Positions 1-64,000 of a stretch of 64,000 nt of DNA are shown here, one piece after another. A model generated the notes under the pieces. The model had not been told where the DNA came from. It did no database searches and saw only the letters and a program-made list of their open reading frames with translations. Every line of letters starts with the position of its first letter. Positions within the stretch are counted from its first letter, which is position 1. The position numbers were made by a program, and so were the translations under genes. This stretch comes from Pelagibacteraceae bacterium AG-426-G09 (lineage in GTDB: Bacteria; Pseudomonadota; Alphaproteobacteria; Pelagibacterales; Pelagibacteraceae), in contig QCNR01000005.1 of NCBI GenBank assembly GCA_003210075.1, positions 1-64,000 of the forward strand, read 5' to 3'.

Positions 1-112
1 AAATACCTGCTCTCATTCCAGATTTTAATGAGTTAGCTATTATTAAACTTACAGTTGGACCTGGTACTATAACAACTAAGAAACTTGCAATTAAAAAATA
101 TATTATTTCCAT
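1..112 (-). CDS. LysE/RhtB-family amino-acid exporter, N-terminal fragment
   Basis: Only the first 37 codons are present; the rest lies beyond the left edge. The reading starts at the ATG at 112-110 and gives a hydrophobic segment followed by VPGPTVSLIIANSLKSG. The PGP motif and the following 'SLIIANSLKSGMRAGI' type sequence are typical of LysE/RhtB-family transporters (homoserine, threonine or lysine efflux). It is divergent from the M24 gene at 150, with only 37 bp between the starts. Substrate unknown. Confidence 0.6.
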   Translation of the reverse strand, partial: MEIIYFLIASFLVVIVPGPTVSLIIANSLKSGMRAGI

Positions 113-149
113 TGAATGTGTTTTTGATTGAAATTATAGTATTTACATC

Positions 150-1301
150 ATGGGTCTTCACTTTTCACAAGAAGAATTTAAATCAAGAAAATCTAAAGTT
201 TTAAATTCAATGAAAGAGCAAAATATAGATGCTCTTTTAATGTTTAGACAAGAATCTATGTATTGGCTAACTGGTTATGACACTTTTGGTTATGTTTTTT
301 TTCAAAGTTTAATTTTAGATCAAAAAGGAAATGTAATTCTATTAACTAGAGCACCAGACCTAAGGCAAGCACAAAATACTTCCAATATTGAAGACATTAG
401 AATTTGGGTTGATAAAGATGGTTCTAATCCAACTGATGATCTTAAAGTTATTTTGGATGAACTTAATCTTAAAGGAAAAAAATTAGGAGTTGAGTATGAA
501 GCTTACGGTTTAACAGGTAGAAATGCCTTAAGACTAAATAAATCTTTGGAAAATTATTGTTCTATTGAGGATAAATCAGATCTAATTACAAAATTAAGAG
601 TTATTAAATCAAAAGAGGAAATTGTTTATGTAAGAAAGGCTGCTGAACTTGCTGACAAAGCTTTAAATGAAGTTTGGAAACATGCAAAAGCAGGAGTAAG
701 TGAGTCAAAAATATTAGCTGAAATGAATAGAGTTATATTTGAAGGTGGTGGAGATTATCCTGCTAATGAATTTATCATTGGTTCAGGAAAGAACGCCCTA
801 CTCTGTCGTTATCAAGCAGAAAAACAAATTTTAAAAAATCCAGATCAATTAACTATTGAGTGGGCTGGTACGTATCGCCACTATCACTCTGCAATGTTTA
901 GAACTATTCCGATTAATAAAGCTGATCCTAAGCATCACATAATGCACGAAGCTTGTATAGAGGCATTAAAAAACTGTGAAAGTAAATTAAAACCTGGAAA
1001 TAAAATTGGAGAGGTTTTTGATATTCATGCAAAAACATTTGATGATCTTGGTTTCAATAAAGCAAGAATGAATGCTTGCGGTTATTCCTTAGGAACTACT
1101 TTTTCTCCTAATTGGATGGATGTTCCAATGCTGTATACAGGTAATCCATATGTCATAGAGCCAGGCAACGTTTTCTTTATGCATATGATATTGATGGATT
1201 CTGAAAATCAACTTGCTATGAATCTCGGTGAAACTTACCTTGTTACAGAACAAGGCAATGAAAGATTGGGTAAACAGAAATTAGATTTAGTTGTTCTTTG
1301 A
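150..1301 (+). CDS. M24-family creatinase-like hydrolase (ectoine hydrolase/Xaa-Pro peptidase family)
   Basis: A 383-residue protein with the creatinase/prolidase two-domain layout: an N-terminal domain (about 1-150) and a pita-bread domain (about 155-383). In true M24 aminopeptidases the first metal ligands form a D-x(n)-D pair; here the equivalent stretch (235-250) reads IEWAGTYRHYHSAMFRT, with Glu and His residues instead. The later His-Gly motif is replaced by GYSLG near 312. This pattern matches metal-free members such as creatinase and the ectoine hydrolase DoeA, which open C-N bonds of small nitrogen solutes. It therefore probably hydrolyses a small amide or cyclic compatible solute rather than proline peptides. 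It ends tail to tail against the Cys-rich gene at 1302. The family is clear; the substrate is inferred. Confidence 0.75.
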   Translation: MGLHFSQEEFKSRKSKVLNSMKEQNIDALLMFRQESMYWLTGYDTFGYVFFQSLILDQKGNVILLTRAPDLRQAQNTSNIEDIRIWVDKDGSNPTDDLKVILDELNLKGKKLGVEYEAYGLTGRNALRLNKSLENYCSIEDKSDLITKLRVIKSKEEIVYVRKAAELADKALNEVWKHAKAGVSESKILAEMNRVIFEGGGDYPANEFIIGSGKNALLCRYQAEKQILKNPDQLTIEWAGTYRHYHSAMFRTIPINKADPKHHIMHEACIEALKNCESKLKPGNKIGEVFDIHAKTFDDLGFNKARMNACGYSLGTTFSPNWMDVPMLYTGNPYVIEPGNVFFMHMILMDSENQLAMNLGETYLVTEQGNERLGKQKLDLVVL

Positions 1302-1484
1302 TTACTTGTTTTGAACAGCGCAAATATCTTTAATCACTGGAACATTTGCACAATCACCACATTTAGTAACCTGTACTAAACAACCATCATCCATTACTTT
1401 AACATCAACAACTCTATCGCATTTAGAACATGTAGATGAAATTGTTAAACCACATTTTTTACAATTATATGTTTGTGTATCCAT
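1302..1484 (-). CDS. 60-residue Cys-rich (zinc-ribbon-like) protein, probably Fur-regulated
   Basis: A small cytosolic protein with eight cysteines arranged as CxxC (8/11), CxxC (19/22), a single Cys (35), CxxC (42/45) and a late Cys near 55. There is no signal peptide. The paired CxxC motifs suggest binding of zinc or an Fe-S centre. It begins at the ATG at 1484 and ends back to back with the M24 gene. The 122 bp upstream hold two near-perfect Fur-type palindromes, so it is probably induced when iron is short. I do not recognise a named family; a role in iron or metal handling is an inference from the operator and the cysteines. Confidence 0.7.
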   Translation of the reverse strand: MDTQTYNCKKCGLTISSTCSKCDRVVDVKVMDDGCLVQVTKCGDCANVPVIKDICAVQNK

Positions 1485-1531
1485 AAGACTTAAATAATAA
1501 TTGTAGAATTTTATTCAAGAAATTTCAGTTT

Positions 1532-1546
1532 GAATGATAATCATTC
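1532..1546. promoter_or_regulatory. Fur-type box (proximal) upstream of the Cys-rich gene
   Basis: GAATGATAATCATTC is a 15-bp perfect 7-1-7 inverted repeat centred on 1539, which is the core geometry of Fur operators. It lies about 50 bp upstream of the ATG of the minus-strand gene at 1484, where a promoter would be. Confidence 0.7.
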
Positions 1547-1579
1547 TCAAAAAAAAAATTTTTTTATTGAAAAAAAAAT

Positions 1580-1598
1580 AATAATGATAATCATTATC
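1580..1598. promoter_or_regulatory. Fur-type box (distal), near-consensus
   Basis: AATAATGATAATCATTATC matches the classical 19-bp Fur consensus GATAATGATAATCATTATC at 18 of 19 positions and includes a 17-bp perfect palindrome centred on 1589. It lies 50 bp (centre to centre) upstream of the proximal box, and just beyond the stop of the gene ending at 1607. Confidence 0.8.
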
Positions 1599-1606
1599 AA
1601 AATTAT

Positions 1607-2065
1607 TTATCTCATATCACATGTAAAAAAGGAAATTTCTTTACCTTGATTCGGCGTATCAATATTTGTTGTAATTTCATGAAGCATTTCACCCGTGGAT
1701 TTATTTATAAAAACAGACTCTGAATACTTTTCATCATTTGTTAAAACTCGAAGTAAAATTGTATTATCTTTTATAATTTGAGTATCATAAATTGCACCGT
1801 TTGGAGCATTAGTGAAAAATTCGGATAGACCACTTATCTTTAGCTCTTGAGATTTGATTGCTTTTATATTTATTTTTCTATCTTTATTATCTTTAATCTG
1901 ATCTGCACTAAATTCTTTGTAATCGTATATTTCATTTTTTAATATTTGCTTATTAAGTTTGCAATTTGAATTCTTATTATAATCAATTGTAACATTCAGG
2001 AATGCTGCTTTAGCACTTAAATTAAAAATTAATGAAATTAAAGTTATAAAGATTATATTTTTCAT
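1607..2065 (-). CDS. Hypothetical exported protein
   Basis: A 152-residue protein with a clear Sec signal peptide (positive start, hydrophobic stretch 4-16, likely cleavage after SAKA near residue 20). The mature part is rich in Lys, Asn and Ile, has single cysteines near 35 and 149, and no motif I recognise. It lies 10 bp downstream of the 66-residue membrane protein, in the operon that begins with the aminotransferase at 6045. Probably periplasmic. Function unknown. Confidence 0.65.
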   Translation of the reverse strand: MKNIIFITLISLIFNLSAKAAFLNVTIDYNKNSNCKLNKQILKNEIYDYKEFSADQIKDNKDRKINIKAIKSQELKISGLSEFFTNAPNGAIYDTQIIKDNTILLRVLTNDEKYSESVFINKSTGEMLHEITTNIDTPNQGKEISFFTCDMR

Positions 2066-2075
2066 TTTAATTAAA

Positions 2076-2276
2076 TTATTTATTTACTTGTTCCTTGACG
2101 TATTCAACACAAATCTTTTCAGCTTCTTCTCTAGGTAAATCAGGATTTAATTTTTTTTGTCCCATTAAACAAGCTTGAATACTTTTGCTGATATTAAATG
2201 AACTGTATTTATCTTTAGCTATATATAAAAGTGCTAGTGCCACTATTATAAAAATTATAGATTTATATTTTTTCAT
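2076..2276 (-). CDS. Small single-pass membrane protein
   Basis: A 66-residue protein with one N-terminal hydrophobic helix (about 5-21) and a polar tail containing two cysteines (about 36 and 56), placed outside if the N-terminus is inside. Its ATG overlaps the stop of the FAD oxidoreductase by one base (TAATG), so it is probably translationally coupled to that gene. No family recognised. The two Cys could form a disulfide in the periplasm; this is inference. Confidence 0.6.
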   Translation of the reverse strand: MKKYKSIIFIIVALALLYIAKDKYSSFNISKSIQACLMGQKKLNPDLPREEAEKICVEYVKEQVNK

Positions 2277-3580
2277 TAAATTTCTGTTGTTGCTCTTAAT
2301 CTCTCATAAAATAAGCGAGTGTAAACCCCTATATTTAATAATAAATCTGTTGGTAGCTTTGTAGGTTTAACTCTGTTTTCAATTATACTGATTTTGTCAG
2401 AGTCTTGATTTGAAGCCATTAATGCTATTTGCTCTCCAAAAAATGTTCCTGTTCCAATTCCTGATCCATTATAACATCCAGCCACAAAAACATTATCATT
2501 AATTTTTTCAAAAATTTGAGATCCGTTTCTACTTCTGCAAACTACACCTGACCAAGTACTTTCAATTATATTGCTTGGTAAATTGGGAAATCTTTTATTT
2601 ATACCCTTTTCATGAATTTTTTTCCTAGCTTCTAGATACCCACTAGGAAAATTATTTGGATTAATTAATTCAGCTGTATTTCTGATTAATATTCTTCTAT
2701 CTTTTGTCATTCTTATGGTGGCTCCCATTGGTCTGATTGGTAATACACCCCACTCTTTTGGTCTTCCTATATTTTCATATTCACTATTACTTAATGGTCT
2801 TGTTAAACTTGCTGTCAGTGTTAAAGGGAAACTATAATTTTTTTTAACCTTTAAAGATCTTAAAAAACCATTTGTACAAAATATGATTTTCTTTGTTGAA
2901 ATTATACTGTTTTTAAAAATACACTTAATTTTATTAGAATTTATTTCCCATTTTTCTAGATGAGTGTTTTCAAATAATTCAACATTCTCAGGCAATGTAT
3001 CAACCATCGCTCTTATTAATTTTCCAGGATTTAATAATATTCCTCCAGAGGTGTGAACACCTACATTATAAAATGAAGTTCCTAATTTTTCCTCAAGATT
3101 GTCTCTGTATAAAATTTTGTTATCAAAGTTAAGAGATGATAATAGATTGCTAAATTTAATAGCTACTTTTTCATCAGATATTTGAGATGATGCAAAGTAT
3201 TTTCCACATGAATTCCATTCACAATCAACTTGATATTCTTTAACAAATCTTTCAACTGAACTTATGCCTTCTTGAAAAATTTTTATTTTTTTTTTATAAT
3301 TTTCAATATCGCTACTGGATGTGAATCCATCGTTTAATGTTGTATCAACTAAATAACCAGAATTTCTCGCACTAGACCCCTCTCCAGCTAACTGAGAGTC
3401 AATTAAAACTATTTTTGATGATTTTAAATTATTTGCCAGTTGTCTTGCGGCTGATAACCCTGTGTATCCTGCTCCAACAATTAAATAATCACATGTTAAA
3501 TTATTATTTAATTGTTTAATATTAGTTCTTTTAGGCAAACTGTCGATCCATCCACAATTTGGATCATTTAAAATAGACAT
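2276..3580 (-). CDS. FAD-dependent amino acid/amine oxidoreductase (DAO family, OrdL/PuuB-like)
   Basis: A 434-residue flavoprotein. The Rossmann FAD motif IVGAGYTGLSAA is at about 35-46, followed by an acidic 'DSQLAGEGSSARNSG' segment that is typical of the OrdL/PuuB branch of the D-amino-acid oxidase family. The C-terminal FAD-binding 'VAGCYNGSGIGTGTFFG' segment is near 367-383. The family oxidises secondary or primary amines and amino acids to an imine and H2O2 or a reduced carrier. It sits 5 bp downstream of alanine dehydrogenase and two genes from an aminotransferase, so it is probably part of a nitrogen-compound degradation operon. The substrate is not determined. Confidence 0.8.
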   Translation of the reverse strand: MSILNDPNCGWIDSLPKRTNIKQLNNNLTCDYLIVGAGYTGLSAARQLANNLKSSKIVLIDSQLAGEGSSARNSGYLVDTTLNDGFTSSSDIENYKKKIKIFQEGISSVERFVKEYQVDCEWNSCGKYFASSQISDEKVAIKFSNLLSSLNFDNKILYRDNLEEKLGTSFYNVGVHTSGGILLNPGKLIRAMVDTLPENVELFENTHLEKWEINSNKIKCIFKNSIISTKKIIFCTNGFLRSLKVKKNYSFPLTLTASLTRPLSNSEYENIGRPKEWGVLPIRPMGATIRMTKDRRILIRNTAELINPNNFPSGYLEARKKIHEKGINKRFPNLPSNIIESTWSGVVCRSRNGSQIFEKINDNVFVAGCYNGSGIGTGTFFGEQIALMASNQDSDKISIIENRVKPTKLPTDLLLNIGVYTRLFYERLRATTEI

Positions 3581-3585
3581 TAAAT

Positions 3586-4698
3586 TTAAATTGCTTGAGA
3601 TGCAGATGTAAAATTATAACCAAAAGTATCTGCAACAGCTTTGTATGTTACTTCACCTTTGCAAACATTTAGACCAGCTAAAAAGTTTTTATCTTCACTT
3701 AAAGCTTTTTGATAACCATTGTTTGCTAATTTTATCAAATAAGGAAGTGTTGCTTTGTTTAATGCAAAAGTTGAAGTTCTTGGAACTCCACCCGGCATAT
3801 TTGCGACACAGTAATGCACTACATCATCTACTATATAAGTAGGATCTCCGTGTGTGGTTGGTTTACTTGTTTCAACACAGCCACCTTGATCAATAGCAAC
3901 ATCAACTATCACAGACCCTCTTTTCATTAATTTTAACATATCTTTAGTAATTAATTTAGGTGCTTCAGCACCTGGGATTAAAACACCACCAACTAATAAA
4001 TCTGCTTCAGCTACTAACTTATTTAAATCTATTTTATCACTTTGTTCTGGAATAATTTTATCTCCAAAAATTTGAACTAATTGTTTAAGTCTTTCCTCAG
4101 ATTTATCAACAATATGAACTTTAGCTTTCATTCCTGTCGCTATTGTAGCAGCGTTTTCTCCTACAACTCCTCCACCAAGGATTAAAACATTTGCTGGTTC
4201 ACCACCTGGTGCTCCTCCTAGTAATATTCCTCTTCCTTTTTGATTTTTTTCCAAACAATGAGCTCCTGCTTGAACTGACATTCTACCAGCAACAGCACTC
4301 ATTGGTGCTAACAATGGAAGTCTTCCATTGCTGTCTGTTACTGTTTCGTAGGCTATACAAATTGATTTACTCTTTACTAAACCTGCTGTTAGTTCTTTTG
4401 CAGCTGCTAAATGTAAATAAGTAAACACAATTTGATTTTCTTTAATCATTTTGACTTCATTTGACAAAGGTTCTTTTACTTTAACAATGATTTCTGCATC
4501 GTTAAAAATGTCTTCTGCTTTATCTACAATTTTTGCGCCCGCACTAATATAATGATCATTTTCAAAACCAGCTTCGAAACCTCCGTTACTTTCAACTAAT
4601 ACTTCGTGACCATTTGAGGTTAATTGTTTTACGCTGTCAGGGGTTAGGCCAATTCTATTTTCTTGAGGTTTTATTTCCTTCGGAAGGCCAATTTTCAT
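3586..4698 (-). CDS. ald: Alanine dehydrogenase
   Basis: A 370-residue enzyme matching Ald over its whole length: the N-terminal MKIGLPKEIKPQENRIGLTP signature, the catalytic-lysine region near 75, the His of YLHLAAAK near 96, and the NAD-binding 'ILGGGVVGENAA' around 172-183. Ald converts L-alanine, NAD+ and water to pyruvate, ammonium and NADH. Placed 6 bp after a pyruvate-linked aminotransferase, it can regenerate pyruvate from the alanine made by transamination and release ammonium. This pairing is known from taurine degradation. Confidence 0.93.
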   Translation of the reverse strand: MKIGLPKEIKPQENRIGLTPDSVKQLTSNGHEVLVESNGGFEAGFENDHYISAGAKIVDKAEDIFNDAEIIVKVKEPLSNEVKMIKENQIVFTYLHLAAAKELTAGLVKSKSICIAYETVTDSNGRLPLLAPMSAVAGRMSVQAGAHCLEKNQKGRGILLGGAPGGEPANVLILGGGVVGENAATIATGMKAKVHIVDKSEERLKQLVQIFGDKIIPEQSDKIDLNKLVAEADLLVGGVLIPGAEAPKLITKDMLKLMKRGSVIVDVAIDQGGCVETSKPTTHGDPTYIVDDVVHYCVANMPGGVPRTSTFALNKATLPYLIKLANNGYQKALSEDKNFLAGLNVCKGEVTYKAVADTFGYNFTSASQAI

Positions 4699-4704
4699 TA
4701 AGAA

Positions 4705-6045
4705 CTAATTTTTTTTTGATTTTGAATAATTTGTAATTCCTGTTCTTAGTTTCTCGATAATTTCATCAATATGTTTTTTCTCACAAATAAACATTGGTGC
4801 AATTATTAAACAGTCTCCAGTTGCTTTGAAATTAACTCCTGCATCATAACAGTGTTTGAAACAAGTAAAGCCAGCTGCTCCAGGCTTTTTATCCATTTTG
4901 ATATCTATTCCACCCATCATTCCATATCCTCTTATATTGTCTACAACATCAATATCTTTTAATGAAAATAATCCCTCTTGGAAATATGGAGCTAAGTTTT
5001 TTGCTCTGTTAAAAATATCGTCTTTTTCAAATATATCTTGCACAGCCAATGCTGCTGCAACTGATATTGGAATTCCTGAATAAGTATAACCATGAAATAA
5101 TTCAATCGAACCTTTTGGTGCGTTATCGACTATTGCATCATAGATTTCTTCTTTACATGCAACTACTCCCATTGGGCTAATTCCATTAGTTGTAGCTTTT
5201 GCCATCGTCATTAAATCAGGAGTAACGTTGTATTCTTGAGATGCAAATGGAGAACCTGTTCTTCCCCAACCTGTGATCACTTCATCAAAAATCAAAAGGA
5301 TTCCATGTTTATCACATATCTCCCTTAATCTTTGTAAATACCCTTTTGGTGGAACTAATGTTCCTGTCGATCCAGCAATTGGTTCAACAATACATGCGGC
5401 TATATTTTCTGCACCAAAGTTTGTACAAATTCTTTCTAAATCTTCAGCTAATTCAACTCCTGTTTCAGGTTGACCAGAAATAAATTTATGTTCAGGTAAA
5501 TGTGTATGTCTCATATGAACAACACCTGGCATCAAAACACTTGCAAATGTTTTTACATTATTAACCATTCCACCAACTGATGTCGCTCCAATGTTCATAC
5601 CATGATAGCCTCTTTCTCGGCCAACAAACCTAAATCTTTGACTGTCCCCTCTTGCTCTGTGGTAAGCAACTGCAATTTTAATTGCTGTCTCAACTGCTGT
5701 TGATCCGCAGATTGTATAAAACATTCTATTTAAATTTCCTGGTGTATGCTTTGAAATTCTAGTTGCTAATTCAAATGATCCTCCAAATCCTTGTTGGAAC
5801 GGTTGAGCATAATCTAATGTTTTTAATTGGTTTGTAATAGCATTTATAATTTCTTCTCTTCCGTGACCTAAAGGATTACAAAATAATCCTGAGCTTGCAT
5901 CTATTTGTGTTTGTCCTTGGTGATTTTTTAAATAAACACCTTTGGCTTCAACAATAAGTCTAGGGTTAGCTTTAAAATCTCTATTGGAACTAAATGGCAT
6001 CCAATGTTCATTTAAAGAATTAGGTACAGATGGTTTTGAACTCAT
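4705..6045 (-). CDS. tpa: Class III PLP aminotransferase, probable taurine:pyruvate (omega-amino acid:pyruvate) aminotransferase
   Basis: A 446-residue fold-type I PLP enzyme of the class III group. The N-terminus LNEHWMPFSSNRDFKANPR matches omega-amino-acid:pyruvate and taurine:pyruvate aminotransferases. Also visible are the cofactor-binding 'GSTAVETAIKIA' near 115, 'FDEVITGWGRTG' near 254 with the PLP Asp, and the Schiff-base lysine in 'MAKATTNG' near 284. The family moves an amino group from taurine, beta-alanine or similar to pyruvate, giving an aldehyde and alanine. Taurine is favoured here because a tauABC-like transporter lies divergently at 6258 and ald lies downstream. Beta-alanine, GABA or putrescine remain possible substrates. 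First gene of its operon. Confidence 0.75.
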   Translation of the reverse strand: MSSKPSVPNSLNEHWMPFSSNRDFKANPRLIVEAKGVYLKNHQGQTQIDASSGLFCNPLGHGREEIINAITNQLKTLDYAQPFQQGFGGSFELATRISKHTPGNLNRMFYTICGSTAVETAIKIAVAYHRARGDSQRFRFVGRERGYHGMNIGATSVGGMVNNVKTFASVLMPGVVHMRHTHLPEHKFISGQPETGVELAEDLERICTNFGAENIAACIVEPIAGSTGTLVPPKGYLQRLREICDKHGILLIFDEVITGWGRTGSPFASQEYNVTPDLMTMAKATTNGISPMGVVACKEEIYDAIVDNAPKGSIELFHGYTYSGIPISVAAALAVQDIFEKDDIFNRAKNLAPYFQEGLFSLKDIDVVDNIRGYGMMGGIDIKMDKKPGAAGFTCFKHCYDAGVNFKATGDCLIIAPMFICEKKHIDEIIEKLRTGITNYSKSKKN

Positions 6046-6084
6046 AATTTTTTTTAACAGTTATTTGAATGAATAGACTAAAAT

Positions 6085-6113
6085 ATTATTTTTTGCACTA
6101 ACAAATCACTCAA
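6085..6113 (-). promoter_or_regulatory. Probable sigma-70 promoter of the aminotransferase-ald operon
   Basis: On the minus strand TTGAGT (6113-6108) and AATAAT (6090-6085) are spaced by 17 bp, about 40 bp before the ATG at 6045. They match the -35 consensus at 4 of 6 and the -10 at 5 of 6 positions. Confidence 0.45.
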
Positions 6114-6257
6114 ATATAATTCAACCTATAATTGAAATAAAATTTATATCAATACTCATTTTGGGCGCATTAGAATTCTTTCGTTTACATTGTTTCAAAA
6201 TTGATTTTTACTCACATTTATAAATTAAATTTAATTTAACAAAAAAGAGGAGAATAA

Positions 6258-7244
6258 ATGAGAAAAATTATTAGTTTTATTCTAGGAAGTATTTTTGCTC
6301 TTAACTTGATGGTTTCATCTGCATTTTCTGCAGCGAATGAAGTTAGGATTGCATTCTTCTTAGAATGGGCAACTCCAAACCAAGAAGCTAAAGTTAAAAA
6401 AACTTTTGATAAAGCTTTTGGTGTACCAGTAAAATGGACTAACTTTGCAACTGGTGGTGAAATGACAGAAGCTATGCTTTCTGGTGATATAGATATTTCA
6501 TACTCGCAAGGTCTTACTCCGTTTGTAAACGCTGTGAACGCTAAAGCTCCAATTAAATTGGTTGATGTTGCTGTACTATATGGAATGGGTGGTACTACTT
6601 GTGTAGTAGCTAATTCGTCTGGTATTACAAAATCTAATGCTTCTGAATTAGAAGGTAAAAAGGTTGCGGTTCCTCTAGGAACAATGGCTGATTACGTATT
6701 CAGAGAAACAATGAAAGCTGTTGGCGCAAATGCTGATGCTATGCAAGTAATCGATATGAACCCTGAAGATGGTTCTGCTGCAATAGTTAACGGTGACGTT
6801 GCTATGGCATGTTTATTCGGAGGTGCTTCAATTGAAAAAGCTCTAGAAGTTGGAAAAAGAGTACTAACTGTAGATGAAGCAAAAGCTGCTGGTATCGCTG
6901 GTATTGATATTGTGTCAGTTACAAATAAATTCTTAAAAGAAAATCCAGGAATGGTTTCTACTTTTATTGAAGTAACTCATGAAGCAAATGCTGCTCACAG
7001 AGCTGGAAAATCAAACATGAATATAATTGCAAAAGACGCAGGAATGAGTCTTGATGCAACTAAAGGTCAAATGAGTGGATTTGAGTTTCCAGATGCAAAT
7101 ACTATTAAATCTAAATACATGAACAAAGGTGGTATTTTAATGAAATACCTAGATGTAATGGGTAATATGTTTGCAACTGCAGAAAACCCTGCTTTAAAAG
7201 ACTACTCTAAAGTAGTTACAACAGATTACTTACCAGGTTTATAA
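6258..7244 (+). CDS. tauA: ABC transporter solute-binding protein, TauA-like (taurine/sulfonate)
   Basis: A 328-residue periplasmic binding protein with a Sec signal peptide (cleavage after SSAFSA, about residue 24). The mature protein belongs to the NMT1/TauA/SsuA type-2 binding-protein family: 'RIAFFLEWATPNQEAKVKK' start, 'SGDIDISYSQGLTPFVNAV' ligand region, and 'GKKVAVPLGTMADYVFR' in lobe 2. It has a strong ribosome binding site (GAGGAG). A 14-bp-stem terminator follows before the ATPase gene, consistent with the binding protein being made in excess. Taurine is the most likely ligand from family and context; other sulfonates or thiamine precursors are alternatives. Confidence 0.8.
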   Translation: MRKIISFILGSIFALNLMVSSAFSAANEVRIAFFLEWATPNQEAKVKKTFDKAFGVPVKWTNFATGGEMTEAMLSGDIDISYSQGLTPFVNAVNAKAPIKLVDVAVLYGMGGTTCVVANSSGITKSNASELEGKKVAVPLGTMADYVFRETMKAVGANADAMQVIDMNPEDGSAAIVNGDVAMACLFGGASIEKALEVGKRVLTVDEAKAAGIAGIDIVSVTNKFLKENPGMVSTFIEVTHEANAAHRAGKSNMNIIAKDAGMSLDATKGQMSGFEFPDANTIKSKYMNKGGILMKYLDVMGNMFATAENPALKDYSKVVTTDYLPGL

Positions 7245-7263
7245 TCGGGTAAATAAAAAAATT

Positions 7264-7302
7264 AATAGGCGCCAATTATATAAATTGGTGCCTATTTTTT
7301 TT
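7264..7302 (+). terminator. Intercistronic rho-independent terminator after tauA
   Basis: The stem AATAGGCGCCAATT (7264-7277) pairs with AATTGGTGCCTATT (7283-7296), 14 bp with one G-U, across a 5-nt loop, and runs into eight T. It stands between tauA and tauB, so it probably attenuates the downstream genes rather than ending the operon. Confidence 0.9.
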
Positions 7303-7327
7303 ATAAAATTCTAATATATTGATCACA

Positions 7328-8128
7328 ATGAGCAATTTAGTTTCTCAAGATTTAAACATGATATTTAAATCTCCAAAAGGAGAAACTGTTCACGCTTTAA
7401 AAGATGTTACCTTTACTTTAAAAAAAGGTGAACTTTTAACTGTTCTTGGACCATCAGGTTGTGGAAAAACAACTTTGTTAAATATCACCGCTGGTTTTTT
7501 AAAACCAACTTCTGGAATTATAACATTAGGTGGAAATGAAATTAGTGGTCCAGGTGTTGAAAGAGGAATGGTTTTTCAACAAGGTGCTTTATTTGAATGG
7601 TTAACAGTAGCACAAAATGTAAATTTCGGATTACGAATGAAAAAGGTTGATCCAACCACTACCAAAAAAAAAGTTGAAGAATGGTTGGATATTGTTGGTT
7701 TAAAAGGATTTGGAAATACTCCTACTTATCAATTATCTGGAGGAATGCAGCAAAGAGTTGCTCTAGCGAGATGTTTAATTAATGATCCAGAGTTAATTTT
7801 AATGGATGAGCCTCTTGGGGCTTTAGATGCATTAACAAGAGAAAAAATGCAATCATTAGTATTAAAAATTTGGAAAGAAACAGGAAAAACAATTATTTTA
7901 ATTACACATTCAGTTGAAGAAGCTCTTTTGCTTGGAGAAAGAGTTTACGTCATGGCTCCAAGACCAGGTAGAATACATAAAGAATACAATCTTCCATTTG
8001 CCTCTAGAGGGTTAAAACAAGACTTGAGAGAAATAAAAAATGACAAAGAATTTGTAAGTAAAAGAGAAGAAATTTTATCTATGATTTGGGATATGGAAGA
8101 AGAGATAATGGGTAAAGATACAAGATGA
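7328..8128 (+). CDS. tauB: ABC transporter ATP-binding protein, TauB/SsuB type
   Basis: A 266-residue ATPase. Walker A is GPSGCGKTT (about 43-51), the Q-loop lies in 'VFQQGALFEW', the signature is LSGGMQQRVALAR (about 137-149), Walker B is ELILMDEPLGALD, and the switch His is in 'ITHSVEEALLLG'. It energises import of the TauA ligand. I take the ATG at 7328 as the start, because the only in-frame alternative, 9 bases earlier, is a TTG. The gene overlaps the permease gene by 4 bases (ATGA). Confidence 0.85.
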   Translation: MSNLVSQDLNMIFKSPKGETVHALKDVTFTLKKGELLTVLGPSGCGKTTLLNITAGFLKPTSGIITLGGNEISGPGVERGMVFQQGALFEWLTVAQNVNFGLRMKKVDPTTTKKKVEEWLDIVGLKGFGNTPTYQLSGGMQQRVALARCLINDPELILMDEPLGALDALTREKMQSLVLKIWKETGKTIILITHSVEEALLLGERVYVMAPRPGRIHKEYNLPFASRGLKQDLREIKNDKEFVSKREEILSMIWDMEEEIMGKDTR

Positions 8129-10020
8129 TAATATCAAGTCTTACATTTTTGATCATATTTGCAGTTATAGGTGCAATTCTTTATGGACAAAGATTAATTA
8201 AAACAGAAAAGTCTGATGCTGTTTTTGGAAACCCTGAAAGATCTAAAGGTGGTATTCATTGGGTAGTTGTTGGAAGTAGTTTTCTATTATTCTTATGGCT
8301 TTACTATTCTTGGGATATCGCAAAAGCTTTTTATCCAAAGTCAGCAAATGAGATTTGCCAGGTCGCAAAAGTAAGAGAGTCTATGCTCTCCTTAAAATAT
8401 CTTTTCCCTATTGACGAAAGGCAACATAAAAGTACAGCTATAATTCACAGAGAAAATGAAAATATTCAGAATTATATTTCTGAAATCTCCACAAATCCAA
8501 ATTTAAGCCAAGTTGATAAAGATATTTTTATAAATATTTTAAATAAAATTAAATTGTCAATTCCTTATTTAACTAACGAAAAATATCTAGAATTTGAAAC
8601 AAAGACTACGATTGATAAATTAACTGATAGGATAAATAATTTAACAAACGTATTCCCTTCGGATAACTTTCCTCCACCTTTAAGTTTAGAGGAAGAACAA
8701 AAGTTGAATGAGGGGTTAAGTAAACAACTAGGATGGGGCGCTACAGGCATGGAGATACCGCCATTACCTGAAACAAAATTAGGCCTTAAATATCACTCAG
8801 CTGCTGATGAATTAAGATTAATTAGTGATGAATTTTTCCAAATTAGAAATCATAACCCGCAATACAAATCATTAATGAATGATATTAAATCTAATATTAA
8901 AAATCATCGAGATAAATTAAATGATAGTCAGGAATTAGAAATAACATTACTTAAAGAAATAAATAAGTTAAACAAAAGAATTCAATTTGCTAGTATTTTT
9001 CCACCAAGCACACTTGTTGAATTTGAAAAAGCAGTAAGAAATTTTGAGAATGTTCAAAAGAAAGAGCAAGGCTCTATTGCAACAAAAGATATATTCCTTT
9101 TTCCTGGAGGAACTATAGTTAGTAGTGGACCAACTTGTGCTGAAGATGGTCCTGGTAGATGGCTGCCAAAACCATCAGATACGTTTAGAATTTTTGCTGA
9201 TATGCTTAAACCAAGTGTTGGGTTTAAATTTGTTCCAATGCTTTGGTATGAAATGATGGGTGTAAATAAAATCGTTGGTTTTATTCTCCCAGATTGGATA
9301 GCTGATATTATGCCTGGAAAATATCCTATTCACAGTTCCGATGGACAGGTAAAACCTAATTTTAAAAGCAAAGTATTAGATGTGGTTACTGGAAATTTTG
9401 AAGCATTTAAAATACCTGTGCCTATTGGACATATATGGGACTCGTTTTTACGGGTGTTTTTAGGTTTAGTTTTTGGGATAATCTTGGGTGTCCCACTTGG
9501 AATATTTATGGGTTTAAATAGATTTGCTAAGGGTTTTTTTGACCCATTGGTGGAGTTATATAGACCTGTTCCACCTTTAGCCTGGGCTCCATTAGTTATT
9601 ACTGTTTTTGGAATTGATAATGTTGGAAAAATTTTCTTATTATTCATGGTCTCATTATCTATCATGATTATATCTGCTAGAGCCGGTGCATCTGGAACAC
9701 AATTGTCAAAAATCCATGCAGCGCATTCATTGGGTGCTTCTAGATGGCAAATATTAAGAGAGGTAATTTTTCCAAATTCGCTCCCTGAAATTTTAACAGG
9801 AATTAGAGTTGCTGTTGGAATGTGTTGGGGAACTTTGGTTGCTGCAGAGTTTTTAGCGGGTACTACTGGTATTGGTTTTGTTGAAAACGTAGCTAGAAAA
9901 TATATGCAGTACGAGGTTATTTGGATTACTATATTTGTAATGGGAATGTTAGGATTGCTGTTTGATATTACCATCAGAAAAATAATAGATAAAACTATTC
10001 CATGGAGAGGAAAAGGTTAA
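8125..10020 (+). CDS. tauC: ABC transporter permease, TauC/SsuC type, with a large extra domain
   Basis: A 631-residue protein, over twice the usual 250-290 of TauC. The last 200 residues (about 430-625) are a normal binding-protein-dependent permease: several membrane helices and the EAA-type loop 'HSLGASRWQILREVIFPNSLPEI'. Before this are an N-terminal helix (2-20), a second helix (about 45-63), and a long polar, mostly helical and coiled-coil-prone region (about 75-390) between membrane segments. That region probably faces the periplasm and may dock the binding protein. It overlaps tauB by 4 bases. The permease assignment is firm; the extra domain has no recognised family. Confidence 0.85.
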   Translation: MIISSLTFLIIFAVIGAILYGQRLIKTEKSDAVFGNPERSKGGIHWVVVGSSFLLFLWLYYSWDIAKAFYPKSANEICQVAKVRESMLSLKYLFPIDERQHKSTAIIHRENENIQNYISEISTNPNLSQVDKDIFINILNKIKLSIPYLTNEKYLEFETKTTIDKLTDRINNLTNVFPSDNFPPPLSLEEEQKLNEGLSKQLGWGATGMEIPPLPETKLGLKYHSAADELRLISDEFFQIRNHNPQYKSLMNDIKSNIKNHRDKLNDSQELEITLLKEINKLNKRIQFASIFPPSTLVEFEKAVRNFENVQKKEQGSIATKDIFLFPGGTIVSSGPTCAEDGPGRWLPKPSDTFRIFADMLKPSVGFKFVPMLWYEMMGVNKIVGFILPDWIADIMPGKYPIHSSDGQVKPNFKSKVLDVVTGNFEAFKIPVPIGHIWDSFLRVFLGLVFGIILGVPLGIFMGLNRFAKGFFDPLVELYRPVPPLAWAPLVITVFGIDNVGKIFLLFMVSLSIMIISARAGASGTQLSKIHAAHSLGASRWQILREVIFPNSLPEILTGIRVAVGMCWGTLVAAEFLAGTTGIGFVENVARKYMQYEVIWITIFVMGMLGLLFDITIRKIIDKTIPWRGKG

Positions 10021-10056
10021 TGGAAAAAACAAGGTTATCTATTATGGTAAATTCTC

Positions 10057-11064
10057 ATGAAGATTAATTTGGTAAAAAAGTTAATAATAGATATTTTTTT
10101 AAAGCATGGTTTATCAAAAAATCACTCCAAAGTTTGTTCAGAAGCAATAATTAATGCAGAATTAGTAGGTGCACCCTCTCATGGATTAGCAAGACTTTCT
10201 TCGTATTGTAAAAGAATTAAAAAAAAAGTTATTAATCCAAAGCCAAAAATTATAGTTAAAAAAATTTCCTCCTCAGTTACAAGCATAGATGCAGATAATG
10301 CTATTGGATTTATAGGTGCAGATATTGGAATTAATTATGCAATTAAAAACGCAAAAAAAACTGGCATCGCATTTGTAGCTGTTAAAAATAGTGGTCATTA
10401 TGGTTTGTCTGGATATTATGGAGAGAAGGTAGCTAAAAAAAATTTAGTTGCATTTTGTTTTACAAATGCACCACCTGCAATAGCACCCTATGGTGCAAAA
10501 AAAACTTTGTTTGGAACAAATCCAATTTGTTTCGCAGCACCAACTGGTTCGAAAGTGCCTTTTGTTTTTGATACCTCAATATCAATGATCAACAGAGGTA
10601 AAATAAGAAGAGCTGCTAAATTAGGAAAAAAAATACCTACTGGAGTAGCCTTAGACAAATATGGAAATCCAACTACAGATCCTAAAAAAGCTTTAGTTGG
10701 TTTACAGCTTCCTATAGCAGGATTTAAAGGATCAGGCTTAGCATGGATGATAGATATACTTTCTGGTGTTATAACAGGAGCAAATCATGGAGGAAAAGTT
10801 AAAGATCCTTTTGATGACTTTTCTGGACCACAAAATATTGGTCATTTATTCATTGTTTTTAAACCAAATTTATTTGTTAAAAATTATTTAATAAGGATAA
10901 AAGAAAATTTGAAAAGAGTTAAAAAATTACCAAAAATTAAAGGAATTAAAAGAATATATTATCCAGGTGAAAATAAATCTGAAAGATTTAAAATTAATTC
11001 AAAAAAAAATATTTATATTCCTCAGAATATATTATCAGAAATTAATAAATTAAATAAAGGCTGA
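10057..11064 (+). CDS. Ldh2-family (malate/lactate/sulfolactate-type) NAD(P)-dependent dehydrogenase
   Basis: A 335-residue member of the malate/L-lactate dehydrogenase (Ldh_2) family, a fold distinct from classical LDH. Visible motifs are 'APSHGLARLSSYCKR' near 40-54, the 'NSGHYGLSGYYGEKVA' block near 112-127 with the conserved His, 'TNAPPAIAPYGAKKTLFGTNP' near 138-157, and 'GFKGSGLAWMID' near 223. Family members reduce or oxidise 2-hydroxy acids such as malate, ureidoglycolate or (R)-sulfolactate (ComC/SlcC). Being 36 bp behind tauABC-like genes and near an HpsN-like gene, a sulfolactate role is attractive but unproven. Confidence 0.75.
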   Translation: MKINLVKKLIIDIFLKHGLSKNHSKVCSEAIINAELVGAPSHGLARLSSYCKRIKKKVINPKPKIIVKKISSSVTSIDADNAIGFIGADIGINYAIKNAKKTGIAFVAVKNSGHYGLSGYYGEKVAKKNLVAFCFTNAPPAIAPYGAKKTLFGTNPICFAAPTGSKVPFVFDTSISMINRGKIRRAAKLGKKIPTGVALDKYGNPTTDPKKALVGLQLPIAGFKGSGLAWMIDILSGVITGANHGGKVKDPFDDFSGPQNIGHLFIVFKPNLFVKNYLIRIKENLKRVKKLPKIKGIKRIYYPGENKSERFKINSKKNIYIPQNILSEINKLNKG

Positions 11065-11142
11065 ACCTAGCCATGCTAAAGTAGCAATGGATAATGACAA
11101 AAAAATTATATTTAATGGTTTATAGTGTTTCTTATTAAACAA
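11050..11142 (-). CDS. Possible 30-residue membrane microprotein (TTG start)
   Basis: Directly after the 70-residue gene, and overlapping its stop, a TTG at 11142 opens a 30-codon frame whose product has a basic start (FNKKHYK) and one hydrophobic helix (about 9-29, ending LAWLGSAFI). An AGGA lies 7 bases before the TTG. Its tail overlaps the end of the convergent dehydrogenase gene. Support is limited to this pattern. Confidence 0.22.
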   Translation of the reverse strand: MFNKKHYKPLNIIFLSLSIATLAWLGSAFI

Positions 11143-11347
11143 CGATATATCCTAAAATTGCAATTGAAAAACAGAACATCCCTAGTAAAACTCTATTCTG
11201 AAATCTTTCTTTTTTTTTCTCTTCAAATACTCTTTTTTTAAGAACATCTATATTTACTTTGCTTGGGGACAAGTCTTTTTTTTCAGAAATTCTTTCTGGG
11301 TATTCAGAAGTAATCACAGATGTTCTATTTAAACTTTCAGTACTCAT
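11135..11347 (-). CDS. Small C-terminally anchored membrane protein
   Basis: A 70-residue protein with a charged, Ser/Lys/Glu-rich cytosolic region (1-51) and one C-terminal hydrophobic helix (about 52-70, ending LGYIVV). This is the shape of a tail-anchored or very short single-pass protein. It is transcribed divergently from the HTH regulator at 11447, with about 100 bp between the starts. No family recognised. Confidence 0.5.
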   Translation of the reverse strand: MSTESLNRTSVITSEYPERISEKKDLSPSKVNIDVLKKRVFEEKKKERFQNRVLLGMFCFSIAILGYIVV

Positions 11348-11397
11348 TTTTTATAAATTAAATTTAATCACTCAATAGTAATGATGTTAAGATTTGA

Positions 11398-11447
11398 AAT
11401 GTCCAAAATGGGTTGACAAACTTATGTGAATGACCAAAATAGGTAGA
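11398..11447. promoter_or_regulatory. Direct-repeat operator at the start of the tandem-HTH regulator
   Basis: AATGTCCAAAATGGGTTGA (11398-11416) is repeated as AATGACCAAAATAGGTAGA (11429-11447), with 15 of 19 or better identity (16/19) and starts exactly 31 bp apart, about three helical turns. Each copy has an ACC/GGT-like internal symmetry. The first copy contains a TTGACA -35-like hexamer (11413-11418); the second ends on the first base of the regulator's ATG. This suggests autoregulation. Confidence 0.6.
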
Positions 11448-12421
11448 TGGGGGAAAAACATCAGATACCAAGTATTGTAAACGCGATTGATAAATCTCGT
11501 TTAAAATTAATAATTTCAGAGAATTATTTGAATTTTGCTCCAGAGTATATGTCCTTTTTAGGAGAGTGGATTACAGGAACCTATAAAGCATTTAATGACG
11601 CTGATAAGTACATCATTTTGGGTTATCTATTTAGAAAAACTGTTTCTTTCTATTATGAAAATTACATAAAAGTAAGTTATGAAGATTTTTATAGAACTGA
11701 TCACTTTGATATTGAAAAGATAAATATTGTTGAAATAGCAAAAGCACTTGGAATACCAAAAGAAACTACTAGAAGAAAAGTTACCGAACTTGAAAAAGCA
11801 GGTGTTCTAAAAAAAAAAGGCAAACATTTAACTATCGATAAAACAGCTATTAAGTTAGTAGAGCCAATTAATACTATGAAAAATTTGACCTCAGTTTTTT
11901 ATTTAATTTATAAAATTTGTTTAAATGAAAATTTAATTAAAAAAGAAATTACTAAAGAAATGATTACAAATGCTATGAAATCAAATTTGACTTATACCTG
12001 GTATCATTATTATAAATTTATTTTTTGTTGGCTATATAATTGGAAAAAATTTTTTAATAACGATACTGAAAAATTTATAATTTGGTGTATTCCTATGCTG
12101 CATAGAGCAAATAAGATGAAATTAGATAAAAAAAATCCCAATATAAATATTTCTTCATGGCGATCTGTTATTGAAAAAATAGAAACTCAGGGGATAAATA
12201 CAATGTCACTTTCAGATATAACCGGAATTCCAAGACCAACTGTAACAAGAAAACTTAAAACCCTGATTTTAAACAAACACTTATTCATAGATAAAAATAA
12301 ATTAATTCATCCAGGTGATCAGGGTAAATATAAAGCTGAAATGTATAATATACAAAATAATGCTTTAAATGAATTTAGTGATTTTACTTCTAAAATATTT
12401 AATCAAATTATTTTAAAGTGA
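11447..12421 (+). CDS. Transcriptional regulator with two helix-turn-helix segments
   Basis: A 324-residue cytosolic protein with two similar winged-HTH-like segments at about 95-130 and 252-287. Both share the pattern IPxxTxxRKxxxL (IPKETTRRKVTEL and IPRPTVTRKLKTL), followed by a short wing. The rest is rich in aromatics and Lys and shows no effector domain I recognise. A 31-bp direct repeat overlaps the start codon, suggesting that the tandem HTH reads a tandem operator. No Shine-Dalgarno site is evident, so the message may be leaderless. The neighbours are solute transport and sulfonate-type catabolic genes, which it may control. The last 9 bases overlap the convergent symporter gene. Confidence 0.7.
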   Translation: MGEKHQIPSIVNAIDKSRLKLIISENYLNFAPEYMSFLGEWITGTYKAFNDADKYIILGYLFRKTVSFYYENYIKVSYEDFYRTDHFDIEKINIVEIAKALGIPKETTRRKVTELEKAGVLKKKGKHLTIDKTAIKLVEPINTMKNLTSVFYLIYKICLNENLIKKEITKEMITNAMKSNLTYTWYHYYKFIFCWLYNWKKFFNNDTEKFIIWCIPMLHRANKMKLDKKNPNINISSWRSVIEKIETQGINTMSLSDITGIPRPTVTRKLKTLILNKHLFIDKNKLIHPGDQGKYKAEMYNIQNNALNEFSDFTSKIFNQIILK

Positions 12422-13261
12422 CTTTCTTAATATCCAAATAAATATAAATCCTGTGATATACATTATTAAAGCATACGCAGCAGTTGGAATCATATAAACT
12501 ATTTCATTAGAAATTTCAGTTGCAACAAAAATTGCAAGAGTTCCATTTTGAAGACCACATTCTAAAGAAATGCATTTTACTTGTTGAATTCCTGATGCAA
12601 ATTTTTTTGCAAGAAAATATGCTATAGCCATCATCACTATATTTAAATTCAATACAACCAATCCTGCCTGAGCCAAGTAATTAAAAATATTGTCTCTCTC
12701 CTCGATCCATATTGCTATAAAAACTATTAAGAATAAAAAACCAGTAATCTTATTAATAATTGAAGTTCTCGATGATATAAAGTTATCGGCAAAGTTTCTT
12801 ATTATCATTCCAATAAACACCGGGACAGCTACGACTAATGCCATTTTTAATGCAGTGCTTGTAATATTAATATCTTCAGATTCAAAACTAATTCCAATTA
12901 AGTCAGCTGAATTAAAAACAATTAACGGCACTGTTATAATGCTCAAAATACTTATAATTGCTGTCAGTGAAATTGATAAGGCAACATCTCCGTTAGCAAA
13001 CTTAGTTAAAATATTTGAAGTAATTCCACCAGGTGCAGCTGCTATAATCATTACACCAAGTGCAATTTCAGGTGATGTACCTAAAAATTTTATTAATATA
13101 AATGCAACTATTGGCAAAATTATTAATTGACATACCAATCCTAATAAAAAATCTTTGGGTGTTTTTATAACCCTTGTGAAATCTTGTTTTGTAAGTCCAA
13201 GACCAAGACCCAACATAATCAATGCTAGCGCAATTGGTGCTATTTTAGTAACAATTTCCAT
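12413..13261 (-). CDS. Bile acid:sodium symporter (BASS) family transporter
   Basis: A 282-residue integral membrane protein with about nine hydrophobic helices. It shows BASS-family marks: 'MLGLGLGLTKQDF' near the start, 'AAAPGGITSNILTKFANGDVALSIS' near 75-99 and 'ISLECGLQNGTLAIFVA' near 228-244. The family carries organic acids (bile acids, pyruvate, pantothenate and in some bacteria sulfonates) with Na+. The location between a regulator and a Pta/HpsN-like pair suggests import or export of an organic anion. Substrate unknown. Confidence 0.82.
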   Translation of the reverse strand: MEIVTKIAPIALALIMLGLGLGLTKQDFTRVIKTPKDFLLGLVCQLIILPIVAFILIKFLGTSPEIALGVMIIAAAPGGITSNILTKFANGDVALSISLTAIISILSIITVPLIVFNSADLIGISFESEDINITSTALKMALVVAVPVFIGMIIRNFADNFISSRTSIINKITGFLFLIVFIAIWIEERDNIFNYLAQAGLVVLNLNIVMMAIAYFLAKKFASGIQQVKCISLECGLQNGTLAIFVATEISNEIVYMIPTAAYALIMYITGFIFIWILRKSL

Positions 13262-13339
13262 CTATTTATAAATATCATAAAATCATAAAATTGTTAAAAT
13301 TTCTTTATTGAATTGCGAAAAACAAATATAAGAAATTTC

Positions 13340-14251
13340 ATGTTATCAGATAAAAAAGTTGTATGTCCTCACAATTTGCTTGAAAAAGCAGGTGTTAAAA
13401 AAGGGATAAAAGCTGCAATAGTGAATGCTGGTAAACCTCTGCCCATGTTAGCGGTTTTAGATGCTGTAAATGAAAAGCTCATAGAACCAATACTTATTGG
13501 AAATAAAGATGAAATCCAAAAATGTGCTGAGGAGTTGAAATGGGACATTTCACAATATGAAATTATTCATGAACCAATTGAGAACAATACAGCACAAATT
13601 GCAGCAAAGTTAGCTTCTGAGGACAAAATTAAAGTTATCGTTAAAGGACATATTCATACAGATATTTTGATGAAAGAAGTTCTAAAAAGACAATATAAAT
13701 TGATTAATAAAACTCGTTTGAGTCATGTTTGGCATATGACACTAGAAAAAGATGACAGTCCACTTATCATTACTGATGGAGCTTTAAACGTTGCTCCAAA
13801 TGCAAAAACTAAAATGCATATATTAAAAAATGTCGTAAATTTTGCAAAAAGAATTGGAATAGAAAAACCAAAAGTAGCAATTTTATCTGCTACAGAAGAA
13901 GTTATCGAAAGTGTTCCAACAACTTTAGATGCAAAAGAATTAACAGAACTTGCTAAATCAGAAAATATAGATGCTGATGTTTTCGGTCCATTAGCATTTG
14001 ATAATGCCATTTCTAAAAAATCAGCAGCAATAAAAGGTATTAAAAATGTAGTTGCCGGACAAGCAGATGTTTTATTAGTTCCAAATGTGGAAACTGGAAA
14101 TTCGCTTGTTAAAATGATGATATATTTTATGGGAGCTTGTGCTGCTGGAGTTGTGGTTGGTGGAAAAGTTCCAGTAGTCATAACAAGCAGATCAGATGAT
14201 GCACCGGCAAGGCTTGCATCTATTGCTGCTGCGGTAGTTGCATTAGACTAG
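13340..14251 (+). CDS. Phosphate acetyl/butyryltransferase family protein
   Basis: A 303-residue protein of the PTA_PTB family: 'VKGHIHTDILMKEVL' (about 105-119), 'HVWHM', 'LIITDGALNVAPN' and 'FGPLAFDNAISKKSAAIKGI' are standard. It moves acyl groups between CoA and phosphate. I place the start at the ATG at 13340; an in-frame TTG at 13313 would add nine residues but is less likely. In taurine and sulfoacetaldehyde degradation a Pta turns acetyl phosphate (from Xsc) into acetyl-CoA, and this gene is 40 bp from an HpsN-like gene. No xsc gene is visible in the window, so that role is inference. Confidence 0.8.
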   Translation: MLSDKKVVCPHNLLEKAGVKKGIKAAIVNAGKPLPMLAVLDAVNEKLIEPILIGNKDEIQKCAEELKWDISQYEIIHEPIENNTAQIAAKLASEDKIKVIVKGHIHTDILMKEVLKRQYKLINKTRLSHVWHMTLEKDDSPLIITDGALNVAPNAKTKMHILKNVVNFAKRIGIEKPKVAILSATEEVIESVPTTLDAKELTELAKSENIDADVFGPLAFDNAISKKSAAIKGIKNVVAGQADVLLVPNVETGNSLVKMMIYFMGACAAGVVVGGKVPVVITSRSDDAPARLASIAAAVVALD

Positions 14252-14291
14252 TTGTTTTGTTGAAAATTATAATATAAAAACCTTAAAAATT

Positions 14292-15578
14292 ATGTCTATA
14301 CAATATTTAAAGAAATCACCCAAAACATCATCAACAGATGATACCAAAACGACAGGCATTGTTCAGAATTTACTTAAAGAACTTGAAAATACTAAAGAAC
14401 AAGGATGTATAGATCTCACTAAAAAATTTGATAAATATGATGGTGATATAATAGTTTCAAAAGAAAGAATTGAAGAAATAAAAAAAAATTTGGATCAAAA
14501 AACTAAAGATGACATACAATTTTCTTTCGATCGTGTAAGAAAATTTGCAGAAGCACAGCTTAAAAATTATGGTCAAGATTTCGAAGTAGAATTATCAGAT
14601 GGTTTATTTGCAGGACAAAAGCTTATACCTATTAATACTGCTGGTTGTTATATTCCAGGGGGTCGTTATGCACATATTGCATCAGCCGTTATGAGTGTAA
14701 CAACAGCGAAAGTTGCAGGAGTAAAAAATATAATTGCGTGTAGTCCACCTAAAGAAGGAGTGGGTGCTCATCCAACAATAGTTTATACTGCAAATCTATG
14801 TGGTGCGGATGTTATTTTAAATCTTGGAGGTGTTCCAGCTATTGCAGCAATGACAAATGGTTTATTTAAAAATCCACCTGCAGATATAATTGTAGGACCT
14901 GGTAATCAATTTGTGGCGGAAGCAAAAAGAATTTTATTTGGAAAAGTTGGAATAGATTTATTTGCAGGACCAACTGAGATAGCAGTAATTGCTGACAAAA
15001 ATGCTGATCCTGAAATTGTTGCTGTAGACTTAGTTGGACAAGCTGAACATGGTTACAATTCACCTGCATGGCTATTTACAACTAGTAAAGATTTAGCTGA
15101 AAAAGTTATGAAAAGAGTTCCTGAACTAATAGCAGAATTACCTGAATTACCAAGAACAAGCGCTGAAGCAGCCTGGAGAGATTATGGCGAAGTAATTCTT
15201 TGTGATACAAATGAAGAAATGGTTAAAATTAGCGATGAGTATGCGCCTGAACATTTAGAAGTTCAGACGGAAAATTTAAAATGGTTCCATGAAAAATTAA
15301 CAAATTATGGATCTCTTTTTGTAGGAGAAGAAACTACAGTTGCATATGGTGATAAATGCTCAGGTACAAACCATATATTACCTACAAAAGGTGCTGGAAG
15401 ATATACAGGTGGTCTATTTGTTGGTAAATTTATTAAGACACTTAGTTTTCAAAGAATGACAAAAGAATCTACTAAAGAAGTTGGTGCTGCCGCTGCAAGA
15501 ATTTCGCGATATGAAGGGATGGAGGCTCATGCAAGAACGGGCGATGTTAGATTAAGAAAATACGGATTTTCAAATTAA
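14292..15578 (+). CDS. Histidinol-dehydrogenase-family enzyme, candidate sulfopropanediol 3-dehydrogenase (HpsN-like)
   Basis: A 428-residue NAD-dependent enzyme of the HisD superfamily. It has 'IPGGRYAHIASAVMSVTTAKVAGV', 'GPGNQFVAEAKRILFG', the metal-binding GQAEHG (Gln and His ligands, near 254), the catalytic Glu-His of 'YAPEHLEV' (near 319), 'GDKCSGTNHILPT' (metal Asp) and a C-terminal 'GMEAHARTGDVRLRKYG'. The N-terminus (MSIQYLKK), the SPAWLFTTS segment and the location outside any his operon resemble HpsN, which oxidises 2,3-dihydroxypropane-1-sulfonate to sulfolactate. The superfamily is firm; HpsN rather than HisD is inferred from context. Confidence 0.7.
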   Translation: MSIQYLKKSPKTSSTDDTKTTGIVQNLLKELENTKEQGCIDLTKKFDKYDGDIIVSKERIEEIKKNLDQKTKDDIQFSFDRVRKFAEAQLKNYGQDFEVELSDGLFAGQKLIPINTAGCYIPGGRYAHIASAVMSVTTAKVAGVKNIIACSPPKEGVGAHPTIVYTANLCGADVILNLGGVPAIAAMTNGLFKNPPADIIVGPGNQFVAEAKRILFGKVGIDLFAGPTEIAVIADKNADPEIVAVDLVGQAEHGYNSPAWLFTTSKDLAEKVMKRVPELIAELPELPRTSAEAAWRDYGEVILCDTNEEMVKISDEYAPEHLEVQTENLKWFHEKLTNYGSLFVGEETTVAYGDKCSGTNHILPTKGAGRYTGGLFVGKFIKTLSFQRMTKESTKEVGAAAARISRYEGMEAHARTGDVRLRKYGFSN

Positions 15579-16841
15579 TTAATTTTTATTTAAAAATAAA
15601 TCTAAATATAAAGCAGCTGACCAAGAAAAGTTATAGGCACCCATAGCATTTCCATTTTTACAACTGTAATACTCATGAAATCCTTTTTGATTTACTAAAC
15701 CAATTGTTTTTTTTTTGACATAATTTGAAAAAATTTTATCTTTATTTTTTAATCCCTGGTAAATTATCCAATTACAATTTATCCAAATAGGTCCTCGCCA
15801 ATATCTTTTTTCCTCAAAACTTTTATGATCTGGTTTTATAGATGAAAATATATATTTTTTACCTTTGTTATACTTTTTAAGACTTTTTATAACTTTTTTA
15901 TTAAGTAAATTATTTTTAATATCTGCGTATAAAATAAAAAAATTTGTTATTGAAGGTACTATAATTTTTTTTTTATTTTTTACATCATAAGCATAAAAAA
16001 TATCTTTTTTACTATCATATAATTTTATTAATTGTTTTTCAGATTTTTTCGAAAATTTTTTCAAATTTGAATAGCTTATATTGTATCTTTTTAGTAAAAT
16101 AATTAGATCCTTGAGAGCTCTCAAAAAAATAGAGTTAAAGCCTATGTCAATTACATTAAACTTTGAAATTTTATAAAGTTTGTTTGGGTTATATTTATTA
16201 GCTTTAAGATGATTTTTGATAGTAACATAACGATCATAATCAGTTTTAAGAGGTCTTTGATCTGGATTGACGACTTTGATATCTCCCCTTTTATATTTTA
16301 AATTCTTTTCTACTTTAACTTTACTCATGGGATCATCCCAAATAGACGAATTGTCATAACCACTTTCCCATGGATGTAATATTGATATTAAGCCATTTTG
16401 CTTGGGATCTCTAAACTTTATAAACCACTCAATATATTTTTTTAATTTTTTAACTATTTCTTTGACTCCTCTTTTTTGTTTATCGCTAATTTTATTACCT
16501 TCTAATATTTGTCTTAAGACACTTACTATTATTGGTGGTTGAGTTATTCCAGATGATGCAATTTTATTACCACAGTTCCAAACTGTATGATTTGGGAAAT
16601 ATTTTGTATTTTTGTCATGAAACAAAATGTGTGGAATCATTCCATCTTTCCATTGTCCTTTTAATAATGTTTTAATTTCTTCTAACGCAAAATTTAAATT
16701 AAAGTGGGAGTAACCTAATGCGATAAAAGCTGAGTCCCAATTCCACTGCGCTGGATAAAGTTTATTATTAGTTGGAAGTGTGTAACCAGATCTTCTATTA
16801 TTTAATAATATTTTTTGAGCAATTTTTAATAGTTTTGTCAT
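15579..16841 (-). CDS. GH63-type glycoside hydrolase (glucosylglycerate/mannosylglycerate hydrolase-like)
   Basis: A 420-residue cytosolic (alpha/alpha)6-barrel hydrolase. Diagnostic motifs are 'YPAQWNWDSAFIALGY' (about 29-44), 'HPWESGYDNSSIWDD' (about 156-170, with the likely acid Asp), 'RYWRGPIWINCNW' (near 346), 'GFHEYYS' (near 388) and 'NFSWSAALYLDLF' at the end. The short length and motifs fit the small GH63 enzymes that split glucosylglycerate or mannosylglycerate, rather than long glucosidase I. It is the last gene of a sugar ABC transporter operon, 6 bp behind the MalG-type permease, so it probably cleaves the imported solute. Trehalose or another small glycoside is an alternative. 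Confidence 0.72.
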   Translation of the reverse strand: MTKLLKIAQKILLNNRRSGYTLPTNNKLYPAQWNWDSAFIALGYSHFNLNFALEEIKTLLKGQWKDGMIPHILFHDKNTKYFPNHTVWNCGNKIASSGITQPPIIVSVLRQILEGNKISDKQKRGVKEIVKKLKKYIEWFIKFRDPKQNGLISILHPWESGYDNSSIWDDPMSKVKVEKNLKYKRGDIKVVNPDQRPLKTDYDRYVTIKNHLKANKYNPNKLYKISKFNVIDIGFNSIFLRALKDLIILLKRYNISYSNLKKFSKKSEKQLIKLYDSKKDIFYAYDVKNKKKIIVPSITNFFILYADIKNNLLNKKVIKSLKKYNKGKKYIFSSIKPDHKSFEEKRYWRGPIWINCNWIIYQGLKNKDKIFSNYVKKKTIGLVNQKGFHEYYSCKNGNAMGAYNFSWSAALYLDLFLNKN

Positions 16842-16846
16842 TAGTT

Positions 16847-18040
16847 CTAGCCTTTTACACTGCCTGCAGTTAGTCCACTAACAAGATATTTTTCAAAATA
16901 TACAAATATAAAGAGAACGGGCAATGTTACTATTACCGAGCCTGCCATTAAATACTGTCTGGGCGTTTCTGCATCACCACTTAAATATTGGATTGCCCTT
17001 GATAGAGTAAATGAGTTTGGATTATCTAAAAACATTAAAGAAAATAAAAATTCATTCCATGCAATCATAAATACATAAAGTGCAACTGATGAAATTGCAG
17101 GTATACTTAGAGGTAATATTATTTTTATAATAATTCCAAACCAACTCAATTTATCAAGAATTGCAGCTTCCTCTAATTCTTTAGGAATACTTTTAAAATA
17201 ACCTTGAAGCATATAAATTGCTACAGGCAATGTTGTGGCTGTATAAACAATTAGTAACCCACTTATAGAGTTTCTCAAACCTAATTGACTAAACACTGTA
17301 TACAAAGGAATTACTAAAACTATTGCAGGAAACATGTAAATTATCAATATTGATGTTGACATAAATGTTTTGCCAAAAAAATTAAGTCTAGCTATCGCAT
17401 AAGCTGCCGGAATAGCAAAAATTAGAGTAATAAACACAGTTCCAAGGGACACAATAGTACTCGTTAAAATATATTTACCAAAATTGTAAGATGTAAAAAT
17501 CACAAAATATGATTTAAATAAATTTTTTAAATCTTGATTGAAGTCAATAGAGAAGTCTAATGGATTTACCAATAAAGCAATTTGTGTTTTAAAACTAGTA
17601 ACAAGCATCATATAAAAAGGAAAAAGTATTACAAATGAAAAAAGAACTATTCCAAATAAAGTTAAAAAATCAAAAAGAATTAATTGTGTGGAATGTTCAT
17701 TGTTCAAAAATTTGGAATTATATTTTTTTGTTTTTGATACAAAAAAATATAAAATAAATACTATTCCTATATTGTACCAAATTGGTAATTTATTAATCAA
17801 AAAACCGTCCACATAAACGAAAATTAACGCAAAAAATAAAAATCTAACAATAAAATTTAATCTTTCACGTATAAACATATTTAAAAAAGAAAATAAAAAT
17901 CCAAGTATAAATATAATTTGAGTATTAAAGTTTTCTAATTTGAGTCCCTGTAGTGTAACCAGTATTTTCCATATAGATATTAAACTTAGTAGGAAAAATG
18001 AGGAAATTATAGAATAGATTAAAATATTTTTAATTTTCAT
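16847..18040 (-). CDS. Sugar ABC transporter permease, MalG type, with N-terminal extension
   Basis: A 397-residue membrane protein; the usual MalG length is 270-300. Residues about 120-397 form the standard core: a helix at 125-148, the 'LVTSFKTQ' segment and the EAA loop 'ELEEAAILDKLSWFGIIIKIILP' near 295-317, ending in a SGLTAGSVKG tail typical of the family. The first 100 residues add about four hydrophobic helices of unknown purpose. It overlaps the MalF-type gene by 11 bases. It should form the membrane channel with that partner. Confidence 0.85.
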   Translation of the reverse strand: MKIKNILIYSIISSFFLLSLISIWKILVTLQGLKLENFNTQIIFILGFLFSFLNMFIRERLNFIVRFLFFALIFVYVDGFLINKLPIWYNIGIVFILYFFVSKTKKYNSKFLNNEHSTQLILFDFLTLFGIVLFSFVILFPFYMMLVTSFKTQIALLVNPLDFSIDFNQDLKNLFKSYFVIFTSYNFGKYILTSTIVSLGTVFITLIFAIPAAYAIARLNFFGKTFMSTSILIIYMFPAIVLVIPLYTVFSQLGLRNSISGLLIVYTATTLPVAIYMLQGYFKSIPKELEEAAILDKLSWFGIIIKIILPLSIPAISSVALYVFMIAWNEFLFSLMFLDNPNSFTLSRAIQYLSGDAETPRQYLMAGSVIVTLPVLFIFVYFEKYLVSGLTAGSVKG

Positions 18041-19289
18041 CTACCCTCTTCCCTAAAAGTTTAAAATAAAAAAACATAAATAAAAGTAAGAGCAAAACAA
18101 TTACGATTGAAACTGCTGATCCCATTCCAATATCTGATATTGCAAAACCTTGTTGATAAACATTAATTGGTAAAGTTCTTGTTCCAGATGCACCACCAGT
18201 AAGTAAAAACACATCTTCAAATTTATTAAAGTTCCAAATAAATCTTATCATGAAGAGTATTGAAATTACTGCAGTAATTTGAGGCAATGTTATTTTAAAG
18301 AATTTTTGGAATGGGCTCGCACCGTCAACATCAGCAGCTTCATATAGATCTTTTGGTATGGCCTGAAGACGTGCAAGAATAAATAAGAAAGCTAATGGGA
18401 AATATCTCCAAATTTCAAATATTATAACTGTAGTAAGTGCAAGTCTTAACTTGAAGCTAAATCCAAGTATATTTATATCTAAATACTTTTGACCAAGTAA
18501 ATTAATTGGAGTGTCTAAAATTTGAAAATTCACTAATAAGCTATTCAATGTTCCACTATTAGGATCAAGTAAGAGTTCCCATGTATATGCAAGAGCTACA
18601 ACAGGTGCCACATAAGGAAACAACAAAACGCTACGCATAAATGTTCTTCCATAAAACTTTTGATTTACCATCTGTGCAGTTAAAATTCCAAATAAAATAG
18701 AACCTACAGTGCCAAAAAAAGTATAATAAAAAGTTGTAAGCAATAAATCGACAAATTCGTTCTCAAAAATAACTTTTTTAAAATTTTTTAAAGTAAAGTT
18801 TGTATTTAATAATATATTATCAGAGTCTCCTGAAAGCCTAGGTTTTGAAGACTTTAAATCTTTCTTATCGATTTTTGCACTATCCTTAATTTCAAAAATA
18901 ATCTCAAAATTTTCTCTATATTTAGCGGGCCAATTTTTAAAATCACATTTAACTTTATTTTTTTTAAAATTACATCTTTCATCTAAGTTTAGTGGTTTGA
19001 AATTATCAGGAAATTTATCCTCGAATTTAACATTTCTTATTTCTTGTAATAGTGAACTATTTCTTAATTTATAGACTATTTTAATTTTATTTTGTTCATC
19101 GGGGATGGTTTTTACAATTTCTTTTGCTCTGGGCTCAGGAATTCTTATATCTTTAAGCTGAACTTCTTTAAAGCTAATCCAAATATTTGCAAAAATTGGA
19201 AAAAGTATTATTGCAAATACCAAGCATACTGCTGGTAAAGTTAATATATAAGCAGTTCTTTTTTCTGAATTTGATAATTTTTGTTCCAT
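18030..19289 (-). CDS. Sugar ABC transporter permease, MalF type, with periplasmic Ig/DUF11-like loop
   Basis: A 419-residue membrane protein. After the first helix (about 13-35) comes a polar insertion (about 37-175) before the remaining helices; the EAA loop is 'EAADVDGASPFQKFFKITLP' near 320. The insertion contains a stretch (near 65-135) with the beta-sandwich pattern of DUF11/Ig-like domains: a VYKLRN strand, 'FEDKFPDNFKP', and two Cys as CNFKKNKVKC. E. coli MalF also carries an Ig-like P2 loop that contacts the binding protein. The gene begins directly after a terminator hairpin without a Shine-Dalgarno site. Confidence 0.83.
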   Translation of the reverse strand: MEQKLSNSEKRTAYILTLPAVCLVFAIILFPIFANIWISFKEVQLKDIRIPEPRAKEIVKTIPDEQNKIKIVYKLRNSSLLQEIRNVKFEDKFPDNFKPLNLDERCNFKKNKVKCDFKNWPAKYRENFEIIFEIKDSAKIDKKDLKSSKPRLSGDSDNILLNTNFTLKNFKKVIFENEFVDLLLTTFYYTFFGTVGSILFGILTAQMVNQKFYGRTFMRSVLLFPYVAPVVALAYTWELLLDPNSGTLNSLLVNFQILDTPINLLGQKYLDINILGFSFKLRLALTTVIIFEIWRYFPLAFLFILARLQAIPKDLYEAADVDGASPFQKFFKITLPQITAVISILFMIRFIWNFNKFEDVFLLTGGASGTRTLPINVYQQGFAISDIGMGSAVSIVIVLLLLLFMFFYFKLLGKRVDEN

Positions 19290-19290
19290 A

Positions 19291-19326
19291 AAAAAAAGCG
19301 GATAAAATATATTATCCGCTTTTTTT
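19291..19326 (-). terminator. Intercistronic terminator between the sugar-binding protein and the MalF-type permease
   Basis: AAGCGGATAA and TTATCCGCTT pair around a 6-nt loop; the flanking A and T runs extend the stem to 15 bp. On the minus strand the 3' side is a run of seven T, just after the binding-protein gene (stop at 19341) and touching the ATG of the permease at 19289. Confidence 0.88.
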
Positions 19327-19340
19327 AATAATTTAAATTG

Positions 19341-20666
19341 TTAGAATTTCGCTAACTCAGCATTAATTTTATCAACTGCTTCATCAACAGATATCTCGTC
19401 ATCAATAAACTCTCTTGTGATTCTGTTAATAAATTGAGCATTGATAATTTTTGATGCCCTTGATAGTTCACCTTCTTTAACGCCCCATCTGTTTGCTGTA
19501 TCAAGACCTGCTACAATGTTATTTATAACATCTGCAGAATAAAGGTCGGTTAAAGGTGCTTTTCTATCAACACCTACTGGAAGATTACTCCATGCTTTCG
19601 TATACGCTTCAGGATCAGTTGAATTACCTCTTCTAACTGGAAACTTTCCTTCAGGAGCAATTGATAAGGTGCTTGTATAACCTTCATCCATAGAATACAT
19701 GATAAACTTTTTAGCCTCATCAGTATCTGCATCAGCTGTTATTCCAAAATATCTTATATCAGCCCACGCAGCACCTTTTTTATTATTTGGTCCACTAAAG
19801 TTAGTTATAAAACCAGTTTTAGAAGCTAATTCAGGTGAAGTAGGATCGCTATTTATTGTTGGTGGAGCAGAATCTCTTAAGCCAGCCAACTCATCCATAA
19901 TAAATGGAGACCATATTATCATTGGAGTTTTTCCAGCGAAATAAAGTTCTCTTGATTGTTTCCAATAAAGTTCACCAGATGGACTAGCGTTAGCTAATTT
20001 CTTATAAAACTCTAATGAGTTTTTTAAAGCTTTACCTTGTTTTTTTGTTCCACCTTTTTTAACTATGTTTACACCATTTGCTAACAACACATGTTCAAGA
20101 ACCTGACTCATAAAGTTTTCATCAGTTTTCGTTGCAGCAACAAATCCAAACATATCATTACTTGATAAAGCATCTATTGCTTTTTCTATGTTTGCATAAT
20201 TAGTTGGTGGCTCCAAACCAGCTTTTTCAAAAAGGTCTTTTCTATAAACTACCATTTGTGTCCAACCATCAACTGGAACAGCAGCGATTTTAGAACCTTT
20301 TTTTGCCATCTTTAAAGCACCTGGGGCAAATGTTTTTTTGCCAAGTGCCTTAACTACATCGTTGTTTGCATCAACGTCTAATATTCCTGCCTCTGCCCAA
20401 GGTAACACATATTGAAGTGTATGATAAATCACATCAGGTAAGTCACCTGCTGCTGCAGCTGCAGTAGCTCTTGTACCTAAATCTTTTTCCTCAATAGGAA
20501 TAACTTCGACTTTAATTCCTGTTTTAGCCTCAAAAGATTTAGCCATTGCTTCCTGCTTTTCCATTCTTGCAGGCTGGACTTCTGTAGTCCAAAATTTAAT
20601 ATCCGCGTAGCTAGCTCCCGAAATGAAAAGTGCTAAGATGGATAATATTTTTATTATTTTACTCAT
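19341..20666 (-). CDS. Sugar ABC transporter solute-binding protein (family 1)
   Basis: A 441-residue extracellular binding protein with a signal peptide (cleavage after SGASYA, about 21). The mature part is a MalE/UgpB-like type: 'TAAAAAGDLPDVIYHT' near 70-85, 'PVDGWTQMVVYRKDLFEKAGL' near 124-144 and a Trp-rich ligand region. The ATG at 20666 follows a GAGAGAGGGG ribosome binding site. It captures the solute for the permeases downstream. From the GH63 neighbour I infer a glycoside osmolyte such as glucosylglycerate, mannosylglycerate or trehalose. Confidence 0.85.
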   Translation of the reverse strand: MSKIIKILSILALFISGASYADIKFWTTEVQPARMEKQEAMAKSFEAKTGIKVEVIPIEEKDLGTRATAAAAAGDLPDVIYHTLQYVLPWAEAGILDVDANNDVVKALGKKTFAPGALKMAKKGSKIAAVPVDGWTQMVVYRKDLFEKAGLEPPTNYANIEKAIDALSSNDMFGFVAATKTDENFMSQVLEHVLLANGVNIVKKGGTKKQGKALKNSLEFYKKLANASPSGELYWKQSRELYFAGKTPMIIWSPFIMDELAGLRDSAPPTINSDPTSPELASKTGFITNFSGPNNKKGAAWADIRYFGITADADTDEAKKFIMYSMDEGYTSTLSIAPEGKFPVRRGNSTDPEAYTKAWSNLPVGVDRKAPLTDLYSADVINNIVAGLDTANRWGVKEGELSRASKIINAQFINRITREFIDDEISVDEAVDKINAELAKF

Positions 20667-20698
20667 TTTTTGTCCCCTCTCTCTGTTTAAAAAAAAGA

Positions 20699-20751
20699 AA
20701 TATAGAAAAATTTGAAAACAGTTTCAACAGATAGAACTTTCCATTTTGGAA
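20699..20751 (-). promoter_or_regulatory. Promoter and adjacent inverted repeat of the sugar-binding protein gene
   Basis: On the minus strand TTGAAA (20727-20722) and TATATT (20704-20699) are separated by exactly 17 bp, a good sigma-70 promoter about 35 bp before the ATG. Just upstream, TTCCATTTTGGAA (20739-20751) is a 5-3-5 inverted repeat whose core CCAAAATGG also occurs in the first repeat at the HTH regulator (11403-11411). It may be an operator. Confidence 0.6.
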
Positions 20752-20823
20752 TACCTGGTCAGACATTTTTTCATAATAGAATCGTTATAAATTAAGAAAT
20801 GAGATTAACAATTTTGAGTTGTA

Positions 20824-21879
20824 TTAATATCTTATTCTAAGACCATTTTCGTCAAATAATAAAACATTTTTTAAATTAAAACCAAGCGTGTTGTTGATTT
20901 GAATATCGCTAGAAATTTTTGCACATAATTGATTATTTTCACTTACCATGTAAACTATTTTTTCATTTCCAAGATTTTCAATTAATTCAATTTTTGGAGT
21001 AAAATTAAATTCTTGATTTTCATTTAAAGTTAAATGCTCAGGTCTAATACCTATATAATAATTTTTTTTATCTAAGTTTATTCCACTAAAAGAGATGCTA
21101 TTTCCTAAAATATTTATTTTGTTATTTGAGACAATGTTCTCAGAATTAATTCTAAAAATATTCATTTTTGGAGTTCCAATAAATTGAGCAACAAAAATAT
21201 TATCTGGATTTGTGTAAATTTCATTTGGTGTTCCTACTTGTTCAATATTTCCGCTATTTAAAATTACAATTCTATCTGCTAAAGTCATCGCTTCTACTTG
21301 ATCGTGAGTCACATATATCATATTTGTTTTTATTTTTTGATGAAGTCTGGAGATTTCGACTCTCATTTCTGCTCTAAGAGCTGCATCAAGATTAGACAAA
21401 GGTTCATCAAATAAAAAAATTTTTGGATTTCGAGTTATCGCTCTTCCAATTGCAACTCTTTGCCTTTGACCACCTGAAAGTTCTTTTGGTCTTCTTTCTA
21501 AAAGATCTTCAATTTTAAGTGTTTTGGCTGCACTAAGAACTTTCGTACGAATTTCTTCTTTAGTTTTTTTTTCTATTTTAAGTCCAAAAGACATATTATC
21601 ATAAACATTCATATGTGGATACAAGGCATAGGATTGGAATACCATTGCAGTATGTCTTTTAGATGGATGCATTTCATTAATTACTTCATTGTTAATTTGA
21701 ATTTCGCCTTCATCTATTTGTTCTAAGCCAGCAATCATTCTAAGGAGTGTAGATTTACCACATCCAGATGGTCCAACTAAAACTAAAAATTCATCATCTT
21801 TGCCCAGTAAATTGAAGTTATTAATAACTTTATTATCTCCGAAAGATTTGCCTACATTTGAAAATTTAATATTTGCCAT
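20824..21879 (-). CDS. Sugar ABC transporter ATP-binding protein (UgpC/MalK type)
   Basis: A 351-residue ATPase with Walker [12 protein letters not shown] (about 37-47), Q-loop '[12 protein letters not shown]', signature [14 protein letters not shown] (about 133-146), Walker B '[16 protein letters not shown]' and the switch His of '[15 protein letters not shown]'. A C-terminal TOBE-type domain follows (about 240-351, with GIRPEH). It precedes the binding-protein gene of the sugar operon by about 157 bp, which hold a separate promoter. Confidence 0.88.
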
Positions 21880-21901
21880 AAATAAATTTATTTTATTAAC
21901 T

Positions 21902-22528
21902 TTAATACATAGATGTCAAATCAATTACAATCTCAATTAAAATGTATAAAGCTAAAGATCCCATAAATAAAATTATAAAAGCATTAATGGCCTGCCAGGT
22001 TTTTTGATTATTTAGCTGTTTTGATAATAATTTTGATAAATATCCTAATGAAAAAAAGAAAATAAATGAAGATAAAGATGCTCCCAGTCCAAACAAATAT
22101 TTATGCGTAATATGAAAATTTTTTGAAAAATTTCCTAAAAAAAAAACTGTATCTGAATAAACATGAGGATTAAGATAAGTAAAACTTATTGTTTTCAAAA
22201 TTACAATTTTTAATGGGGATTTATTTTTTTCAATATTAAGAGTTGTTTCTTTATATTTAAATTTTAATTTATCAATAATGAAATAAATTAGAAAAATAAG
22301 TAACAGAATATTTAAGATCAATTCAACAATATTTGTGAAATAATGCTTAAAATATTCAAATAAGAATATTCCAATGAATATAAGAATTAAGTCCGATAAT
22401 GCACAAATTAAACAAACTATAAATATAAATTGCCTTTTTAAACCTTGTTCAATTACAAATATATTTTGAGCTCCAATTGCTAAAATTAAGCTAAATCCAG
22501 TAAAAAAACCGAGACTTAAAAATGTCAT
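21902..22528 (-). CDS. LysE/ArgO-family basic amino-acid exporter
   Basis: A 208-residue membrane protein with about six helices. The start '[27 protein letters not shown]' is the LysE/ArgO signature (GAQN motif), and '[18 protein letters not shown]' near 112-129 carries the conserved N-P-H. Members export lysine or arginine and protect against excess basic amino acids or toxic analogues. It lies between the thiolase (14 bp) and the sugar ATPase gene, with no link to either evident. Confidence 0.85.
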
Positions 22529-22542
22529 TTAAAAACAAAAAA

Positions 22543-23730
22543 TTAAAAAATACTTTCTACACACATTGCAATACCCATGCCACCACCAATGCAAAGAGTT
22601 GCAAGTCCTTTTTTTGATTTTCTTTTTTGCATTTCATGTACCAGAGTAACTAACACTCTAGCTCCAGATGCTCCTATTGGGTGACCTAACGCAATTGCTC
22701 CACCATTTACATTTACTTTCTCAGTATTAAAACCAAGTTCTTTATTAACAGAAATTGCTTGTGCAGCAAAAGCTTCATTAGCTTCCACTAAATCTATTTG
22801 ATCTTCAGTCCAACCTGCTTTTTTAATTGCTAATTTTGAAGCTGGAATAGGTCCTGTTCCCATTATTGAAGGATCAACTCCGCACTGGGCCCACGACACA
22901 ATTTTAGCTAAAGGTTTTAAATTCTTATCTTTTGCTGTTTTTAAAGTCATTAATGTTAAAGCTGCAGCTCCATCGTTTAAACCTGAAGCATTACCTGCTG
23001 TAACAGTTCCATTTTCTTTAAAAACTGTTTTAAGAGTAGATAATTTTTCTATATTAGTTCCAATTTTAGGATATTCGTCTGTATCAAACATTTTTCCGTT
23101 TTTTAACTTTATCGGAACAATTTCATTTTTAAATTTATTTAGTTTGATTGCTGCTGATGCCTTGCTTTGAGAATTAACTGCAAATTCATCTTGTTCCTTA
23201 CGAGTAATTTGGTATTTTTCTGCAACATTTTCTGCTGTTACTCCCATATGGTATTGATTATAAACATCAATTAATCCATCTATAAGCATAGAGTCTTTCA
23301 TTTTACTTTCTTCATTTTTTTCACCTTTTCTTAGAACTTGATAATGTGGAGAATTAGTCATGCTTTCTTGTCCACCTGCTATAATAATATTTGCATCGTT
23401 TAATTTTAATGAGTTATAACCCAATGCCACTGCAGCTAAACCAGACCCACAAACCTGATTTATTGTAGTTGCAGATTTTGAATTTTCTATTCCTGAGTTA
23501 ATTAATGATTGTCTAGCAGGGTTCTGCCCTGATCCAGTTTGTAAAACTTGCCCCATATAAACCATATCTACTTCATTGTTTTTAAGATTTGAATGTTCTA
23601 TGCACTTCTTAATTACTTCTGAACCTAATTGAACAGCTGAGTGATCTGATAAACTTCCAATAAACGAACCAATCGCTGTCCTGAAAGCTGAAGTGATGAC
23701 AATATCTTTATCGTCTATCTGTTTACTCAT
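22543..23730 (-). CDS. Acetyl-CoA acetyltransferase (thiolase)
   Basis: A 395-residue thiolase of standard length. The nucleophilic Cys is in 'NQVCGSGLAAVALG' (C94), followed by 'VEANEAFAAQ', the catalytic His in 'GGAIALGHPIGASGARVL' (near 350) and the second Cys in 'CIGGGMGIAM' near 382. It joins or splits acetoacetyl-CoA and two acetyl-CoA. Acetoacetate is the other product of the BKACE carnitine route encoded at 46975, so this enzyme could finish that pathway; it may equally serve general beta-oxidation. Confidence 0.9.
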   Translation of the reverse strand: MSKQIDDKDIVITSAFRTAIGSFIGSLSDHSAVQLGSEVIKKCIEHSNLKNNEVDMVYMGQVLQTGSGQNPARQSLINSGIENSKSATTINQVCGSGLAAVALGYNSLKLNDANIIIAGGQESMTNSPHYQVLRKGEKNEESKMKDSMLIDGLIDVYNQYHMGVTAENVAEKYQITRKEQDEFAVNSQSKASAAIKLNKFKNEIVPIKLKNGKMFDTDEYPKIGTNIEKLSTLKTVFKENGTVTAGNASGLNDGAAALTLMTLKTAKDKNLKPLAKIVSWAQCGVDPSIMGTGPIPASKLAIKKAGWTEDQIDLVEANEAFAAQAISVNKELGFNTEKVNVNGGAIALGHPIGASGARVLVTLVHEMQKRKSKKGLATLCIGGGMGIAMCVESIF

Positions 23731-23751
23731 AATTATTATTTATCACTCAAA

Positions 23752-24801
23752 TTAGAAACAAACAATATGTTCTATATGTATAGGCTTTCGAATTCCAAAT
23801 TTATCGTTAATTTGATGTTGATGAACATGGTGCGAGTGAACAAATACCGGTAATAAATTATTAGTATTAGTTTTTAAAGTGTAAATAAAACTAGTACCTC
23901 TAAATTTTATATCAATAACATCAAATTTTAAATTACTTTTATCATCGTGCTGTAAATCTTCAGGCTGCAAAAGTAATTTTACATTTGTTCCAATCTCGAC
24001 AGGATTTACAAAATTTCCTGTGATTACACCTAGATCCTCATTTTCTAAACTTTTTGGACTAGTAACTTTTGCAGGAATTAAAACACCTCTATTAAGAAAC
24101 ATAACTACTTTTTCTGAATTTGGAAAATGATATACATTGTAAGGATCATCAAATTGCTTAAGTTCTTTATCTAAAATTACGCCACATTTATCTCCCAAAT
24201 AAAATGCTTCATAAGAATCATGAGTAACTATAATTGTTGTTATCTTAAGCTTTTTAAGTATTTGTTTCAATTTTACTTGTATCTCCTCTTTAAAACTTTG
24301 ATCAACGTTTGAAAGGGGTTCGTCCAACAATAATAAATCAGGGTTTGAATTCAGCGATCTAGCTAGTGAAGCTCTTTGTGCTTCTCCAGCACTAATTTGA
24401 TGTGGAAATTTATTTAAGATATTTTCTAAATTTAAAATTTTAATTAATTCATTAATATTTATCTGATCTCTATTACTATTTCTTGAAGATAATTTTATAT
24501 TTTTTTCAATTGTGTAGTGAGGGAATAAACTATTTTCTTGAAACGAAAGAGCAATCTTTCTATCTTCTGGCTCTACATGAGTTTTTTCTGAAGATAGAGT
24601 TTTTTCTTTAAGAATTATTTCACCTTGAGATATTTTTTCTAATCCTGCAATAGATCTTAAAATGGTTGTCTTTCCTATCCCAGACGGTCCAAGCAAACAT
24701 ACAATATCTCCCTCATTTTTAATTGAAAAGGAAACATTTTTAACTTTTTCTGAACCAGAAACTTTAAATGTAGTATTTTTAATTTCAAAAAAATTATTCA
24801 C
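23752..24801 (-). CDS. Ferric iron ABC transporter ATP-binding protein (FbpC type)
   Basis: A 349-residue ATPase with Walker A GPSGIGKTTILR (about 37-48), signature 'ISAGEAQRASLARSL' (LSGGQ-like, with ISAGE), Walker B 'LLLLDEPLSNVD' and 'VTHDSYEAFYLGDK'. A C-terminal domain (about 240-349) ends in a His-rich stretch (HSHHVHQHQ near 325-333), unusual and possibly metal-interacting. It overlaps the permease gene by 8 bases. The partner binding protein is ferric-iron type. Confidence 0.85.
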   Translation of the reverse strand: MNNFFEIKNTTFKVSGSEKVKNVSFSIKNEGDIVCLLGPSGIGKTTILRSIAGLEKISQGEIILKEKTLSSEKTHVEPEDRKIALSFQENSLFPHYTIEKNIKLSSRNSNRDQININELIKILNLENILNKFPHQISAGEAQRASLARSLNSNPDLLLLDEPLSNVDQSFKEEIQVKLKQILKKLKITTIIVTHDSYEAFYLGDKCGVILDKELKQFDDPYNVYHFPNSEKVVMFLNRGVLIPAKVTSPKSLENEDLGVITGNFVNPVEIGTNVKLLLQPEDLQHDDKSNLKFDVIDIKFRGTSFIYTLKTNTNNLLPVFVHSHHVHQHQINDKFGIRKPIHIEHIVCF

Positions 24802-26413
24802 TTCTCTCTCTTAAGATATATTTTGAAGTAAGTAAAATAAAGAAACTTGCGATTATAATCAAACATAAGGATGGTACTGCAGCAGCCTCTAATAGATCCT
24901 CGGAAGCAGAAATATAAGCCGTAGTTGCGAAAGTTTCAAAATTAAAAGGTCTTAAAATTAGTGTGATTGGTAATTCTCTAACTATTTCTAATGAAACCAA
25001 TATAATTACAAACAAAAGAGAATTTCTTAAGTAAGGAATGTGAATATTTAAAAAAGTTTTTGTTTTAGAATATCCAAGAAGATAAGCACTTTCATCAACA
25101 GAAATATTCATTTTCTCATATCCAGACTTAATTCCATTAAAAGCTAATGAATAAAATCTTATACAGTAAACTATGACTAAACCTAAAACTGACCCTATAA
25201 ATATTTTTTTTATAGATAAAAAACCTAATGTCTTAATTATATTCTCATCAAACCAAGCAACAAAAGTAATAAAAGCTATCGCGAGAATTACTCCAGGTAT
25301 AGCATAACCGGAAATTGATAGAGTAGATAATACATTTAATATTTTTTTATTTGAAACTCTATTTCCATAATTAGATATTAAAGCAAAAAATATTAGTACA
25401 AGACTTGATAAAAAAACTAAATATAAAGTATTTAATAAAAGATTAATTATATTTAAGTCATATAAATTTTCTGGAAATTTAATTGTCCAGTATAACATTT
25501 GACTTAGCGGAAATAGAAAACTTATAAAAAATAAAATAAAACAAAATGAAAATGCATAATAAGCCTTATAGCCATAAAGTTTAGTTTTTTGCTTTTTCTT
25601 AAACCCGCCCTTAGCCTCCAGATGATATCGTGCTTTTCTTCTAGATAAATTCTCAGTTAGGAACAATATAAAAATAAACAATAAAAGAAAAAAAGATATA
25701 CGATTTGCAAATGCTAGGTCATCAAAGGCTATCCAGGCATTATAAATACCAGTAGTTAGAGTGTTTACTGAAAAGAAATCTACAGCACCAAACTCAGCTA
25801 AAGTCTCCATTGCAACTAATGATAGTCCTGCAACAATAGCAGGACGAGCGGCAGGCAAAATTATTGAATAGAAACATTTTAACTTTGAAAAACCAAGATT
25901 TTTGCCTAATTCTATTAAGTTTTGTGATTGATACAAAAATGAGGATCTTGCAAGTATGTAAACATAGGCAAAAAGAGAAAATGAAATTGATAATATTAAA
26001 CCTAACATACCACTAAATTTTGGAATATGTTGATTATAATTTCCATCTCCAAATAAAAATTTTAAAATTGTAAATGCTGTTCCATAATTTTCAAAAAATG
26101 CAAATAAAGAGTAAGCGTAAATGTATGGTGGTACAGCAAACGAGAGAATTAAGGCCCATTTAAAAAAATTGGATCCTGGAAATTCATAAAATGAAACTAT
26201 ATACGCAGAACCTACTCCTAAAAAGAAAGTTAAAAATAAAACTCCGAATAAAAGAAATAAAGAATTAAAAACATATTCCAAAAAAAAAGTTTCTTTAAGA
26301 ATTTCATAATAGTTAGATGTATCCTGAAAAAAACTTGAAAATATAGTTATGATTGGAATTATAACAATAATTGAAATTAAAAAAGAAGATATGAACCAAA
26401 CGTTTGTTCTCAT
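24794..26413 (-). CDS. Ferric iron ABC transporter permease (SfuB/FbpB type)
   Basis: A 539-residue permease with about twelve membrane helices and two repeated permease halves, as in FbpB/SfuB. Two EAA-type loops are visible: 'LGKNLGFSKLKCFYSIILPAARPAI' near 176-200 and 'ESAYLLGYSKTKTFLNIHIPYLRNS' near 440-464. It starts at 26413, after an intercistronic stem-loop that separates it from the binding protein and a small Cys-rich gene. Confidence 0.88.
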   Translation of the reverse strand: MRTNVWFISSFLISIIVIIPIITIFSSFFQDTSNYYEILKETFFLEYVFNSLFLLFGVLFLTFFLGVGSAYIVSFYEFPGSNFFKWALILSFAVPPYIYAYSLFAFFENYGTAFTILKFLFGDGNYNQHIPKFSGMLGLILSISFSLFAYVYILARSSFLYQSQNLIELGKNLGFSKLKCFYSIILPAARPAIVAGLSLVAMETLAEFGAVDFFSVNTLTTGIYNAWIAFDDLAFANRISFFLLLFIFILFLTENLSRRKARYHLEAKGGFKKKQKTKLYGYKAYYAFSFCFILFFISFLFPLSQMLYWTIKFPENLYDLNIINLLLNTLYLVFLSSLVLIFFALISNYGNRVSNKKILNVLSTLSISGYAIPGVILAIAFITFVAWFDENIIKTLGFLSIKKIFIGSVLGLVIVYCIRFYSLAFNGIKSGYEKMNISVDESAYLLGYSKTKTFLNIHIPYLRNSLLFVIILVSLEIVRELPITLILRPFNFETFATTAYISASEDLLEAAAVPSLCLIIIASFFILLTSKYILRERSE

Positions 26414-26447
26414 AATTTATAATCCGCCTTATAAACATGGAAAGTAT

Positions 26448-26485
26448 TAGTGTCCACGAAAAGGGAAAGCCAATCGTGGACACTA
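26448..26485 (-). repeat. Intercistronic stem-loop in the iron operon
   Basis: TAGTGTCCACGA (26448-26459) and TCGTGGACACTA (26474-26485) form a perfect 12-bp stem with a 14-nt loop, between the 56-residue Cys-rich gene and the permease gene. It is much more GC-rich than its surroundings. No T run follows on the minus strand, so it is better read as an mRNA stabilising or processing element, or a factor-dependent attenuator. Confidence 0.8.
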
Positions 26486-26495
26486 TTTAAGAAAA

Positions 26496-26666
26496 TCAAA
26501 AATTAAATACTTTTAGGATATGCGGAACCTCCTTAGCTTTAACTTCTGAAAGTTTTCTTTTATTTATTCTTTTATCAATCTTTTTACACTCTGCAGCACA
26601 TGGAGAACATGGCTTAGAAGATTTATTGTAATCGATATCAGAAATAAATTTTGTTTTTTCTTTCAT
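26496..26666 (-). CDS. 56-residue Cys-rich protein in the iron transport operon
   Basis: An ATG at 26666, directly next to the last base of the iron-binding-protein gene (stop 26667-26669), opens a 56-codon frame ending with TGA at 26496. The product has a PCSPCAAEC motif (Cys 20, 23, 27), a basic middle (KRINKRK) and no signal peptide or membrane helix. Adjacency to the upstream stop suggests translational coupling. The CxxCxxxC motif suggests metal or Fe-S binding. I recognise no family. The position between binding protein and permease, and Fur control of the operon, point to iron handling, which is inference. Confidence 0.6.
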   Translation of the reverse strand: MKEKTKFISDIDYNKSSKPCSPCAAECKKIDKRINKRKLSEVKAKEVPHILKVFNF

Positions 26667-27695
26667 CTACTTCCATCCAGCAGCTGTCATTATTTCTACT
26701 GCAGCAGCTTGATTTTTTCCATAAGAAGCTAACTTAGTTTTCATGTCTTGTTTGAAATCTAATCCTAAGTTGTTTACTACTAATGGACTTGGTGAAACAC
26801 CATCAATCATTGGAAACTCAAAAGTGTTATTTGTAAAATGTTCTTGAGCTTCAGGTGTTAGTAGATACTCCACAAGTGCAATAGCGTTTGCTTTGTTAGG
26901 AGCGCCTTTTACTAAAGCTGCACAACTAACATTCATGTGAGTTCCTCTATCATTTTGATTAGGGAAGAAAGCTTTAACTTTTCCAGCAGCTTCTTGTTGT
27001 TCTGGACCTTTTTTACCTGACAACATAAGAGCTAAATAATATGTATTTGCTACAGCAATATCAGCTTCTCCAGCAGCAACTGCCATAATCTGAGCTCTAT
27101 CATTACCCTCGGGTGTTCTTGCCATGTTAGCAACAACTCCTTCTGCCCATGCGGCTGCAGCTTTTTTACCATTGTTAGCAATTAATGAAGCTACAAGAGA
27201 TTTATTGTAAATGTTGCTAGATTTTCTAATTACTAATCTACCCTTCCATTTAGGATCAGCTAGACCTTCATAAGTCATTCCAGATAACTCAGCACCAGTA
27301 ACTCTTTCAGGTGAATAATAAATTATTCTTGCTCTTTTTGCGATTCCAACCCACTTATTTGTTCTAAAAGTTTTTGGAACAGCTGCTTTGATAGACGCAG
27401 AAGTTAATCCAGATTGAAGTGCACCTTTAGAGTCCATTGCACCACATCTTCCAGCATCTGCTGTAATATAAAGATCTGCGGATGAGTCTGCGCCCTCTTC
27501 AATTATTCTTTTTTCTAATGCGCCTGATTTACCGTTAATTAAATTTACTTTAATTCCCGTTTTCGCTGTAAACTTTCCATAAAGTTCAGCATCAGCTTTA
27601 TAATGTCTTGCATTGAAAATATTTACTTCAGCAGCTATTGCAAAAGTTGATACAAACAATGAAATTATTAAAGCTAAATTTGTTATTTTTTTCAT
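26667..27695 (-). CDS. Ferric iron ABC transporter substrate-binding protein (FutA/SfuC type)
   Basis: A 342-residue periplasmic protein with a signal peptide (cleavage after FAIA, about 21). The mature start 'EVNIFNARHYKADAELYGKFTAKTG' and the paired tyrosines of 'VANTYYLALM' near 218 are the Fe3+-binding signature of the FutA/FbpA group. It delivers ferric iron to the permease at 24794. A perfect Fur palindrome lies about 50 bp upstream, so it should be induced in iron limitation. In SAR11 this protein is usually called SfuC. Confidence 0.9.
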   Translation of the reverse strand: MKKITNLALIISLFVSTFAIAAEVNIFNARHYKADAELYGKFTAKTGIKVNLINGKSGALEKRIIEEGADSSADLYITADAGRCGAMDSKGALQSGLTSASIKAAVPKTFRTNKWVGIAKRARIIYYSPERVTGAELSGMTYEGLADPKWKGRLVIRKSSNIYNKSLVASLIANNGKKAAAAWAEGVVANMARTPEGNDRAQIMAVAAGEADIAVANTYYLALMLSGKKGPEQQEAAGKVKAFFPNQNDRGTHMNVSCAALVKGAPNKANAIALVEYLLTPEAQEHFTNNTFEFPMIDGVSPSPLVVNNLGLDFKQDMKTKLASYGKNQAAAVEIMTAAGWK

Positions 27696-27743
27696 TTATC
27701 TCCGTTTCTCCGCATAAGTTGTATGAAAATGATAACTATTCGC

Positions 27744-27762
27744 ATTGATAATGATTATCAAT
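27744..27762. promoter_or_regulatory. Fur box of the iron transport operon
   Basis: ATTGATAATGATTATCAAT is a perfect 19-bp palindrome centred on G27753 and contains the 7-1-7 Fur core TGATAATGATTATCA. A weaker Fur-like repeat (AAAATGATAACTATTCG, near 27727-27743) is next to it. It lies 49 bp upstream of the ATG at 27695, over the likely promoter. Confidence 0.9.
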
Positions 27763-27798
27763 ATCAATGTTGTATCTGCGACGTTTTGGCTTAGTTTT

Positions 27799-28689
27799 CT
27801 AAAATTCCCACTCTGAAATTTTACTATATAAAAAATTCCTAAATGCTTGAACCCTAGCTACATTTTTCATTGATTGAGGGTAAACAAAATGAGCCTCAGT
27901 TATCGGACCTTCAACACTAGGTAAGACTTTTACAATATTGGGCTGTTTAACAGTTAAATAATCAGGAATAGCAGCCAATCCAACTCCACTTTGGACCGCT
28001 AGTAATAAACCATAAACGCTATTCACCTTCATTATTGGTTTTCTCTTTTTATTATCCTTCATTCCAAGTTTTAATGCCCAATCAGGATCATATACTGGAG
28101 AAGGTGCACCTCTACCAAAAGAGATGAAACTATGCTTATTAAGATCATTTATGGTTTTAGGATAACCATGTTTTTCGAGATATTTAGGTGACCCATAAAT
28201 ATGATAATTAATATCTATTAACTTTTTTTGAATGTAATTTAGCTGTTTTGGTCTTCGCATAAAAATTCCAATATCTGCTTGTCTTGTGCTTAAATCCAGC
28301 TCTTTGTCATCAAAAATAAGCTCAACCTCAATTTCTGGATTTAATTGCATGAATTCTTGAATTCTTGGTGTAAGCCATGTTGTTCCAAAGCTGACAACTG
28401 TTGTAACAGTTAATTTTCCTGAGGGTTTAGTTTTTTTATCCCCTAAAGTAGTTTCCACCTCTTTTAGTTTTGAAATTACCTCATGAGCCGTTTTAAATAC
28501 ATATTCTCCATTTTCTGTTAGTGTTAGGCCTCTTGCGTGTCTTTCAAAAAGTTTTACTTTTAAATCATCCTCCAGTGATTGAATTTGTCTACTTATAGCT
28601 GATTGGCTTAAATTTAAATTAATAGTAGCGCTAGTAAAACTACCTGCCTCAGCTACAGCATGAAATATTTTTAATTTATCCCAATCCAT
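27799..28689 (-). CDS. LysR-family transcriptional regulator
   Basis: A 296-residue LysR protein: the HTH 'FHAVAEAGSFTSATINLNLSQSAISRQIQSLE' spans about 9-41, followed by a linker helix and a type-2 periplasmic-binding-like effector domain (about 90-296). It begins 1 base after the stop of the AcuI-type reductase, so the two are likely co-transcribed and the regulator may respond to that enzyme's substrate. It is upstream of, but separate from, the Fur-controlled iron operon. Confidence 0.9.
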   Translation of the reverse strand: MDWDKLKIFHAVAEAGSFTSATINLNLSQSAISRQIQSLEDDLKVKLFERHARGLTLTENGEYVFKTAHEVISKLKEVETTLGDKKTKPSGKLTVTTVVSFGTTWLTPRIQEFMQLNPEIEVELIFDDKELDLSTRQADIGIFMRRPKQLNYIQKKLIDINYHIYGSPKYLEKHGYPKTINDLNKHSFISFGRGAPSPVYDPDWALKLGMKDNKKRKPIMKVNSVYGLLLAVQSGVGLAAIPDYLTVKQPNIVKVLPSVEGPITEAHFVYPQSMKNVARVQAFRNFLYSKISEWEF

Positions 28690-28690
28690 T

Positions 28691-29695
28691 TTATTTATTT
28701 ACATCAATTATATATCTGCCAGAAGTTTCTCCCTTAAGCATCTTTGGAAAAATATCTAAAACTTCTTCTAAACTTATTTCTTTTATAGATTTATTTAATA
28801 AATCAAAATCAATTAATTTTGAAGCCTCATTCCATAAAAAATTTCTTCTTATTGAAGATATATTTACTGAATTTATACCCCAAAGTTTTACACCTCTGAT
28901 TATAAATGGCATTACAGTTGTATTTAGTTTAATATCAGCAGCATTACCACAAGAAGCAACTATTCCTGATTCTTTTGTTTGCGCTAAGACGTTCGCTAGT
29001 ACTTGACCTCCAACAGTATCAACTGCTCCGTCCCACAAACCTTTATCAAGTGGTCTTGGATCTTTAGTCAATTCACTAGTATTTATAAAGTTTTTAGCAC
29101 CTATTGATCTTAAATATTCGTGATTAGTCTCTTTACTAGTTACAGCAGTTACATTGCACCCTAGTTTATTTAAAATCATTACTGCGATACTCCCTACTCC
29201 ACCTGAAGCACCGGTAACAATTACATCTTGAACTTTTTCTCCTAATAATAATTCCTCTCTAGTTAATTTTGCAACAAATGCACATTGTAAAGCAGTGAGT
29301 CCCGCTGTTCCTAATATCATAGACTGACGTGTTGTTATTTCTTTTGGTTTATTAACTAAAAAATCTCCATTTACTTTTGCGTACTGTGAGTAACCTCCAA
29401 AATAAATCTCTCCGACTCTCCATCCTGTTAAAATTACTTCATCGCCAGATTTAAATTTTTCATTATTACTTTTTTCAACTTTGCCTGAAAAATCAATTCC
29501 AGGAATATGGGGAAATTCTTTAACTAATCTTGCACCATTCTTAAGAATTAAAGCATCCTTAAAATTTATTCCTGAATAATCAACTTTTACTAAAACATCT
29601 CCATGTTTTAAAAAACTATGTTCAATAGATTTTACTTCTCTTGTAAAATTTTCTGATTCTTGATTGATTATTATAGCTTTAAATTTATCCGCCAT
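28691..29695 (-). CDS. acuI: AcuI/YhdH-type zinc-independent quinone oxidoreductase, probable acryloyl-CoA reductase
   Basis: A 334-residue medium-chain reductase without catalytic zinc. Features are 'VDYSGINFKDALI' near 38-50, 'PHIPGIDFSGKV' near 62-73, the NADPH-binding 'VTGASGGVGSIAVMILNKLG' near 160-179 and the YhdH/AcuI-type 'GLTALQCAF' segment. AcuI reduces toxic acryloyl-CoA to propionyl-CoA, and in marine bacteria it works downstream of DMSP cleavage. A DddP-like DMSP lyase lies at 59062 in this window, which supports the role. YhdH-like enal reductase activity is the alternative. Confidence 0.8.
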   Translation of the reverse strand: MADKFKAIIINQESENFTREVKSIEHSFLKHGDVLVKVDYSGINFKDALILKNGARLVKEFPHIPGIDFSGKVEKSNNEKFKSGDEVILTGWRVGEIYFGGYSQYAKVNGDFLVNKPKEITTRQSMILGTAGLTALQCAFVAKLTREELLLGEKVQDVIVTGASGGVGSIAVMILNKLGCNVTAVTSKETNHEYLRSIGAKNFINTSELTKDPRPLDKGLWDGAVDTVGGQVLANVLAQTKESGIVASCGNAADIKLNTTVMPFIIRGVKLWGINSVNISSIRRNFLWNEASKLIDFDLLNKSIKEISLEEVLDIFPKMLKGETSGRYIIDVNK

Positions 29696-29716
29696 ACTTA
29701 AGTTTATAGCGAAGAT

Positions 29717-30319
29717 TTACTTACTAATAAATCTTAAATATCTGTTTTGAAAACTTAAATCTTCTTTAAATTGACCTAAATAATAATTAGTAACTGTTGT
29801 TGCATGTTCCTTTTTAATACCCCTCATAGTCATACACTGATGAGTTGAATCAATTGAAACAGCCACTCCTTTTGCATCTAGCGCTTCCATTAATGTTGTT
29901 GCGATTTGCATAGTTAGTCTTTCTTGTGTCTGAAGTCGCTTTGAAAAAATTTCAACTACTCTTGCCAGTTTGCTTAAACCTACAACTCTATCTTTTGGGA
30001 TATAAGCTACATGAGCGACCCCAATAATTGGTGCCATGTGGTGTTCACAATGACTGAACACAGAAATATTTTTTTGAATAACCATATCGTCATAACCCTC
30101 AACATCTCCAAAAGTTTTTTCTAATACTTTTTTTGGGTCCTCGTTGTAACCTTTAAAGTATTCTTTAAATGCTTTAATAACTCTTTTAGGAGTTTCGAGA
30201 AGACCTTCTCTACCAGGATCCTCTCCCATCCAATTTAAAATTTTGATAAACGCTTCTTCAGCTTCTTTATCTGTAACCTTTTGGTTAATATCTTTAGCTG
30301 TATCTTTGACTAATTTCAT
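29717..30319 (-). CDS. folE: GTP cyclohydrolase I
   Basis: A 200-residue FolE with all marks: the zinc and active-site region 'FSHCEHHMAPIIGVAHVAYIP' (Cys and two His near 93-97), 'VVGLSKLARVVEIFSKRLQ' near 115-133, 'QERLTMQIA' and 'HQCMTMRGI' with the last Cys. It converts GTP to dihydroneopterin triphosphate, the first step to folate or queuosine-type pterins. It is divergent from hisI, with 76 bp between the starts. Confidence 0.94.
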   Translation of the reverse strand: MKLVKDTAKDINQKVTDKEAEEAFIKILNWMGEDPGREGLLETPKRVIKAFKEYFKGYNEDPKKVLEKTFGDVEGYDDMVIQKNISVFSHCEHHMAPIIGVAHVAYIPKDRVVGLSKLARVVEIFSKRLQTQERLTMQIATTLMEALDAKGVAVSIDSTHQCMTMRGIKKEHATTVTNYYLGQFKEDLSFQNRYLRFISK

Positions 30320-30395
30320 AAGACGTTCTTATATATAATTATTAAATTTTTTTAAATATTTAATATAACTATAAATATGCTACATAACAGCCACT

Positions 30396-30863
30396 ATGTT
30401 TAAAAAAAGAGAGAATGTTCATGAAATTGAGGAGGGAGACTTATTGTCGCCTAAGTTCGATAATGATGGTTTAATTCCTGTTATAACCACATGTTTTAAT
30501 ACAAAAGAAATATTAATGCATGGTTACATGAATGTTGAAGCTTTAAAATTAACATTAGAAACAAAAGAAGCGCATTACTGGAGTAGATCTAGAAAATCAA
30601 TCTGGCACAAAGGGAAAACAAGCGGTTTTGTTCAAAAAGTGATGGAGGTAAGAATTGATGATGATCAAGATGCTGTTTGGCTTACGGTTGATATTGGTGA
30701 AGGGTCAAGTTGTCATGTTGGATATAGATCATGTTTCTATAGATCTGTTCCTTTAGGAAAAATAGACAACGCAAGAGAAATTAAGATGAAATTTGAGGAA
30801 AAAGAAAAAAAGTTTGATCCTGATAAAGTTTACAAGGATCAACCAAATCCAACTAAAATTTAA
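30396..30863 (+). CDS. hisI: Phosphoribosyl-AMP cyclohydrolase
   Basis: A 155-residue HisI: 'MHGYMNVEALKLTLETKEAHYWSRSRK' (about 48-74) with the 'SRSRKSIWHKGKTSG' block and the zinc ligands in 'CHVGYRSCFY' near 107-116. It opens the purine ring of PR-AMP in histidine biosynthesis. It is the stand-alone form, without a fused HisE domain. It stands apart from other his genes, 76 bp from folE, and is followed without a gap by a 2OG-oxygenase-like gene. Confidence 0.93.
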   Translation: MFKKRENVHEIEEGDLLSPKFDNDGLIPVITTCFNTKEILMHGYMNVEALKLTLETKEAHYWSRSRKSIWHKGKTSGFVQKVMEVRIDDDQDAVWLTVDIGEGSSCHVGYRSCFYRSVPLGKIDNAREIKMKFEEKEKKFDPDKVYKDQPNPTKI

Positions 30864-31472
30864 ATGAAAATACTAAGTCCTTTTGGTCCCAAATTGGGAC
30901 AAATAAAAATTCAATCAAAAATTATATCTTTATTAAATAAAGAAGTTGATAAGATTGTTGAAAGTAAACTAAAAATTAAAAATAGTGATTATTCAAAAAA
31001 AGTTGTTGGTCAAGTTTATCAGGAAATCCAGATTTCAAAAAAATTTATTAATAAATACTTAAAAAAATTTATTACAAAACAAGTTTCAAGTTATTTAAAA
31101 AAATCAATTAATATAAAGCCTAAAAAAATTGTTATTAAGAATCTTTGGGTAGTCAGACAGTTCAAAAATGAATATAATCCAGTACACTTCCATGATGGAT
31201 ATGTCTCAGCAGTAGGTTATTTAATGGTTCCTAAAAATTTAACAAAATCAAAAAAAAATTTAAAAACAAATGGAACAATTGATTTCATTAATGGTACTAA
31301 AACATATTTAACTAACAGTATTCATAACCATATACCTAAAACTGGAGATATGATAATCTTTCCAAATAATTTAATGCATACCGCATATCCATTTAATGTG
31401 GATGGTGAAAGAAGATCTTTTTCTTTCAATATTGATTTAGATATTAAAACAAAAAAAATTTTAAATGGCTGA
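30864..31472 (+). CDS. Putative 2-oxoglutarate/Fe(II) oxygenase
   Basis: A 202-residue protein. The C-terminal half has a double-stranded beta-helix pattern with 'NPVHFHDGYVSAVGYLMVP' (HFHD: His-x-Asp or His-x-His ligands near 110-113), 'GDMIIFPNNLMHTAYPF' (second His near 172) and an Arg in 'GERRSFSFNIDL', all as in phage- and marine-type 2OG-Fe(II) oxygenases. The N-terminal half is Lys- and Ile-rich and unassigned. Its start is immediately after hisI and its end overlaps the DUF2237 gene by 8 bases. Substrate unknown. Confidence 0.65.
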   Translation: MKILSPFGPKLGQIKIQSKIISLLNKEVDKIVESKLKIKNSDYSKKVVGQVYQEIQISKKFINKYLKKFITKQVSSYLKKSINIKPKKIVIKNLWVVRQFKNEYNPVHFHDGYVSAVGYLMVPKNLTKSKKNLKTNGTIDFINGTKTYLTNSIHNHIPKTGDMIIFPNNLMHTAYPFNVDGERRSFSFNIDLDIKTKKILNG

Positions 31473-31839
31473 TAAACAAAAAAATGTATTAGGTGAAGAC
31501 CTTGAAGAATGCTCTATGAACCCACTTACAGGATGGTATAGGGATGGTTGTTGTAATACAGATAATAATGACAACGGTGTTCATACAGTATGTGCTAAAG
31601 TAAATACAGATTTTTTAGAATGGCTTAAAGAAGCTGGCAATGATTTAATTACACCTCACCCAAACTTCGGATTTCCTGGATTAAAAGATGGTGACAGTTG
31701 GTGCGTGTGCGCTGGTTGGTATGCTAAAGCAGTTGAGGCTGGTAAAGGTTGTCCAATTTATTTAAAAAAAACTCATGAGAAAACATTAAAGCTAATTCCA
31801 ATAGAAATTTTAAAAAAACACGCAATAGATTTATCTTAA
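31465..31839 (+). CDS. DUF2237-family protein
   Basis: A 124-residue protein matching DUF2237: 'NVLGEDLEECSMNPLTGWYRDGCC' at the start, 'HTVCAKVNTDFLEWLKEAGNDL' in the middle and 'GDSWCVCAGWYAKAVEAG' near 73-90. Conserved cysteines are abundant (7 in all). The function of the family is unknown. It overlaps the previous gene by 8 bases, so it is in the hisI transcript, and it converges on the ETF-QO gene with a 1-base gap. Confidence 0.85.
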   Translation: MADKQKNVLGEDLEECSMNPLTGWYRDGCCNTDNNDNGVHTVCAKVNTDFLEWLKEAGNDLITPHPNFGFPGLKDGDSWCVCAGWYAKAVEAGKGCPIYLKKTHEKTLKLIPIEILKKHAIDLS

Positions 31840-31840
31840 T

Positions 31841-33460
31841 CTACATATTTCCATATTTAGGACCGCCCCCGCCTTCTGGCGTAACCCAAGTAATATTTTG
31901 GGAAGGCTCTTTAATATCACATGTTTTGCAGTGAATACAGTTTTGAGAATTAATTACAAATTTTGGTAAATCATTTTCATACTGAACTTCATAGACTCCT
32001 GCGGGACAATATCTTTGGGCAGGTTCATCATATTTATCTAAAGTATATTTTATAGGAAGTTCAGGGTCTTTTAATTTTAAATGTACTGGCTGATTGTCAG
32101 TGTGATTGGTCCCTGTCAAATACACAGAACTTGTTTTATCAAATGTTATAATATTGTCTGGTTTCGGATAATCAATTTTAGGCATTTTATCTGCCATTTT
32201 TAAAGTTTCGTGATCAGCATGCTTATGTCTTAATGTAAATGGAAGTTTTCCTCTAAATAAAATTTGGTCAATGCCAGTAAATATAATTCCTAATATTAAA
32301 CCCCAACTAAAACTTGGCTTAACGTTTCTAGCCTTATGGAGTTCTTTATATACCCAAGAATTATTAAATTTTTCTTCATAAACAGAGAGATTTTTACTCT
32401 CTTTAATGTGATCAATTATCGCTTCAGCTGCAATCATTCCACTTTTCATAGCAGTGTGAGAACCTTTAATTTTAGGCATGTTTAAAGTTCCGGCATCACA
32501 GCCAATAAGCAATGCACCAGGCATATACATTTTAGGTAAACTTTGAAGACCACCCTCAATAAGGGCTCTCGCACCATAGGATATTCTTTTTCCTCCCTCT
32601 AACATTTTTTTAATTGCGGTATGAGTTTTAAATCTTTGAAATTCATCAAAAGGAGATAAATGAGGATTTTGATAATCTAATCCAATAACGTAACCAAGAT
32701 ATACTTGTTTATTTTGAGCATGATATACAAAGCTTCCACCATAAGTATTTTTATCTAATGGCCAACCTGCAGTATGCATTACTAAGCCTTCTTCATGATT
32801 TTTTTCATTTACTTCCCAAATTTCTTTGAAACCAATTCCATATTGTTGCGGATCTTTTCCTTTGCTTAGATCAAATTTTTTTATTAACTCTTTACCTAAA
32901 TGACCTCTGCAACCTTCTGCAAAAACCGTTACCTTCGCATGAAGTTCCATTCCAGGTTCAAAACTGTCTTTTTTATTTCCCTCTTTATCTAAACCCATAT
33001 CTTGAGTTGCAACTCCTTTTACAGATCCATCATCATTATATAAAATCTCACTAGCAGGAAACCCTGGAAATATTTCTACACCTAATGCTTCAGCCTGTTC
33101 TGCAAGCCATCTACATAAATTTGCAAGACTAATAATATAATTTTTATGATTTTGTTGAACTTTAGGTAATAACCAAGTAGGCCAGCTCAAAGATTTTTCT
33201 TTTCCTAAAAAAAGAAATTTTTCTTTACTTACTTTAGTTTGAATTGGTGCTTTTAATTCTTTCCAATTTGGGAATAATTCATCTAAGGCTCTAGTTTCAA
33301 AAACATTACCTGATAAGATGTGTGCACCAATTTCAGATGCTTTTTCTAACAAGCAGACATTAATATCTGGATTTAACTGCTTGAGTTTTATAGCAGTTGA
33401 AAGTCCCGACGGTCCGCCACCTACGATTACAACATCGTATTCCATCACTTCTCTGGACAT
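31841..33460 (-). CDS. Electron transfer flavoprotein-ubiquinone oxidoreductase
   Basis: A 539-residue ETF-QO. It has FAD binding 'VVIVGGGPSGLSTAIKL' (about 9-25), a ubiquinone-binding/membrane-monotopic middle ('GSHTAMKSGMIAAEAI' near 337) and a C-terminal [4Fe-4S] domain with CPAGVYE (near 486) and CIHCKTCDIKEP (near 509-520), ending in 'GGGGPKYGNM'. It passes electrons from ETF to ubiquinone at the inner membrane. It is the last gene of the dehydrogenase-etfB-etfA operon, which gives the cell a full path from the amine dehydrogenase to the respiratory chain. Confidence 0.94.
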   Translation of the reverse strand: MSREVMEYDVVIVGGGPSGLSTAIKLKQLNPDINVCLLEKASEIGAHILSGNVFETRALDELFPNWKELKAPIQTKVSKEKFLFLGKEKSLSWPTWLLPKVQQNHKNYIISLANLCRWLAEQAEALGVEIFPGFPASEILYNDDGSVKGVATQDMGLDKEGNKKDSFEPGMELHAKVTVFAEGCRGHLGKELIKKFDLSKGKDPQQYGIGFKEIWEVNEKNHEEGLVMHTAGWPLDKNTYGGSFVYHAQNKQVYLGYVIGLDYQNPHLSPFDEFQRFKTHTAIKKMLEGGKRISYGARALIEGGLQSLPKMYMPGALLIGCDAGTLNMPKIKGSHTAMKSGMIAAEAIIDHIKESKNLSVYEEKFNNSWVYKELHKARNVKPSFSWGLILGIIFTGIDQILFRGKLPFTLRHKHADHETLKMADKMPKIDYPKPDNIITFDKTSSVYLTGTNHTDNQPVHLKLKDPELPIKYTLDKYDEPAQRYCPAGVYEVQYENDLPKFVINSQNCIHCKTCDIKEPSQNITWVTPEGGGGPKYGNM

Positions 33461-33483
33461 AATGTTATTTTTTATAGTATTTG

Positions 33484-34437
33484 TTATTTTTGTATAGTGT
33501 TTAATTTGTTCAGCTCTGCTAGGAATTTTGGCAGTGCATCAAACAAATCAGCTTCTAAGCCATAATCCGCAACACTAAAAATTGGAGCCTCTCCATCCTT
33601 ATTTATTGCGACAATTATCTTGCTCTCTTTCATTCCCGCTAAATGTTGAATAGCGCCAGATATTCCTACCGCAATATATAAATCTGGAACTACTACTTTC
33701 CCTGTTTGACCAACTTGATGATCATTTGTTATATATCCTGCATCCACAGCAGCTCTTGAGGCACCTATTGCTGCGTTTAATTTATCTGCAACATCTTGTA
33801 TTAATTTAAAATTTTCTCCACTCTGCATCCCTCTTCCACCAGAAATAACTATTCGTGCAGTGCCTAACTCTGGTCTATCAGATTTAATTTCTTCCTTTTT
33901 AATAAATTTTGTATGATTTGATTGTTCTCCAGCATCTCCTTTAACTATTTCAGCAGAACCTCCTGATGTTTCTGCGGGTTCAAATGATGTAGGTCGTATT
34001 GTAATACATTTCTTTGCATCATTACTTTTGACTGTTGCAAAGGCATTTCCTGCATAAATAGGTCTTAAAAATGTATCAGCAGATATAACTTTTATTATGT
34101 CGCTCACTTGAGAAATATCCAATAAAGCTGCTATTCTTGGCATTAAGTTTTTACCAAAAGTATTTGCTGAGCAAATTATATGTGAATAATTCTCAGCATG
34201 TTTAACTACAGCAGAAGTAAAATTTTCAGCTATATAGTTATTATAAATTTCGTTATCCACATGAATTACTTTTTTAACATTAGGAATTTCAGAAATTGAT
34301 TTTGCAACAGTCTCTGAGTTATGACCTAAGACTAAGACATGTAAATCTGGATCTATTTGAGATGCCGCAGTGATTGCATTTAAAGTAAATGGTTTTACTT
34401 CCTTATTATTATGTTCTGCTATTAAAAGTGATGACAT
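33484..34437 (-). CDS. etfA: Electron transfer flavoprotein alpha subunit
   Basis: A 317-residue EtfA (FixB). The FAD-binding C-terminal domain has 'VISGGRGMQSGENFKLI' near 197-213, 'GASRAAVDAGYITNDHQVGQTGK' near 230-252 and 'YIAVGISGAIQHLAGM' near 260-275. It forms a heterodimer with EtfB and shuttles electrons to ETF-QO. Its ATG overlaps the etfB stop by one base (TAATG). Confidence 0.95.
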   Translation of the reverse strand: MSSLLIAEHNNKEVKPFTLNAITAASQIDPDLHVLVLGHNSETVAKSISEIPNVKKVIHVDNEIYNNYIAENFTSAVVKHAENYSHIICSANTFGKNLMPRIAALLDISQVSDIIKVISADTFLRPIYAGNAFATVKSNDAKKCITIRPTSFEPAETSGGSAEIVKGDAGEQSNHTKFIKKEEIKSDRPELGTARIVISGGRGMQSGENFKLIQDVADKLNAAIGASRAAVDAGYITNDHQVGQTGKVVVPDLYIAVGISGAIQHLAGMKESKIIVAINKDGEAPIFSVADYGLEADLFDALPKFLAELNKLNTIQK

Positions 34438-35186
34438 TATATTACTTTAGCCTCATTTTTTAATTTTTGAACTAATTCTTCAACATTTGCGACTTTTATT
34501 CCCGCTTTTCGTTTTGGTGGTTCTTCAACTTTAATTTGATCTATTCTAGGCTTAGTATCAATACCTAAATCTGCAGCATTTATTTGTTCAATTGGTTTCT
34601 TTTTAGCTTTCATTATATTCGGCAAGGAGGCATATCTTGGTTCATTTAATCTTAGATCACATGTTATAATTGCTGGAACATTGACCTCTATAGTCTCTAA
34701 TCCTTCATCCACTTCTCTTGTAACTTCTAGAGTTTTATCTTTAACTTCTATTTTTGATGCAAATGTTGCTTGGGGCCAATTGAGTAAAGCCGCCAACATT
34801 TGACCGGTTTGATTGCAATCATCGTCTATTGCTTGTTTACCCATAAAAACTAGATCTGGTTTTTCTTTATCTACTATTTTTTGCAAAATTTTTGAAACAG
34901 CTAAAGGTTCGATCATACCGTCAACTTTTACATGTATTCCTCTATCAGCACCAACAGCTAATGCTTTTCTTACAGTCTCTTGTGCTTTTTCTTCTCCAAC
35001 AGTTATTGCTACAATTTCTTTTGCTTTTCCAGATTCTTTTATTTTTACAGCTTCTTCTACTGCATTGTCGTCTGGTGGGTTTGTAGACATTTTAACATTA
35101 TCAGTTACAACACCACTATTATCTTCTTTAACTCTTACTTGTACATTGTAATCAATTACTCTTTTTACTGCGACTAATATTTTCAT
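34437..35186 (-). CDS. etfB: Electron transfer flavoprotein beta subunit
   Basis: A 249-residue EtfB (FixA): '[19 protein letters not shown]' start, '[16 protein letters not shown]', '[21 protein letters not shown]' near 120-140 and a C-terminal '[11 protein letters not shown]' segment that is the ETF-beta signature region. It binds AMP and docks on the dehydrogenase. It is coupled by TAATG to the dimethylglycine-dehydrogenase-like gene upstream, its probable electron donor. Confidence 0.95.
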
Positions 35187-37618
35187 TATGCTCTCAACAA
35201 TTTATTTTCTGGATCGTATGGACTTTCATCTAGAATTGTTGCTTCGTGCATTTTTCCTAAAATGTCAATCTTCAATTTTTGCCCAGGATTTCCTAGCTCT
35301 GGTTTTACCATTCCTAAGGCGATAGATTTATTTAATCTAAATCCAAAGTCACCTCCTGTTGCTCTTCCGATGACAGTTCCGTTTTCATAAATAGGGTTAT
35401 TTCCTAACACATCAGCATCTGTAGTATTGTGAATTTCAAGTGTTACTAATTTATTTGCAAATCCTTTTTCTCTCCATTTATTGAGAGCATCTAATCCAAT
35501 AAATCTTCCTTTATTTGGATGAATAAATCTATCTAGTCCACTTTCATATGGTGAATATTCTATTGATAATTCTGTACCAACTAATTTATAAGATTTTTCA
35601 ACTCTAAGACTATTCATCGCTCTAATCCCGTAAGGTTTTAATCCTAAGTCAGTTCCAGCATCCATCAATTTATCAAAAATATGATTTTGATACTCAATTG
35701 GATGATGTAATTCCCAACCTAATTCTCCAACAAAGTTTACTCTCATAGCATTAACTGGAGCTTGTCCAACATCTACCATTTTTGAACTTAACCATTTGAA
35801 ATTTTCATTTGAAAAATCATCAGTTGATACTCTTTGCATTAAATCTCTAGCTTTAGGACCTGATACAACTAAAACTCCCATACTATTTGTTAAATTTTCA
35901 AATATAACAGACCCATCTTTTGGCATCCATTTATGTATCCAGTCATGGTCTAATCTTTGAAAAGCCCCAGCTGATACTAAATAAAAACTATTTTCAGACT
36001 CTCTCATAATAGTAAATTCAGAGTGAACACCACCTTTAGTATTTAAAGCATGACATAAATTAATTCTTCCAACTTTCTTTGGTAATTTGTTTGCAACAAG
36101 TTTGTCTAAAAACTCTTCTGCCCCTGGTCCTTTAATTCTACATTTTGCAAAAGCCGACATATCAAGTAAGCCAACATTTTCTTTAACATTTTTACACTCT
36201 CTTTCTATTGCTTTAAACCAATTAGATCTTCTAAATGACCAATCATCCTCTTGTTTCATTCCATCAGTTGCAAAAAAGTTTGGCCTTTCCCATCCAAATT
36301 TTTGACCGAATACTGCTCCAAGATTTTTCATTCTGTCATAACACGGTGCGGTTCTTAAAGGTCTTGCTGCCCCTCTTTCTTCATCAGGATAGTGGATTAT
36401 AAAAACATTTCTGTAAGCTTCTTCATTCTTTTCTTTTAAATAAGCTTTAGAACAATAATCGCCATATCTTCTTGGTTCAACTCCAAGCATATCAATTGTT
36501 GGTTCTCCATCAACAATCCACTCTGCTAATTGCCAGCCAGCTCCGCCTGCGGCGGTTATACCAAAACTGTGTCCTTCATTAATCCAAAAGTTTTTTAATC
36601 CCCAAGCGGGTCCAACAATTGGATTTCCATCTGGAGTATAGCAAATTGCTCCATTATAAACTTTTTTAACACCTACCTCACCAAAAGCTGGAACTCTATG
36701 AATTGCTCCTTCAATATGTGGCGCTAGCCTATCTAAATCTTCTTGGAATAATTCGTATTCAGAATCTTTTGTTGGTCCATTAATATAGCAACATGGTGCA
36801 CCATCTTCATAAGGGCCTAAAATTAAACCACCTGCTTCTTCTCTCATATACCATCTACTATCACTGTCTCTTAAAACTCCCATTTCTGGAAGACCATCTT
36901 TTTTTCTTTTTTGAATTTCAGGATGTGGTTCTGTTACTATGTATTGATGTTCGACTGGTATAACTGGAATATCAAGTCCAACCATTTTTCCTGTTTGTCT
37001 AGCAAAGTTTCCTGAACAAGAAATTATATGTTCACATTCTATTGAACCCTTATCAGTCTCAACCACCCAACCATCTTTCGTTTGCTTCATTCCAATGACA
37101 GTTGTGTTTCTATAAATTTCTGCACCTCTATTTCTTGCTCCTGTTGCAAGCGCTTGAGTTAAATCTGCTGGTTGAATATATCCATCTTCTGGATGTTGAA
37201 TTGCTCCAATTAAATCTGAAGTATTACAAAGAGGCCAAATTTCTTTTACTTGATCTGGAGTTAAAAATTTTACATCAACACCAATTGTTTGTGCTACACC
37301 AGCATACTGATGGTATTCGTCCATTCTATCTTTTGTACTTGCTAGTCTTATGTTTGATACAACACTAAATCCAACATTTTTACCAGTTTCCTCCTCTAAA
37401 GTTTTATAAAGGTTAACTGCATACTTGTGAAGTTGTCCTACTGAATAACTCATATTGAATAAAGGAAGCAGTCCAGCTGCATGCCACGTTGATCCTGAAG
37501 TTAATTCTTTTCTTTCAACAAGAACAACATCTGACCAACCTTTTTTGGCTAAATGATAGAGTGCACTTACGCCGACAACTCCACCACCTACAACAACTAC
37601 TTTTGCTTTTGATTTCAT
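35186..37618 (-). CDS. Dimethylglycine/sarcosine dehydrogenase-like FAD and folate protein
   Basis: An 810-residue protein with an N-terminal DAO-type FAD domain ('[21 protein letters not shown]' at 7-27, then the '[11 protein letters not shown]' segment with the His that carries covalent FAD in this family, near 44) and a C-terminal GcvT-like tetrahydrofolate domain (about 430-800, '[13 protein letters not shown]', '[12 protein letters not shown]'). Such enzymes remove an N-methyl group from dimethylglycine or sarcosine, pass it to folate and give electrons to ETF, whose genes follow directly. The exact N-methyl substrate cannot be told from sequence alone. Confidence 0.85.
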
Positions 37619-37687
37619 AGCTCGATTCCTACTAAATTTTCAATAATTTCGAAACAAATTTCTTTAGATCGTCTGCTACAGTTTATC

Positions 37688-38149
37688 CTAGATCGAAGAT
37701 CCTGTGGGGATTGGTTGAGATACTGCTGTAGTTAACCAGCAGTCATTTAAAGGTCCGTCACCTAAATATTTCTCTACTTGCCATTTGAATTTATAATATT
37801 TTTTATCTTTATCTAAGACATTTACCTCAAAAGTAGCCACTTTGTCGTTATTGTATACTTCTACTACTTCATGATCTAAATGGTTTATCAACATTGAGTA
37901 AGAATCGCCTTTTAACATTTTTTTAAAATTTTCTAAGGGTCCAGTGTATTTTTGATTTTCAGGATGAGCAAATTCCCAGGTCTGTTCAATACCAGAGTCC
38001 ATTTTAGGATTATCATTTTCCATTAATCCGCGTAATTGTATTTTAATAACTTGGTATGGTTCAATACCATTATTTGGTTTGACTATTTCAGCATGAGTAA
38101 AATTTGAACTTAAAATAAATAATATTAGTACTTTAATTAAATTTTTCAT
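37688..38149 (-). CDS. Exported DUF4864-like protein
   Basis: A 153-residue protein with a signal peptide (cleavage after FTHA, about 20). The mature part resembles DUF4864: 'VIKIQLRGLMENDNPKMDSGIEQTWEFAHPEN' near 34-65, with a predicted cystatin/NTF2-like alpha+beta shape and a 'KFKWQVEKYLGDGPLNDCWLT' end. Function unknown. Its start overlaps the end of the flavodoxin-fold gene by 4 bases. Confidence 0.65.
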   Translation of the reverse strand: MKNLIKVLILFILSSNFTHAEIVKPNNGIEPYQVIKIQLRGLMENDNPKMDSGIEQTWEFAHPENQKYTGPLENFKKMLKGDSYSMLINHLDHEVVEVYNNDKVATFEVNVLDKDKKYYKFKWQVEKYLGDGPLNDCWLTTAVSQPIPTGSSI

Positions 38150-38715
38150 AATTTTTCTGCTGTATTTCTTACATCGTCAAGAAACTTTTTTCTTTTTTCA
38201 TCTGAAACAAATGGAACAGAAAAATATCTTCTATAAATAACATCCGTAATTCCACAAATATTGAACACTCCTCTTCTCAATCTTTTTGTTGGCATATTTA
38301 AAAAAAAAGTTCTAATTGCAAATTGAGGGGATCCATAAGTACAAAATACGATTGCCTTTTTGCCTTTTAAGTTGCCTACTGGGTAACCGTAATTTCCAAA
38401 GATTTTTTTGAAAGAGAAAGCCCATGGTGGGGATAAAACTTTGTCTATCCAACCTTCAACAATTGCTGGCATTCTAAAGTTCCATATTGGAGCTATTAAA
38501 ACAATTGCGTCCGCTTCTTCTATTCTTTTTCTATGATCAAGAACAGTTTCATCTGGTTTTTCTCCTGCAAAAATAGGATTAAAATTTTCTTTGTATAAAT
38601 CTACGCTATCAACTGTATGCCCAAGATTTTTTGCAGTTTCTATAAAAGTATCTTTAATTGCTGCGTTAAATGACTTATCATTATAATGACCATAAACTAA
38701 AAATGCTTTGCTCAT
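38146..38715 (-). CDS. NAD(P)H:quinone oxidoreductase, flavodoxin fold (MdaB/KefF type)
   Basis: A 189-residue FMN/FAD flavodoxin-like protein of the NQO1 family: 'FLVYGHYNDKSFNAAIKDTF' near the start, 'ADAIVLIAPIWNFRMPAIVEGWIDKVLSPPWAFSF' near 70-104 and 'GSPQFAIRTFF'. It reduces quinones or similar compounds by two electrons with NAD(P)H. I use the ATG at 38715; an ATG five codons earlier is also in frame. It is divergent from the 3-hydroxyisobutyrate-dehydrogenase-like gene by 45 bp. Confidence 0.8.
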   Translation of the reverse strand: MSKAFLVYGHYNDKSFNAAIKDTFIETAKNLGHTVDSVDLYKENFNPIFAGEKPDETVLDHRKRIEEADAIVLIAPIWNFRMPAIVEGWIDKVLSPPWAFSFKKIFGNYGYPVGNLKGKKAIVFCTYGSPQFAIRTFFLNMPTKRLRRGVFNICGITDVIYRRYFSVPFVSDEKRKKFLDDVRNTAEKL

Positions 38716-38760
38716 GAACTCAAAATACATATATCATTAGATAGATCAACAAATTAAAAA

Positions 38761-39702
38761 ATGAAAATTGGATTTATAGGACTCGGAAACGTTGGTGGAA
38801 AACTTGCAAGTAGCTTGTTTAGAAATAAATTTGATTTGACTGTGTTTGATTTAGACAAAAGTGTCGCTGATGAATTTAAATCAAAAGGTGTAAAAGTTGC
38901 AAATTCTGTTGGTGACCTTGTTAAAAATGTTGACGTTATTATCACATGTTTACCTTCCCCAAAAATTTGTTCAGAGGTTATGCTTAATGAAAATGGAATA
39001 TTAAAAAATATTTCAAAAGATAAAATTTGGATTGAAATGAGTACAACTGATCAAAAAGAAGTCAACAGACTAGGAAAACTAATCAAAGAAAAAAAAGCAA
39101 TTCCTTTAGAGGCTCCAGTAAGTGGGGGCTGCCATAGAGCAGCTACTGGAAATATAGCAATATTTGTTGGTGGTGAGAGAAAAACATTTGATAAAGTTCT
39201 TCCCTTATTAACTTGTATGGGAAGAAAAATACTTCATGTAGGAGAATTAGGTTCGGCTTCAATATTAAAAGTGATTACTAATTATTTAGCATCTGTACAT
39301 CTAGCCGCTTTAGGTGAAGCTTGGACTATTGCTAAAAAGCATAATTTAGATTTAAAAAAAGCTTTTGAGGGAATTAAGATTTCATCAGGTAATTCATTTG
39401 TTCACGAAACTGAAAGTCAAGTAATATTAAATGGTTCTTATAATATTAACTTTACTATGGATCTTGTTGAAAAAGATATGTCCCTTTTTAATAAACTTTC
39501 AAAAGATCAAGATATTGAATTAGAGATTGCTCCTTTTGTCTTGAATATTTTTAAGGACGCTAAAGAAAAATTTGGGTCTAGAGCTTGGTCATCAATGGTT
39601 GTTAAAAGATTAGAAGATAAATATGGTATAAGCTTTAGAGAAAAAGGATTCCCAGATGAGTTAGTTGATAATGAACCTGAGGAAAAAGGACAGGAGGTTT
39701 AA
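38761..39702 (+). CDS. 3-hydroxyisobutyrate dehydrogenase-family NAD(P)-dependent oxidoreductase
   Basis: A 313-residue beta-hydroxyacid dehydrogenase: NAD motif IGFIGLGNVGGKLA at 3-16, substrate-binding 'LEAPVSGGCHRAATG' near 116-130 and the catalytic lysine in 'ASILKVITNYLASVHLAALGEA' near 163-184. The family oxidises 3-hydroxyisobutyrate, tartronate semialdehyde-related acids, glyoxylate or similar. The C-terminal 15 residues are acidic and unusual. It stops at the base before the aldehyde dehydrogenase starts, so the two act together, oxidising an alcohol and then an aldehyde in an unknown pathway. Confidence 0.82.
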   Translation: MKIGFIGLGNVGGKLASSLFRNKFDLTVFDLDKSVADEFKSKGVKVANSVGDLVKNVDVIITCLPSPKICSEVMLNENGILKNISKDKIWIEMSTTDQKEVNRLGKLIKEKKAIPLEAPVSGGCHRAATGNIAIFVGGERKTFDKVLPLLTCMGRKILHVGELGSASILKVITNYLASVHLAALGEAWTIAKKHNLDLKKAFEGIKISSGNSFVHETESQVILNGSYNINFTMDLVEKDMSLFNKLSKDQDIELEIAPFVLNIFKDAKEKFGSRAWSSMVVKRLEDKYGISFREKGFPDELVDNEPEEKGQEV

Positions 39703-41133
39703 ATGTTAGATAAAAGAAAATTTTATATTAATGGTAAATGGGTATCTCCTTCAAAACCAAATGACCTGGAAGTAATAAATCCCTCAAACGAAGATCCCTA
39801 TGCTGTAATTTCACTTGGATCAAAAGAGGATATTGATAAAGCGGTCAAAGCCGCAAAAACTGCTTTTGAGAGTTGGAAAAAAACATCAAAAGAAGAAAGG
39901 CTTAAACTATTAGAAAAGCTATTAGAAGTTTATAAAAAAAGATTTAATGAAATGGCAAAAGCTATTTCGGATGAAATGGGTGCACCAATGGATTGGGCTA
40001 CAGAGGTTCAAACAGGATCAGGCCAAGCTCATTTAGAGGATTTCATTTTAAGATTAAAAGAATTTAATTTCGATGAACATTTTGACTCTAAATCAAATAA
40101 TCATATTTGTTATGAACCAATAGGTGTTTGTGGATTAATCACGCCATGGAACTGGCCTATTAATCAAATTGCATTAAAGGTTGTTCCTGCACTTGCAACT
40201 GGATGTACAATGATTTTAAAACCTTCAGAAATTGCTCCTATATCAGGAATGCTGTTTGCTGAAATGATCGATGAAGCTGGCTTTCCTGCGGGTGTTTTTA
40301 ATTTAATTAACGGAGATGGTGCTGGAGTTGGCACTCATATTTCAGGTCATCCTAATATTGATATGGTTTCATTTACAGGATCAACTAGAGCAGGAAAATT
40401 AATTTCTAAAAATGCCGCCGAAACAATTAAAAGAGTTTGCTTAGAGCTTGGAGGAAAAGGTGGAAATATAGTTTTTGCAGACTCTTATCCAAACGCTGTA
40501 AGAGATGGAATTAGAAATGTGATGAGCAATTCTGGTCAATCATGCGATGCACCAACTAGAATGCTTGTTGAGAAATCAATTTATCAAAGAGCTGTAGATG
40601 AAGCAGTGGATGAAGCAAATAAAATTCAAGTAGATGTAGGTTCAAAGAAAGGTGATCACATAGGTCCGGTTATTTCAAAAACTCAATACGATAAAATAAT
40701 TAATTTAATTGAAAGCGGTATATCAGAAGGAGCAACTTTAGCAGCAGGAGGGCCTGATAGACCAAATGGGTTAAATAAAGGATATTTCATTAAACCAACA
40801 ATCTTTACTGATGTTACAAATGATATGAGAATTGCAAAAGAAGAAATCTTTGGGCCTGTCTTATCAATTATTCCTTTCGAAAAAGAGGAGGAAGCAATTA
40901 AAATTGTTAATGATACTTCATATGGTTTAGGAAATTATCTACAAACAGAAAATAAAGAGAAAGCTCATAGGGTTGCAAAAGAACTTAGATCAGGTTGCGT
41001 TTATATTAATGGAAAAGGAGCTGATCCAGGAACGCCATTTGGTGGGTATAGACAATCAGGTAACGGACGTGAAGGTGGAGTTTGGGGTTTAGAAGAATAT
41101 TTAGAAGTAAAAACAGTAACAGGCTGGAAATAA
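39703..41133 (+). CDS. NAD(P)-dependent aldehyde dehydrogenase
   Basis: A 476-residue ALDH: 'TPWNWPINQIALKVVPALATGCTMILKPSE' near 147-176, 'FTGSTRAGK' near 226, the general-base Glu in 'LELGGKGGNIVF' (near 249) and the catalytic Cys in 'SGQSCDAPTRML' (near 283). It has a strong ribosome binding site (AGGAGG) inside the end of the preceding gene. The 'GGKGGN' in place of the usual GGKSPN is slightly unusual. Candidate substrates include betaine aldehyde or a semialdehyde formed by the upstream dehydrogenase. Confidence 0.88.
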   Translation: MLDKRKFYINGKWVSPSKPNDLEVINPSNEDPYAVISLGSKEDIDKAVKAAKTAFESWKKTSKEERLKLLEKLLEVYKKRFNEMAKAISDEMGAPMDWATEVQTGSGQAHLEDFILRLKEFNFDEHFDSKSNNHICYEPIGVCGLITPWNWPINQIALKVVPALATGCTMILKPSEIAPISGMLFAEMIDEAGFPAGVFNLINGDGAGVGTHISGHPNIDMVSFTGSTRAGKLISKNAAETIKRVCLELGGKGGNIVFADSYPNAVRDGIRNVMSNSGQSCDAPTRMLVEKSIYQRAVDEAVDEANKIQVDVGSKKGDHIGPVISKTQYDKIINLIESGISEGATLAAGGPDRPNGLNKGYFIKPTIFTDVTNDMRIAKEEIFGPVLSIIPFEKEEEAIKIVNDTSYGLGNYLQTENKEKAHRVAKELRSGCVYINGKGADPGTPFGGYRQSGNGREGGVWGLEEYLEVKTVTGWK

Positions 41134-41148
41134 CCTTATTAAATCATA

Positions 41149-41781
41149 ATGCATTTAATACATAGAGGTATTGTAAATAAAAATTATAAAGAAAACTTAC
41201 TAAATTCATTTAAAACTTCATTTAAAAAAGGCTATGGAATTGAAACAGATATTCATGCCACAAAAGATGGTGAGTTTGTTTGCTTTCATGACTTTACTTT
41301 AAAAAGAATTCATAAAATCAACAAAAGTATAAAAAACTTAAGTTATACCGAAATACTCAACTTAACTAAAAAAAATCCAATACCACTGCTAAAAGATTTA
41401 TTGAAACTTTCAAAAAATAAATTTGATTTATTTATAGAAATTAAACCACTTTTTTCTAATAAATTATTAAGAAAATTATTATATGAGACTAAAAAATATA
41501 AGAAATGTGTATTTATTTCTTTTAAAGAAAAAAATATTTATAGAATAATAAAAATAAAAAGAAAAACAAAAGTTGGACTTTCATATTCTCCATCAACTAG
41601 TATTAAAATAATAACAAAAAAATCTAAAAATAGAGATGTCAATTGTTTAATTTTAGATAAGTATTTTCTAAAAAGTAGTGAAATAAATAAAATAAAAAAA
41701 GAAAAATATTTTTATACAATTAAAAATAAAAAGGATTTTAAGAAATATTCAAATAGTAATCTTATTTTTGAAAATTTATAA
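41149..41781 (+). CDS. Glycerophosphodiester phosphodiesterase family protein
   Basis: A 210-residue GDPD-fold protein with the metal and catalytic set HRG (5-7), ENLLNSF, 'GIETDIHATKDGEFVCFHDFTLKR' (Glu, Asp and His near 34-50) and 'DLFIEIKP' near 97. The family cuts glycerophosphodiesters to glycerol-3-phosphate and the head-group alcohol. In this betaine and choline locus it could free choline from glycerophosphocholine; no signal peptide is visible, so it would act in the cytosol. The last third is Lys-rich and degenerate compared with typical 240-250 residue members. Confidence 0.75.
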   Translation: MHLIHRGIVNKNYKENLLNSFKTSFKKGYGIETDIHATKDGEFVCFHDFTLKRIHKINKSIKNLSYTEILNLTKKNPIPLLKDLLKLSKNKFDLFIEIKPLFSNKLLRKLLYETKKYKKCVFISFKEKNIYRIIKIKRKTKVGLSYSPSTSIKIITKKSKNRDVNCLILDKYFLKSSEINKIKKEKYFYTIKNKKDFKKYSNSNLIFENL

Positions 41782-42912
41782 ATTTTTTAAATAATTAAGT
41801 CTTCCGATAATTTCATCTCTATCCATATAATAGCCCTGTAAATGTCTATTACCTGAATTTGGATCAAATTCGGTTCTGCCGTGAAGCAATCTTCTGTTAT
41901 TAAAGCAAAAAATATCACCTGGCTCTAGTCTAAAATTAATTTGAAATTTACTGTCGTGTAATAAATTTCCAAATCTGTGATGTGCTTTATATACTTTTTC
42001 CATTATATCTGGGTGACAATCAAGAGTATCAAGTGTTGCAATACTGTATCTAATATCATTATAATCTCCATCCTTTGTTAAAGATATTGCTGTACCATAA
42101 ACGCTTCTTATCGCCTCTTGGGTATAATCTTTATCTCTAAATTTTAATGGAACATTAACAAGTATATCAAAAATTTCTTTTTCATTTTTTCTCAAATAAT
42201 CTGCTACCGCAAATGCATCTACAGCTGAAGAGTCTCCTCCTTTAGCAGAATTAACTAAACAATGTAAAAACTGATATCCTGGAGGATTTTCAAACCAAGG
42301 TAAATCCATATGATTTCTTAATGCGTGAGCTGTATATGCTGAATTATTTGGTTTTGGAATATTTATTACTTCAAATGGTGTTTTAAAAAAAGTTTCTCTA
42401 GTATGGCTTATTTTATTTAAAACAGGTAAAGCAGACTTTTCGTCTGTTGGAGCGTTTTTAATTATTGCTATTCCCTTATGGTGCAAAAGTTCTAACCATT
42501 TAATTAAACCAACATTAGTTTCCATTATTTCATTATGATTTATAATTATTGTCTCTAAATTTTTTTCAAGTGAGCAATCCCATAAATCATAAGGAGAAAC
42601 ATATTTCTTTTTATTTTTTATAGTATAACAGTTTTCTCTTAACCAATTTGGATCATAGTAACTTGTATGATTGCCTTCACTCCATTCTACTTCTAATTTA
42701 CCATCTTTGTTTATATTTAAATTTTTTGCACTTAATTTTTCAGAGACATTTAAAATGCTAAACATTCTATGTCTAGAATCTGGATCGTGAGCTGTTGGAC
42801 AATTATCTCTTAACCACATGTAATTAAATTGACTTTTAATCCCATCATTCCATTCAACTTCTAAAGAAGTTCCATTCTTTGATACATTCTTAATATAAAA
42901 ATTTTCACTCAT
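41776..42912 (-). CDS. Gamma-butyrobetaine hydroxylase-like 2OG/Fe(II) dioxygenase (BBOX/TmpA family)
   Basis: A 378-residue protein with an N-terminal DUF971-type domain (about 10-95, 'YMWLRDNCP' motif) and a C-terminal TauD/TfdA catalytic domain. The facial triad is His201-x-Asp203 (NHMDLPWFENPPGYQ) and His344 (LLHGRTEF). This architecture is that of gamma-butyrobetaine hydroxylase, which makes carnitine, and of TmpA, which hydroxylates 2-trimethylaminoethylphosphonate. Carnitine-degrading genes and a TmpB-like gene are both in this locus, so either reaction fits. The zinc cysteine cluster of human BBOX is only partly present (Cys38). Confidence 0.8.
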   Translation of the reverse strand: MSENFYIKNVSKNGTSLEVEWNDGIKSQFNYMWLRDNCPTAHDPDSRHRMFSILNVSEKLSAKNLNINKDGKLEVEWSEGNHTSYYDPNWLRENCYTIKNKKKYVSPYDLWDCSLEKNLETIIINHNEIMETNVGLIKWLELLHHKGIAIIKNAPTDEKSALPVLNKISHTRETFFKTPFEVINIPKPNNSAYTAHALRNHMDLPWFENPPGYQFLHCLVNSAKGGDSSAVDAFAVADYLRKNEKEIFDILVNVPLKFRDKDYTQEAIRSVYGTAISLTKDGDYNDIRYSIATLDTLDCHPDIMEKVYKAHHRFGNLLHDSKFQINFRLEPGDIFCFNNRRLLHGRTEFDPNSGNRHLQGYYMDRDEIIGRLNYLKNL

Positions 42913-42986
42913 GCAAATATCTTCAATTCTTAATAAAACTCATAAAATTTTCAATTCAATTAATAGTTGAATTATAAAAGGTTATC

Positions 42987-43015
42987 TTGAACTTTTTTAT
43001 AAATCAATGTCTAAT
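42987..43015 (+). promoter_or_regulatory. Probable sigma-70 promoter of proX
   Basis: TTGAAC (42987-42992) and TCTAAT (43010-43015) are separated by 17 bp. Transcription would begin near 43022, which excludes the earlier in-frame ATG at 43007 and supports the start at 43052 behind GGAGGG. Confidence 0.6.
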
Positions 43016-43051
43016 GCTCTTTGTTATATAACTTTTATATGGAGGGAACAT

Positions 43052-44071
43052 ATGAGAAATCTTAAGAATATTCTCCTAACAACTGTTTTAGCATCTATGC
43101 TTGCGGTGTTTACTACATCAGCAAATGCAAAATGCAAAGCTAGATTGGGAGACTTTGATTGGTCTAGTGCTAACATTCATACAGCAATAACTACATTTAT
43201 TCTTGAAAAAGGATATGGTTGTGAAGTTTCTGTTACAAAAGGAAGTACTACTCCAATAATGGCCGCTCATTATGACGGTCAATTAGATGTTATTACTGAA
43301 GTTTGGTATGACAATATTATTGGTAATTATAAGCCTCACGAAGAAGCAGGTACAATTATCCATATGGGTACAAATACACCAGACTCTCAGCAAGCATTCT
43401 ATGTAGATAAAGCTACTGCTGATAAATACAATTTAAAGTCTGTTGAAGATATGAAAGATCCAAAAATAGCTGCGCTATTTAAAGATCCAGAAGATCCTTC
43501 AAAAGGAAGAATGACTAGCTGTATTTCAGGTTGGACTTGTTACACAGTAAACTTGGTAAAACAAAAAGAGTATGGTCTAGATAAATACTATACTAACTTT
43601 GACCCAGGTTCAGGTGGTGCATTAGATGCTGCGATAGCAGGTGCATTTGCAAAGAAAAAACCAATCTTTACATACTACTGGGCACCAACTGGTTTAATGG
43701 GTAAAGTTGATCTAGTAAGATTAACAGAGCCTAAATTTAATCAAAAATGTTGGGATGATATGTCTGTAGTTGTAGAAGACATCAAAGCTAATGGTCCAGA
43801 CGCTTACAAACCTTCTTGTGCATGCGAATATAGAGATATGGCTTTAACTAAGTCTGTTCTTGCAACATGGGCAAAATCTCATCCAAAAGAAAATGAGTTC
43901 ATTGGAAAATATACAATACCAACAGCTGTTGTGAACAAAATGTTGGCATTTTATGAAGATGAGTCAGGTGGTGATATGGAAGCTACTGCAATAGAGTTCT
44001 TAAAATCGGAAACTATGTGGAAAGACTGGGTACCAGCTGATGTTGCTAAGAAAGTTTCTGCAGCATTATAA
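43052..44071 (+). CDS. proX: Glycine betaine/proline-type ABC transporter substrate-binding protein
   Basis: A 339-residue periplasmic protein with a signal peptide (cleavage after TSANA, about 26). The mature sequence is of the OpuAC/ProX type: 'LGDFDWSSANIHTAITTFILEKGYGCEV' near 32-59, 'DVITEVWYDNI' and aromatic residues suited to a quaternary-amine cage ('GWTCYTVNLV', 'TYYWAPTG'). It has several Cys that could form disulfides. It captures glycine betaine or related betaines such as DMSP or carnitine for ProWV. The GGAGGG site at 43041 fixes the start. A terminator hairpin follows. Confidence 0.85.
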   Translation: MRNLKNILLTTVLASMLAVFTTSANAKCKARLGDFDWSSANIHTAITTFILEKGYGCEVSVTKGSTTPIMAAHYDGQLDVITEVWYDNIIGNYKPHEEAGTIIHMGTNTPDSQQAFYVDKATADKYNLKSVEDMKDPKIAALFKDPEDPSKGRMTSCISGWTCYTVNLVKQKEYGLDKYYTNFDPGSGGALDAAIAGAFAKKKPIFTYYWAPTGLMGKVDLVRLTEPKFNQKCWDDMSVVVEDIKANGPDAYKPSCACEYRDMALTKSVLATWAKSHPKENEFIGKYTIPTAVVNKMLAFYEDESGGDMEATAIEFLKSETMWKDWVPADVAKKVSAAL

Positions 44072-44090
44072 TCACTAAATAAAATATAAT

Positions 44091-44114
44091 GAGAGAGCCC
44101 TTCGGGGCTCTTTC
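44091..44114 (+). terminator. Intercistronic terminator-like hairpin after proX
   Basis: GAGAGAGCCC (44091-44100) pairs with GGGCTCTTTC (44105-44114) across a TTCG tetraloop, giving a 10-bp stem with one G-U. A short T-rich stretch follows. It separates proX from proW and probably lowers expression of the downstream genes. Confidence 0.8.
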
Positions 44115-44132
44115 TTTAATTAAAACCGACAT

Positions 44133-45164
44133 ATGGAAGTACTAAAGAAAAATAAAAAAATAATTTTTAACGTTGGATTGTTATTCGTTTTCGTATGGTT
44201 ATTAATAACTAGTTACAGTCAATCAAAAAGAAAACCTGAAAATATTAGTGAATTATTAAATGATTTTTCTTGGCTTGGAGGTAAGTGGCCTAAGTGGTTA
44301 GATTTACCATTAATGAATTGGATTAATGTTGGTTTTAAAGCACTAAATGAAAAATATGGTTATATATTTGAAGCTATAAACAATGTTCTTTTATATATGT
44401 TGATGCTTGTAAAGAATTTTTTAATTCAAGCACCGTGGCCATTAGTAATACTTGGAGTAGTTGTTTTAACTTATTTTGCGAGTGGAAGAAAAATTGGAAC
44501 AACTGTATTTGTTGGTTTCTGTACATTTTTTATAGGTTTTCTTCACCCAATATTTTGGCAAAAAGCAATTGAAACAACTGCAATAATGTTAATTGGAATT
44601 TTTCTTTGTGTTATAGCTGGAATTCCTTTGGGAATAGCAATGGCAAGAAGTGCTAGAACAAGAAATGTAATTTTACCTGTTTTAGATTTAATGCAAACAA
44701 TTCCAAGTTTTTGCTACTTAATTCCAGGTATAATGTTATTTGGACTAGGGGCTGTTCCAGCAATTATTGCAACTTTTATTTATGCTGTCCCACCTCTTGT
44801 TAGACTTACAGATTTAGGAATAAGATTAGTTGATAAAGAAGTTATAGAAGCAGCTGATGCTTTTGGTGCTAGCAAGAAACAAAAATTATTAGGTGTTCAA
44901 TTACCTTTAGCTTTACCGAATATTATGCAAGGCATTAACCAATGTACTATGATGGCATTAGCAATGGTAGTAATTGCATCCATGATAGGAACTAGAGGTT
45001 TAGGTGATGAGGTATTGTTAGGCTTACAACAATTAAATGTGGGTAGAGCTGCAGAAGCTGGTATTGCAATAGTGCTATTAGCTATTGTTTTAGATAGAAT
45101 AACTCAATCTTATGGAGAAACTTTACAAGAGAGGACTACACCTGCTAAAAAGGAGAAAAAATAA
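44133..45164 (+). CDS. proW: Glycine betaine ABC transporter permease
   Basis: A 343-residue ProW-type permease. It has an N-terminal helix (about 10-27), a soluble linker (30-80), then a membrane core with about six helices. The permease loop is 'EAADAFGASKKQKLLGVQLPLALPNIM' near 244-270, and 'DLMQTIPSFCYLIPGIMLFGLG' near 185-206 is conserved in ProW/OpuAB. It partners with ProV, whose ATG overlaps its stop by one base (TAATG). Confidence 0.9.
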   Translation: MEVLKKNKKIIFNVGLLFVFVWLLITSYSQSKRKPENISELLNDFSWLGGKWPKWLDLPLMNWINVGFKALNEKYGYIFEAINNVLLYMLMLVKNFLIQAPWPLVILGVVVLTYFASGRKIGTTVFVGFCTFFIGFLHPIFWQKAIETTAIMLIGIFLCVIAGIPLGIAMARSARTRNVILPVLDLMQTIPSFCYLIPGIMLFGLGAVPAIIATFIYAVPPLVRLTDLGIRLVDKEVIEAADAFGASKKQKLLGVQLPLALPNIMQGINQCTMMALAMVVIASMIGTRGLGDEVLLGLQQLNVGRAAEAGIAIVLLAIVLDRITQSYGETLQERTTPAKKEKK

Positions 45165-46189
45165 TGTCTAAGATAGAAATAAATAACGTTTACAAAATTT
45201 TTGGCAATAATCCTAATTCCATTTTACCAATGGTAAAGGATGGAGCAACTAAAGAGCAAGTGCTTGAAGAAACTGGTCATACTGTTGGTTTAGATAATGT
45301 TTCTCTTAAAATTGAAGAAGGAGAAACATTTGTATGTATGGGGCTATCAGGTTCGGGAAAATCAACATTAATTAGACATTTAAATAGATTAATTGACCCA
45401 ACTGATGGAGAAATTTTAATTGAAGGTACAAATGTAATGAGCTTGAACACTGAGAGCTTAATTGATTTTAGACGACACAAAATGAGCATGGTCTTTCAAA
45501 GATTTGGTTTGTTTCCTCATAAGACTGTTTTGCAAAATGTAGGTTATGGTCTTGAAATGCAAGGAATTGATGAAAATAAAAGAAATAGTGTAGCGATGGA
45601 TAAAATCCAAGCAGTTGGATTAAATGGATTTGAAAACCAATTTCCTGCACAATTGTCTGGGGGCATGCAGCAAAGAGTTGGTCTCGCAAGAGCATTAGCT
45701 ACAGATACTGATATAATGTTAATGGACGAAGCATTTTCAGCATTAGACCCGTTAATTAGAAGCGATATGCAGAAGCAACTTTTAGATTTACAAGCAGAAT
45801 TAAAGAAAACTATAGTATTTATTACTCACGATTTGGATGAATCATTGAGACTGGGAGATCACATAGGGATTTTAAATGCTGGAAAATTAGTTCAAGTTGG
45901 AACTCCTGTTGAAATTATAATGAATCCTGCTGATGACTATGTAGAAGCATTTGTTAAAGATGTTAACAGAGCAAAAGTAATTAAAGCAAAAATTATTATG
46001 ATACCTGCTGCTCAAGCGAATGGCATAGATAAATCAAATTTAATTAAAGTTAATGAGGATCAATTTATTGAGGAATTTTTACCTCAAGTAGTATGTAATA
46101 ATGCAAATTGTGAAGTAGTTGATAGACAAGGTAACACAAAAGGGTACATAACTAATAAGGAATTACAGAAATCATTATCAAAGTCATAA
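45164..46189 (+). CDS. proV: Glycine betaine ABC transporter ATP-binding protein
   Basis: A 341-residue ATPase. It has the ProV/OpuAA-type N-terminal extension (about 1-45), Walker A GLSGSGKSTLIRHLNRL near 63-79, signature LSGGMQQRVGLARALA near 163-178, Walker B 'IMLMDEAFSALDPLIR' and the switch His of 'FITHDLDESLRLGD'. A short C-terminal regulatory domain (about 280-341) is CBS-like but incomplete. It energises uptake of glycine betaine-type solutes. Confidence 0.92.
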   Translation: MSKIEINNVYKIFGNNPNSILPMVKDGATKEQVLEETGHTVGLDNVSLKIEEGETFVCMGLSGSGKSTLIRHLNRLIDPTDGEILIEGTNVMSLNTESLIDFRRHKMSMVFQRFGLFPHKTVLQNVGYGLEMQGIDENKRNSVAMDKIQAVGLNGFENQFPAQLSGGMQQRVGLARALATDTDIMLMDEAFSALDPLIRSDMQKQLLDLQAELKKTIVFITHDLDESLRLGDHIGILNAGKLVQVGTPVEIIMNPADDYVEAFVKDVNRAKVIKAKIIMIPAAQANGIDKSNLIKVNEDQFIEEFLPQVVCNNANCEVVDRQGNTKGYITNKELQKSLSKS

Positions 46190-46192
46190 TTA

Positions 46193-46978
46193 ATGACTAC
46201 TCAATCATTGAAAAATAAAAAAATAGTTATTTCTGCTGGTGCATCTGGCATTGGACTTGCAACTACAAAAATCTGTTTACAGAGGGGTGCTACAGTTTTT
46301 GTTTCTGATATCAATGAAAAATTTATCAACAAATTAAGAAAAAATTTTAAAAACAAAAAACTTTTTATTTATCATTGTGATGCCTCAAATGAGAATGATG
46401 TAAATGACCTATTTGATAAAATTAAAAAAAAAACAAATAAAATTGATGCTTTAATAAATAACGTTGGAATAGCAGGCCCAACTGGAACAATAGAAAAACT
46501 AAGCTCTTTTGATTGGGAAAATACTTTAAAAGTAAATGTTATCAGTCATTTTTATTTTACAAAAAATGCAATTCCACTTTTAAAAAAAAATAAAGGTGGA
46601 ACCATAATCAACCTTTCATCTGGTGCTGGTATAATGGGTTTCCCTCTAAGGTCTCCATATGCTGCAAGTAAATGGGCAATTGTTGGTGTTACAAAAACTC
46701 TAGCTATGGAGCTCGGTAAGTTTAAAATTAGAGTTAATGCAATTTGTCCTGGAACAATCAAGGGTGACCGAATGGTAAGAGTAATAAGAGATAAGGCAAA
46801 GTTTTTAAAAACTTCAAAAAAATCGATTGAAAAAGAATTTATTTCAATGGCATCGATGAATAGTTGGATATATGAAGAAGATATTGCACAAATGTGTAGT
46901 TTTCTAATTTCAAAAGATGCAGAAAGAATTTCAGGTCAAATAATTGGTGTTGATGGAAATGCTACGCGTTTAGATTAA
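46193..46978 (+). CDS. Short-chain dehydrogenase/reductase
   Basis: A 261-residue classical SDR: cofactor motif SAGASGIGLATTK (about 14-26), 'NNVGIAGPTG' near 89, the catalytic Ser of 'NLSSGAG' and the YxxxK motif in 'SPYAASKWAIVG'. The end 'ISGQIIGVDGNATRLD' is typical. It is 3 bp behind proV, so it probably oxidises or reduces something imported by or made from the ProXWV cargo. Its last 4 bases overlap the convergent BKACE gene. The substrate is unknown. Confidence 0.85.
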   Translation: MTTQSLKNKKIVISAGASGIGLATTKICLQRGATVFVSDINEKFINKLRKNFKNKKLFIYHCDASNENDVNDLFDKIKKKTNKIDALINNVGIAGPTGTIEKLSSFDWENTLKVNVISHFYFTKNAIPLLKKNKGGTIINLSSGAGIMGFPLRSPYAASKWAIVGVTKTLAMELGKFKIRVNAICPGTIKGDRMVRVIRDKAKFLKTSKKSIEKEFISMASMNSWIYEEDIAQMCSFLISKDAERISGQIIGVDGNATRLD

Positions 46979-47862
46979 AAATGCTTAGTCAGTTTTAATT
47001 TTTCTCTAGTTTCAGAAGGTGTCATTATAGAAATTCCAAGATCACTTACAATTCTAATTGCTTTTTCAACTAATTGAGCATTGGTTGCAAGTTTTCCTTT
47101 TTCTAAATATAAATTATCTTCTAAACCAACTCTTGGATTTCCTCCCATTATTGCGGTTTGAGCAACAAATGGCATTTCATTTCTTGAGATTGCAAATCCA
47201 GACCAGACAGCATTTTCTGGCATTATATCTTTCATTGCTTGCATTGCTAAAGGTGTAGCAGGAGCTCCCCAAGGGATACCTAAACACATTTGAAACATTG
47301 GTGGATCGTCTAATAAACCTTCTTTATATAATTGTGCACCGAACCACATATTACCCAAATCAAAAGCTTCTATTTCAGGTTTAACTTTAATTTCTTTTAA
47401 TCTTTTTGCAGCTTTTCTTAAATCATTTGGAGTATTAACTGTAATAACAGAGCTATCACCAAAGTTCAGAGTTCCACAATCGAGAGTACAAATCTCGGGT
47501 AAAAATTGTTCTGCATTAGCAATTCTCTCCATAACATTTGCCATATCTGTCATTGGTCCAAACTCTAATGGATTTTTCCCTTGTCCAATATCTAAATCAC
47601 CACCCATGCCTGTAGTTAAATTTAACACTACATCAGTTCCACTAGAACGAATTTTATCTACTACTTCTTTATACAATTCTAGACGTCTACTAGGAGTTCC
47701 ATCCTCTTCTCTAACGTGAATATGTGCAATTGCGGCCCCTGCTTTTGCAGCTTCTATAGCTGCATTTGCGATTTGATCAGGAGTTTTTGGTAAATCTGGA
47801 TGTTTAGATGCTGTATCTCCAGATCCAGTAACAGCGCATGAGATAAATACTTTATTGTTCAT
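46975..47862 (-). CDS. BKACE-family beta-keto acid cleavage enzyme, candidate dehydrocarnitine cleavage enzyme
   Basis: A 295-residue zinc enzyme of the BKACE (DUF849) family: the start 'KVFISCAVTGSGDTASKHPDLP', zinc ligands in 'AIAHIHVREEDG' (His46/His48 type), 'LTTGMGGD' and the Glu of 'VGLEDNLYLEKGK' near 250. BKACE enzymes cleave a beta-keto acid with acetyl-CoA to give acetoacetate and a new acyl-CoA. With a carnitine dehydrogenase (56494), a hotdog thioesterase (47912, divergent by 49 bp) and a betaine transporter nearby, 3-dehydrocarnitine is the likely substrate, giving betainyl-CoA. Confidence 0.82.
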   Translation of the reverse strand: MNNKVFISCAVTGSGDTASKHPDLPKTPDQIANAAIEAAKAGAAIAHIHVREEDGTPSRRLELYKEVVDKIRSSGTDVVLNLTTGMGGDLDIGQGKNPLEFGPMTDMANVMERIANAEQFLPEICTLDCGTLNFGDSSVITVNTPNDLRKAAKRLKEIKVKPEIEAFDLGNMWFGAQLYKEGLLDDPPMFQMCLGIPWGAPATPLAMQAMKDIMPENAVWSGFAISRNEMPFVAQTAIMGGNPRVGLEDNLYLEKGKLATNAQLVEKAIRIVSDLGISIMTPSETREKLKLTKHF

Positions 47863-47911
47863 TTTAATTATTAGATTTATACTATTAAATTAAGTCTTGG
47901 GAAATAAAAAT

Positions 47912-48379
47912 ATGTCAGTACATGTTGCAAATGTAAAAATTAAATCGGAATGGACAGATTATAATAAACATCTAAACATGGCCTATTATGTTTTAGTATT
48001 TGATCAGGCATGGGAAATTTTACTTGAAAAATTTGGTATGGGTGAAACTTCAGCTAAAGCAAGTGGTATGAGCACAATGGTTGTTGAAACAAATACAACT
48101 TATAACAATGAGGTTGGTGAAGGTAAGGAAGTTGAGATAATTTTAACTTTTTTTGATCACGATACAAAAAGATTACATTACAAATTAGAAATGATAGATA
48201 AAGAAACAAATAAATTATCTTCAACAATTGAAATGTTGTCTTTGCATGTTGATTTAAATAAAAGGAAAGTAGCTGAGTTTGATGAAGAAAGAACTAACCT
48301 TATGGATGTATTTATTAGTGAGAATAAAGAAAAATTTAAAAGTGATAATTTAAAATTTACAGGTAAACTAAAAAAATAA
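47912..48379 (+). CDS. Hotdog-fold acyl-CoA thioesterase, candidate betainyl-CoA thioesterase
   Basis: A 155-residue 4HBT-type hotdog protein: 'EWTDYNKHLNMAYYVLVFDQAWEIL' near 13-37 carries the D-x-x-x-H-x-N motif of the family's active site. I use the ATG at 47912 rather than the in-frame TTG 15 bases earlier. In carnitine degradation a thioesterase of this type hydrolyses betainyl-CoA to glycine betaine. The gene is divergent from the BKACE gene and heads a plus-strand operon with the TauD, HD and GMC genes. Confidence 0.78.
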   Translation: MSVHVANVKIKSEWTDYNKHLNMAYYVLVFDQAWEILLEKFGMGETSAKASGMSTMVVETNTTYNNEVGEGKEVEIILTFFDHDTKRLHYKLEMIDKETNKLSSTIEMLSLHVDLNKRKVAEFDEERTNLMDVFISENKEKFKSDNLKFTGKLKK

Positions 48380-48380
48380 T

Positions 48381-49209
48381 ATGCAAGTAAATTTATTATC
48401 TGGAGCATTAGGAGCTGAAGTAAAAGGGATTGATTTAAAGGACTCCTCTGACAAAAACTGGGAAATAGTTAACAATCTGATGCTTGAACACAAAGCACTT
48501 TTCTTTAGAGATCAAGATATTACTTGTGAAGAACAGATTAATTTAGCAAAAAAGTTTGGGCCACTTGAAAGACACGTCTATGTTAAAGGCTTGAAAGACC
48601 ATCCAGAAATTTTAAGAATTGTAAAAGGAGCTGAAGAGAAACATCAATGGGGTGAAACTTGGCATACTGATGTAAGTTACAATTCAAAACCAACTAAAGT
48701 TATTATTTTAAGATCTAGAAAAATTCCTCCTGTTGGTGGAGATACTATGTTTTCAAATATGGAGATTGCATATGAAACTCTTGATGAAGAAATTAAAAAA
48801 AAAAATTGAGGGAAAAAAAGCAATTCATAGCTCATTAGGTGCCGCAGCATTTGTAGATAAATATACAGAGATGGAAGGAAATGGAAATTTAGATGAATAC
48901 TCAAATGAACATCCAATGGTGAGAATTCATCCAGAAACAAAGAAAAAAATTCTTTATGTGAATTCAATGTATACAAAAAAAATAATAGGGATTGATAAAA
49001 AAGAAAGCGATGAAATATTAAATAAGATTTTTGAACATCAAGAAAGATTGGATTTTACATGTAGATTTAAATGGACAGAAAATGCGGTTGCTATTTGGGA
49101 TAACAGAAGTACTCAACATCAGGGTTTAACTGATTTTTTTCCTGGTAGAGGCCTTGGTCATGAAAGAGTAATGGATCGAATTGCAATTGAAGGAGATCAT
49201 CCAAAGTAA
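48381..49209 (+). pseudogene. TauD/TfdA-family 2OG dioxygenase, interrupted by a frameshift at a poly(A) tract
   Basis: The first part (48381-48809, 142 codons) has the TauD N-terminus with the His95-x-Asp97 motif (GETWHTDVSY). At a run of 11 A (48795-48805) the frame is lost and a TGA follows at 48807. From the same run the next frame carries the expected remainder to 49209: 'IHPETKKKILYVN', the second iron His in 'WDNRSTQHQGLTDFF' and the 2OG Arg in 'HERVMDRIAIEGD'. With 10 A it would be a normal TauD of about 275 residues. Either the gene is broken, the assembly has a one-base error, or slippage on the A-run restores the protein. Substrate unknown; neighbours suggest a betaine or phosphonate. 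Confidence 0.8.
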
Positions 49210-49746
49210 ATGGATATTATTGAGAAAATTATAAGTAACTTTAAAAACAATAAATCACTTTATATTGGAGAAAATGTAACAATTGCTGAACATATGATTC
49301 AGTCTGCAATGATGGCTGAAAAATCAAAAAGTAAGGGTAATTTGGTGTGTTCATGTTTATTGCACGATTATGGTCATTTCATATTAGATGATCCTGATGA
49401 ATTGGTTAGAAATAATCAAGACGGCAAACACGAAGATATAGGTTATGAGTATTTAAAAAGATTTTTTAGGAAAGAGATAGTTGAACCTATTAAACATCAC
49501 GTTACAGCTAAAAGATATCTTGCCAGGGATAAAAAATATTACAATCGGTTATCTAAAGCATCTGTAGTAAGTCTTAAACTTCAAGGAGGCCTGTTAAACA
49601 ACAAAGATGCAAAGGTATTTGAAAAAGAAGAGTTCTTCAAAGATGCAATAAAACTCAGAAAGTTTGACGAAGCTGCAAAAAAAATAGGCGTCAAAATAAA
49701 AGATATCATTCAGTATAAAGATTTATTAAAAGCATCGCTAAAATGA
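49210..49746 (+). CDS. HD-domain mixed-valent diiron oxygenase, PhnZ/TmpB-like
   Basis: A 178-residue HD-domain protein. The pattern of the C-P-bond-cleaving oxygenase PhnZ is complete: Tyr18 and Glu21 (SLYIGENVT), His28 (AEHMIQ), His52-Asp53 (LLHDYGHF), His74 (KHEDIG), His97 (HHVTAKRYL) and Asp153 (RKFDEAAK), plus 'LSKASVVSLKLQGG'. PhnZ and TmpB use a diiron centre and O2 to split 1-hydroxyphosphonates into a carboxylate and phosphate; TmpB makes glycine betaine from hydroxylated trimethylaminoethylphosphonate. It starts on the base after the TauD stop and overlaps the GMC gene by 4 bases. The family is firm; the substrate is inferred from the betaine context. Confidence 0.82.
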   Translation: MDIIEKIISNFKNNKSLYIGENVTIAEHMIQSAMMAEKSKSKGNLVCSCLLHDYGHFILDDPDELVRNNQDGKHEDIGYEYLKRFFRKEIVEPIKHHVTAKRYLARDKKYYNRLSKASVVSLKLQGGLLNNKDAKVFEKEEFFKDAIKLRKFDEAAKKIGVKIKDIIQYKDLLKASLK

Positions 49747-51323
49747 ATTATGATTATTTAATAATTGGTGCAGGATCAGCAGGATGCGTACTTGCAAATA
49801 GACTAACAGAAAATGGTAAAAATAATGTAGCTATATTTGAAGCTGGAAAGCCTAGTGACATTTGGAAAGTTAAAATGCCCCTAGCAATTTTGTATACAAT
49901 GCATGATCCAAAGTATAATTACAAATATTACTCAGAACCAGAGCCTCATTTACATAATAGAAGATTATTTTGTCCAAGAGGTAAAATGATTGGTGGATGT
50001 TCTGCTCATAATGGAATGGTATTTGTAAGAGGAAATCCAAACGATTATGAGAGATGGGCATCTTTTGGATTAGACGACTGGTCTTATGAAAGAGTTCTTC
50101 CTTATTTTAAAAAAATTGAAACATGGTCTGAAGGTGAAAATGACTACAGAGGTGGAAATGGAATACTACCAGTAAACCAATCTAAAAATAAAAATCCTTT
50201 ATTTAAAGCATTTATCGAGTCAGCTGGTGAAGCTGGTTATAAAATAAATGATGATATGAATGGTAAAGAACAAGAAGGTTTTGGAATGTACGATGTTACT
50301 ATTCATAAAGGTGAAAGAGCTAGTGTTTCTAAATATTATTTAAATCCTGCAAAAAAAAGAAAAAACCTCAAGGTATTTACGGAGTCTTTTGTAGAAAAAA
50401 TTATTTTTGATGGCAATAAAGCTATTGGGATTGAGGTCAAAATTAAAAATAAAGTTGAAAAAATATATGCAACTAAAGAAGTAATTTTAAGTGGTGGAGC
50501 TATAAACTCTCCTCAATTACTTATGTTGTCTGGAATTGGTCCAAGCCAACACTTAAAAGATAAAGGAATTAAAGTTGTTCAAAGTTTAGAGGGAGTTGGA
50601 AAAAACCTACAAGATCACTTAGAAACCTACGTTCAACAAGAGTGTAAAACTAAAGATACTTTATATTCTTATGTTAATAAAATTAATATGATTAGAATAG
50701 GCATTCAATGGTTTTTAAATAGAAGTGGTCCTTGCTCTACCTCTTTTTTAGAAGCAGGTGGCTTTTGTAAATCATCTTCTGAAAGAGAGTATCCAAATAT
50801 TCAATTTCATTTTTTTCCTGCTTTTGTAATTGACCATGGATTAGTTGATCCAGATAGACATGGTTATCAATTACATGCGAGTCCAAACCATCCAAAAAGC
50901 AGAGGTCATATAACTTTAAATACTTCTAATCCTTATGATTATCCAAAAATTCAATTTAATTATCTTGAACATGAAGATGATTTAAAACAAACAATTGAAA
51001 GTATTCATGTAGCAAGAAAAATTTTAGGACAAAACTCTTTAAAACCATTTGCAGGAAAAGAGATTGGACCAGGAGAAAATGCTCAAACTAAAGAGATATT
51101 TGAAGAATACATTCGTTCTAAAGCTGAGACTGCTTATCACCCATCTTGTACTTTAAAAATGGGAGTAGATAATATGGCTGTTGTTGATCAAAAACTGAAA
51201 GTTCATGGTGTAGAAAATTTAAGAGTAGTTGATGCTTCTGTTATGCCTGAAATTACAAGCGGAAATTTAAATGCTCCAACGCTAATGATTGCTGAAAGAG
51301 CATCAGAATTTATTTTAAACTAA
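49743..51323 (+). CDS. GMC-family FAD oxidoreductase, choline dehydrogenase-like
   Basis: A 526-residue GMC flavoprotein: FAD motif YLIIGAGSAGCVLANRL (4-20), 'PRGKMIGGCSAHNGMVFVRGNPNDYERW' near 79-106 and the C-terminal active site 'AETAYHPSCTLKMG' (His near 463). It resembles BetA-type choline dehydrogenases, which oxidise choline to betaine aldehyde, but related enzymes use other alcohols. It overlaps the HD gene by 4 bases, so it belongs to the same operon. Coupled with the aldehyde dehydrogenase at 39703 it could give glycine betaine. E. coli BetA is slightly longer (about 556). Confidence 0.82.
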   Translation: MNYDYLIIGAGSAGCVLANRLTENGKNNVAIFEAGKPSDIWKVKMPLAILYTMHDPKYNYKYYSEPEPHLHNRRLFCPRGKMIGGCSAHNGMVFVRGNPNDYERWASFGLDDWSYERVLPYFKKIETWSEGENDYRGGNGILPVNQSKNKNPLFKAFIESAGEAGYKINDDMNGKEQEGFGMYDVTIHKGERASVSKYYLNPAKKRKNLKVFTESFVEKIIFDGNKAIGIEVKIKNKVEKIYATKEVILSGGAINSPQLLMLSGIGPSQHLKDKGIKVVQSLEGVGKNLQDHLETYVQQECKTKDTLYSYVNKINMIRIGIQWFLNRSGPCSTSFLEAGGFCKSSSEREYPNIQFHFFPAFVIDHGLVDPDRHGYQLHASPNHPKSRGHITLNTSNPYDYPKIQFNYLEHEDDLKQTIESIHVARKILGQNSLKPFAGKEIGPGENAQTKEIFEEYIRSKAETAYHPSCTLKMGVDNMAVVDQKLKVHGVENLRVVDASVMPEITSGNLNAPTLMIAERASEFILN

Positions 51324-51329
51324 AATTAT

Positions 51330-51956
51330 TTATTTTTGAAAGATTTTTTTTGATTGTTTTGTTGATGGATCAATAAATTTATCTGATTTAATATACCTTT
51401 TATATTTTGGAAAATTTTTAATAAAATTTTTTTTATTTATATTTAAAAATTTTTTTATTTTATTTATTGATTTGTCGTTACTATATAAGTCTTTAAAGTT
51501 TATTCTTAGAATATATTTTGTATCGTAATTATTCCAATTCGAGTAAAATAAATTTAAAAAAAGAAAATATTTTTTTTTTAATTTTTTTTCATCTTTAAAT
51601 AAATTAATGAACATGAAAGGAAATAAATCACCCAAATTACTTAAACCATTTCTTATAAAACCTCTTGATTTCATTGAATTATAGATACTTTGGAAATCTC
51701 TTTTTATTAAAATTATTTTAATATTATTTTTTTTTAAAAAATTTGAGGGCTTATATATGTGTCTCAAATTAATTTTGTATTTTTTTTCAATATATAAATT
51801 TGTTTTTTTAAATTTATTTAAATAATTTATTAATGTTATTGTTCCACATCCACCAGGAGAAACAACTAAACAGTCAGGTTTTTCATTTAAATTTAAAAAT
51901 GAGATTTTAATTTTAGTTTGAAGGCCTCTTAAAGGATATACAAATAATGATGGCAT
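51330..51956 (-). CDS. Putative P-loop sulfotransferase-like protein
   Basis: A 208-residue protein with a P-loop-like 'VVSPGGCGTITLINYLNKF' at about 31-49 and 'KIILIKRDFQSIYNSMKSRGF' near 78-98, which resembles the 5'-PSB and 3'-PB PAPS-binding segments of sulfotransferases. The remainder is Lys/Asn/Phe-rich. Very AT-rich relative to neighbours. It converges on the GMC gene and lies just downstream of the agmatinase-type gene. Sulfotransferase function is tentative. Confidence 0.5.
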   Translation of the reverse strand: MPSLFVYPLRGLQTKIKISFLNLNEKPDCLVVSPGGCGTITLINYLNKFKKTNLYIEKKYKINLRHIYKPSNFLKKNNIKIILIKRDFQSIYNSMKSRGFIRNGLSNLGDLFPFMFINLFKDEKKLKKKYFLFLNLFYSNWNNYDTKYILRINFKDLYSNDKSINKIKKFLNINKKNFIKNFPKYKRYIKSDKFIDPSTKQSKKIFQK

Positions 51957-51968
51957 TATTAATTTAAA

Positions 51969-52964
51969 TTAATCTTTATTATTATTTCTATAAACAGAAA
52001 TTAGACAGATAATTTCAAACATTATAGCTGATGCTACCATTGCTGTAATTTGATTTGGATTATCTTTCGTGGGCATTAAGCAAGCAACATCACCACCGAT
52101 AACATTTTTTCCTTTTAGACATTGAATAAGTTTTCTTGCTTCGTCCATATTAAATCCTTTATAGGCCGACTCAATATTTGCAACACCTGGTGCAACAGAA
52201 GGATCTAAGCAATCTAAATCAAAAGTAACATAAATAGGATTATCCCCTAGTCTATCTAAAATCATTTTAGTACATTTATCATGACCCCACTCTTTATATT
52301 CATCCATGGTAATTACTTGATAACCATTGTCATAACTTGCTTGTAACCAATCTAGAGTTCTAGGATTTCCTCTAATTCCTATTTGAGTACTTGTGTGTGG
52401 ATCAACATTTCCTTGTTTTACCAAATATGATGCCCAATGCGCAGCCGATTTTTTTGCACCTAAAAAATGATCTAATTTTTCAAAACAATCTGTGTGTGCA
52501 TCAAAATGAAGAAAAGTTATTTTTTTTCCCTTAGTAAGTTTTGAATTTTTTTTTGCTAAGCTTTGAACAATTCCTCCAGTTATAGAATGATCTCCACCTA
52601 TGGATACCACCGGTTTTTCTGCTTGTTCAATTTGATCATAAAAAGCAGAAATTCTTTCAATACATTTTTCATTATTGTTTGCTTCTGGAAAAGGAACATC
52701 TCCAAGATCATGAATTTTATTTTCTTTCCAAGGATCAATTTTATAATCAAAATGAGATCTTTTTAACATTGCTGAAATATTTCTAACTGCTCTTGGTCCT
52801 AGGTGTTGATCTCTCTCTGTTGTTCCATTTCCTGTGCTATGTGGAACGCCAACTAGAGCTATATCACAGTTTTTTGGATCAGGATCATTTTTGCATCTAA
52901 ATAAAGTTGGTATACCCCACCAATAGAGGGTCTCCATCATTATCTTATCTTCTTCTGAAAACAT
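51969..52964 (-). CDS. Agmatinase/arginase-family ureohydrolase
   Basis: A 331-residue binuclear Mn (or Ni) ureohydrolase: 'GVPHSTGNGTTERDQHLGPRAVR' near 38-60, metal motifs 'SIGGDHSI' (His near 125), 'HFDAHTD' (near 153-159) and 'TFDLDCLDPSVAPGV' (near 247-261). Family members release urea from agmatine, guanidinobutyrate, guanidinopropionate or guanidine. The C-terminus lacks the last helices' usual Glu motif in obvious form, and the tail is hydrophobic. Substrate unknown. It is divergent from a DMT transporter by 62 bp. Confidence 0.82.
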   Translation of the reverse strand: MFSEEDKIMMETLYWWGIPTLFRCKNDPDPKNCDIALVGVPHSTGNGTTERDQHLGPRAVRNISAMLKRSHFDYKIDPWKENKIHDLGDVPFPEANNNEKCIERISAFYDQIEQAEKPVVSIGGDHSITGGIVQSLAKKNSKLTKGKKITFLHFDAHTDCFEKLDHFLGAKKSAAHWASYLVKQGNVDPHTSTQIGIRGNPRTLDWLQASYDNGYQVITMDEYKEWGHDKCTKMILDRLGDNPIYVTFDLDCLDPSVAPGVANIESAYKGFNMDEARKLIQCLKGKNVIGGDVACLMPTKDNPNQITAMVASAIMFEIICLISVYRNNNKD

Positions 52965-53026
52965 AAATCGAATATGACATAAATTTTTAAAATTTAAAAT
53001 TTATTTTTTTCTGATATACAGCGTAA

Positions 53027-53977
53027 ATGAGTACTCCAAATAATAATCCTAAAGGAATTTTGCTTATCCTTTCAGGTATGGCTCTATTCTCAATTCAAGA
53101 CTCATTAATTAAATATATTTTTGAAGAATCTGCTCTTTATGAATTATATTTTGGTAGAACATTAACTGCTTTAATTTTACTGTTTATATTTTTAAAAATT
53201 ACATCTCAAACATTAGTACTTAAAACTCATTATCCGCTATTAACTTGCTGTAGAGTAATATGTTTCTTTTTTGGTTTTAGTTTCTTCTATATTTCGTTAA
53301 CATACATGTCGCTTGCAATGGCAAATGCATTATTTTTCTCAAGTCCATTCTTTATTTCGATTTTAGCCATAATATTTTTAGGAGAAAAAGTCGGTATAAG
53401 AAGATGGCTTGCTATCTTAATTGGATTTATAGGAGTTTATATTGTTTTAAATCCAGATTTTGAAAACTTTAATTACATGAAGTTAGCCCCTGTTGCATGT
53501 GCACTTTGTTATGCAATATCTATGACAATAACAAAAATTACCTCTGATAAAGACAATGTTTATTCACAAATGTTTCATTTATATATAGGTGCAATTGGAA
53601 TAAGTATTTTATTTTTTATTTTCACCGGGAAAGGACAATTTAATACTTTTTCAGATCCGACCTTTCAATTTATTACGAGAGAATGGTTTACAAATCCAAC
53701 TTATGCATGGCCATATATTGTAGCAATGGGATTTGTGGCTGCAGTTTCTTTTTATTGTGTATTTTCAGCTTACTCCGTTGCATCACCGTCAGTAGTTTCT
53801 TTATTTGAATACTCTCTAATTATTTGGGCAATTATAATTGGCTATGTATTATTTAATGATGTGCCGACAATACGAACTTTTGTAGGTGTTGCTTTAATTA
53901 TTGGTGCTGGTGTTTATATTTATTTAAGAGAAAAAGTAAAAGATCAAATGATTGTTACTGATACTCCTAACAGATGA
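53027..53977 (+). CDS. DMT-family (EamA) transporter
   Basis: A 316-residue protein with ten predicted membrane helices in two EamA repeats (about 5-140 and 150-295). It begins 'NNNPKGILLILSGMALFSIQDSLIKYIF' and has the 'MANALFFSSPFFISILAIIFLGEKVG' stretch typical of the family. Members export or import metabolites and amino acids. It overlaps the following IPNS-like gene by 4 bases (ATGA), so the two are co-expressed. Cargo unknown. Confidence 0.88.
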   Translation: MSTPNNNPKGILLILSGMALFSIQDSLIKYIFEESALYELYFGRTLTALILLFIFLKITSQTLVLKTHYPLLTCCRVICFFFGFSFFYISLTYMSLAMANALFFSSPFFISILAIIFLGEKVGIRRWLAILIGFIGVYIVLNPDFENFNYMKLAPVACALCYAISMTITKITSDKDNVYSQMFHLYIGAIGISILFFIFTGKGQFNTFSDPTFQFITREWFTNPTYAWPYIVAMGFVAAVSFYCVFSAYSVASPSVVSLFEYSLIIWAIIIGYVLFNDVPTIRTFVGVALIIGAGVYIYLREKVKDQMIVTDTPNR

Positions 53978-54945
53978 TAAAAAAAAACTATATTCCTACT
54001 ATCAATATTTCTAAAATAAATTTTGAGAATATAAGTTCAAAAAATAATAAAGTTCTGAAACAAATCCAAAAAGCTTGTATTGAAGTAGGATTTTTTCAAA
54101 TAGTTGGCCATGGAATAGAAAAAAATTTAATTCATAAGATATCTAAAACCGCGCATATATTTTTTAATTCCAAAGTAGAAAATAAATATAAATTAGCACC
54201 AAAAAAATGGAATAAATCTAACAATAATATTTATCGTGGTTATTTTCCAAGCGATGTAAATGGTAAAGAGGGATTGGATATTGGAGATCCATTGATTTCA
54301 AATTTGTTTGTTAAAAAAAATAAAAGAAAGAAGATAGAAAAATTAAATCTTTCAAAATCATTAAATAGAAATTCTATTGAGGTAATTAATAAATATTATG
54401 GAAAAATCTACAATTTGAGTGAAATGTTATTTAAAATTATTATTTCTGTATCTAAGAAAAATCCAGAATTATCAAAAGCTGCATTTCAAAGAGTAAAAAC
54501 TTTAAGCACTTTAAGGTTTAATTATTATCCAAATCAAAAAAAACCTGTTGAAATATCTAAACAAGACGGAGTAGCACTTGGATGTGAAACTCATGTAGAT
54601 AGTGGGATTTTTACAGTTCTTTATCAAGATAAAAAAGGTGGTTTACAAGTTCAAAATAGAAAAACTAAGAGATGGTATGATGTGCCTTTTAATAAAAATG
54701 CACTAGTTGTAAATACAGGTCTAGCGTTAGAATATCTTACAAATGGCAAATATAAAGCTACAAATCATAGAGTTCTCTGGAATAAATCAAAAAGATTATC
54801 AATACCATTTTTCTTTGAGCCATCATTTGATTTTAAAATGAATAAAACCTTTTTTGGTAATAAAAAATATAACAGGTATTTAGGGATTAATTACGATAAC
54901 TTCCTTAAAAATTCTCTTAAAAAATTTATTGAATACAACAGATAG
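53974..54945 (+). CDS. Isopenicillin-N-synthase-family 2OG/Fe(II) oxygenase
   Basis: A 323-residue protein of the DIOX_N plus 2OG-FeII_Oxy type. The N-terminal 'KQIQKACIEVGFFQIVGHGIE' is near 30-50. The iron ligands are His-x-Asp in 'ETHVDSGIFTVLYQD' (near 203-217) and His in 'YKATNHRVLWNKSKRLSIPFF' (near 258), with the R-x-S pair for 2-oxoglutarate. The substrate is unknown. It follows the DMT transporter with a 4-base overlap and converges directly on the CoA-binding gene. Confidence 0.82.
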   Translation: MIKKNYIPTINISKINFENISSKNNKVLKQIQKACIEVGFFQIVGHGIEKNLIHKISKTAHIFFNSKVENKYKLAPKKWNKSNNNIYRGYFPSDVNGKEGLDIGDPLISNLFVKKNKRKKIEKLNLSKSLNRNSIEVINKYYGKIYNLSEMLFKIIISVSKKNPELSKAAFQRVKTLSTLRFNYYPNQKKPVEISKQDGVALGCETHVDSGIFTVLYQDKKGGLQVQNRKTKRWYDVPFNKNALVVNTGLALEYLTNGKYKATNHRVLWNKSKRLSIPFFFEPSFDFKMNKTFFGNKKYNRYLGINYDNFLKNSLKKFIEYNR

Positions 54946-55368
54946 TTATTTTTGCATTATTCTTTCGTACTCAGTTTTAATACAAGAATTTTCTATATAA
55001 TTAGCATTAATTGATTTTGCAAATTTATTTCCATTTTTACTCGTAATGCCTAACTGTAACCAAATAGTCTTTGGATTGTAATTAATTGCCTCTTCAACAA
55101 CTTTTTCAGCTTCTGCAGATGGTCTAAAAACATCGACTATATCAATAGGTTTTTTAATTTCAGATAAATTTTTTACTGTCATCTGACCTAGTATCTCTTG
55201 ACCTGCTGCCCCAGGATTTACTGGAACTACTTCAAAACCAAACTCAAGCAGGTATTTCATAACAATATGAGAGGTTTTTTCTTTGTTTGCACTTGCGCCA
55301 ACTAATGCAATTACTTTTGAATTAGTAAAAATTTCTTTTAACTTAATGTCCTCTATTTGTGCTTCCAT
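54946..55368 (-). CDS. CoA-binding (YccU-type) protein
   Basis: A 140-residue CoA_binding_2 domain protein: 'VIALVGASANKEKTSHIVMKYLLEFGFEVVPVNPG' near 18-52, 'VDVFRPSAEAEKVVEEAI' and 'TIWLQLGIT' are standard. The family has a Rossmann fold and binds CoA; a precise role is not known. It overlaps the upstream enoyl-CoA hydratase gene by 16 bases and is the last gene of the long minus-strand operon. Confidence 0.85.
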   Translation of the reverse strand: MEAQIEDIKLKEIFTNSKVIALVGASANKEKTSHIVMKYLLEFGFEVVPVNPGAAGQEILGQMTVKNLSEIKKPIDIVDVFRPSAEAEKVVEEAINYNPKTIWLQLGITSKNGNKFAKSINANYIENSCIKTEYERIMQK

Positions 55369-56126
55369 TTAGGTTTTCTTTTTTCTAAAAATGCTGAAAT
55401 TCCCTCATGAGCATCCATGGCCATCATGTTTAATGTCATCATCTTGCTTGTATATGTATAAGCTTTTCTTAAAGGCATTTCTAATTGTTTGTAAAATGCT
55501 TGTTTACCAATTTTAATTGTTAAATTTGATTTGGAGGCAATTGTTTTCGCAATTTTTAGTACTTCTTTATCAAGTTTAGATTTTGAATAATGATCATTAA
55601 TTAAGCCTATATCTTTTGCAAAATCTGCTTTAATTGGTTCACCAGTCAAAAGCATCTTCATCATTCTTTTTCTGTGAATTTTCCTACTTACAGCAACCAT
55701 TGGTGTGCTACAGAATAAACCAATATTCACACCAGGTGTAGCAAATGTTGCATCATTTGAACTATAAGCTAAATCACAACTTGCCACTAACTGACATCCA
55801 GCTGCATAAGCTGCTCCATGAACTTTTGCAATAACTGGTTTTCTTCCTTCAACTATTTGGATCATTACTTTTGAACAAAGATTGAATAATTTTAAATATT
55901 TTGATCTTTTTTTTAATCCTCGCACTTCTTTTAAATTGTGGCCCGCACTAAATCCTTTTCCACCTCCTTCTAAAATTATTACTTTTGTATAATTATCCTT
56001 GTCTAGCTTTTTTAAAGTATTTAGTAGTGTGGTTAGTGTTTGAAAGGATAAAGAATTATAAGTTTTAGGGTCATTTATAATTACTTTTTTAACTCCAGAG
56101 CTTATTTTTTTTATTGAAATATTCAT
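55353..56126 (-). CDS. Enoyl-CoA hydratase/isomerase family protein
   Basis: A 257-residue crotonase: CoA-binding 'SLSFQTLTTL' region, oxyanion hole 'GKGFSAGHNLKEV' near 56-68 and 'KVHGAAYAAGCQLVASCDLAYSS' near 98-120. The catalytic Glu positions of true hydratases are not obvious ('GVNIGLFCSTPMVAV' replaces the usual 'PE.GL'), so it may be an isomerase or hydrolase member (ECHDC3-like). It lies 5 bp behind the GFA gene in the operon. Reaction uncertain. Confidence 0.82.
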   Translation of the reverse strand: MNISIKKISSGVKKVIINDPKTYNSLSFQTLTTLLNTLKKLDKDNYTKVIILEGGGKGFSAGHNLKEVRGLKKRSKYLKLFNLCSKVMIQIVEGRKPVIAKVHGAAYAAGCQLVASCDLAYSSNDATFATPGVNIGLFCSTPMVAVSRKIHRKRMMKMLLTGEPIKADFAKDIGLINDHYSKSKLDKEVLKIAKTIASKSNLTIKIGKQAFYKQLEMPLRKAYTYTSKMMTLNMMAMDAHEGISAFLEKRKPKWKHK

Positions 56127-56131
56127 ATATC

Positions 56132-56491
56132 TTATAATTTATCTCCATCAAAAACTGGAATATTCTTATATTCAAAAGTATTCAAATTGTCTATGCAGGC
56201 TACATTATATTCATAATTATCTGGATTAGTATAAGATCTATGATGAGTATAAATACCACAGTTTTTACAAAAGAAGTGTTCAGCGAGATATTTCTTGCCA
56301 AATTTATAAACAGTTAATTGATTTTTACCTTTTTTAATTTTTAAATTTTCTAATTTAATTTTAGCCATTATGTAACCTCTTCTTTTACATAATGAACAAT
56401 TGCATCTTACTAGTTCTTCAACTCCATTTTCTAAATTAAGTTCAATTTCAACTCTTTTGCAATGGCAGGTTAATATTTCTATTCTTTTCAA
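56132..56491 (-). CDS. GFA (CENP-V/formaldehyde-activating-like) family protein
   Basis: A 119-residue zinc-binding protein of the GFA family: CHCKR (9-13), CNCSLCKRRG (30-39) and 'HFFCKNCGIYTHH' (about 71-83) are the zinc ligands. Gfa itself binds glutathione and was linked to formaldehyde capture. Formaldehyde is a by-product of oxidative demethylation by Rieske and dimethylglycine-type enzymes in the same operon, so a role in its handling is plausible, though most GFA-family members have unknown function. It starts 2 bases after the carnitine dehydrogenase stop. Confidence 0.8.
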   Translation of the reverse strand: MKRIEILTCHCKRVEIELNLENGVEELVRCNCSLCKRRGYIMAKIKLENLKIKKGKNQLTVYKFGKKYLAEHFFCKNCGIYTHHRSYTNPDNYEYNVACIDNLNTFEYKNIPVFDGDKL

Positions 56492-56493
56492 AA

Positions 56494-57432
56494 CTACTTC
56501 CTTATTTTAATCTCGTATTTTTTTCTCATCTTTTGTAAGTTGAGCAAATACTCGTCCCTAATTTTTGCAATTGTTGCAACAGATTTTCCTTTAGCTTGCT
56601 TTCTTGTGCCAGATATTACTCGGTTTGATAATTGTTTTGAGAGTTTTGGAGCTTTAAGTTTTGTCCATGGAAGTTTTAAAGCAGGCCCAAATTGTTCTAA
56701 CATGTGTTTCATTCCAGCACTTCCACCAGCTAAATGAAATGTAAGAAAAGTACCCATCAACGACCATCTCATTCCTGGTCCATCTTCAATAGCTCTATCT
56801 AAATCTTTAGTTGACGCATAACCTTCATTTACAATGTGAAGTGCTTCTCTCCAAAGTGCTTCTTGAAGTCTATCAGATAAAAAGCCTGGTAATTCCTTTT
56901 TTAACATTATTGGATTCATAGATATAGATTCATAAAATTGTTTAGCCTTATTTAGAGTCTTCATGCTTGTTTTTTTTCCTGGAACAATTTCTACGCCAGG
57001 CAACATATAAACTGGATTAAAAGGATGGGCAATTATTGCTCTTGAGGGATTTTTGCATTTTGAATAAATCTTTGATGGCAGTAGTCCCGACGAGCTCGAA
57101 GAAATAATTGCATTAGATTTAGAATATTTACCAATTAACTCCATTAGTTTAGTTTTTAATTTATAATTTTCTGGAGCGCACTCTTGAATAAAATCTGCAT
57201 TTTTTAATGCATCTTCTATATCTGTAACATAACTAAAATTCGTTAAATTTAATTTATTTTTATTAAATAGTTTTTTTACAAATGGCCATGCTCTTTTAAC
57301 TTCTAAAATAACTTTTTTCTTTAATTTTGGGTCTGTATCATAAACAATAACTTTTTTATTATGTGCAAGAAATCTTACAATCCATCCTGATCCTATTACG
57401 CCAGCACCGATTACAGCAATTTTATTTATCAT
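56494..57432 (-). CDS. L-carnitine 3-dehydrogenase-like 3-hydroxyacyl-CoA dehydrogenase
   Basis: A 312-residue 3HCDH-family enzyme: NAD motif VIGAGVIGSGWIVRFLA (6-22), 'ADFIQECAPENYKLK' near 93-107, 'SSSSSGLLPSKI' and 'HPFNPVYMLPGVEIVPGKKTS' near 137-157, with the catalytic His before PFNP, then 'GPGMRWSLMGTFLTFHLAGG' near 228-247. The 'GWIVRFL' and 'GMRWSxMG' features and length fit L-carnitine dehydrogenase, which makes 3-dehydrocarnitine for the BKACE enzyme at 46975. Generic 3-hydroxyacid dehydrogenase is the alternative. It starts on the base after the previous gene's stop. Confidence 0.8.
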   Translation of the reverse strand: MINKIAVIGAGVIGSGWIVRFLAHNKKVIVYDTDPKLKKKVILEVKRAWPFVKKLFNKNKLNLTNFSYVTDIEDALKNADFIQECAPENYKLKTKLMELIGKYSKSNAIISSSSSGLLPSKIYSKCKNPSRAIIAHPFNPVYMLPGVEIVPGKKTSMKTLNKAKQFYESISMNPIMLKKELPGFLSDRLQEALWREALHIVNEGYASTKDLDRAIEDGPGMRWSLMGTFLTFHLAGGSAGMKHMLEQFGPALKLPWTKLKAPKLSKQLSNRVISGTRKQAKGKSVATIAKIRDEYLLNLQKMRKKYEIKIRK

Positions 57433-58284
57433 TTAATCAGCTAATCCATCTGATCTAGCTATATTTCTTTCAATATGTATTGGTAAAACTTTTCCATATA
57501 TAGCTTTTGAATGTTCTGGGGTGTTTACTCTCCATGGGTCTAATACATAAGCAGGTATACACATGTATCTTGATTTCTTACCCTCTACTTTTGTTACCCT
57601 ATGCAATGTAAATCTTCCTTTAAATATTTGAAGATCGCCCGGTTCCAATTTTAATTGTTTTACTCTTGTTCTGTCACCATTTATAACTTTTTTAACTTCA
57701 TCAAAGTTTTCGTTGCCTGGTTCTCGAATATTAGGACAATATTCGAATATTCCACCTTTTTCAGGCTTCTGAATCATTAAACTTAAAGTAAATTCACAAC
57801 TATCAAAATGCCAAGGAAGTATTCCATTTGGCTTCATTACATTATAAGCATGACATGCTAGAGGATCAGCCCATCTATAAATTGGTGACACACCAAGACA
57901 TGCAGATACAAAATTCAACAATTCATTTGTCTCATATAAATATTTCATTTCAGATTTTTTTGGAAAGCAATCAGAATTTAAATAACCATTATATCTATTC
58001 ATAAAAATTCTTTTTGGATGATCTTTGGGTAAAGTTGCGTCATCTTTTGAGTACAAATAAGCATTTATATTTTCTTTTGACATATAAACTTCATCTAATT
58101 GTTTTTCTAATTCTGAATTCATTATTTCTAATGATTTTGGCAAAATAAAATTGGGTATTGTTGAACAACTAGTTTCATCTAGCTCTTTTTTACATTTTTT
58201 AATAAGGTTTTTAATTGAAGGGGAATTTAAATTGTGAATTGGGTATTTATCTAAATCAACTATAGATTTAAGTCTTTCGTTCAC
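57433..58284 (-). CDS. HalD/BesD (ArpA)-like 2OG/Fe(II) hydroxylase
   Basis: A 283-residue cupin-type oxygenase. The iron motif is His-x-Asp in 'LPWHFDSCEFTLSLMIQ' near 176-192, with a second His in 'FKGRFTLHRVTKVEG' near 234 and Arg following. It resembles the HalD/BesD amino-acid halogenase family, in which halogenases have Gly in place of the Asp. The Asp is present here, so hydroxylation is expected rather than halogenation. It overlaps the nucleotidyltransferase gene by 4 bases. The substrate may be an amino acid or amine; unknown. Confidence 0.65.
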   Translation of the reverse strand: MNERLKSIVDLDKYPIHNLNSPSIKNLIKKCKKELDETSCSTIPNFILPKSLEIMNSELEKQLDEVYMSKENINAYLYSKDDATLPKDHPKRIFMNRYNGYLNSDCFPKKSEMKYLYETNELLNFVSACLGVSPIYRWADPLACHAYNVMKPNGILPWHFDSCEFTLSLMIQKPEKGGIFEYCPNIREPGNENFDEVKKVINGDRTRVKQLKLEPGDLQIFKGRFTLHRVTKVEGKKSRYMCIPAYVLDPWRVNTPEHSKAIYGKVLPIHIERNIARSDGLAD

Positions 58285-58655
58285 TTTAGATCACCATCCT
58301 CTCGCATTTTTGCTCTAATCTTTGTTGCAGAAATTTTTTGAATTTCCTCAGGTAAAACTATTTCCTCAATTTTATACCCAACACCTCTTCCGTAACAAAT
58401 ATTAGTTATATTAGGCACAAGTATAATTTTAAATCTACCCTCAAATTCAGGATTTAACCTTTCCTCTATTTTATTTTTTACTGTTTCGAAATCAAAAGGA
58501 TTATCATCAACTCCTTGAACATCTCTTATTTGAATACAAACCTGACCTGTTTTTTTAATTATTTCCTTGAATAAAGTATAGTGACCATCATGAAAAGGTT
58601 GCCATCTTCCTAACATTTGTGCTGTTGGTTTTTTATTGTCCCACTGATATGTCAT
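58281..58655 (-). CDS. Cytidylyl/adenylyltransferase-like protein (HxGH type)
   Basis: A 124-residue nucleotidyltransferase-fold protein: 'GRWQPFHDGHYTLFKEIIKKTG' near 17-38 contains the HxGH site (HDGH) and 'KISATKIRAKM' near 108-118 is the ISSTxIR-like motif. Such enzymes add AMP or CMP to a phosphorylated acceptor. It is locked in a three-gene unit by 4-base overlaps with an APS-kinase-like gene upstream and the 2OG hydroxylase downstream, suggesting activation of a small molecule. Acceptor unknown. Confidence 0.7.
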   Translation of the reverse strand: MTYQWDNKKPTAQMLGRWQPFHDGHYTLFKEIIKKTGQVCIQIRDVQGVDDNPFDFETVKNKIEERLNPEFEGRFKIILVPNITNICYGRGVGYKIEEIVLPEEIQKISATKIRAKMREDGDLK

Positions 58656-59062
58656 TTAATTATCTCCTTATGAATTTTTTGCACCCAATTTTTTGCATCG
58701 AATGTATCTACTTTAATATTAAAATTTTCTGGCTTAACAAACATTTGATTTGTGTCATCAAATCTACCTTTTTCAATAGTATCCATCCAAATTGTAAAAT
58801 CTGCTCCAAATAATTTTCTTGCTTCTTTGGTCGGGCAAACAAAATCTGCCACAACATAATTGCCTTCATCTCTTAGTTTTTTTGCTAAATTCCTCATTCT
58901 ATTTGCTTGTCTAACTCTTCCTTCAGCTGAAAAATCCCAATCATTATATTCAGTTCTTATTTTATCAGCATTTAACCACTTTGCATCTAATAGAGGCACT
59001 AATTCTTTTGCCAATGTAGTTTTACCCGATCCAGGCAAACCCATTATTAAAATAATTTTCAT
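58652..59062 (-). CDS. APS-kinase-like P-loop kinase
   Basis: A 136-residue kinase with Walker A GLPGSGKTTLAKELV (8-22), 'WLNADKIRTEYNDWDFSAEGR' near 29-49, in which the D-x-x-R and 'DFS..GR' resemble adenylyl-sulfate kinase, and 'GNYVVADFVCPTKEARKLFG' near 66-85. It is shorter than classical CysC (about 200) and lacks a visible PAPS-handling tail. SAR11 generally lacks assimilatory sulfate reduction, so it may phosphorylate something else before the neighbouring nucleotidyltransferase acts. It is coupled to DddP-like upstream (TAATG) and to the nucleotidyltransferase (ATGA). Confidence 0.65.
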   Translation of the reverse strand: MKIILIMGLPGSGKTTLAKELVPLLDAKWLNADKIRTEYNDWDFSAEGRVRQANRMRNLAKKLRDEGNYVVADFVCPTKEARKLFGADFTIWMDTIEKGRFDDTNQMFVKPENFNIKVDTFDAKNWVQKIHKEIIK

Positions 59063-60297
59063 TAAATTTTTTCTAATGGATGATGAGACATCAGCTCTAA
59101 TCCATTTTCTCCAACTAAATATTGCTGTTCAAGTTTTACACCTTCTTTCCCACCAACTTTGCCGATATAACTTTCAAGTGTAATAGTCATATTTTTTTCA
59201 AAACTGCCACCTTGTTCTCCTCCATCAGTTGGATATCTTAATTGAGGCCACTCGTCACAAAGACCAATGCCATGAAGCATACATGAATATCTATTTCCAT
59301 AATATTCTTCTGGCAATACCCAAGATTTGCTCACAAACTCTTTAAAAGTCATACCAGGTTTAATTAATCTCGAATTATGATCAATCTGATCCATTGCCAT
59401 AGAATATAATTTTTTTTGATTATCATTAAATTTATGACCAACTACAAAAGTTCTAGAAATATCTGCACAATATCCATAAGGGCCTACCATATCAGTATCA
59501 AATGCTACGATTTCTCCATTTTGCATTACCTTATTACTACTCTCTTGCATCCAGGGATTTGTTCTTTCGCCTGATGAAAGTATTCTGCATTCAATCCATT
59601 CTCCACCATACTCTATGTTTGTTTTATGTAATATTGACCAAAGCTCATCTTCGGTCATTCCTGGTTTTAATTCTTCTCTCATTTTTCTTACACCGATTTC
59701 AGCAACATCTATTGCAGATTTCATACATTTTAGTTCTTCTTGTGATTTAATTACCCTCGCTTGTTCAAGAATTAATTTTGCATCCACGACATTTATACCT
59801 TCTTTATTAAGGTCACTAACCGCAGGTCCATTTAAAACATCAATTGCAACTTTTTTACTTTTAAAATATTTATTTGAAAGATCTTTAATTTCTTTAATCC
59901 ATTTTTTTAATTGTAAATCTGCTTGATCTCCATTGCTGAAATAATCCCAAGTTATTGCTGGCCTTATTTCATCTATTAAATTTAAATGTTTTGACAAAAT
60001 TTCACAGTTAAAATATTCATATAAAATTGTTGGTCCATGCAATGGAATAAAACAATATCTTGTAAGATTATGCATATTATAAACACTCATGTTTACAGTA
60101 TCTAGTGCATATCTAACATTTACAGGGTCGAATAAAATACAAGCCTCTAGATTATTTTTTTCTAATTCTTTTTTGACTCTATCCAATCTATAAAGTCTTA
60201 GATTATCAAAATTAATTTCATCTTCTCTCAGTCTTTTTTTTGTAAGAAATTTATGATTTGATTTTGTCTCTGGAGCTATCTTTCTTTTAAATCTCAT
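59062..60297 (-). CDS. dddP: DddP-like DMSP lyase of the M24 family
   Basis: A 411-residue M24-fold protein. Metal ligands Asp267 and Asp269 (AFDTDM), Asp279 (CADISRTF), His342 (MLHGIGLCDEW), Glu375 (TLESYIG) and Glu390 (KLEQQYL) are all present. Segments 'LFDPVNVRYALDTVNM', 'GGEWIECRILSSGERTNPW' and 'LHGIGLCDEWPQLRYP' are close to what I recall of Roseobacter DddP, which cleaves DMSP to DMS and acrylate. An AcuI-type acryloyl-CoA reductase lies at 28691. A relative that hydrolyses another small solute is the alternative. Confidence 0.7.
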   Translation of the reverse strand: MRFKRKIAPETKSNHKFLTKKRLREDEINFDNLRLYRLDRVKKELEKNNLEACILFDPVNVRYALDTVNMSVYNMHNLTRYCFIPLHGPTILYEYFNCEILSKHLNLIDEIRPAITWDYFSNGDQADLQLKKWIKEIKDLSNKYFKSKKVAIDVLNGPAVSDLNKEGINVVDAKLILEQARVIKSQEELKCMKSAIDVAEIGVRKMREELKPGMTEDELWSILHKTNIEYGGEWIECRILSSGERTNPWMQESSNKVMQNGEIVAFDTDMVGPYGYCADISRTFVVGHKFNDNQKKLYSMAMDQIDHNSRLIKPGMTFKEFVSKSWVLPEEYYGNRYSCMLHGIGLCDEWPQLRYPTDGGEQGGSFEKNMTITLESYIGKVGGKEGVKLEQQYLVGENGLELMSHHPLEKI

Positions 60298-60316
60298 ATC
60301 AAATTACTCATGTTTA

Positions 60317-60730
60317 TTAATTAAAAGTATATAAAGTATAATCAGCCACAAGTTCTTCTCCTGCTTCAATATCTCTAGTTGATACGATAAACATATACTT
60401 TGCTTCTGGTTTTTCCTTTAAATTAAAATATAAATTTTCTCTGTCGTTTTTTCCATCTTTAAGTGGTTCAATTTTTTTAGTTGGATCAATTTCATCTCCA
60501 AAATTAAATTTAGGTATTACATCAGATACCATTTTCATTATATTTGATTCCTTGGAGTGATTGTAAAAACCTCCTAATGGAGTTCGAATATATTTTCCTT
60601 CAAACATCTCGTCTCTAATATGGGTTAAACCAATAAAAGAATTTTTCTTAATTTTTATGGTCGCAAATAATCCTAAACCTTCAATCTTTGAACTTTTTAT
60701 TGTTAATTCATTTGGTAAAGGTCTATACAT
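60317..60730 (-). CDS. SET-domain protein
   Basis: A 137-residue SET domain: 'IKSSKIEGLGLFATIKIKKNSFIG' near 11-34 (the G-x-G-L-F-A motif), 'YNHSKESNI' near 56 (equivalent to the NHS core), and 'TRDIEAGEELVADYTLY' near 118-134 (GEEL.xDY, the cofactor and active-site Tyr). SET domains methylate lysines with SAM. The target in bacteria is usually unknown, sometimes ribosomal or cytochrome-like proteins. It lies between the Rieske oxygenase (1 base gap) and DddP-like genes, so it may modify one of them. Inference only. Confidence 0.8.
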   Translation of the reverse strand: MYRPLPNELTIKSSKIEGLGLFATIKIKKNSFIGLTHIRDEMFEGKYIRTPLGGFYNHSKESNIMKMVSDVIPKFNFGDEIDPTKKIEPLKDGKNDRENLYFNLKEKPEAKYMFIVSTRDIEAGEELVADYTLYTFN

Positions 60731-60731
60731 T

Positions 60732-61907
60732 TTACTCCAAATTTTTAGCTACCCATTTGTGAAAATGGTGTGTCGGATTATCCATTATTGGTGAGAAATT
60801 TCCACCATTATATGATGGTGAATTTCTTCCATCCTGCATTCCCTCAATGATATTGAGGTCTTCTGTTTGAATACTTTTCCACAAATTATAATTTTGTTTT
60901 CTAAGAGATTTGTATTTACTGGAATTTGCTGCTTTTTCTCCTACATAATAAATTTCCATGTGTTCTTTTGTATATTTATGATCTACTGGTTCTAACCAAT
61001 AAGCATAAAAATGATCTTTATGTATTCCAAGCATTACATTTGGAAATAATGCAATATATTCTGCAATATGCTCTTGATCTTTAGGCCAATTGGGAAAACA
61101 TGGAAATTTTTCTTTTCCTTTAAGTCTTGGATTGTAGACTTTCGTTCCTTGTCCAGCAAACCGATTGGGCAATCCTTGTATATGATAATGATCCTCTATT
61201 TTTGAATAAGAGTTTAAGCCTGGATGAACCCATGGTAAATGATAACTTTCACAGTAATTTTCAATGGCAAATTTCCAGTTACAATTAGCATTCAAATTAA
61301 AATATCCATAGTCATTTGAGTAAACCATTAATTCTCTATCTTTAACTGGCCAAAATTTTTCCCATCTATCACTCAATGGTTTAATATATTCCTCAAACTC
61401 TATTTCATTTTTATTTAAATTAATGAAAATCATATCGAGCCATACGTAAGATTTTACCTCCTTTAAACCGCTTTTAGATTTATCAAATTTTTCACAATCA
61501 TGTTTGTTCATTCCGCCTATATGAGGTGTGGCAATTAAATTACCTTTTGTATCATATGACCAGGAATGATATGGGCATCTAATTACAGTTTTAATTTTAC
61601 ATTCTTTTTGCAAAATTTTATATCCTCTATGACTACATACGTTATGAAAAACTCTTACTTTATCTTCTTTATCTCTTAAAATAATTAACGGAATTCCCAA
61701 AAGATCAAAAGGTTTTGCGTCACCTTTTTTAGGAATGGCGCTTGATACTCCAATAACTACCCATTTATCCTCAAATAATTTTTTTCTTTCAAGTTTTGTA
61801 TATCTTTCACTTGTGTAACATTCATTTGGAAGTCCATGTGAGTCTTCAATTGGATTGCTTACAACATCTAATTTTTTTTTGTCAATTATTTCATAAATTT
61901 CAGACAT
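60732..61907 (-). CDS. Rieske non-heme iron oxygenase, GbcA/CntA-like
   Basis: A 391-residue alpha subunit. Rieske ligands are Cys91-x-His93 and Cys111-x2-His114 (CSHRG, CPYHSW). In the catalytic domain 'NWKFAIENYCESYHLPWVHPG' (210-230) the mononuclear iron His are 223 and 228; the residue at the usual bridging Asp position is Glu220, as reported for CntA-type carnitine oxygenase. Members demethylate glycine betaine (GbcA), stachydrine or carnitine. The neighbouring DMGDH-like gene favours glycine betaine. No reductase gene (GbcB/CntB) is visible nearby. Its start overlaps the ancestral stop of the methyltransferase. Confidence 0.8.
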   Translation of the reverse strand: MSEIYEIIDKKKLDVVSNPIEDSHGLPNECYTSERYTKLERKKLFEDKWVVIGVSSAIPKKGDAKPFDLLGIPLIILRDKEDKVRVFHNVCSHRGYKILQKECKIKTVIRCPYHSWSYDTKGNLIATPHIGGMNKHDCEKFDKSKSGLKEVKSYVWLDMIFINLNKNEIEFEEYIKPLSDRWEKFWPVKDRELMVYSNDYGYFNLNANCNWKFAIENYCESYHLPWVHPGLNSYSKIEDHYHIQGLPNRFAGQGTKVYNPRLKGKEKFPCFPNWPKDQEHIAEYIALFPNVMLGIHKDHFYAYWLEPVDHKYTKEHMEIYYVGEKAANSSKYKSLRKQNYNLWKSIQTEDLNIIEGMQDGRNSPSYNGGNFSPIMDNPTHHFHKWVAKNLE

Positions 61908-61980
61908 TATTTTATAACCTCATACAAACCAAGCCATGCATTTACATCTTTGCTTGCAATATAATCCGACTTAAAAAATT

Positions 61981-62538
61981 CTATCTCTTTCCACTTATTT
62001 TTTTTTGCTTAAGTTCATCCAATTTTTTATCAAATCCATATTCCTCATGAATTCCTTCATTAATTGTAAAACAAATTAAACCAGAATTTTTTGTAATTCT
62101 TATAAACTCATCTAATGCTGGAGGTTTAACATGTCCAAAAGTAAATGTTCCAACACACATAACTGCATCGTAAGTATTGTCTTCATGATTAATTTTTTGG
62201 TTTAAATCAACTTTTTCTAATGATTTATAAAGCCCCGGGGGTACTAGATCTAAAAGTTTTTGTGATAGATCGGCACCATAAAAATTAATAAAACCAAATT
62301 TTTTTAATTCAGCACCAACTAAACCGGTGCCACATCCAGCATCAAAAATTTTAATGTTTTTATCTTTTGCATGTTTATTAAAAACTTCTGAAGTTTCTTT
62401 TGGACCTGTATAATTCCAATCAACCATATCTTTATCATATTTATTTTCTTCTCCCCACTCATCATAATACTTCATTACTTCATCTGTTTTTTTTAATTTA
62501 TAAATTGGTACTTTATTTCCTACATCTTTTTGAGCCAT
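61981..62538 (-). CDS. Class I SAM-dependent methyltransferase, C-terminus lost by a poly(A) frameshift
   Basis: A 185-residue protein as read: SAM motif 'IFDAGCGTGLVGAELKKFG' near 64-82, 'DLSQKLLDL', 'YDAVMCVGTF' and 'GLICFTINEG'. At a run of nine A (61998-62006, minus strand) the reading shifts. In the next frame the product would continue 'NKWKEIEFFKSDY...LGLYEVIK' and stop at 61907, overlapping the Rieske ATG (TAATG) as other genes here do. A tenth A would give about 210 residues. So this is a truncated gene, an assembly indel or a slippage site. Its start is coupled (TAATG) to the DMGDH-like gene. Acceptor unknown. Confidence 0.75.
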   Translation of the reverse strand: MAQKDVGNKVPIYKLKKTDEVMKYYDEWGEENKYDKDMVDWNYTGPKETSEVFNKHAKDKNIKIFDAGCGTGLVGAELKKFGFINFYGADLSQKLLDLVPPGLYKSLEKVDLNQKINHEDNTYDAVMCVGTFTFGHVKPPALDEFIRITKNSGLICFTINEGIHEEYGFDKKLDELKQKKISGKR

Positions 62539-64000
62539 TAGCTTCTCATCTTTTGTCCACTTGGATCGTAGAGTGGTTCTTTAATTATTGAGCAATTAAA
62601 CAAATCTCCATTAATTTCTATCTGAATTCCTTTATCAGATTGTATTTCATTTTTATTTACATAAGAAAAGGCAATGCTTTTATTAACATAATGAGCAAAT
62701 CCACCAGAAGTAACGTATCCAATGCTTTTATCTTTTTTCATAACGGCTTCATTGTTAGTCACATCGATATCATTTGTTTTAACAATTAAAGAAACAAGTT
62801 GATTTGAGCTATTGTCTTTTATAGCATTTTCTTTTCCAATAAACTCTTTATCCCAATTTATAAATGTATCTAAACCGGTCTCTTTTGGAGTAAAATCAGG
62901 TCTATAATCTAATGTCCAAGCTCCCCAGTTCTTTTCCAGCCTCATTGACATCAATGCTCTTCCTCCAAAAGGTTTTATATTAAATTCCTTTCCAGCTTCC
63001 ATAATTTCTTCATAAAGTTTTAACTGAAAATGAGGAGCTACATAAATTTCATAACCCAATTCTCCAGTAAATGAAATTCTATTCACAATAGCAGGAACCC
63101 CTCCAACAAACATATATTTAGAATCTCTAAACTTTAGTTTAGAATTCGAAACATCATCTCTTGTTATTTTTTGTAACAATTCCCTCGACTTAGGGCCTGC
63201 AATTGACAAACCATGAAACTCATCCGATCTATTTTTGTATGATAAATTAAATTTATTTGTATGGCTTTCAAACCATCTTCTATGCATCTCTTGTGCGGCA
63301 CCGGAGCCAAAAACCATAAATTCGTTTTCGTCAAAACAAGCAACTGTTAAATCACCATACAATTTTCCCCTATATGACAGCATTGGCGATAAAGAGATTC
63401 TTCCTGGTTTAGGCAATCTTCCAGCTAAGATATGATCTAAAAATTTTCTTGCGTCGGGTCCTTTGAATTCATGTTTAGAAAAATTTGCAACCTCTATAAC
63501 TCCCACATTTTCCCTGACATTTATTACCTCTTTAGAGACATAGTTGTGTGATCTTGATCTTTTAATTGTTGGTTCTTCGTGAGCATCTTCTTTGTTGTTA
63601 GCAAACCACAAAACATTTTCTAAACCAAAACTATCACCCATTACTGCACCTTGATCTACAAAACGATCATACAATGCTGTTGTTTTCTGTTTTCTGCCTT
63701 TGGGTAAAGTTTCATTGGGAAAAGTCATAATAAATCTTCTTTCATAATTTTCTGAAGATTTAATGGTTCCATATTGTGGAGATGCATAATCTCCAAATCT
63801 AGCCACATCCATCGCCCAAACATCAATTGAAGGTTCTCCATCTATAATCCATTCTGCAATACATTTTCCAACTCCGCCACCTTGGCAAAATCCCGCCATT
63901 ACGCCAACAGCAACCCAATAATTTTTCAAACCAGGAACAGGTCCAATAAGAGGACTTCCATCTGGACCAAAAGTAAAAGGCCCATTAACTATATTTTTTA
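62538..64000 (-). CDS. Dimethylglycine dehydrogenase-like protein (C-terminal part)
   Basis: The C-terminal portion (487 codons) of an FAD and folate enzyme of about 800 residues; the N-terminal FAD domain lies beyond the right edge. The open frame runs to position 64000 with 'IVNGPFTFGPDGSPLIGPVPG', so the ATG-like start at 63929 is not real. The GcvT-like domain is present ('GPDARKFLDHI', 'IAGPKSRELLQKI', 'FTGELGYEIYVAP'). It is a paralogue of the protein at 35186. With the Rieske and methyltransferase genes it is probably part of betaine demethylation. It ends on the first base of the methyltransferase start (TAATG). Confidence 0.82.
   Translation of the reverse strand, partial: KNIVNGPFTFGPDGSPLIGPVPGLKNYWVAVGVMAGFCQGGGVGKCIAEWIIDGEPSIDVWAMDVARFGDYASPQYGTIKSSENYERRFIMTFPNETLPKGRKQKTTALYDRFVDQGAVMGDSFGLENVLWFANNKEDAHEEPTIKRSRSHNYVSKEVINVRENVGVIEVANFSKHEFKGPDARKFLDHILAGRLPKPGRISLSPMLSYRGKLYGDLTVACFDENEFMVFGSGAAQEMHRRWFESHTNKFNLSYKNRSDEFHGLSIAGPKSRELLQKITRDDVSNSKLKFRDSKYMFVGGVPAIVNRISFTGELGYEIYVAPHFQLKLYEEIMEAGKEFNIKPFGGRALMSMRLEKNWGAWTLDYRPDFTPKETGLDTFINWDKEFIGKENAIKDNSSNQLVSLIVKTNDIDVTNNEAVMKKDKSIGYVTSGGFAHYVNKSIAFSYVNKNEIQSDKGIQIEINGDLFNCSIIKEPLYDPSGQKMRS

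Follow-up and report, generated by a model that had tools for sequence, protein, structure and literature searches.

A PhnZ/TmpB-type HD-domain oxygenase in a SAR11 betaine/carnitine island, with a possible role in releasing glycine betaine from a phosphonate

SAR11 bacteria outnumber every other group of heterotrophs in the surface ocean. In the window (the whole 64,000-nucleotide stretch of SAR11 DNA analyzed here), a gene for an HD-domain protein lies in a betaine and carnitine locus, which raises the question of whether its product cleaves a phosphonate and, if so, which one. The original prediction was that a PhnZ/TmpB-type HD oxygenase completes a route from 2-trimethylaminoethylphosphonate to glycine betaine, after hydroxylation by a BBOX-like dioxygenase encoded at 41776 or by an adjoining TauD-family enzyme. 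The HD reading frame, the BBOX-like gene and the genes for betaine-type import (ProXWV) were all found as described, as was the TauD-family gene, albeit frameshifted in this assembly (Table 1). While phnZ-like genes from SAR11 are not new in themselves, their setting in a betaine island, the exchange of partners and a SAR11 TmpA pair are. In a limited literature search, no paper turned up on TmpA in SAR11, on a SAR11 HD protein in a betaine/carnitine locus or on the TauD/GMC operon of such a protein. Surveys have included Pelagibacterales phnZ, which accounted for 45% of the marine phnZ sequences in one of them (PMC9381506). Other work divides phnZ into subclades, among them ones for methylphosphonate and trimethylaminoethylphosphonate (PMC8316502), and finds the 2-aminoethylphosphonate (2-AEP) type to be rare (PMC8316502; PMC10574752). 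The surveys disagree widely on the frequency of phnZ-like genes.

Table 1. Features of the HD locus in the window, with the evidence for each assignment
Feature	Position	Strand	Evidence and remarks
Beta-hydroxyacid-dehydrogenase-like gene	38761..39702	+	Orthologue directly 3' of TmpA in L128
Aldehyde dehydrogenase, betaine-aldehyde-dehydrogenase-like	39703..41133	+	Orthologue near TmpA and HD in L128
BBOX-like 2-oxoglutarate dioxygenase, probable gamma-butyrobetaine hydroxylase	41776..42912	-	Profiles, PDB match, tree; not TmpA by profile
ProX-ProW-ProV quaternary-ammonium ABC transporter genes	43007..46189	+	Similarity of the set; 85 bits for ProX (cut-off not reached)
BKACE-family beta-keto acid cleavage enzyme, probable 3-dehydrocarnitine cleavage	46975..47862	-	NF052387, 245 bits (cut-off 382 not reached); carnitine role from context
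Thioesterase, resembling the thioesterase portion of carnitine 3-dehydrogenase fusions	47897..48379	+	First operon gene
TauD-family Fe(II)/2-oxoglutarate dioxygenase gene, frameshifted	48381..49209	+	ORFs 48381-48809 and 48733-49209
HD-domain diiron oxygenase, PhnZ/TmpB type	49210..49746	+	178 aa, ATG start; family profiles, PDB sequence matches, residue table, model, fold search
GMC oxidoreductase, choline-dehydrogenase-like	49743..51323	+	526 aa; NF002550, 740 bits (cut-off 605); 45% identical to E. coli BetA
L-carnitine-dehydrogenase-like protein	56494..57432	-	NF005471, 360 bits (cut-off 414); adjoins BKACE in related genomes

In profile searches, the HD protein matched TIGR03276 (phosphonate degradation HD-domain oxygenase) with an E-value of 6e-49 and 166 bits (curated cut-off, 214.6), the TmpB profile NF049941 with 1e-46 and 158.6 bits (cut-off, 300) and the PhnZ1 profile NF052439 with 2e-37 and 128.7 bits (cut-off, 300). 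Since all three scores lie below the curated cut-offs, the protein is an equivalog of none of these families by NCBI's standard. Its best solved relatives in a PDB sequence search were TmpB (6npa, 3e-32) and PhnZ (4mlm, 5e-26). The iron ligands and the Tyr/Glu pair of PhnZ had been read from the sequence beforehand, and every one of these residues aligned with PhnZ and TmpB: Y18, E21, H28, H52/D53, H74, H97 and D153 correspond to Y24, E27, H34, H58/D59, H80, H104 and D161 in PhnZ numbering. The diiron ligand pattern H...HD...H...H...D is thus present (H28, H52, D53, H74, H97 and D153), and H56, K101, S118, Q125, G126, G127 and R150 of the family are also retained. Among 39 SAR11 rows labelled TauD-HD-GMC, there was no exception at the ligands or at H56, K101, S118, Q125 and R150. 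As judged from the alignment, this agreement is far beyond chance. The lid motif YxxE reads Y18-I-G-E21 and is invariant in the SAR11 rows that cover the region; this loop distinguishes PhnZ and TmpB from MIOX, in which it is absent (PMC8177086). An AlphaFold2 model built from an alignment of 51 sequences had a mean pLDDT of 94.4, and in a Foldseek search of the PDB PhnZ and TmpB were its sole matches at E<0.001 (TM 0.85-0.89, E ~1e-11); the next match had E=0.27, and MIOX-type HD proteins were far off. The fold and the lid argue against an ordinary phosphohydrolase. Profiles, predicted fold and residues place the protein among the C-P-cleaving diiron oxygenases, in the PhnZ/TmpB family. It would very probably cleave the C-P bond of a 1-hydroxyalkylphosphonate to yield a carboxylate and phosphate.

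Phylogenetic analysis of 97 HD proteins placed the SAR11 relatives of the HD protein in one clade (47 rows, support 99). Within this clade, HD adjoins GMC and mostly also TauD in a large group; in a second, smaller one, from genera g3 and g6, it lies beside TmpA or alone. The deep branches of the tree are weak. As to a position with TmpB, looked for in the original prediction, a sister relationship of the SAR11 HD proteins to the TmpB core is compatible with the data (AU p=0.45), but nesting of the TmpA-linked SAR11 HD proteins within the core is rejected (AU p=2e-6). No TmpA partner lies beside the HD gene of the window, and a TmpA profile search of its genome (87% complete) yielded no gene over the cut-off of 400; members of the same clade do lie divergently beside TmpA genes in two other SAR11 genomes (L128/L024 and L129/L023). 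The TmpA proteins of these two genomes scored 541.9 and 531.7 bits on the TmpA profile (equivalog cut-off, 400), are 55-57% identical to the Leisingera enzyme and nest in the TmpA clade (support 100). The TmpA proteins there are of the core type and the HD proteins are not, so that genes of different ancestry were apparently brought together; as these HD proteins fall outside the TmpB core, simple co-inheritance does not explain the pairing. TmpA probably carries out the 1-hydroxylation in these two genomes.

Several related arrangements were observed. In other Alphaproteobacteria (L070, L071 and L123), TmpA-HD is followed by a GBBH-like (gamma-butyrobetaine hydroxylase-like) dioxygenase and a BKACE gene, indicating that groups other than SAR11 also have TmpAB beside carnitine degradation. 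SAR11 genomes repeatedly encode a second HD protein, "HD2", which is distant from the first (~185 aa; TIGR03276 score, 36-42 bits) and in two genomes (L222:2684-4335 and L131:8824-10475) adjoins a BBOX-like gene that scores 334-343 bits for TmpA and 252-262 bits for GBBH, thereby forming another 2OG-oxygenase/HD pair; in the genome of the window, HD2 is encoded at G000:C1:33344 (L221), and that BBOX gene is present with a broken frame on a different contig (G000:C19:7302-8367, L127). Other SAR11 genomes (L028-L030) carry a separate PhnZ-like HD protein, outside the clade of the window protein, in an island with PhnCDE, PhnX, ArsC-like and MIP genes. Islands with a PhnZ-like HD, PhnCDE, MFS, ArsC-like and MIP channel genes occur in the SAR11 loci L133 and L141 (G035 and G140), and L141 has phosphonoacetaldehyde hydrolase in addition. 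A scan of viral contigs found no relative, and plasmid records held distant HD proteins only (at most ~40% identity).

Given the families encoded around the HD gene, the simplest reading is that the locus would convert gamma-butyrobetaine through carnitine, dehydrocarnitine and betainyl-CoA to betaine. Betaine, carnitine or demethylase genes were present in most HD loci with enough flank; exceptions include L048 and L050-L054. Two further genes were seen in such surroundings: in the SAR11 carnitine loci L057 and L213-L215, the BKACE region is separated from the thioesterase by a gene for a RipC/CitE-like C-C lyase, and window positions 57433-58284 encode a HalD/WelO5-like 2OG protein (HalD score, 43 bits), orthologues of which accompany the carnitine locus.

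The HD protein is best interpreted as having a TmpB-like role, because its clade pairs with genuine TmpA in two SAR11 genomes, and the residues at positions 25, 29 and 57, which are near the iron ligands in the sequence, are of the same type. These positions are I/M, M and F in the SAR11 clade (with one T at 25) and M/I, M and F/Y in TmpA-paired HD proteins, whereas other HD proteins mostly have Q, A/G and L. The reference set for TmpA pairing consisted of TmpB itself and HD proteins paired with a TmpA of at least 46% identity. Outside SAR11, M29 was found in all 20 such proteins and in 3 of 27 others, a count that ignores relatedness. Position 54 is Tyr or Phe in the SAR11 clade only, so that the HD pocket is not identical to that of TmpB. 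Our best guess, drawn from the pairing of the sister group with TmpA, the surrounding betaine/carnitine genes and positions 25, 29 and 57, is a quaternary-ammonium substrate, most likely 1-hydroxy-2-(trimethylammonio)ethylphosphonate; the product, glycine betaine, would enter the surrounding betaine/carnitine enzymes. We put the chance of such a trimethylammonium substrate at about even, and C-P cleavage and this substrate taken together are just as evenly poised.

The same chemistry could act on 1-hydroxy-2-aminoethylphosphonate, the activity of PhnZ, with glycine as the product. SAR11 is auxotrophic for glycine, and a glycine product would help. The HD fold is equally close to PhnZ, in which the Glu of YxGE contacts the amino group of the substrate (PMC8177086), and 2-AEP is the commonest marine phosphonate (PMC9381506). 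However, positions 25, 29 and 57 of the HD protein are of the other type, its sequence is nearer to TmpB, no PhnY-type gene lies beside it, and other SAR11 genomes have the separate PhnZ-like HD with PhnCDE and PhnX. We regard the 2-aminoethyl substrate as unlikely.

The operon order is thioesterase-TauD-HD-GMC: 1 nt separates the first two genes, HD follows TauD without a gap, and GMC overlaps HD by 4 nt. This HD-GMC overlap of 4 nt occurred in 48 of 48 junctions read (a few loci being the same contig read twice). The frameshift in the TauD gene of the window lies at an A11 run (48795-48805) that is one base longer than the frame allows. The gene is intact in nearly all relatives (275-277 aa), L014 being another split copy. 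A programmed frameshift was considered, but a comparable A-run is missing at the site in the relatives that were read (AAAAAGAAAATC), which makes an assembly error or recent damage likelier. The TauD-family protein retains the Fe ligands and the equivalents of E. coli TauD H70, V102, R266 and R270, and has W90/G91 at the D94/N95 site; the intact protein of L034 scored 215.7 bits on the taurine dioxygenase profile NF007104 (cut-off 313 not reached). Operon structure makes TauD a plausible partner of HD, and we tentatively favor it, at rather less than an even chance, as the best candidate for the 1-hydroxylation in this genome. Alternatively, the hydroxylated phosphonate might be taken up as such.

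Among 197 genomes of the family, 16 had both an HD gene of the SAR11 clade and TauD, 7 had HD only, 9 had TauD only and 165 had neither (Fisher p ~3e-12, which ignores relatedness and shared location). In eight of the nine TauD-only genomes, which are 94-99% complete, TauD directly precedes GMC, mostly in the same carnitine island. HD-GMC without an adjoining TauD was found in three cases (G069, G123 and L057), and no TauD orthologue was detected anywhere in G069 or G123. HD-bearing and HD-free rows are intermixed in the TauD tree. Since each occurs without the other, TauD as an obligate partner of HD is rejected; TauD apparently has a separate function and HD is an optional insert, which makes HD a movable module for C-P cleavage within betaine/carnitine islands. 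Outside SAR11, no TauD-HD neighbors were found by eye among the matches listed for 385 alphaproteobacterial genomes. One rather improbable explanation is that sulfur analogues of betaine (e.g., trimethyltaurine or choline-O-sulfate) are handled by an older pathway of TauD and GMC, into which HD was inserted, extending the same hydroxylase to the phosphonate analogue. Hydroxylation alone would free sulfite or sulfate and leave betaine aldehyde for GMC, whereas the hydroxylated phosphonate would be stable and need C-P cleavage by HD, so that one hydroxylase would serve sulfur and phosphorus analogues. The gene arrangement and the retained anion-site residues of TauD are what suggest this scheme.

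TauD might instead hydroxylate methylphosphonate, and HD cleave hydroxymethylphosphonate to formate and phosphate, as in the PhnY/PhnZ1 pathway known in Prochlorococcus (PMC6581173). In a SAR11 subgroup (L050-L052 and L054), FdhD and formate dehydrogenase genes lie upstream of TauD-HD-GMC, where they replace the carnitine genes, in keeping with a formate product. Against this, no formate dehydrogenase was seen in the other loci, the HD protein scores 30 bits less on the PhnZ1 profile than on that of TmpB, and the betaine/carnitine neighborhood would be left unexplained. We consider this substrate improbable.

The proposal that gene 41776 encodes the TmpA supplying HD was not supported. It draws some support from the location of the gene in the HD locus, from its best PDB match, which is TmpA (169.6 bits versus 159 for human BBOX), and from a topology test in which forcing it together with the TmpA clade costs 34 log units (AU p=0.063). 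In the best tree, however, the protein groups with SAR11 proteins only, apart from the TmpA clade, and it is only ~29-30% identical to the true SAR11 TmpA. Its 268 bits on the TmpA profile NF049936 are below both the cut-off of 400 and its 317 bits on the gamma-butyrobetaine dioxygenase profile TIGR02409, the best score among three related families (cut-off of 414.75 not reached). Moreover, this type of gene occurs without an HD of the SAR11 clade in L216-L218, and the carnitine genes around it offer a simpler role. TmpA function for 41776 was rejected on these grounds and is very unlikely.

Least probable of all is a non-phosphonate substrate from the carnitine/choline pathway for a merely borrowed PhnZ fold, to which the lack of a phosphonate transporter or any other phosphonate gene near HD, the TauD-GMC unit without HD in eight genomes and the unique Tyr at position 54 would be congenial, but which conflicts with the invariance of all PhnZ/TmpB active-site residues (the K/S/Q/R set included), the TmpA pairing in relatives and the remoteness of MIOX-type HD proteins.

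As for the phosphonate-to-betaine route as a whole, a PhnZ/TmpB-type HD protein in a betaine/carnitine locus, from a clade paired elsewhere with genuine TmpA, is upheld, and the assignment of 41776 as its TmpA is not. If this SAR11 clade does convert a trimethylammonium phosphonate to glycine betaine, part of the genes counted as 2-AEP degradation would serve another substrate, and phosphonate use would be linked with the breakdown of osmolytes and not with phosphate transport.

Among known systems, the Pelagibacterales "phnZ" of marine surveys probably includes the SAR11 HD clade, GORG single-cell genomes having been used there; in the sections concerned, these genes are assigned to 2-AEP, and a betaine-locus context or partner is not reported (PMC9381506). 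The TauD-family neighbor shares the residues listed above with E. coli TauD and differs at W90/G91 and in its score (216 bits versus a cut-off of 313); among solved structures, aryloxyphenoxypropionate dioxygenases and PlaO1 come closest to this neighbor. With the hydroxymethylphosphonate dioxygenases PhnZ1/GmPhnZ, the HD protein has the superfamily in common, but it reaches 128.7 bits against a cut-off of 300 and has no adjoining PhnY. PhnZ of HF130_AEPn_1 (PDB 4mlm/4n71) has the same fold (TM ~0.88), ligands and lid, but is 35% identical, differs at positions 25/29/57 and is partnered by a different dioxygenase, PhnY, a member of the PhyH family. TmpB of Leisingera caerulea (PDB 6npa) differs in identity (~40%), profile score (158.6 bits for HD versus a cut-off of 300), the position of HD outside the TmpB core clade, Tyr54 in HD and the neighbors, which are TauD/GMC instead of TmpA; it shares with the HD protein the fold, the metal ligands, the YxGE lid, the I/M25-M29-F57 pattern and the betaine context, and the likeness extends to the SAR11 sister HD proteins that lie beside true TmpA.
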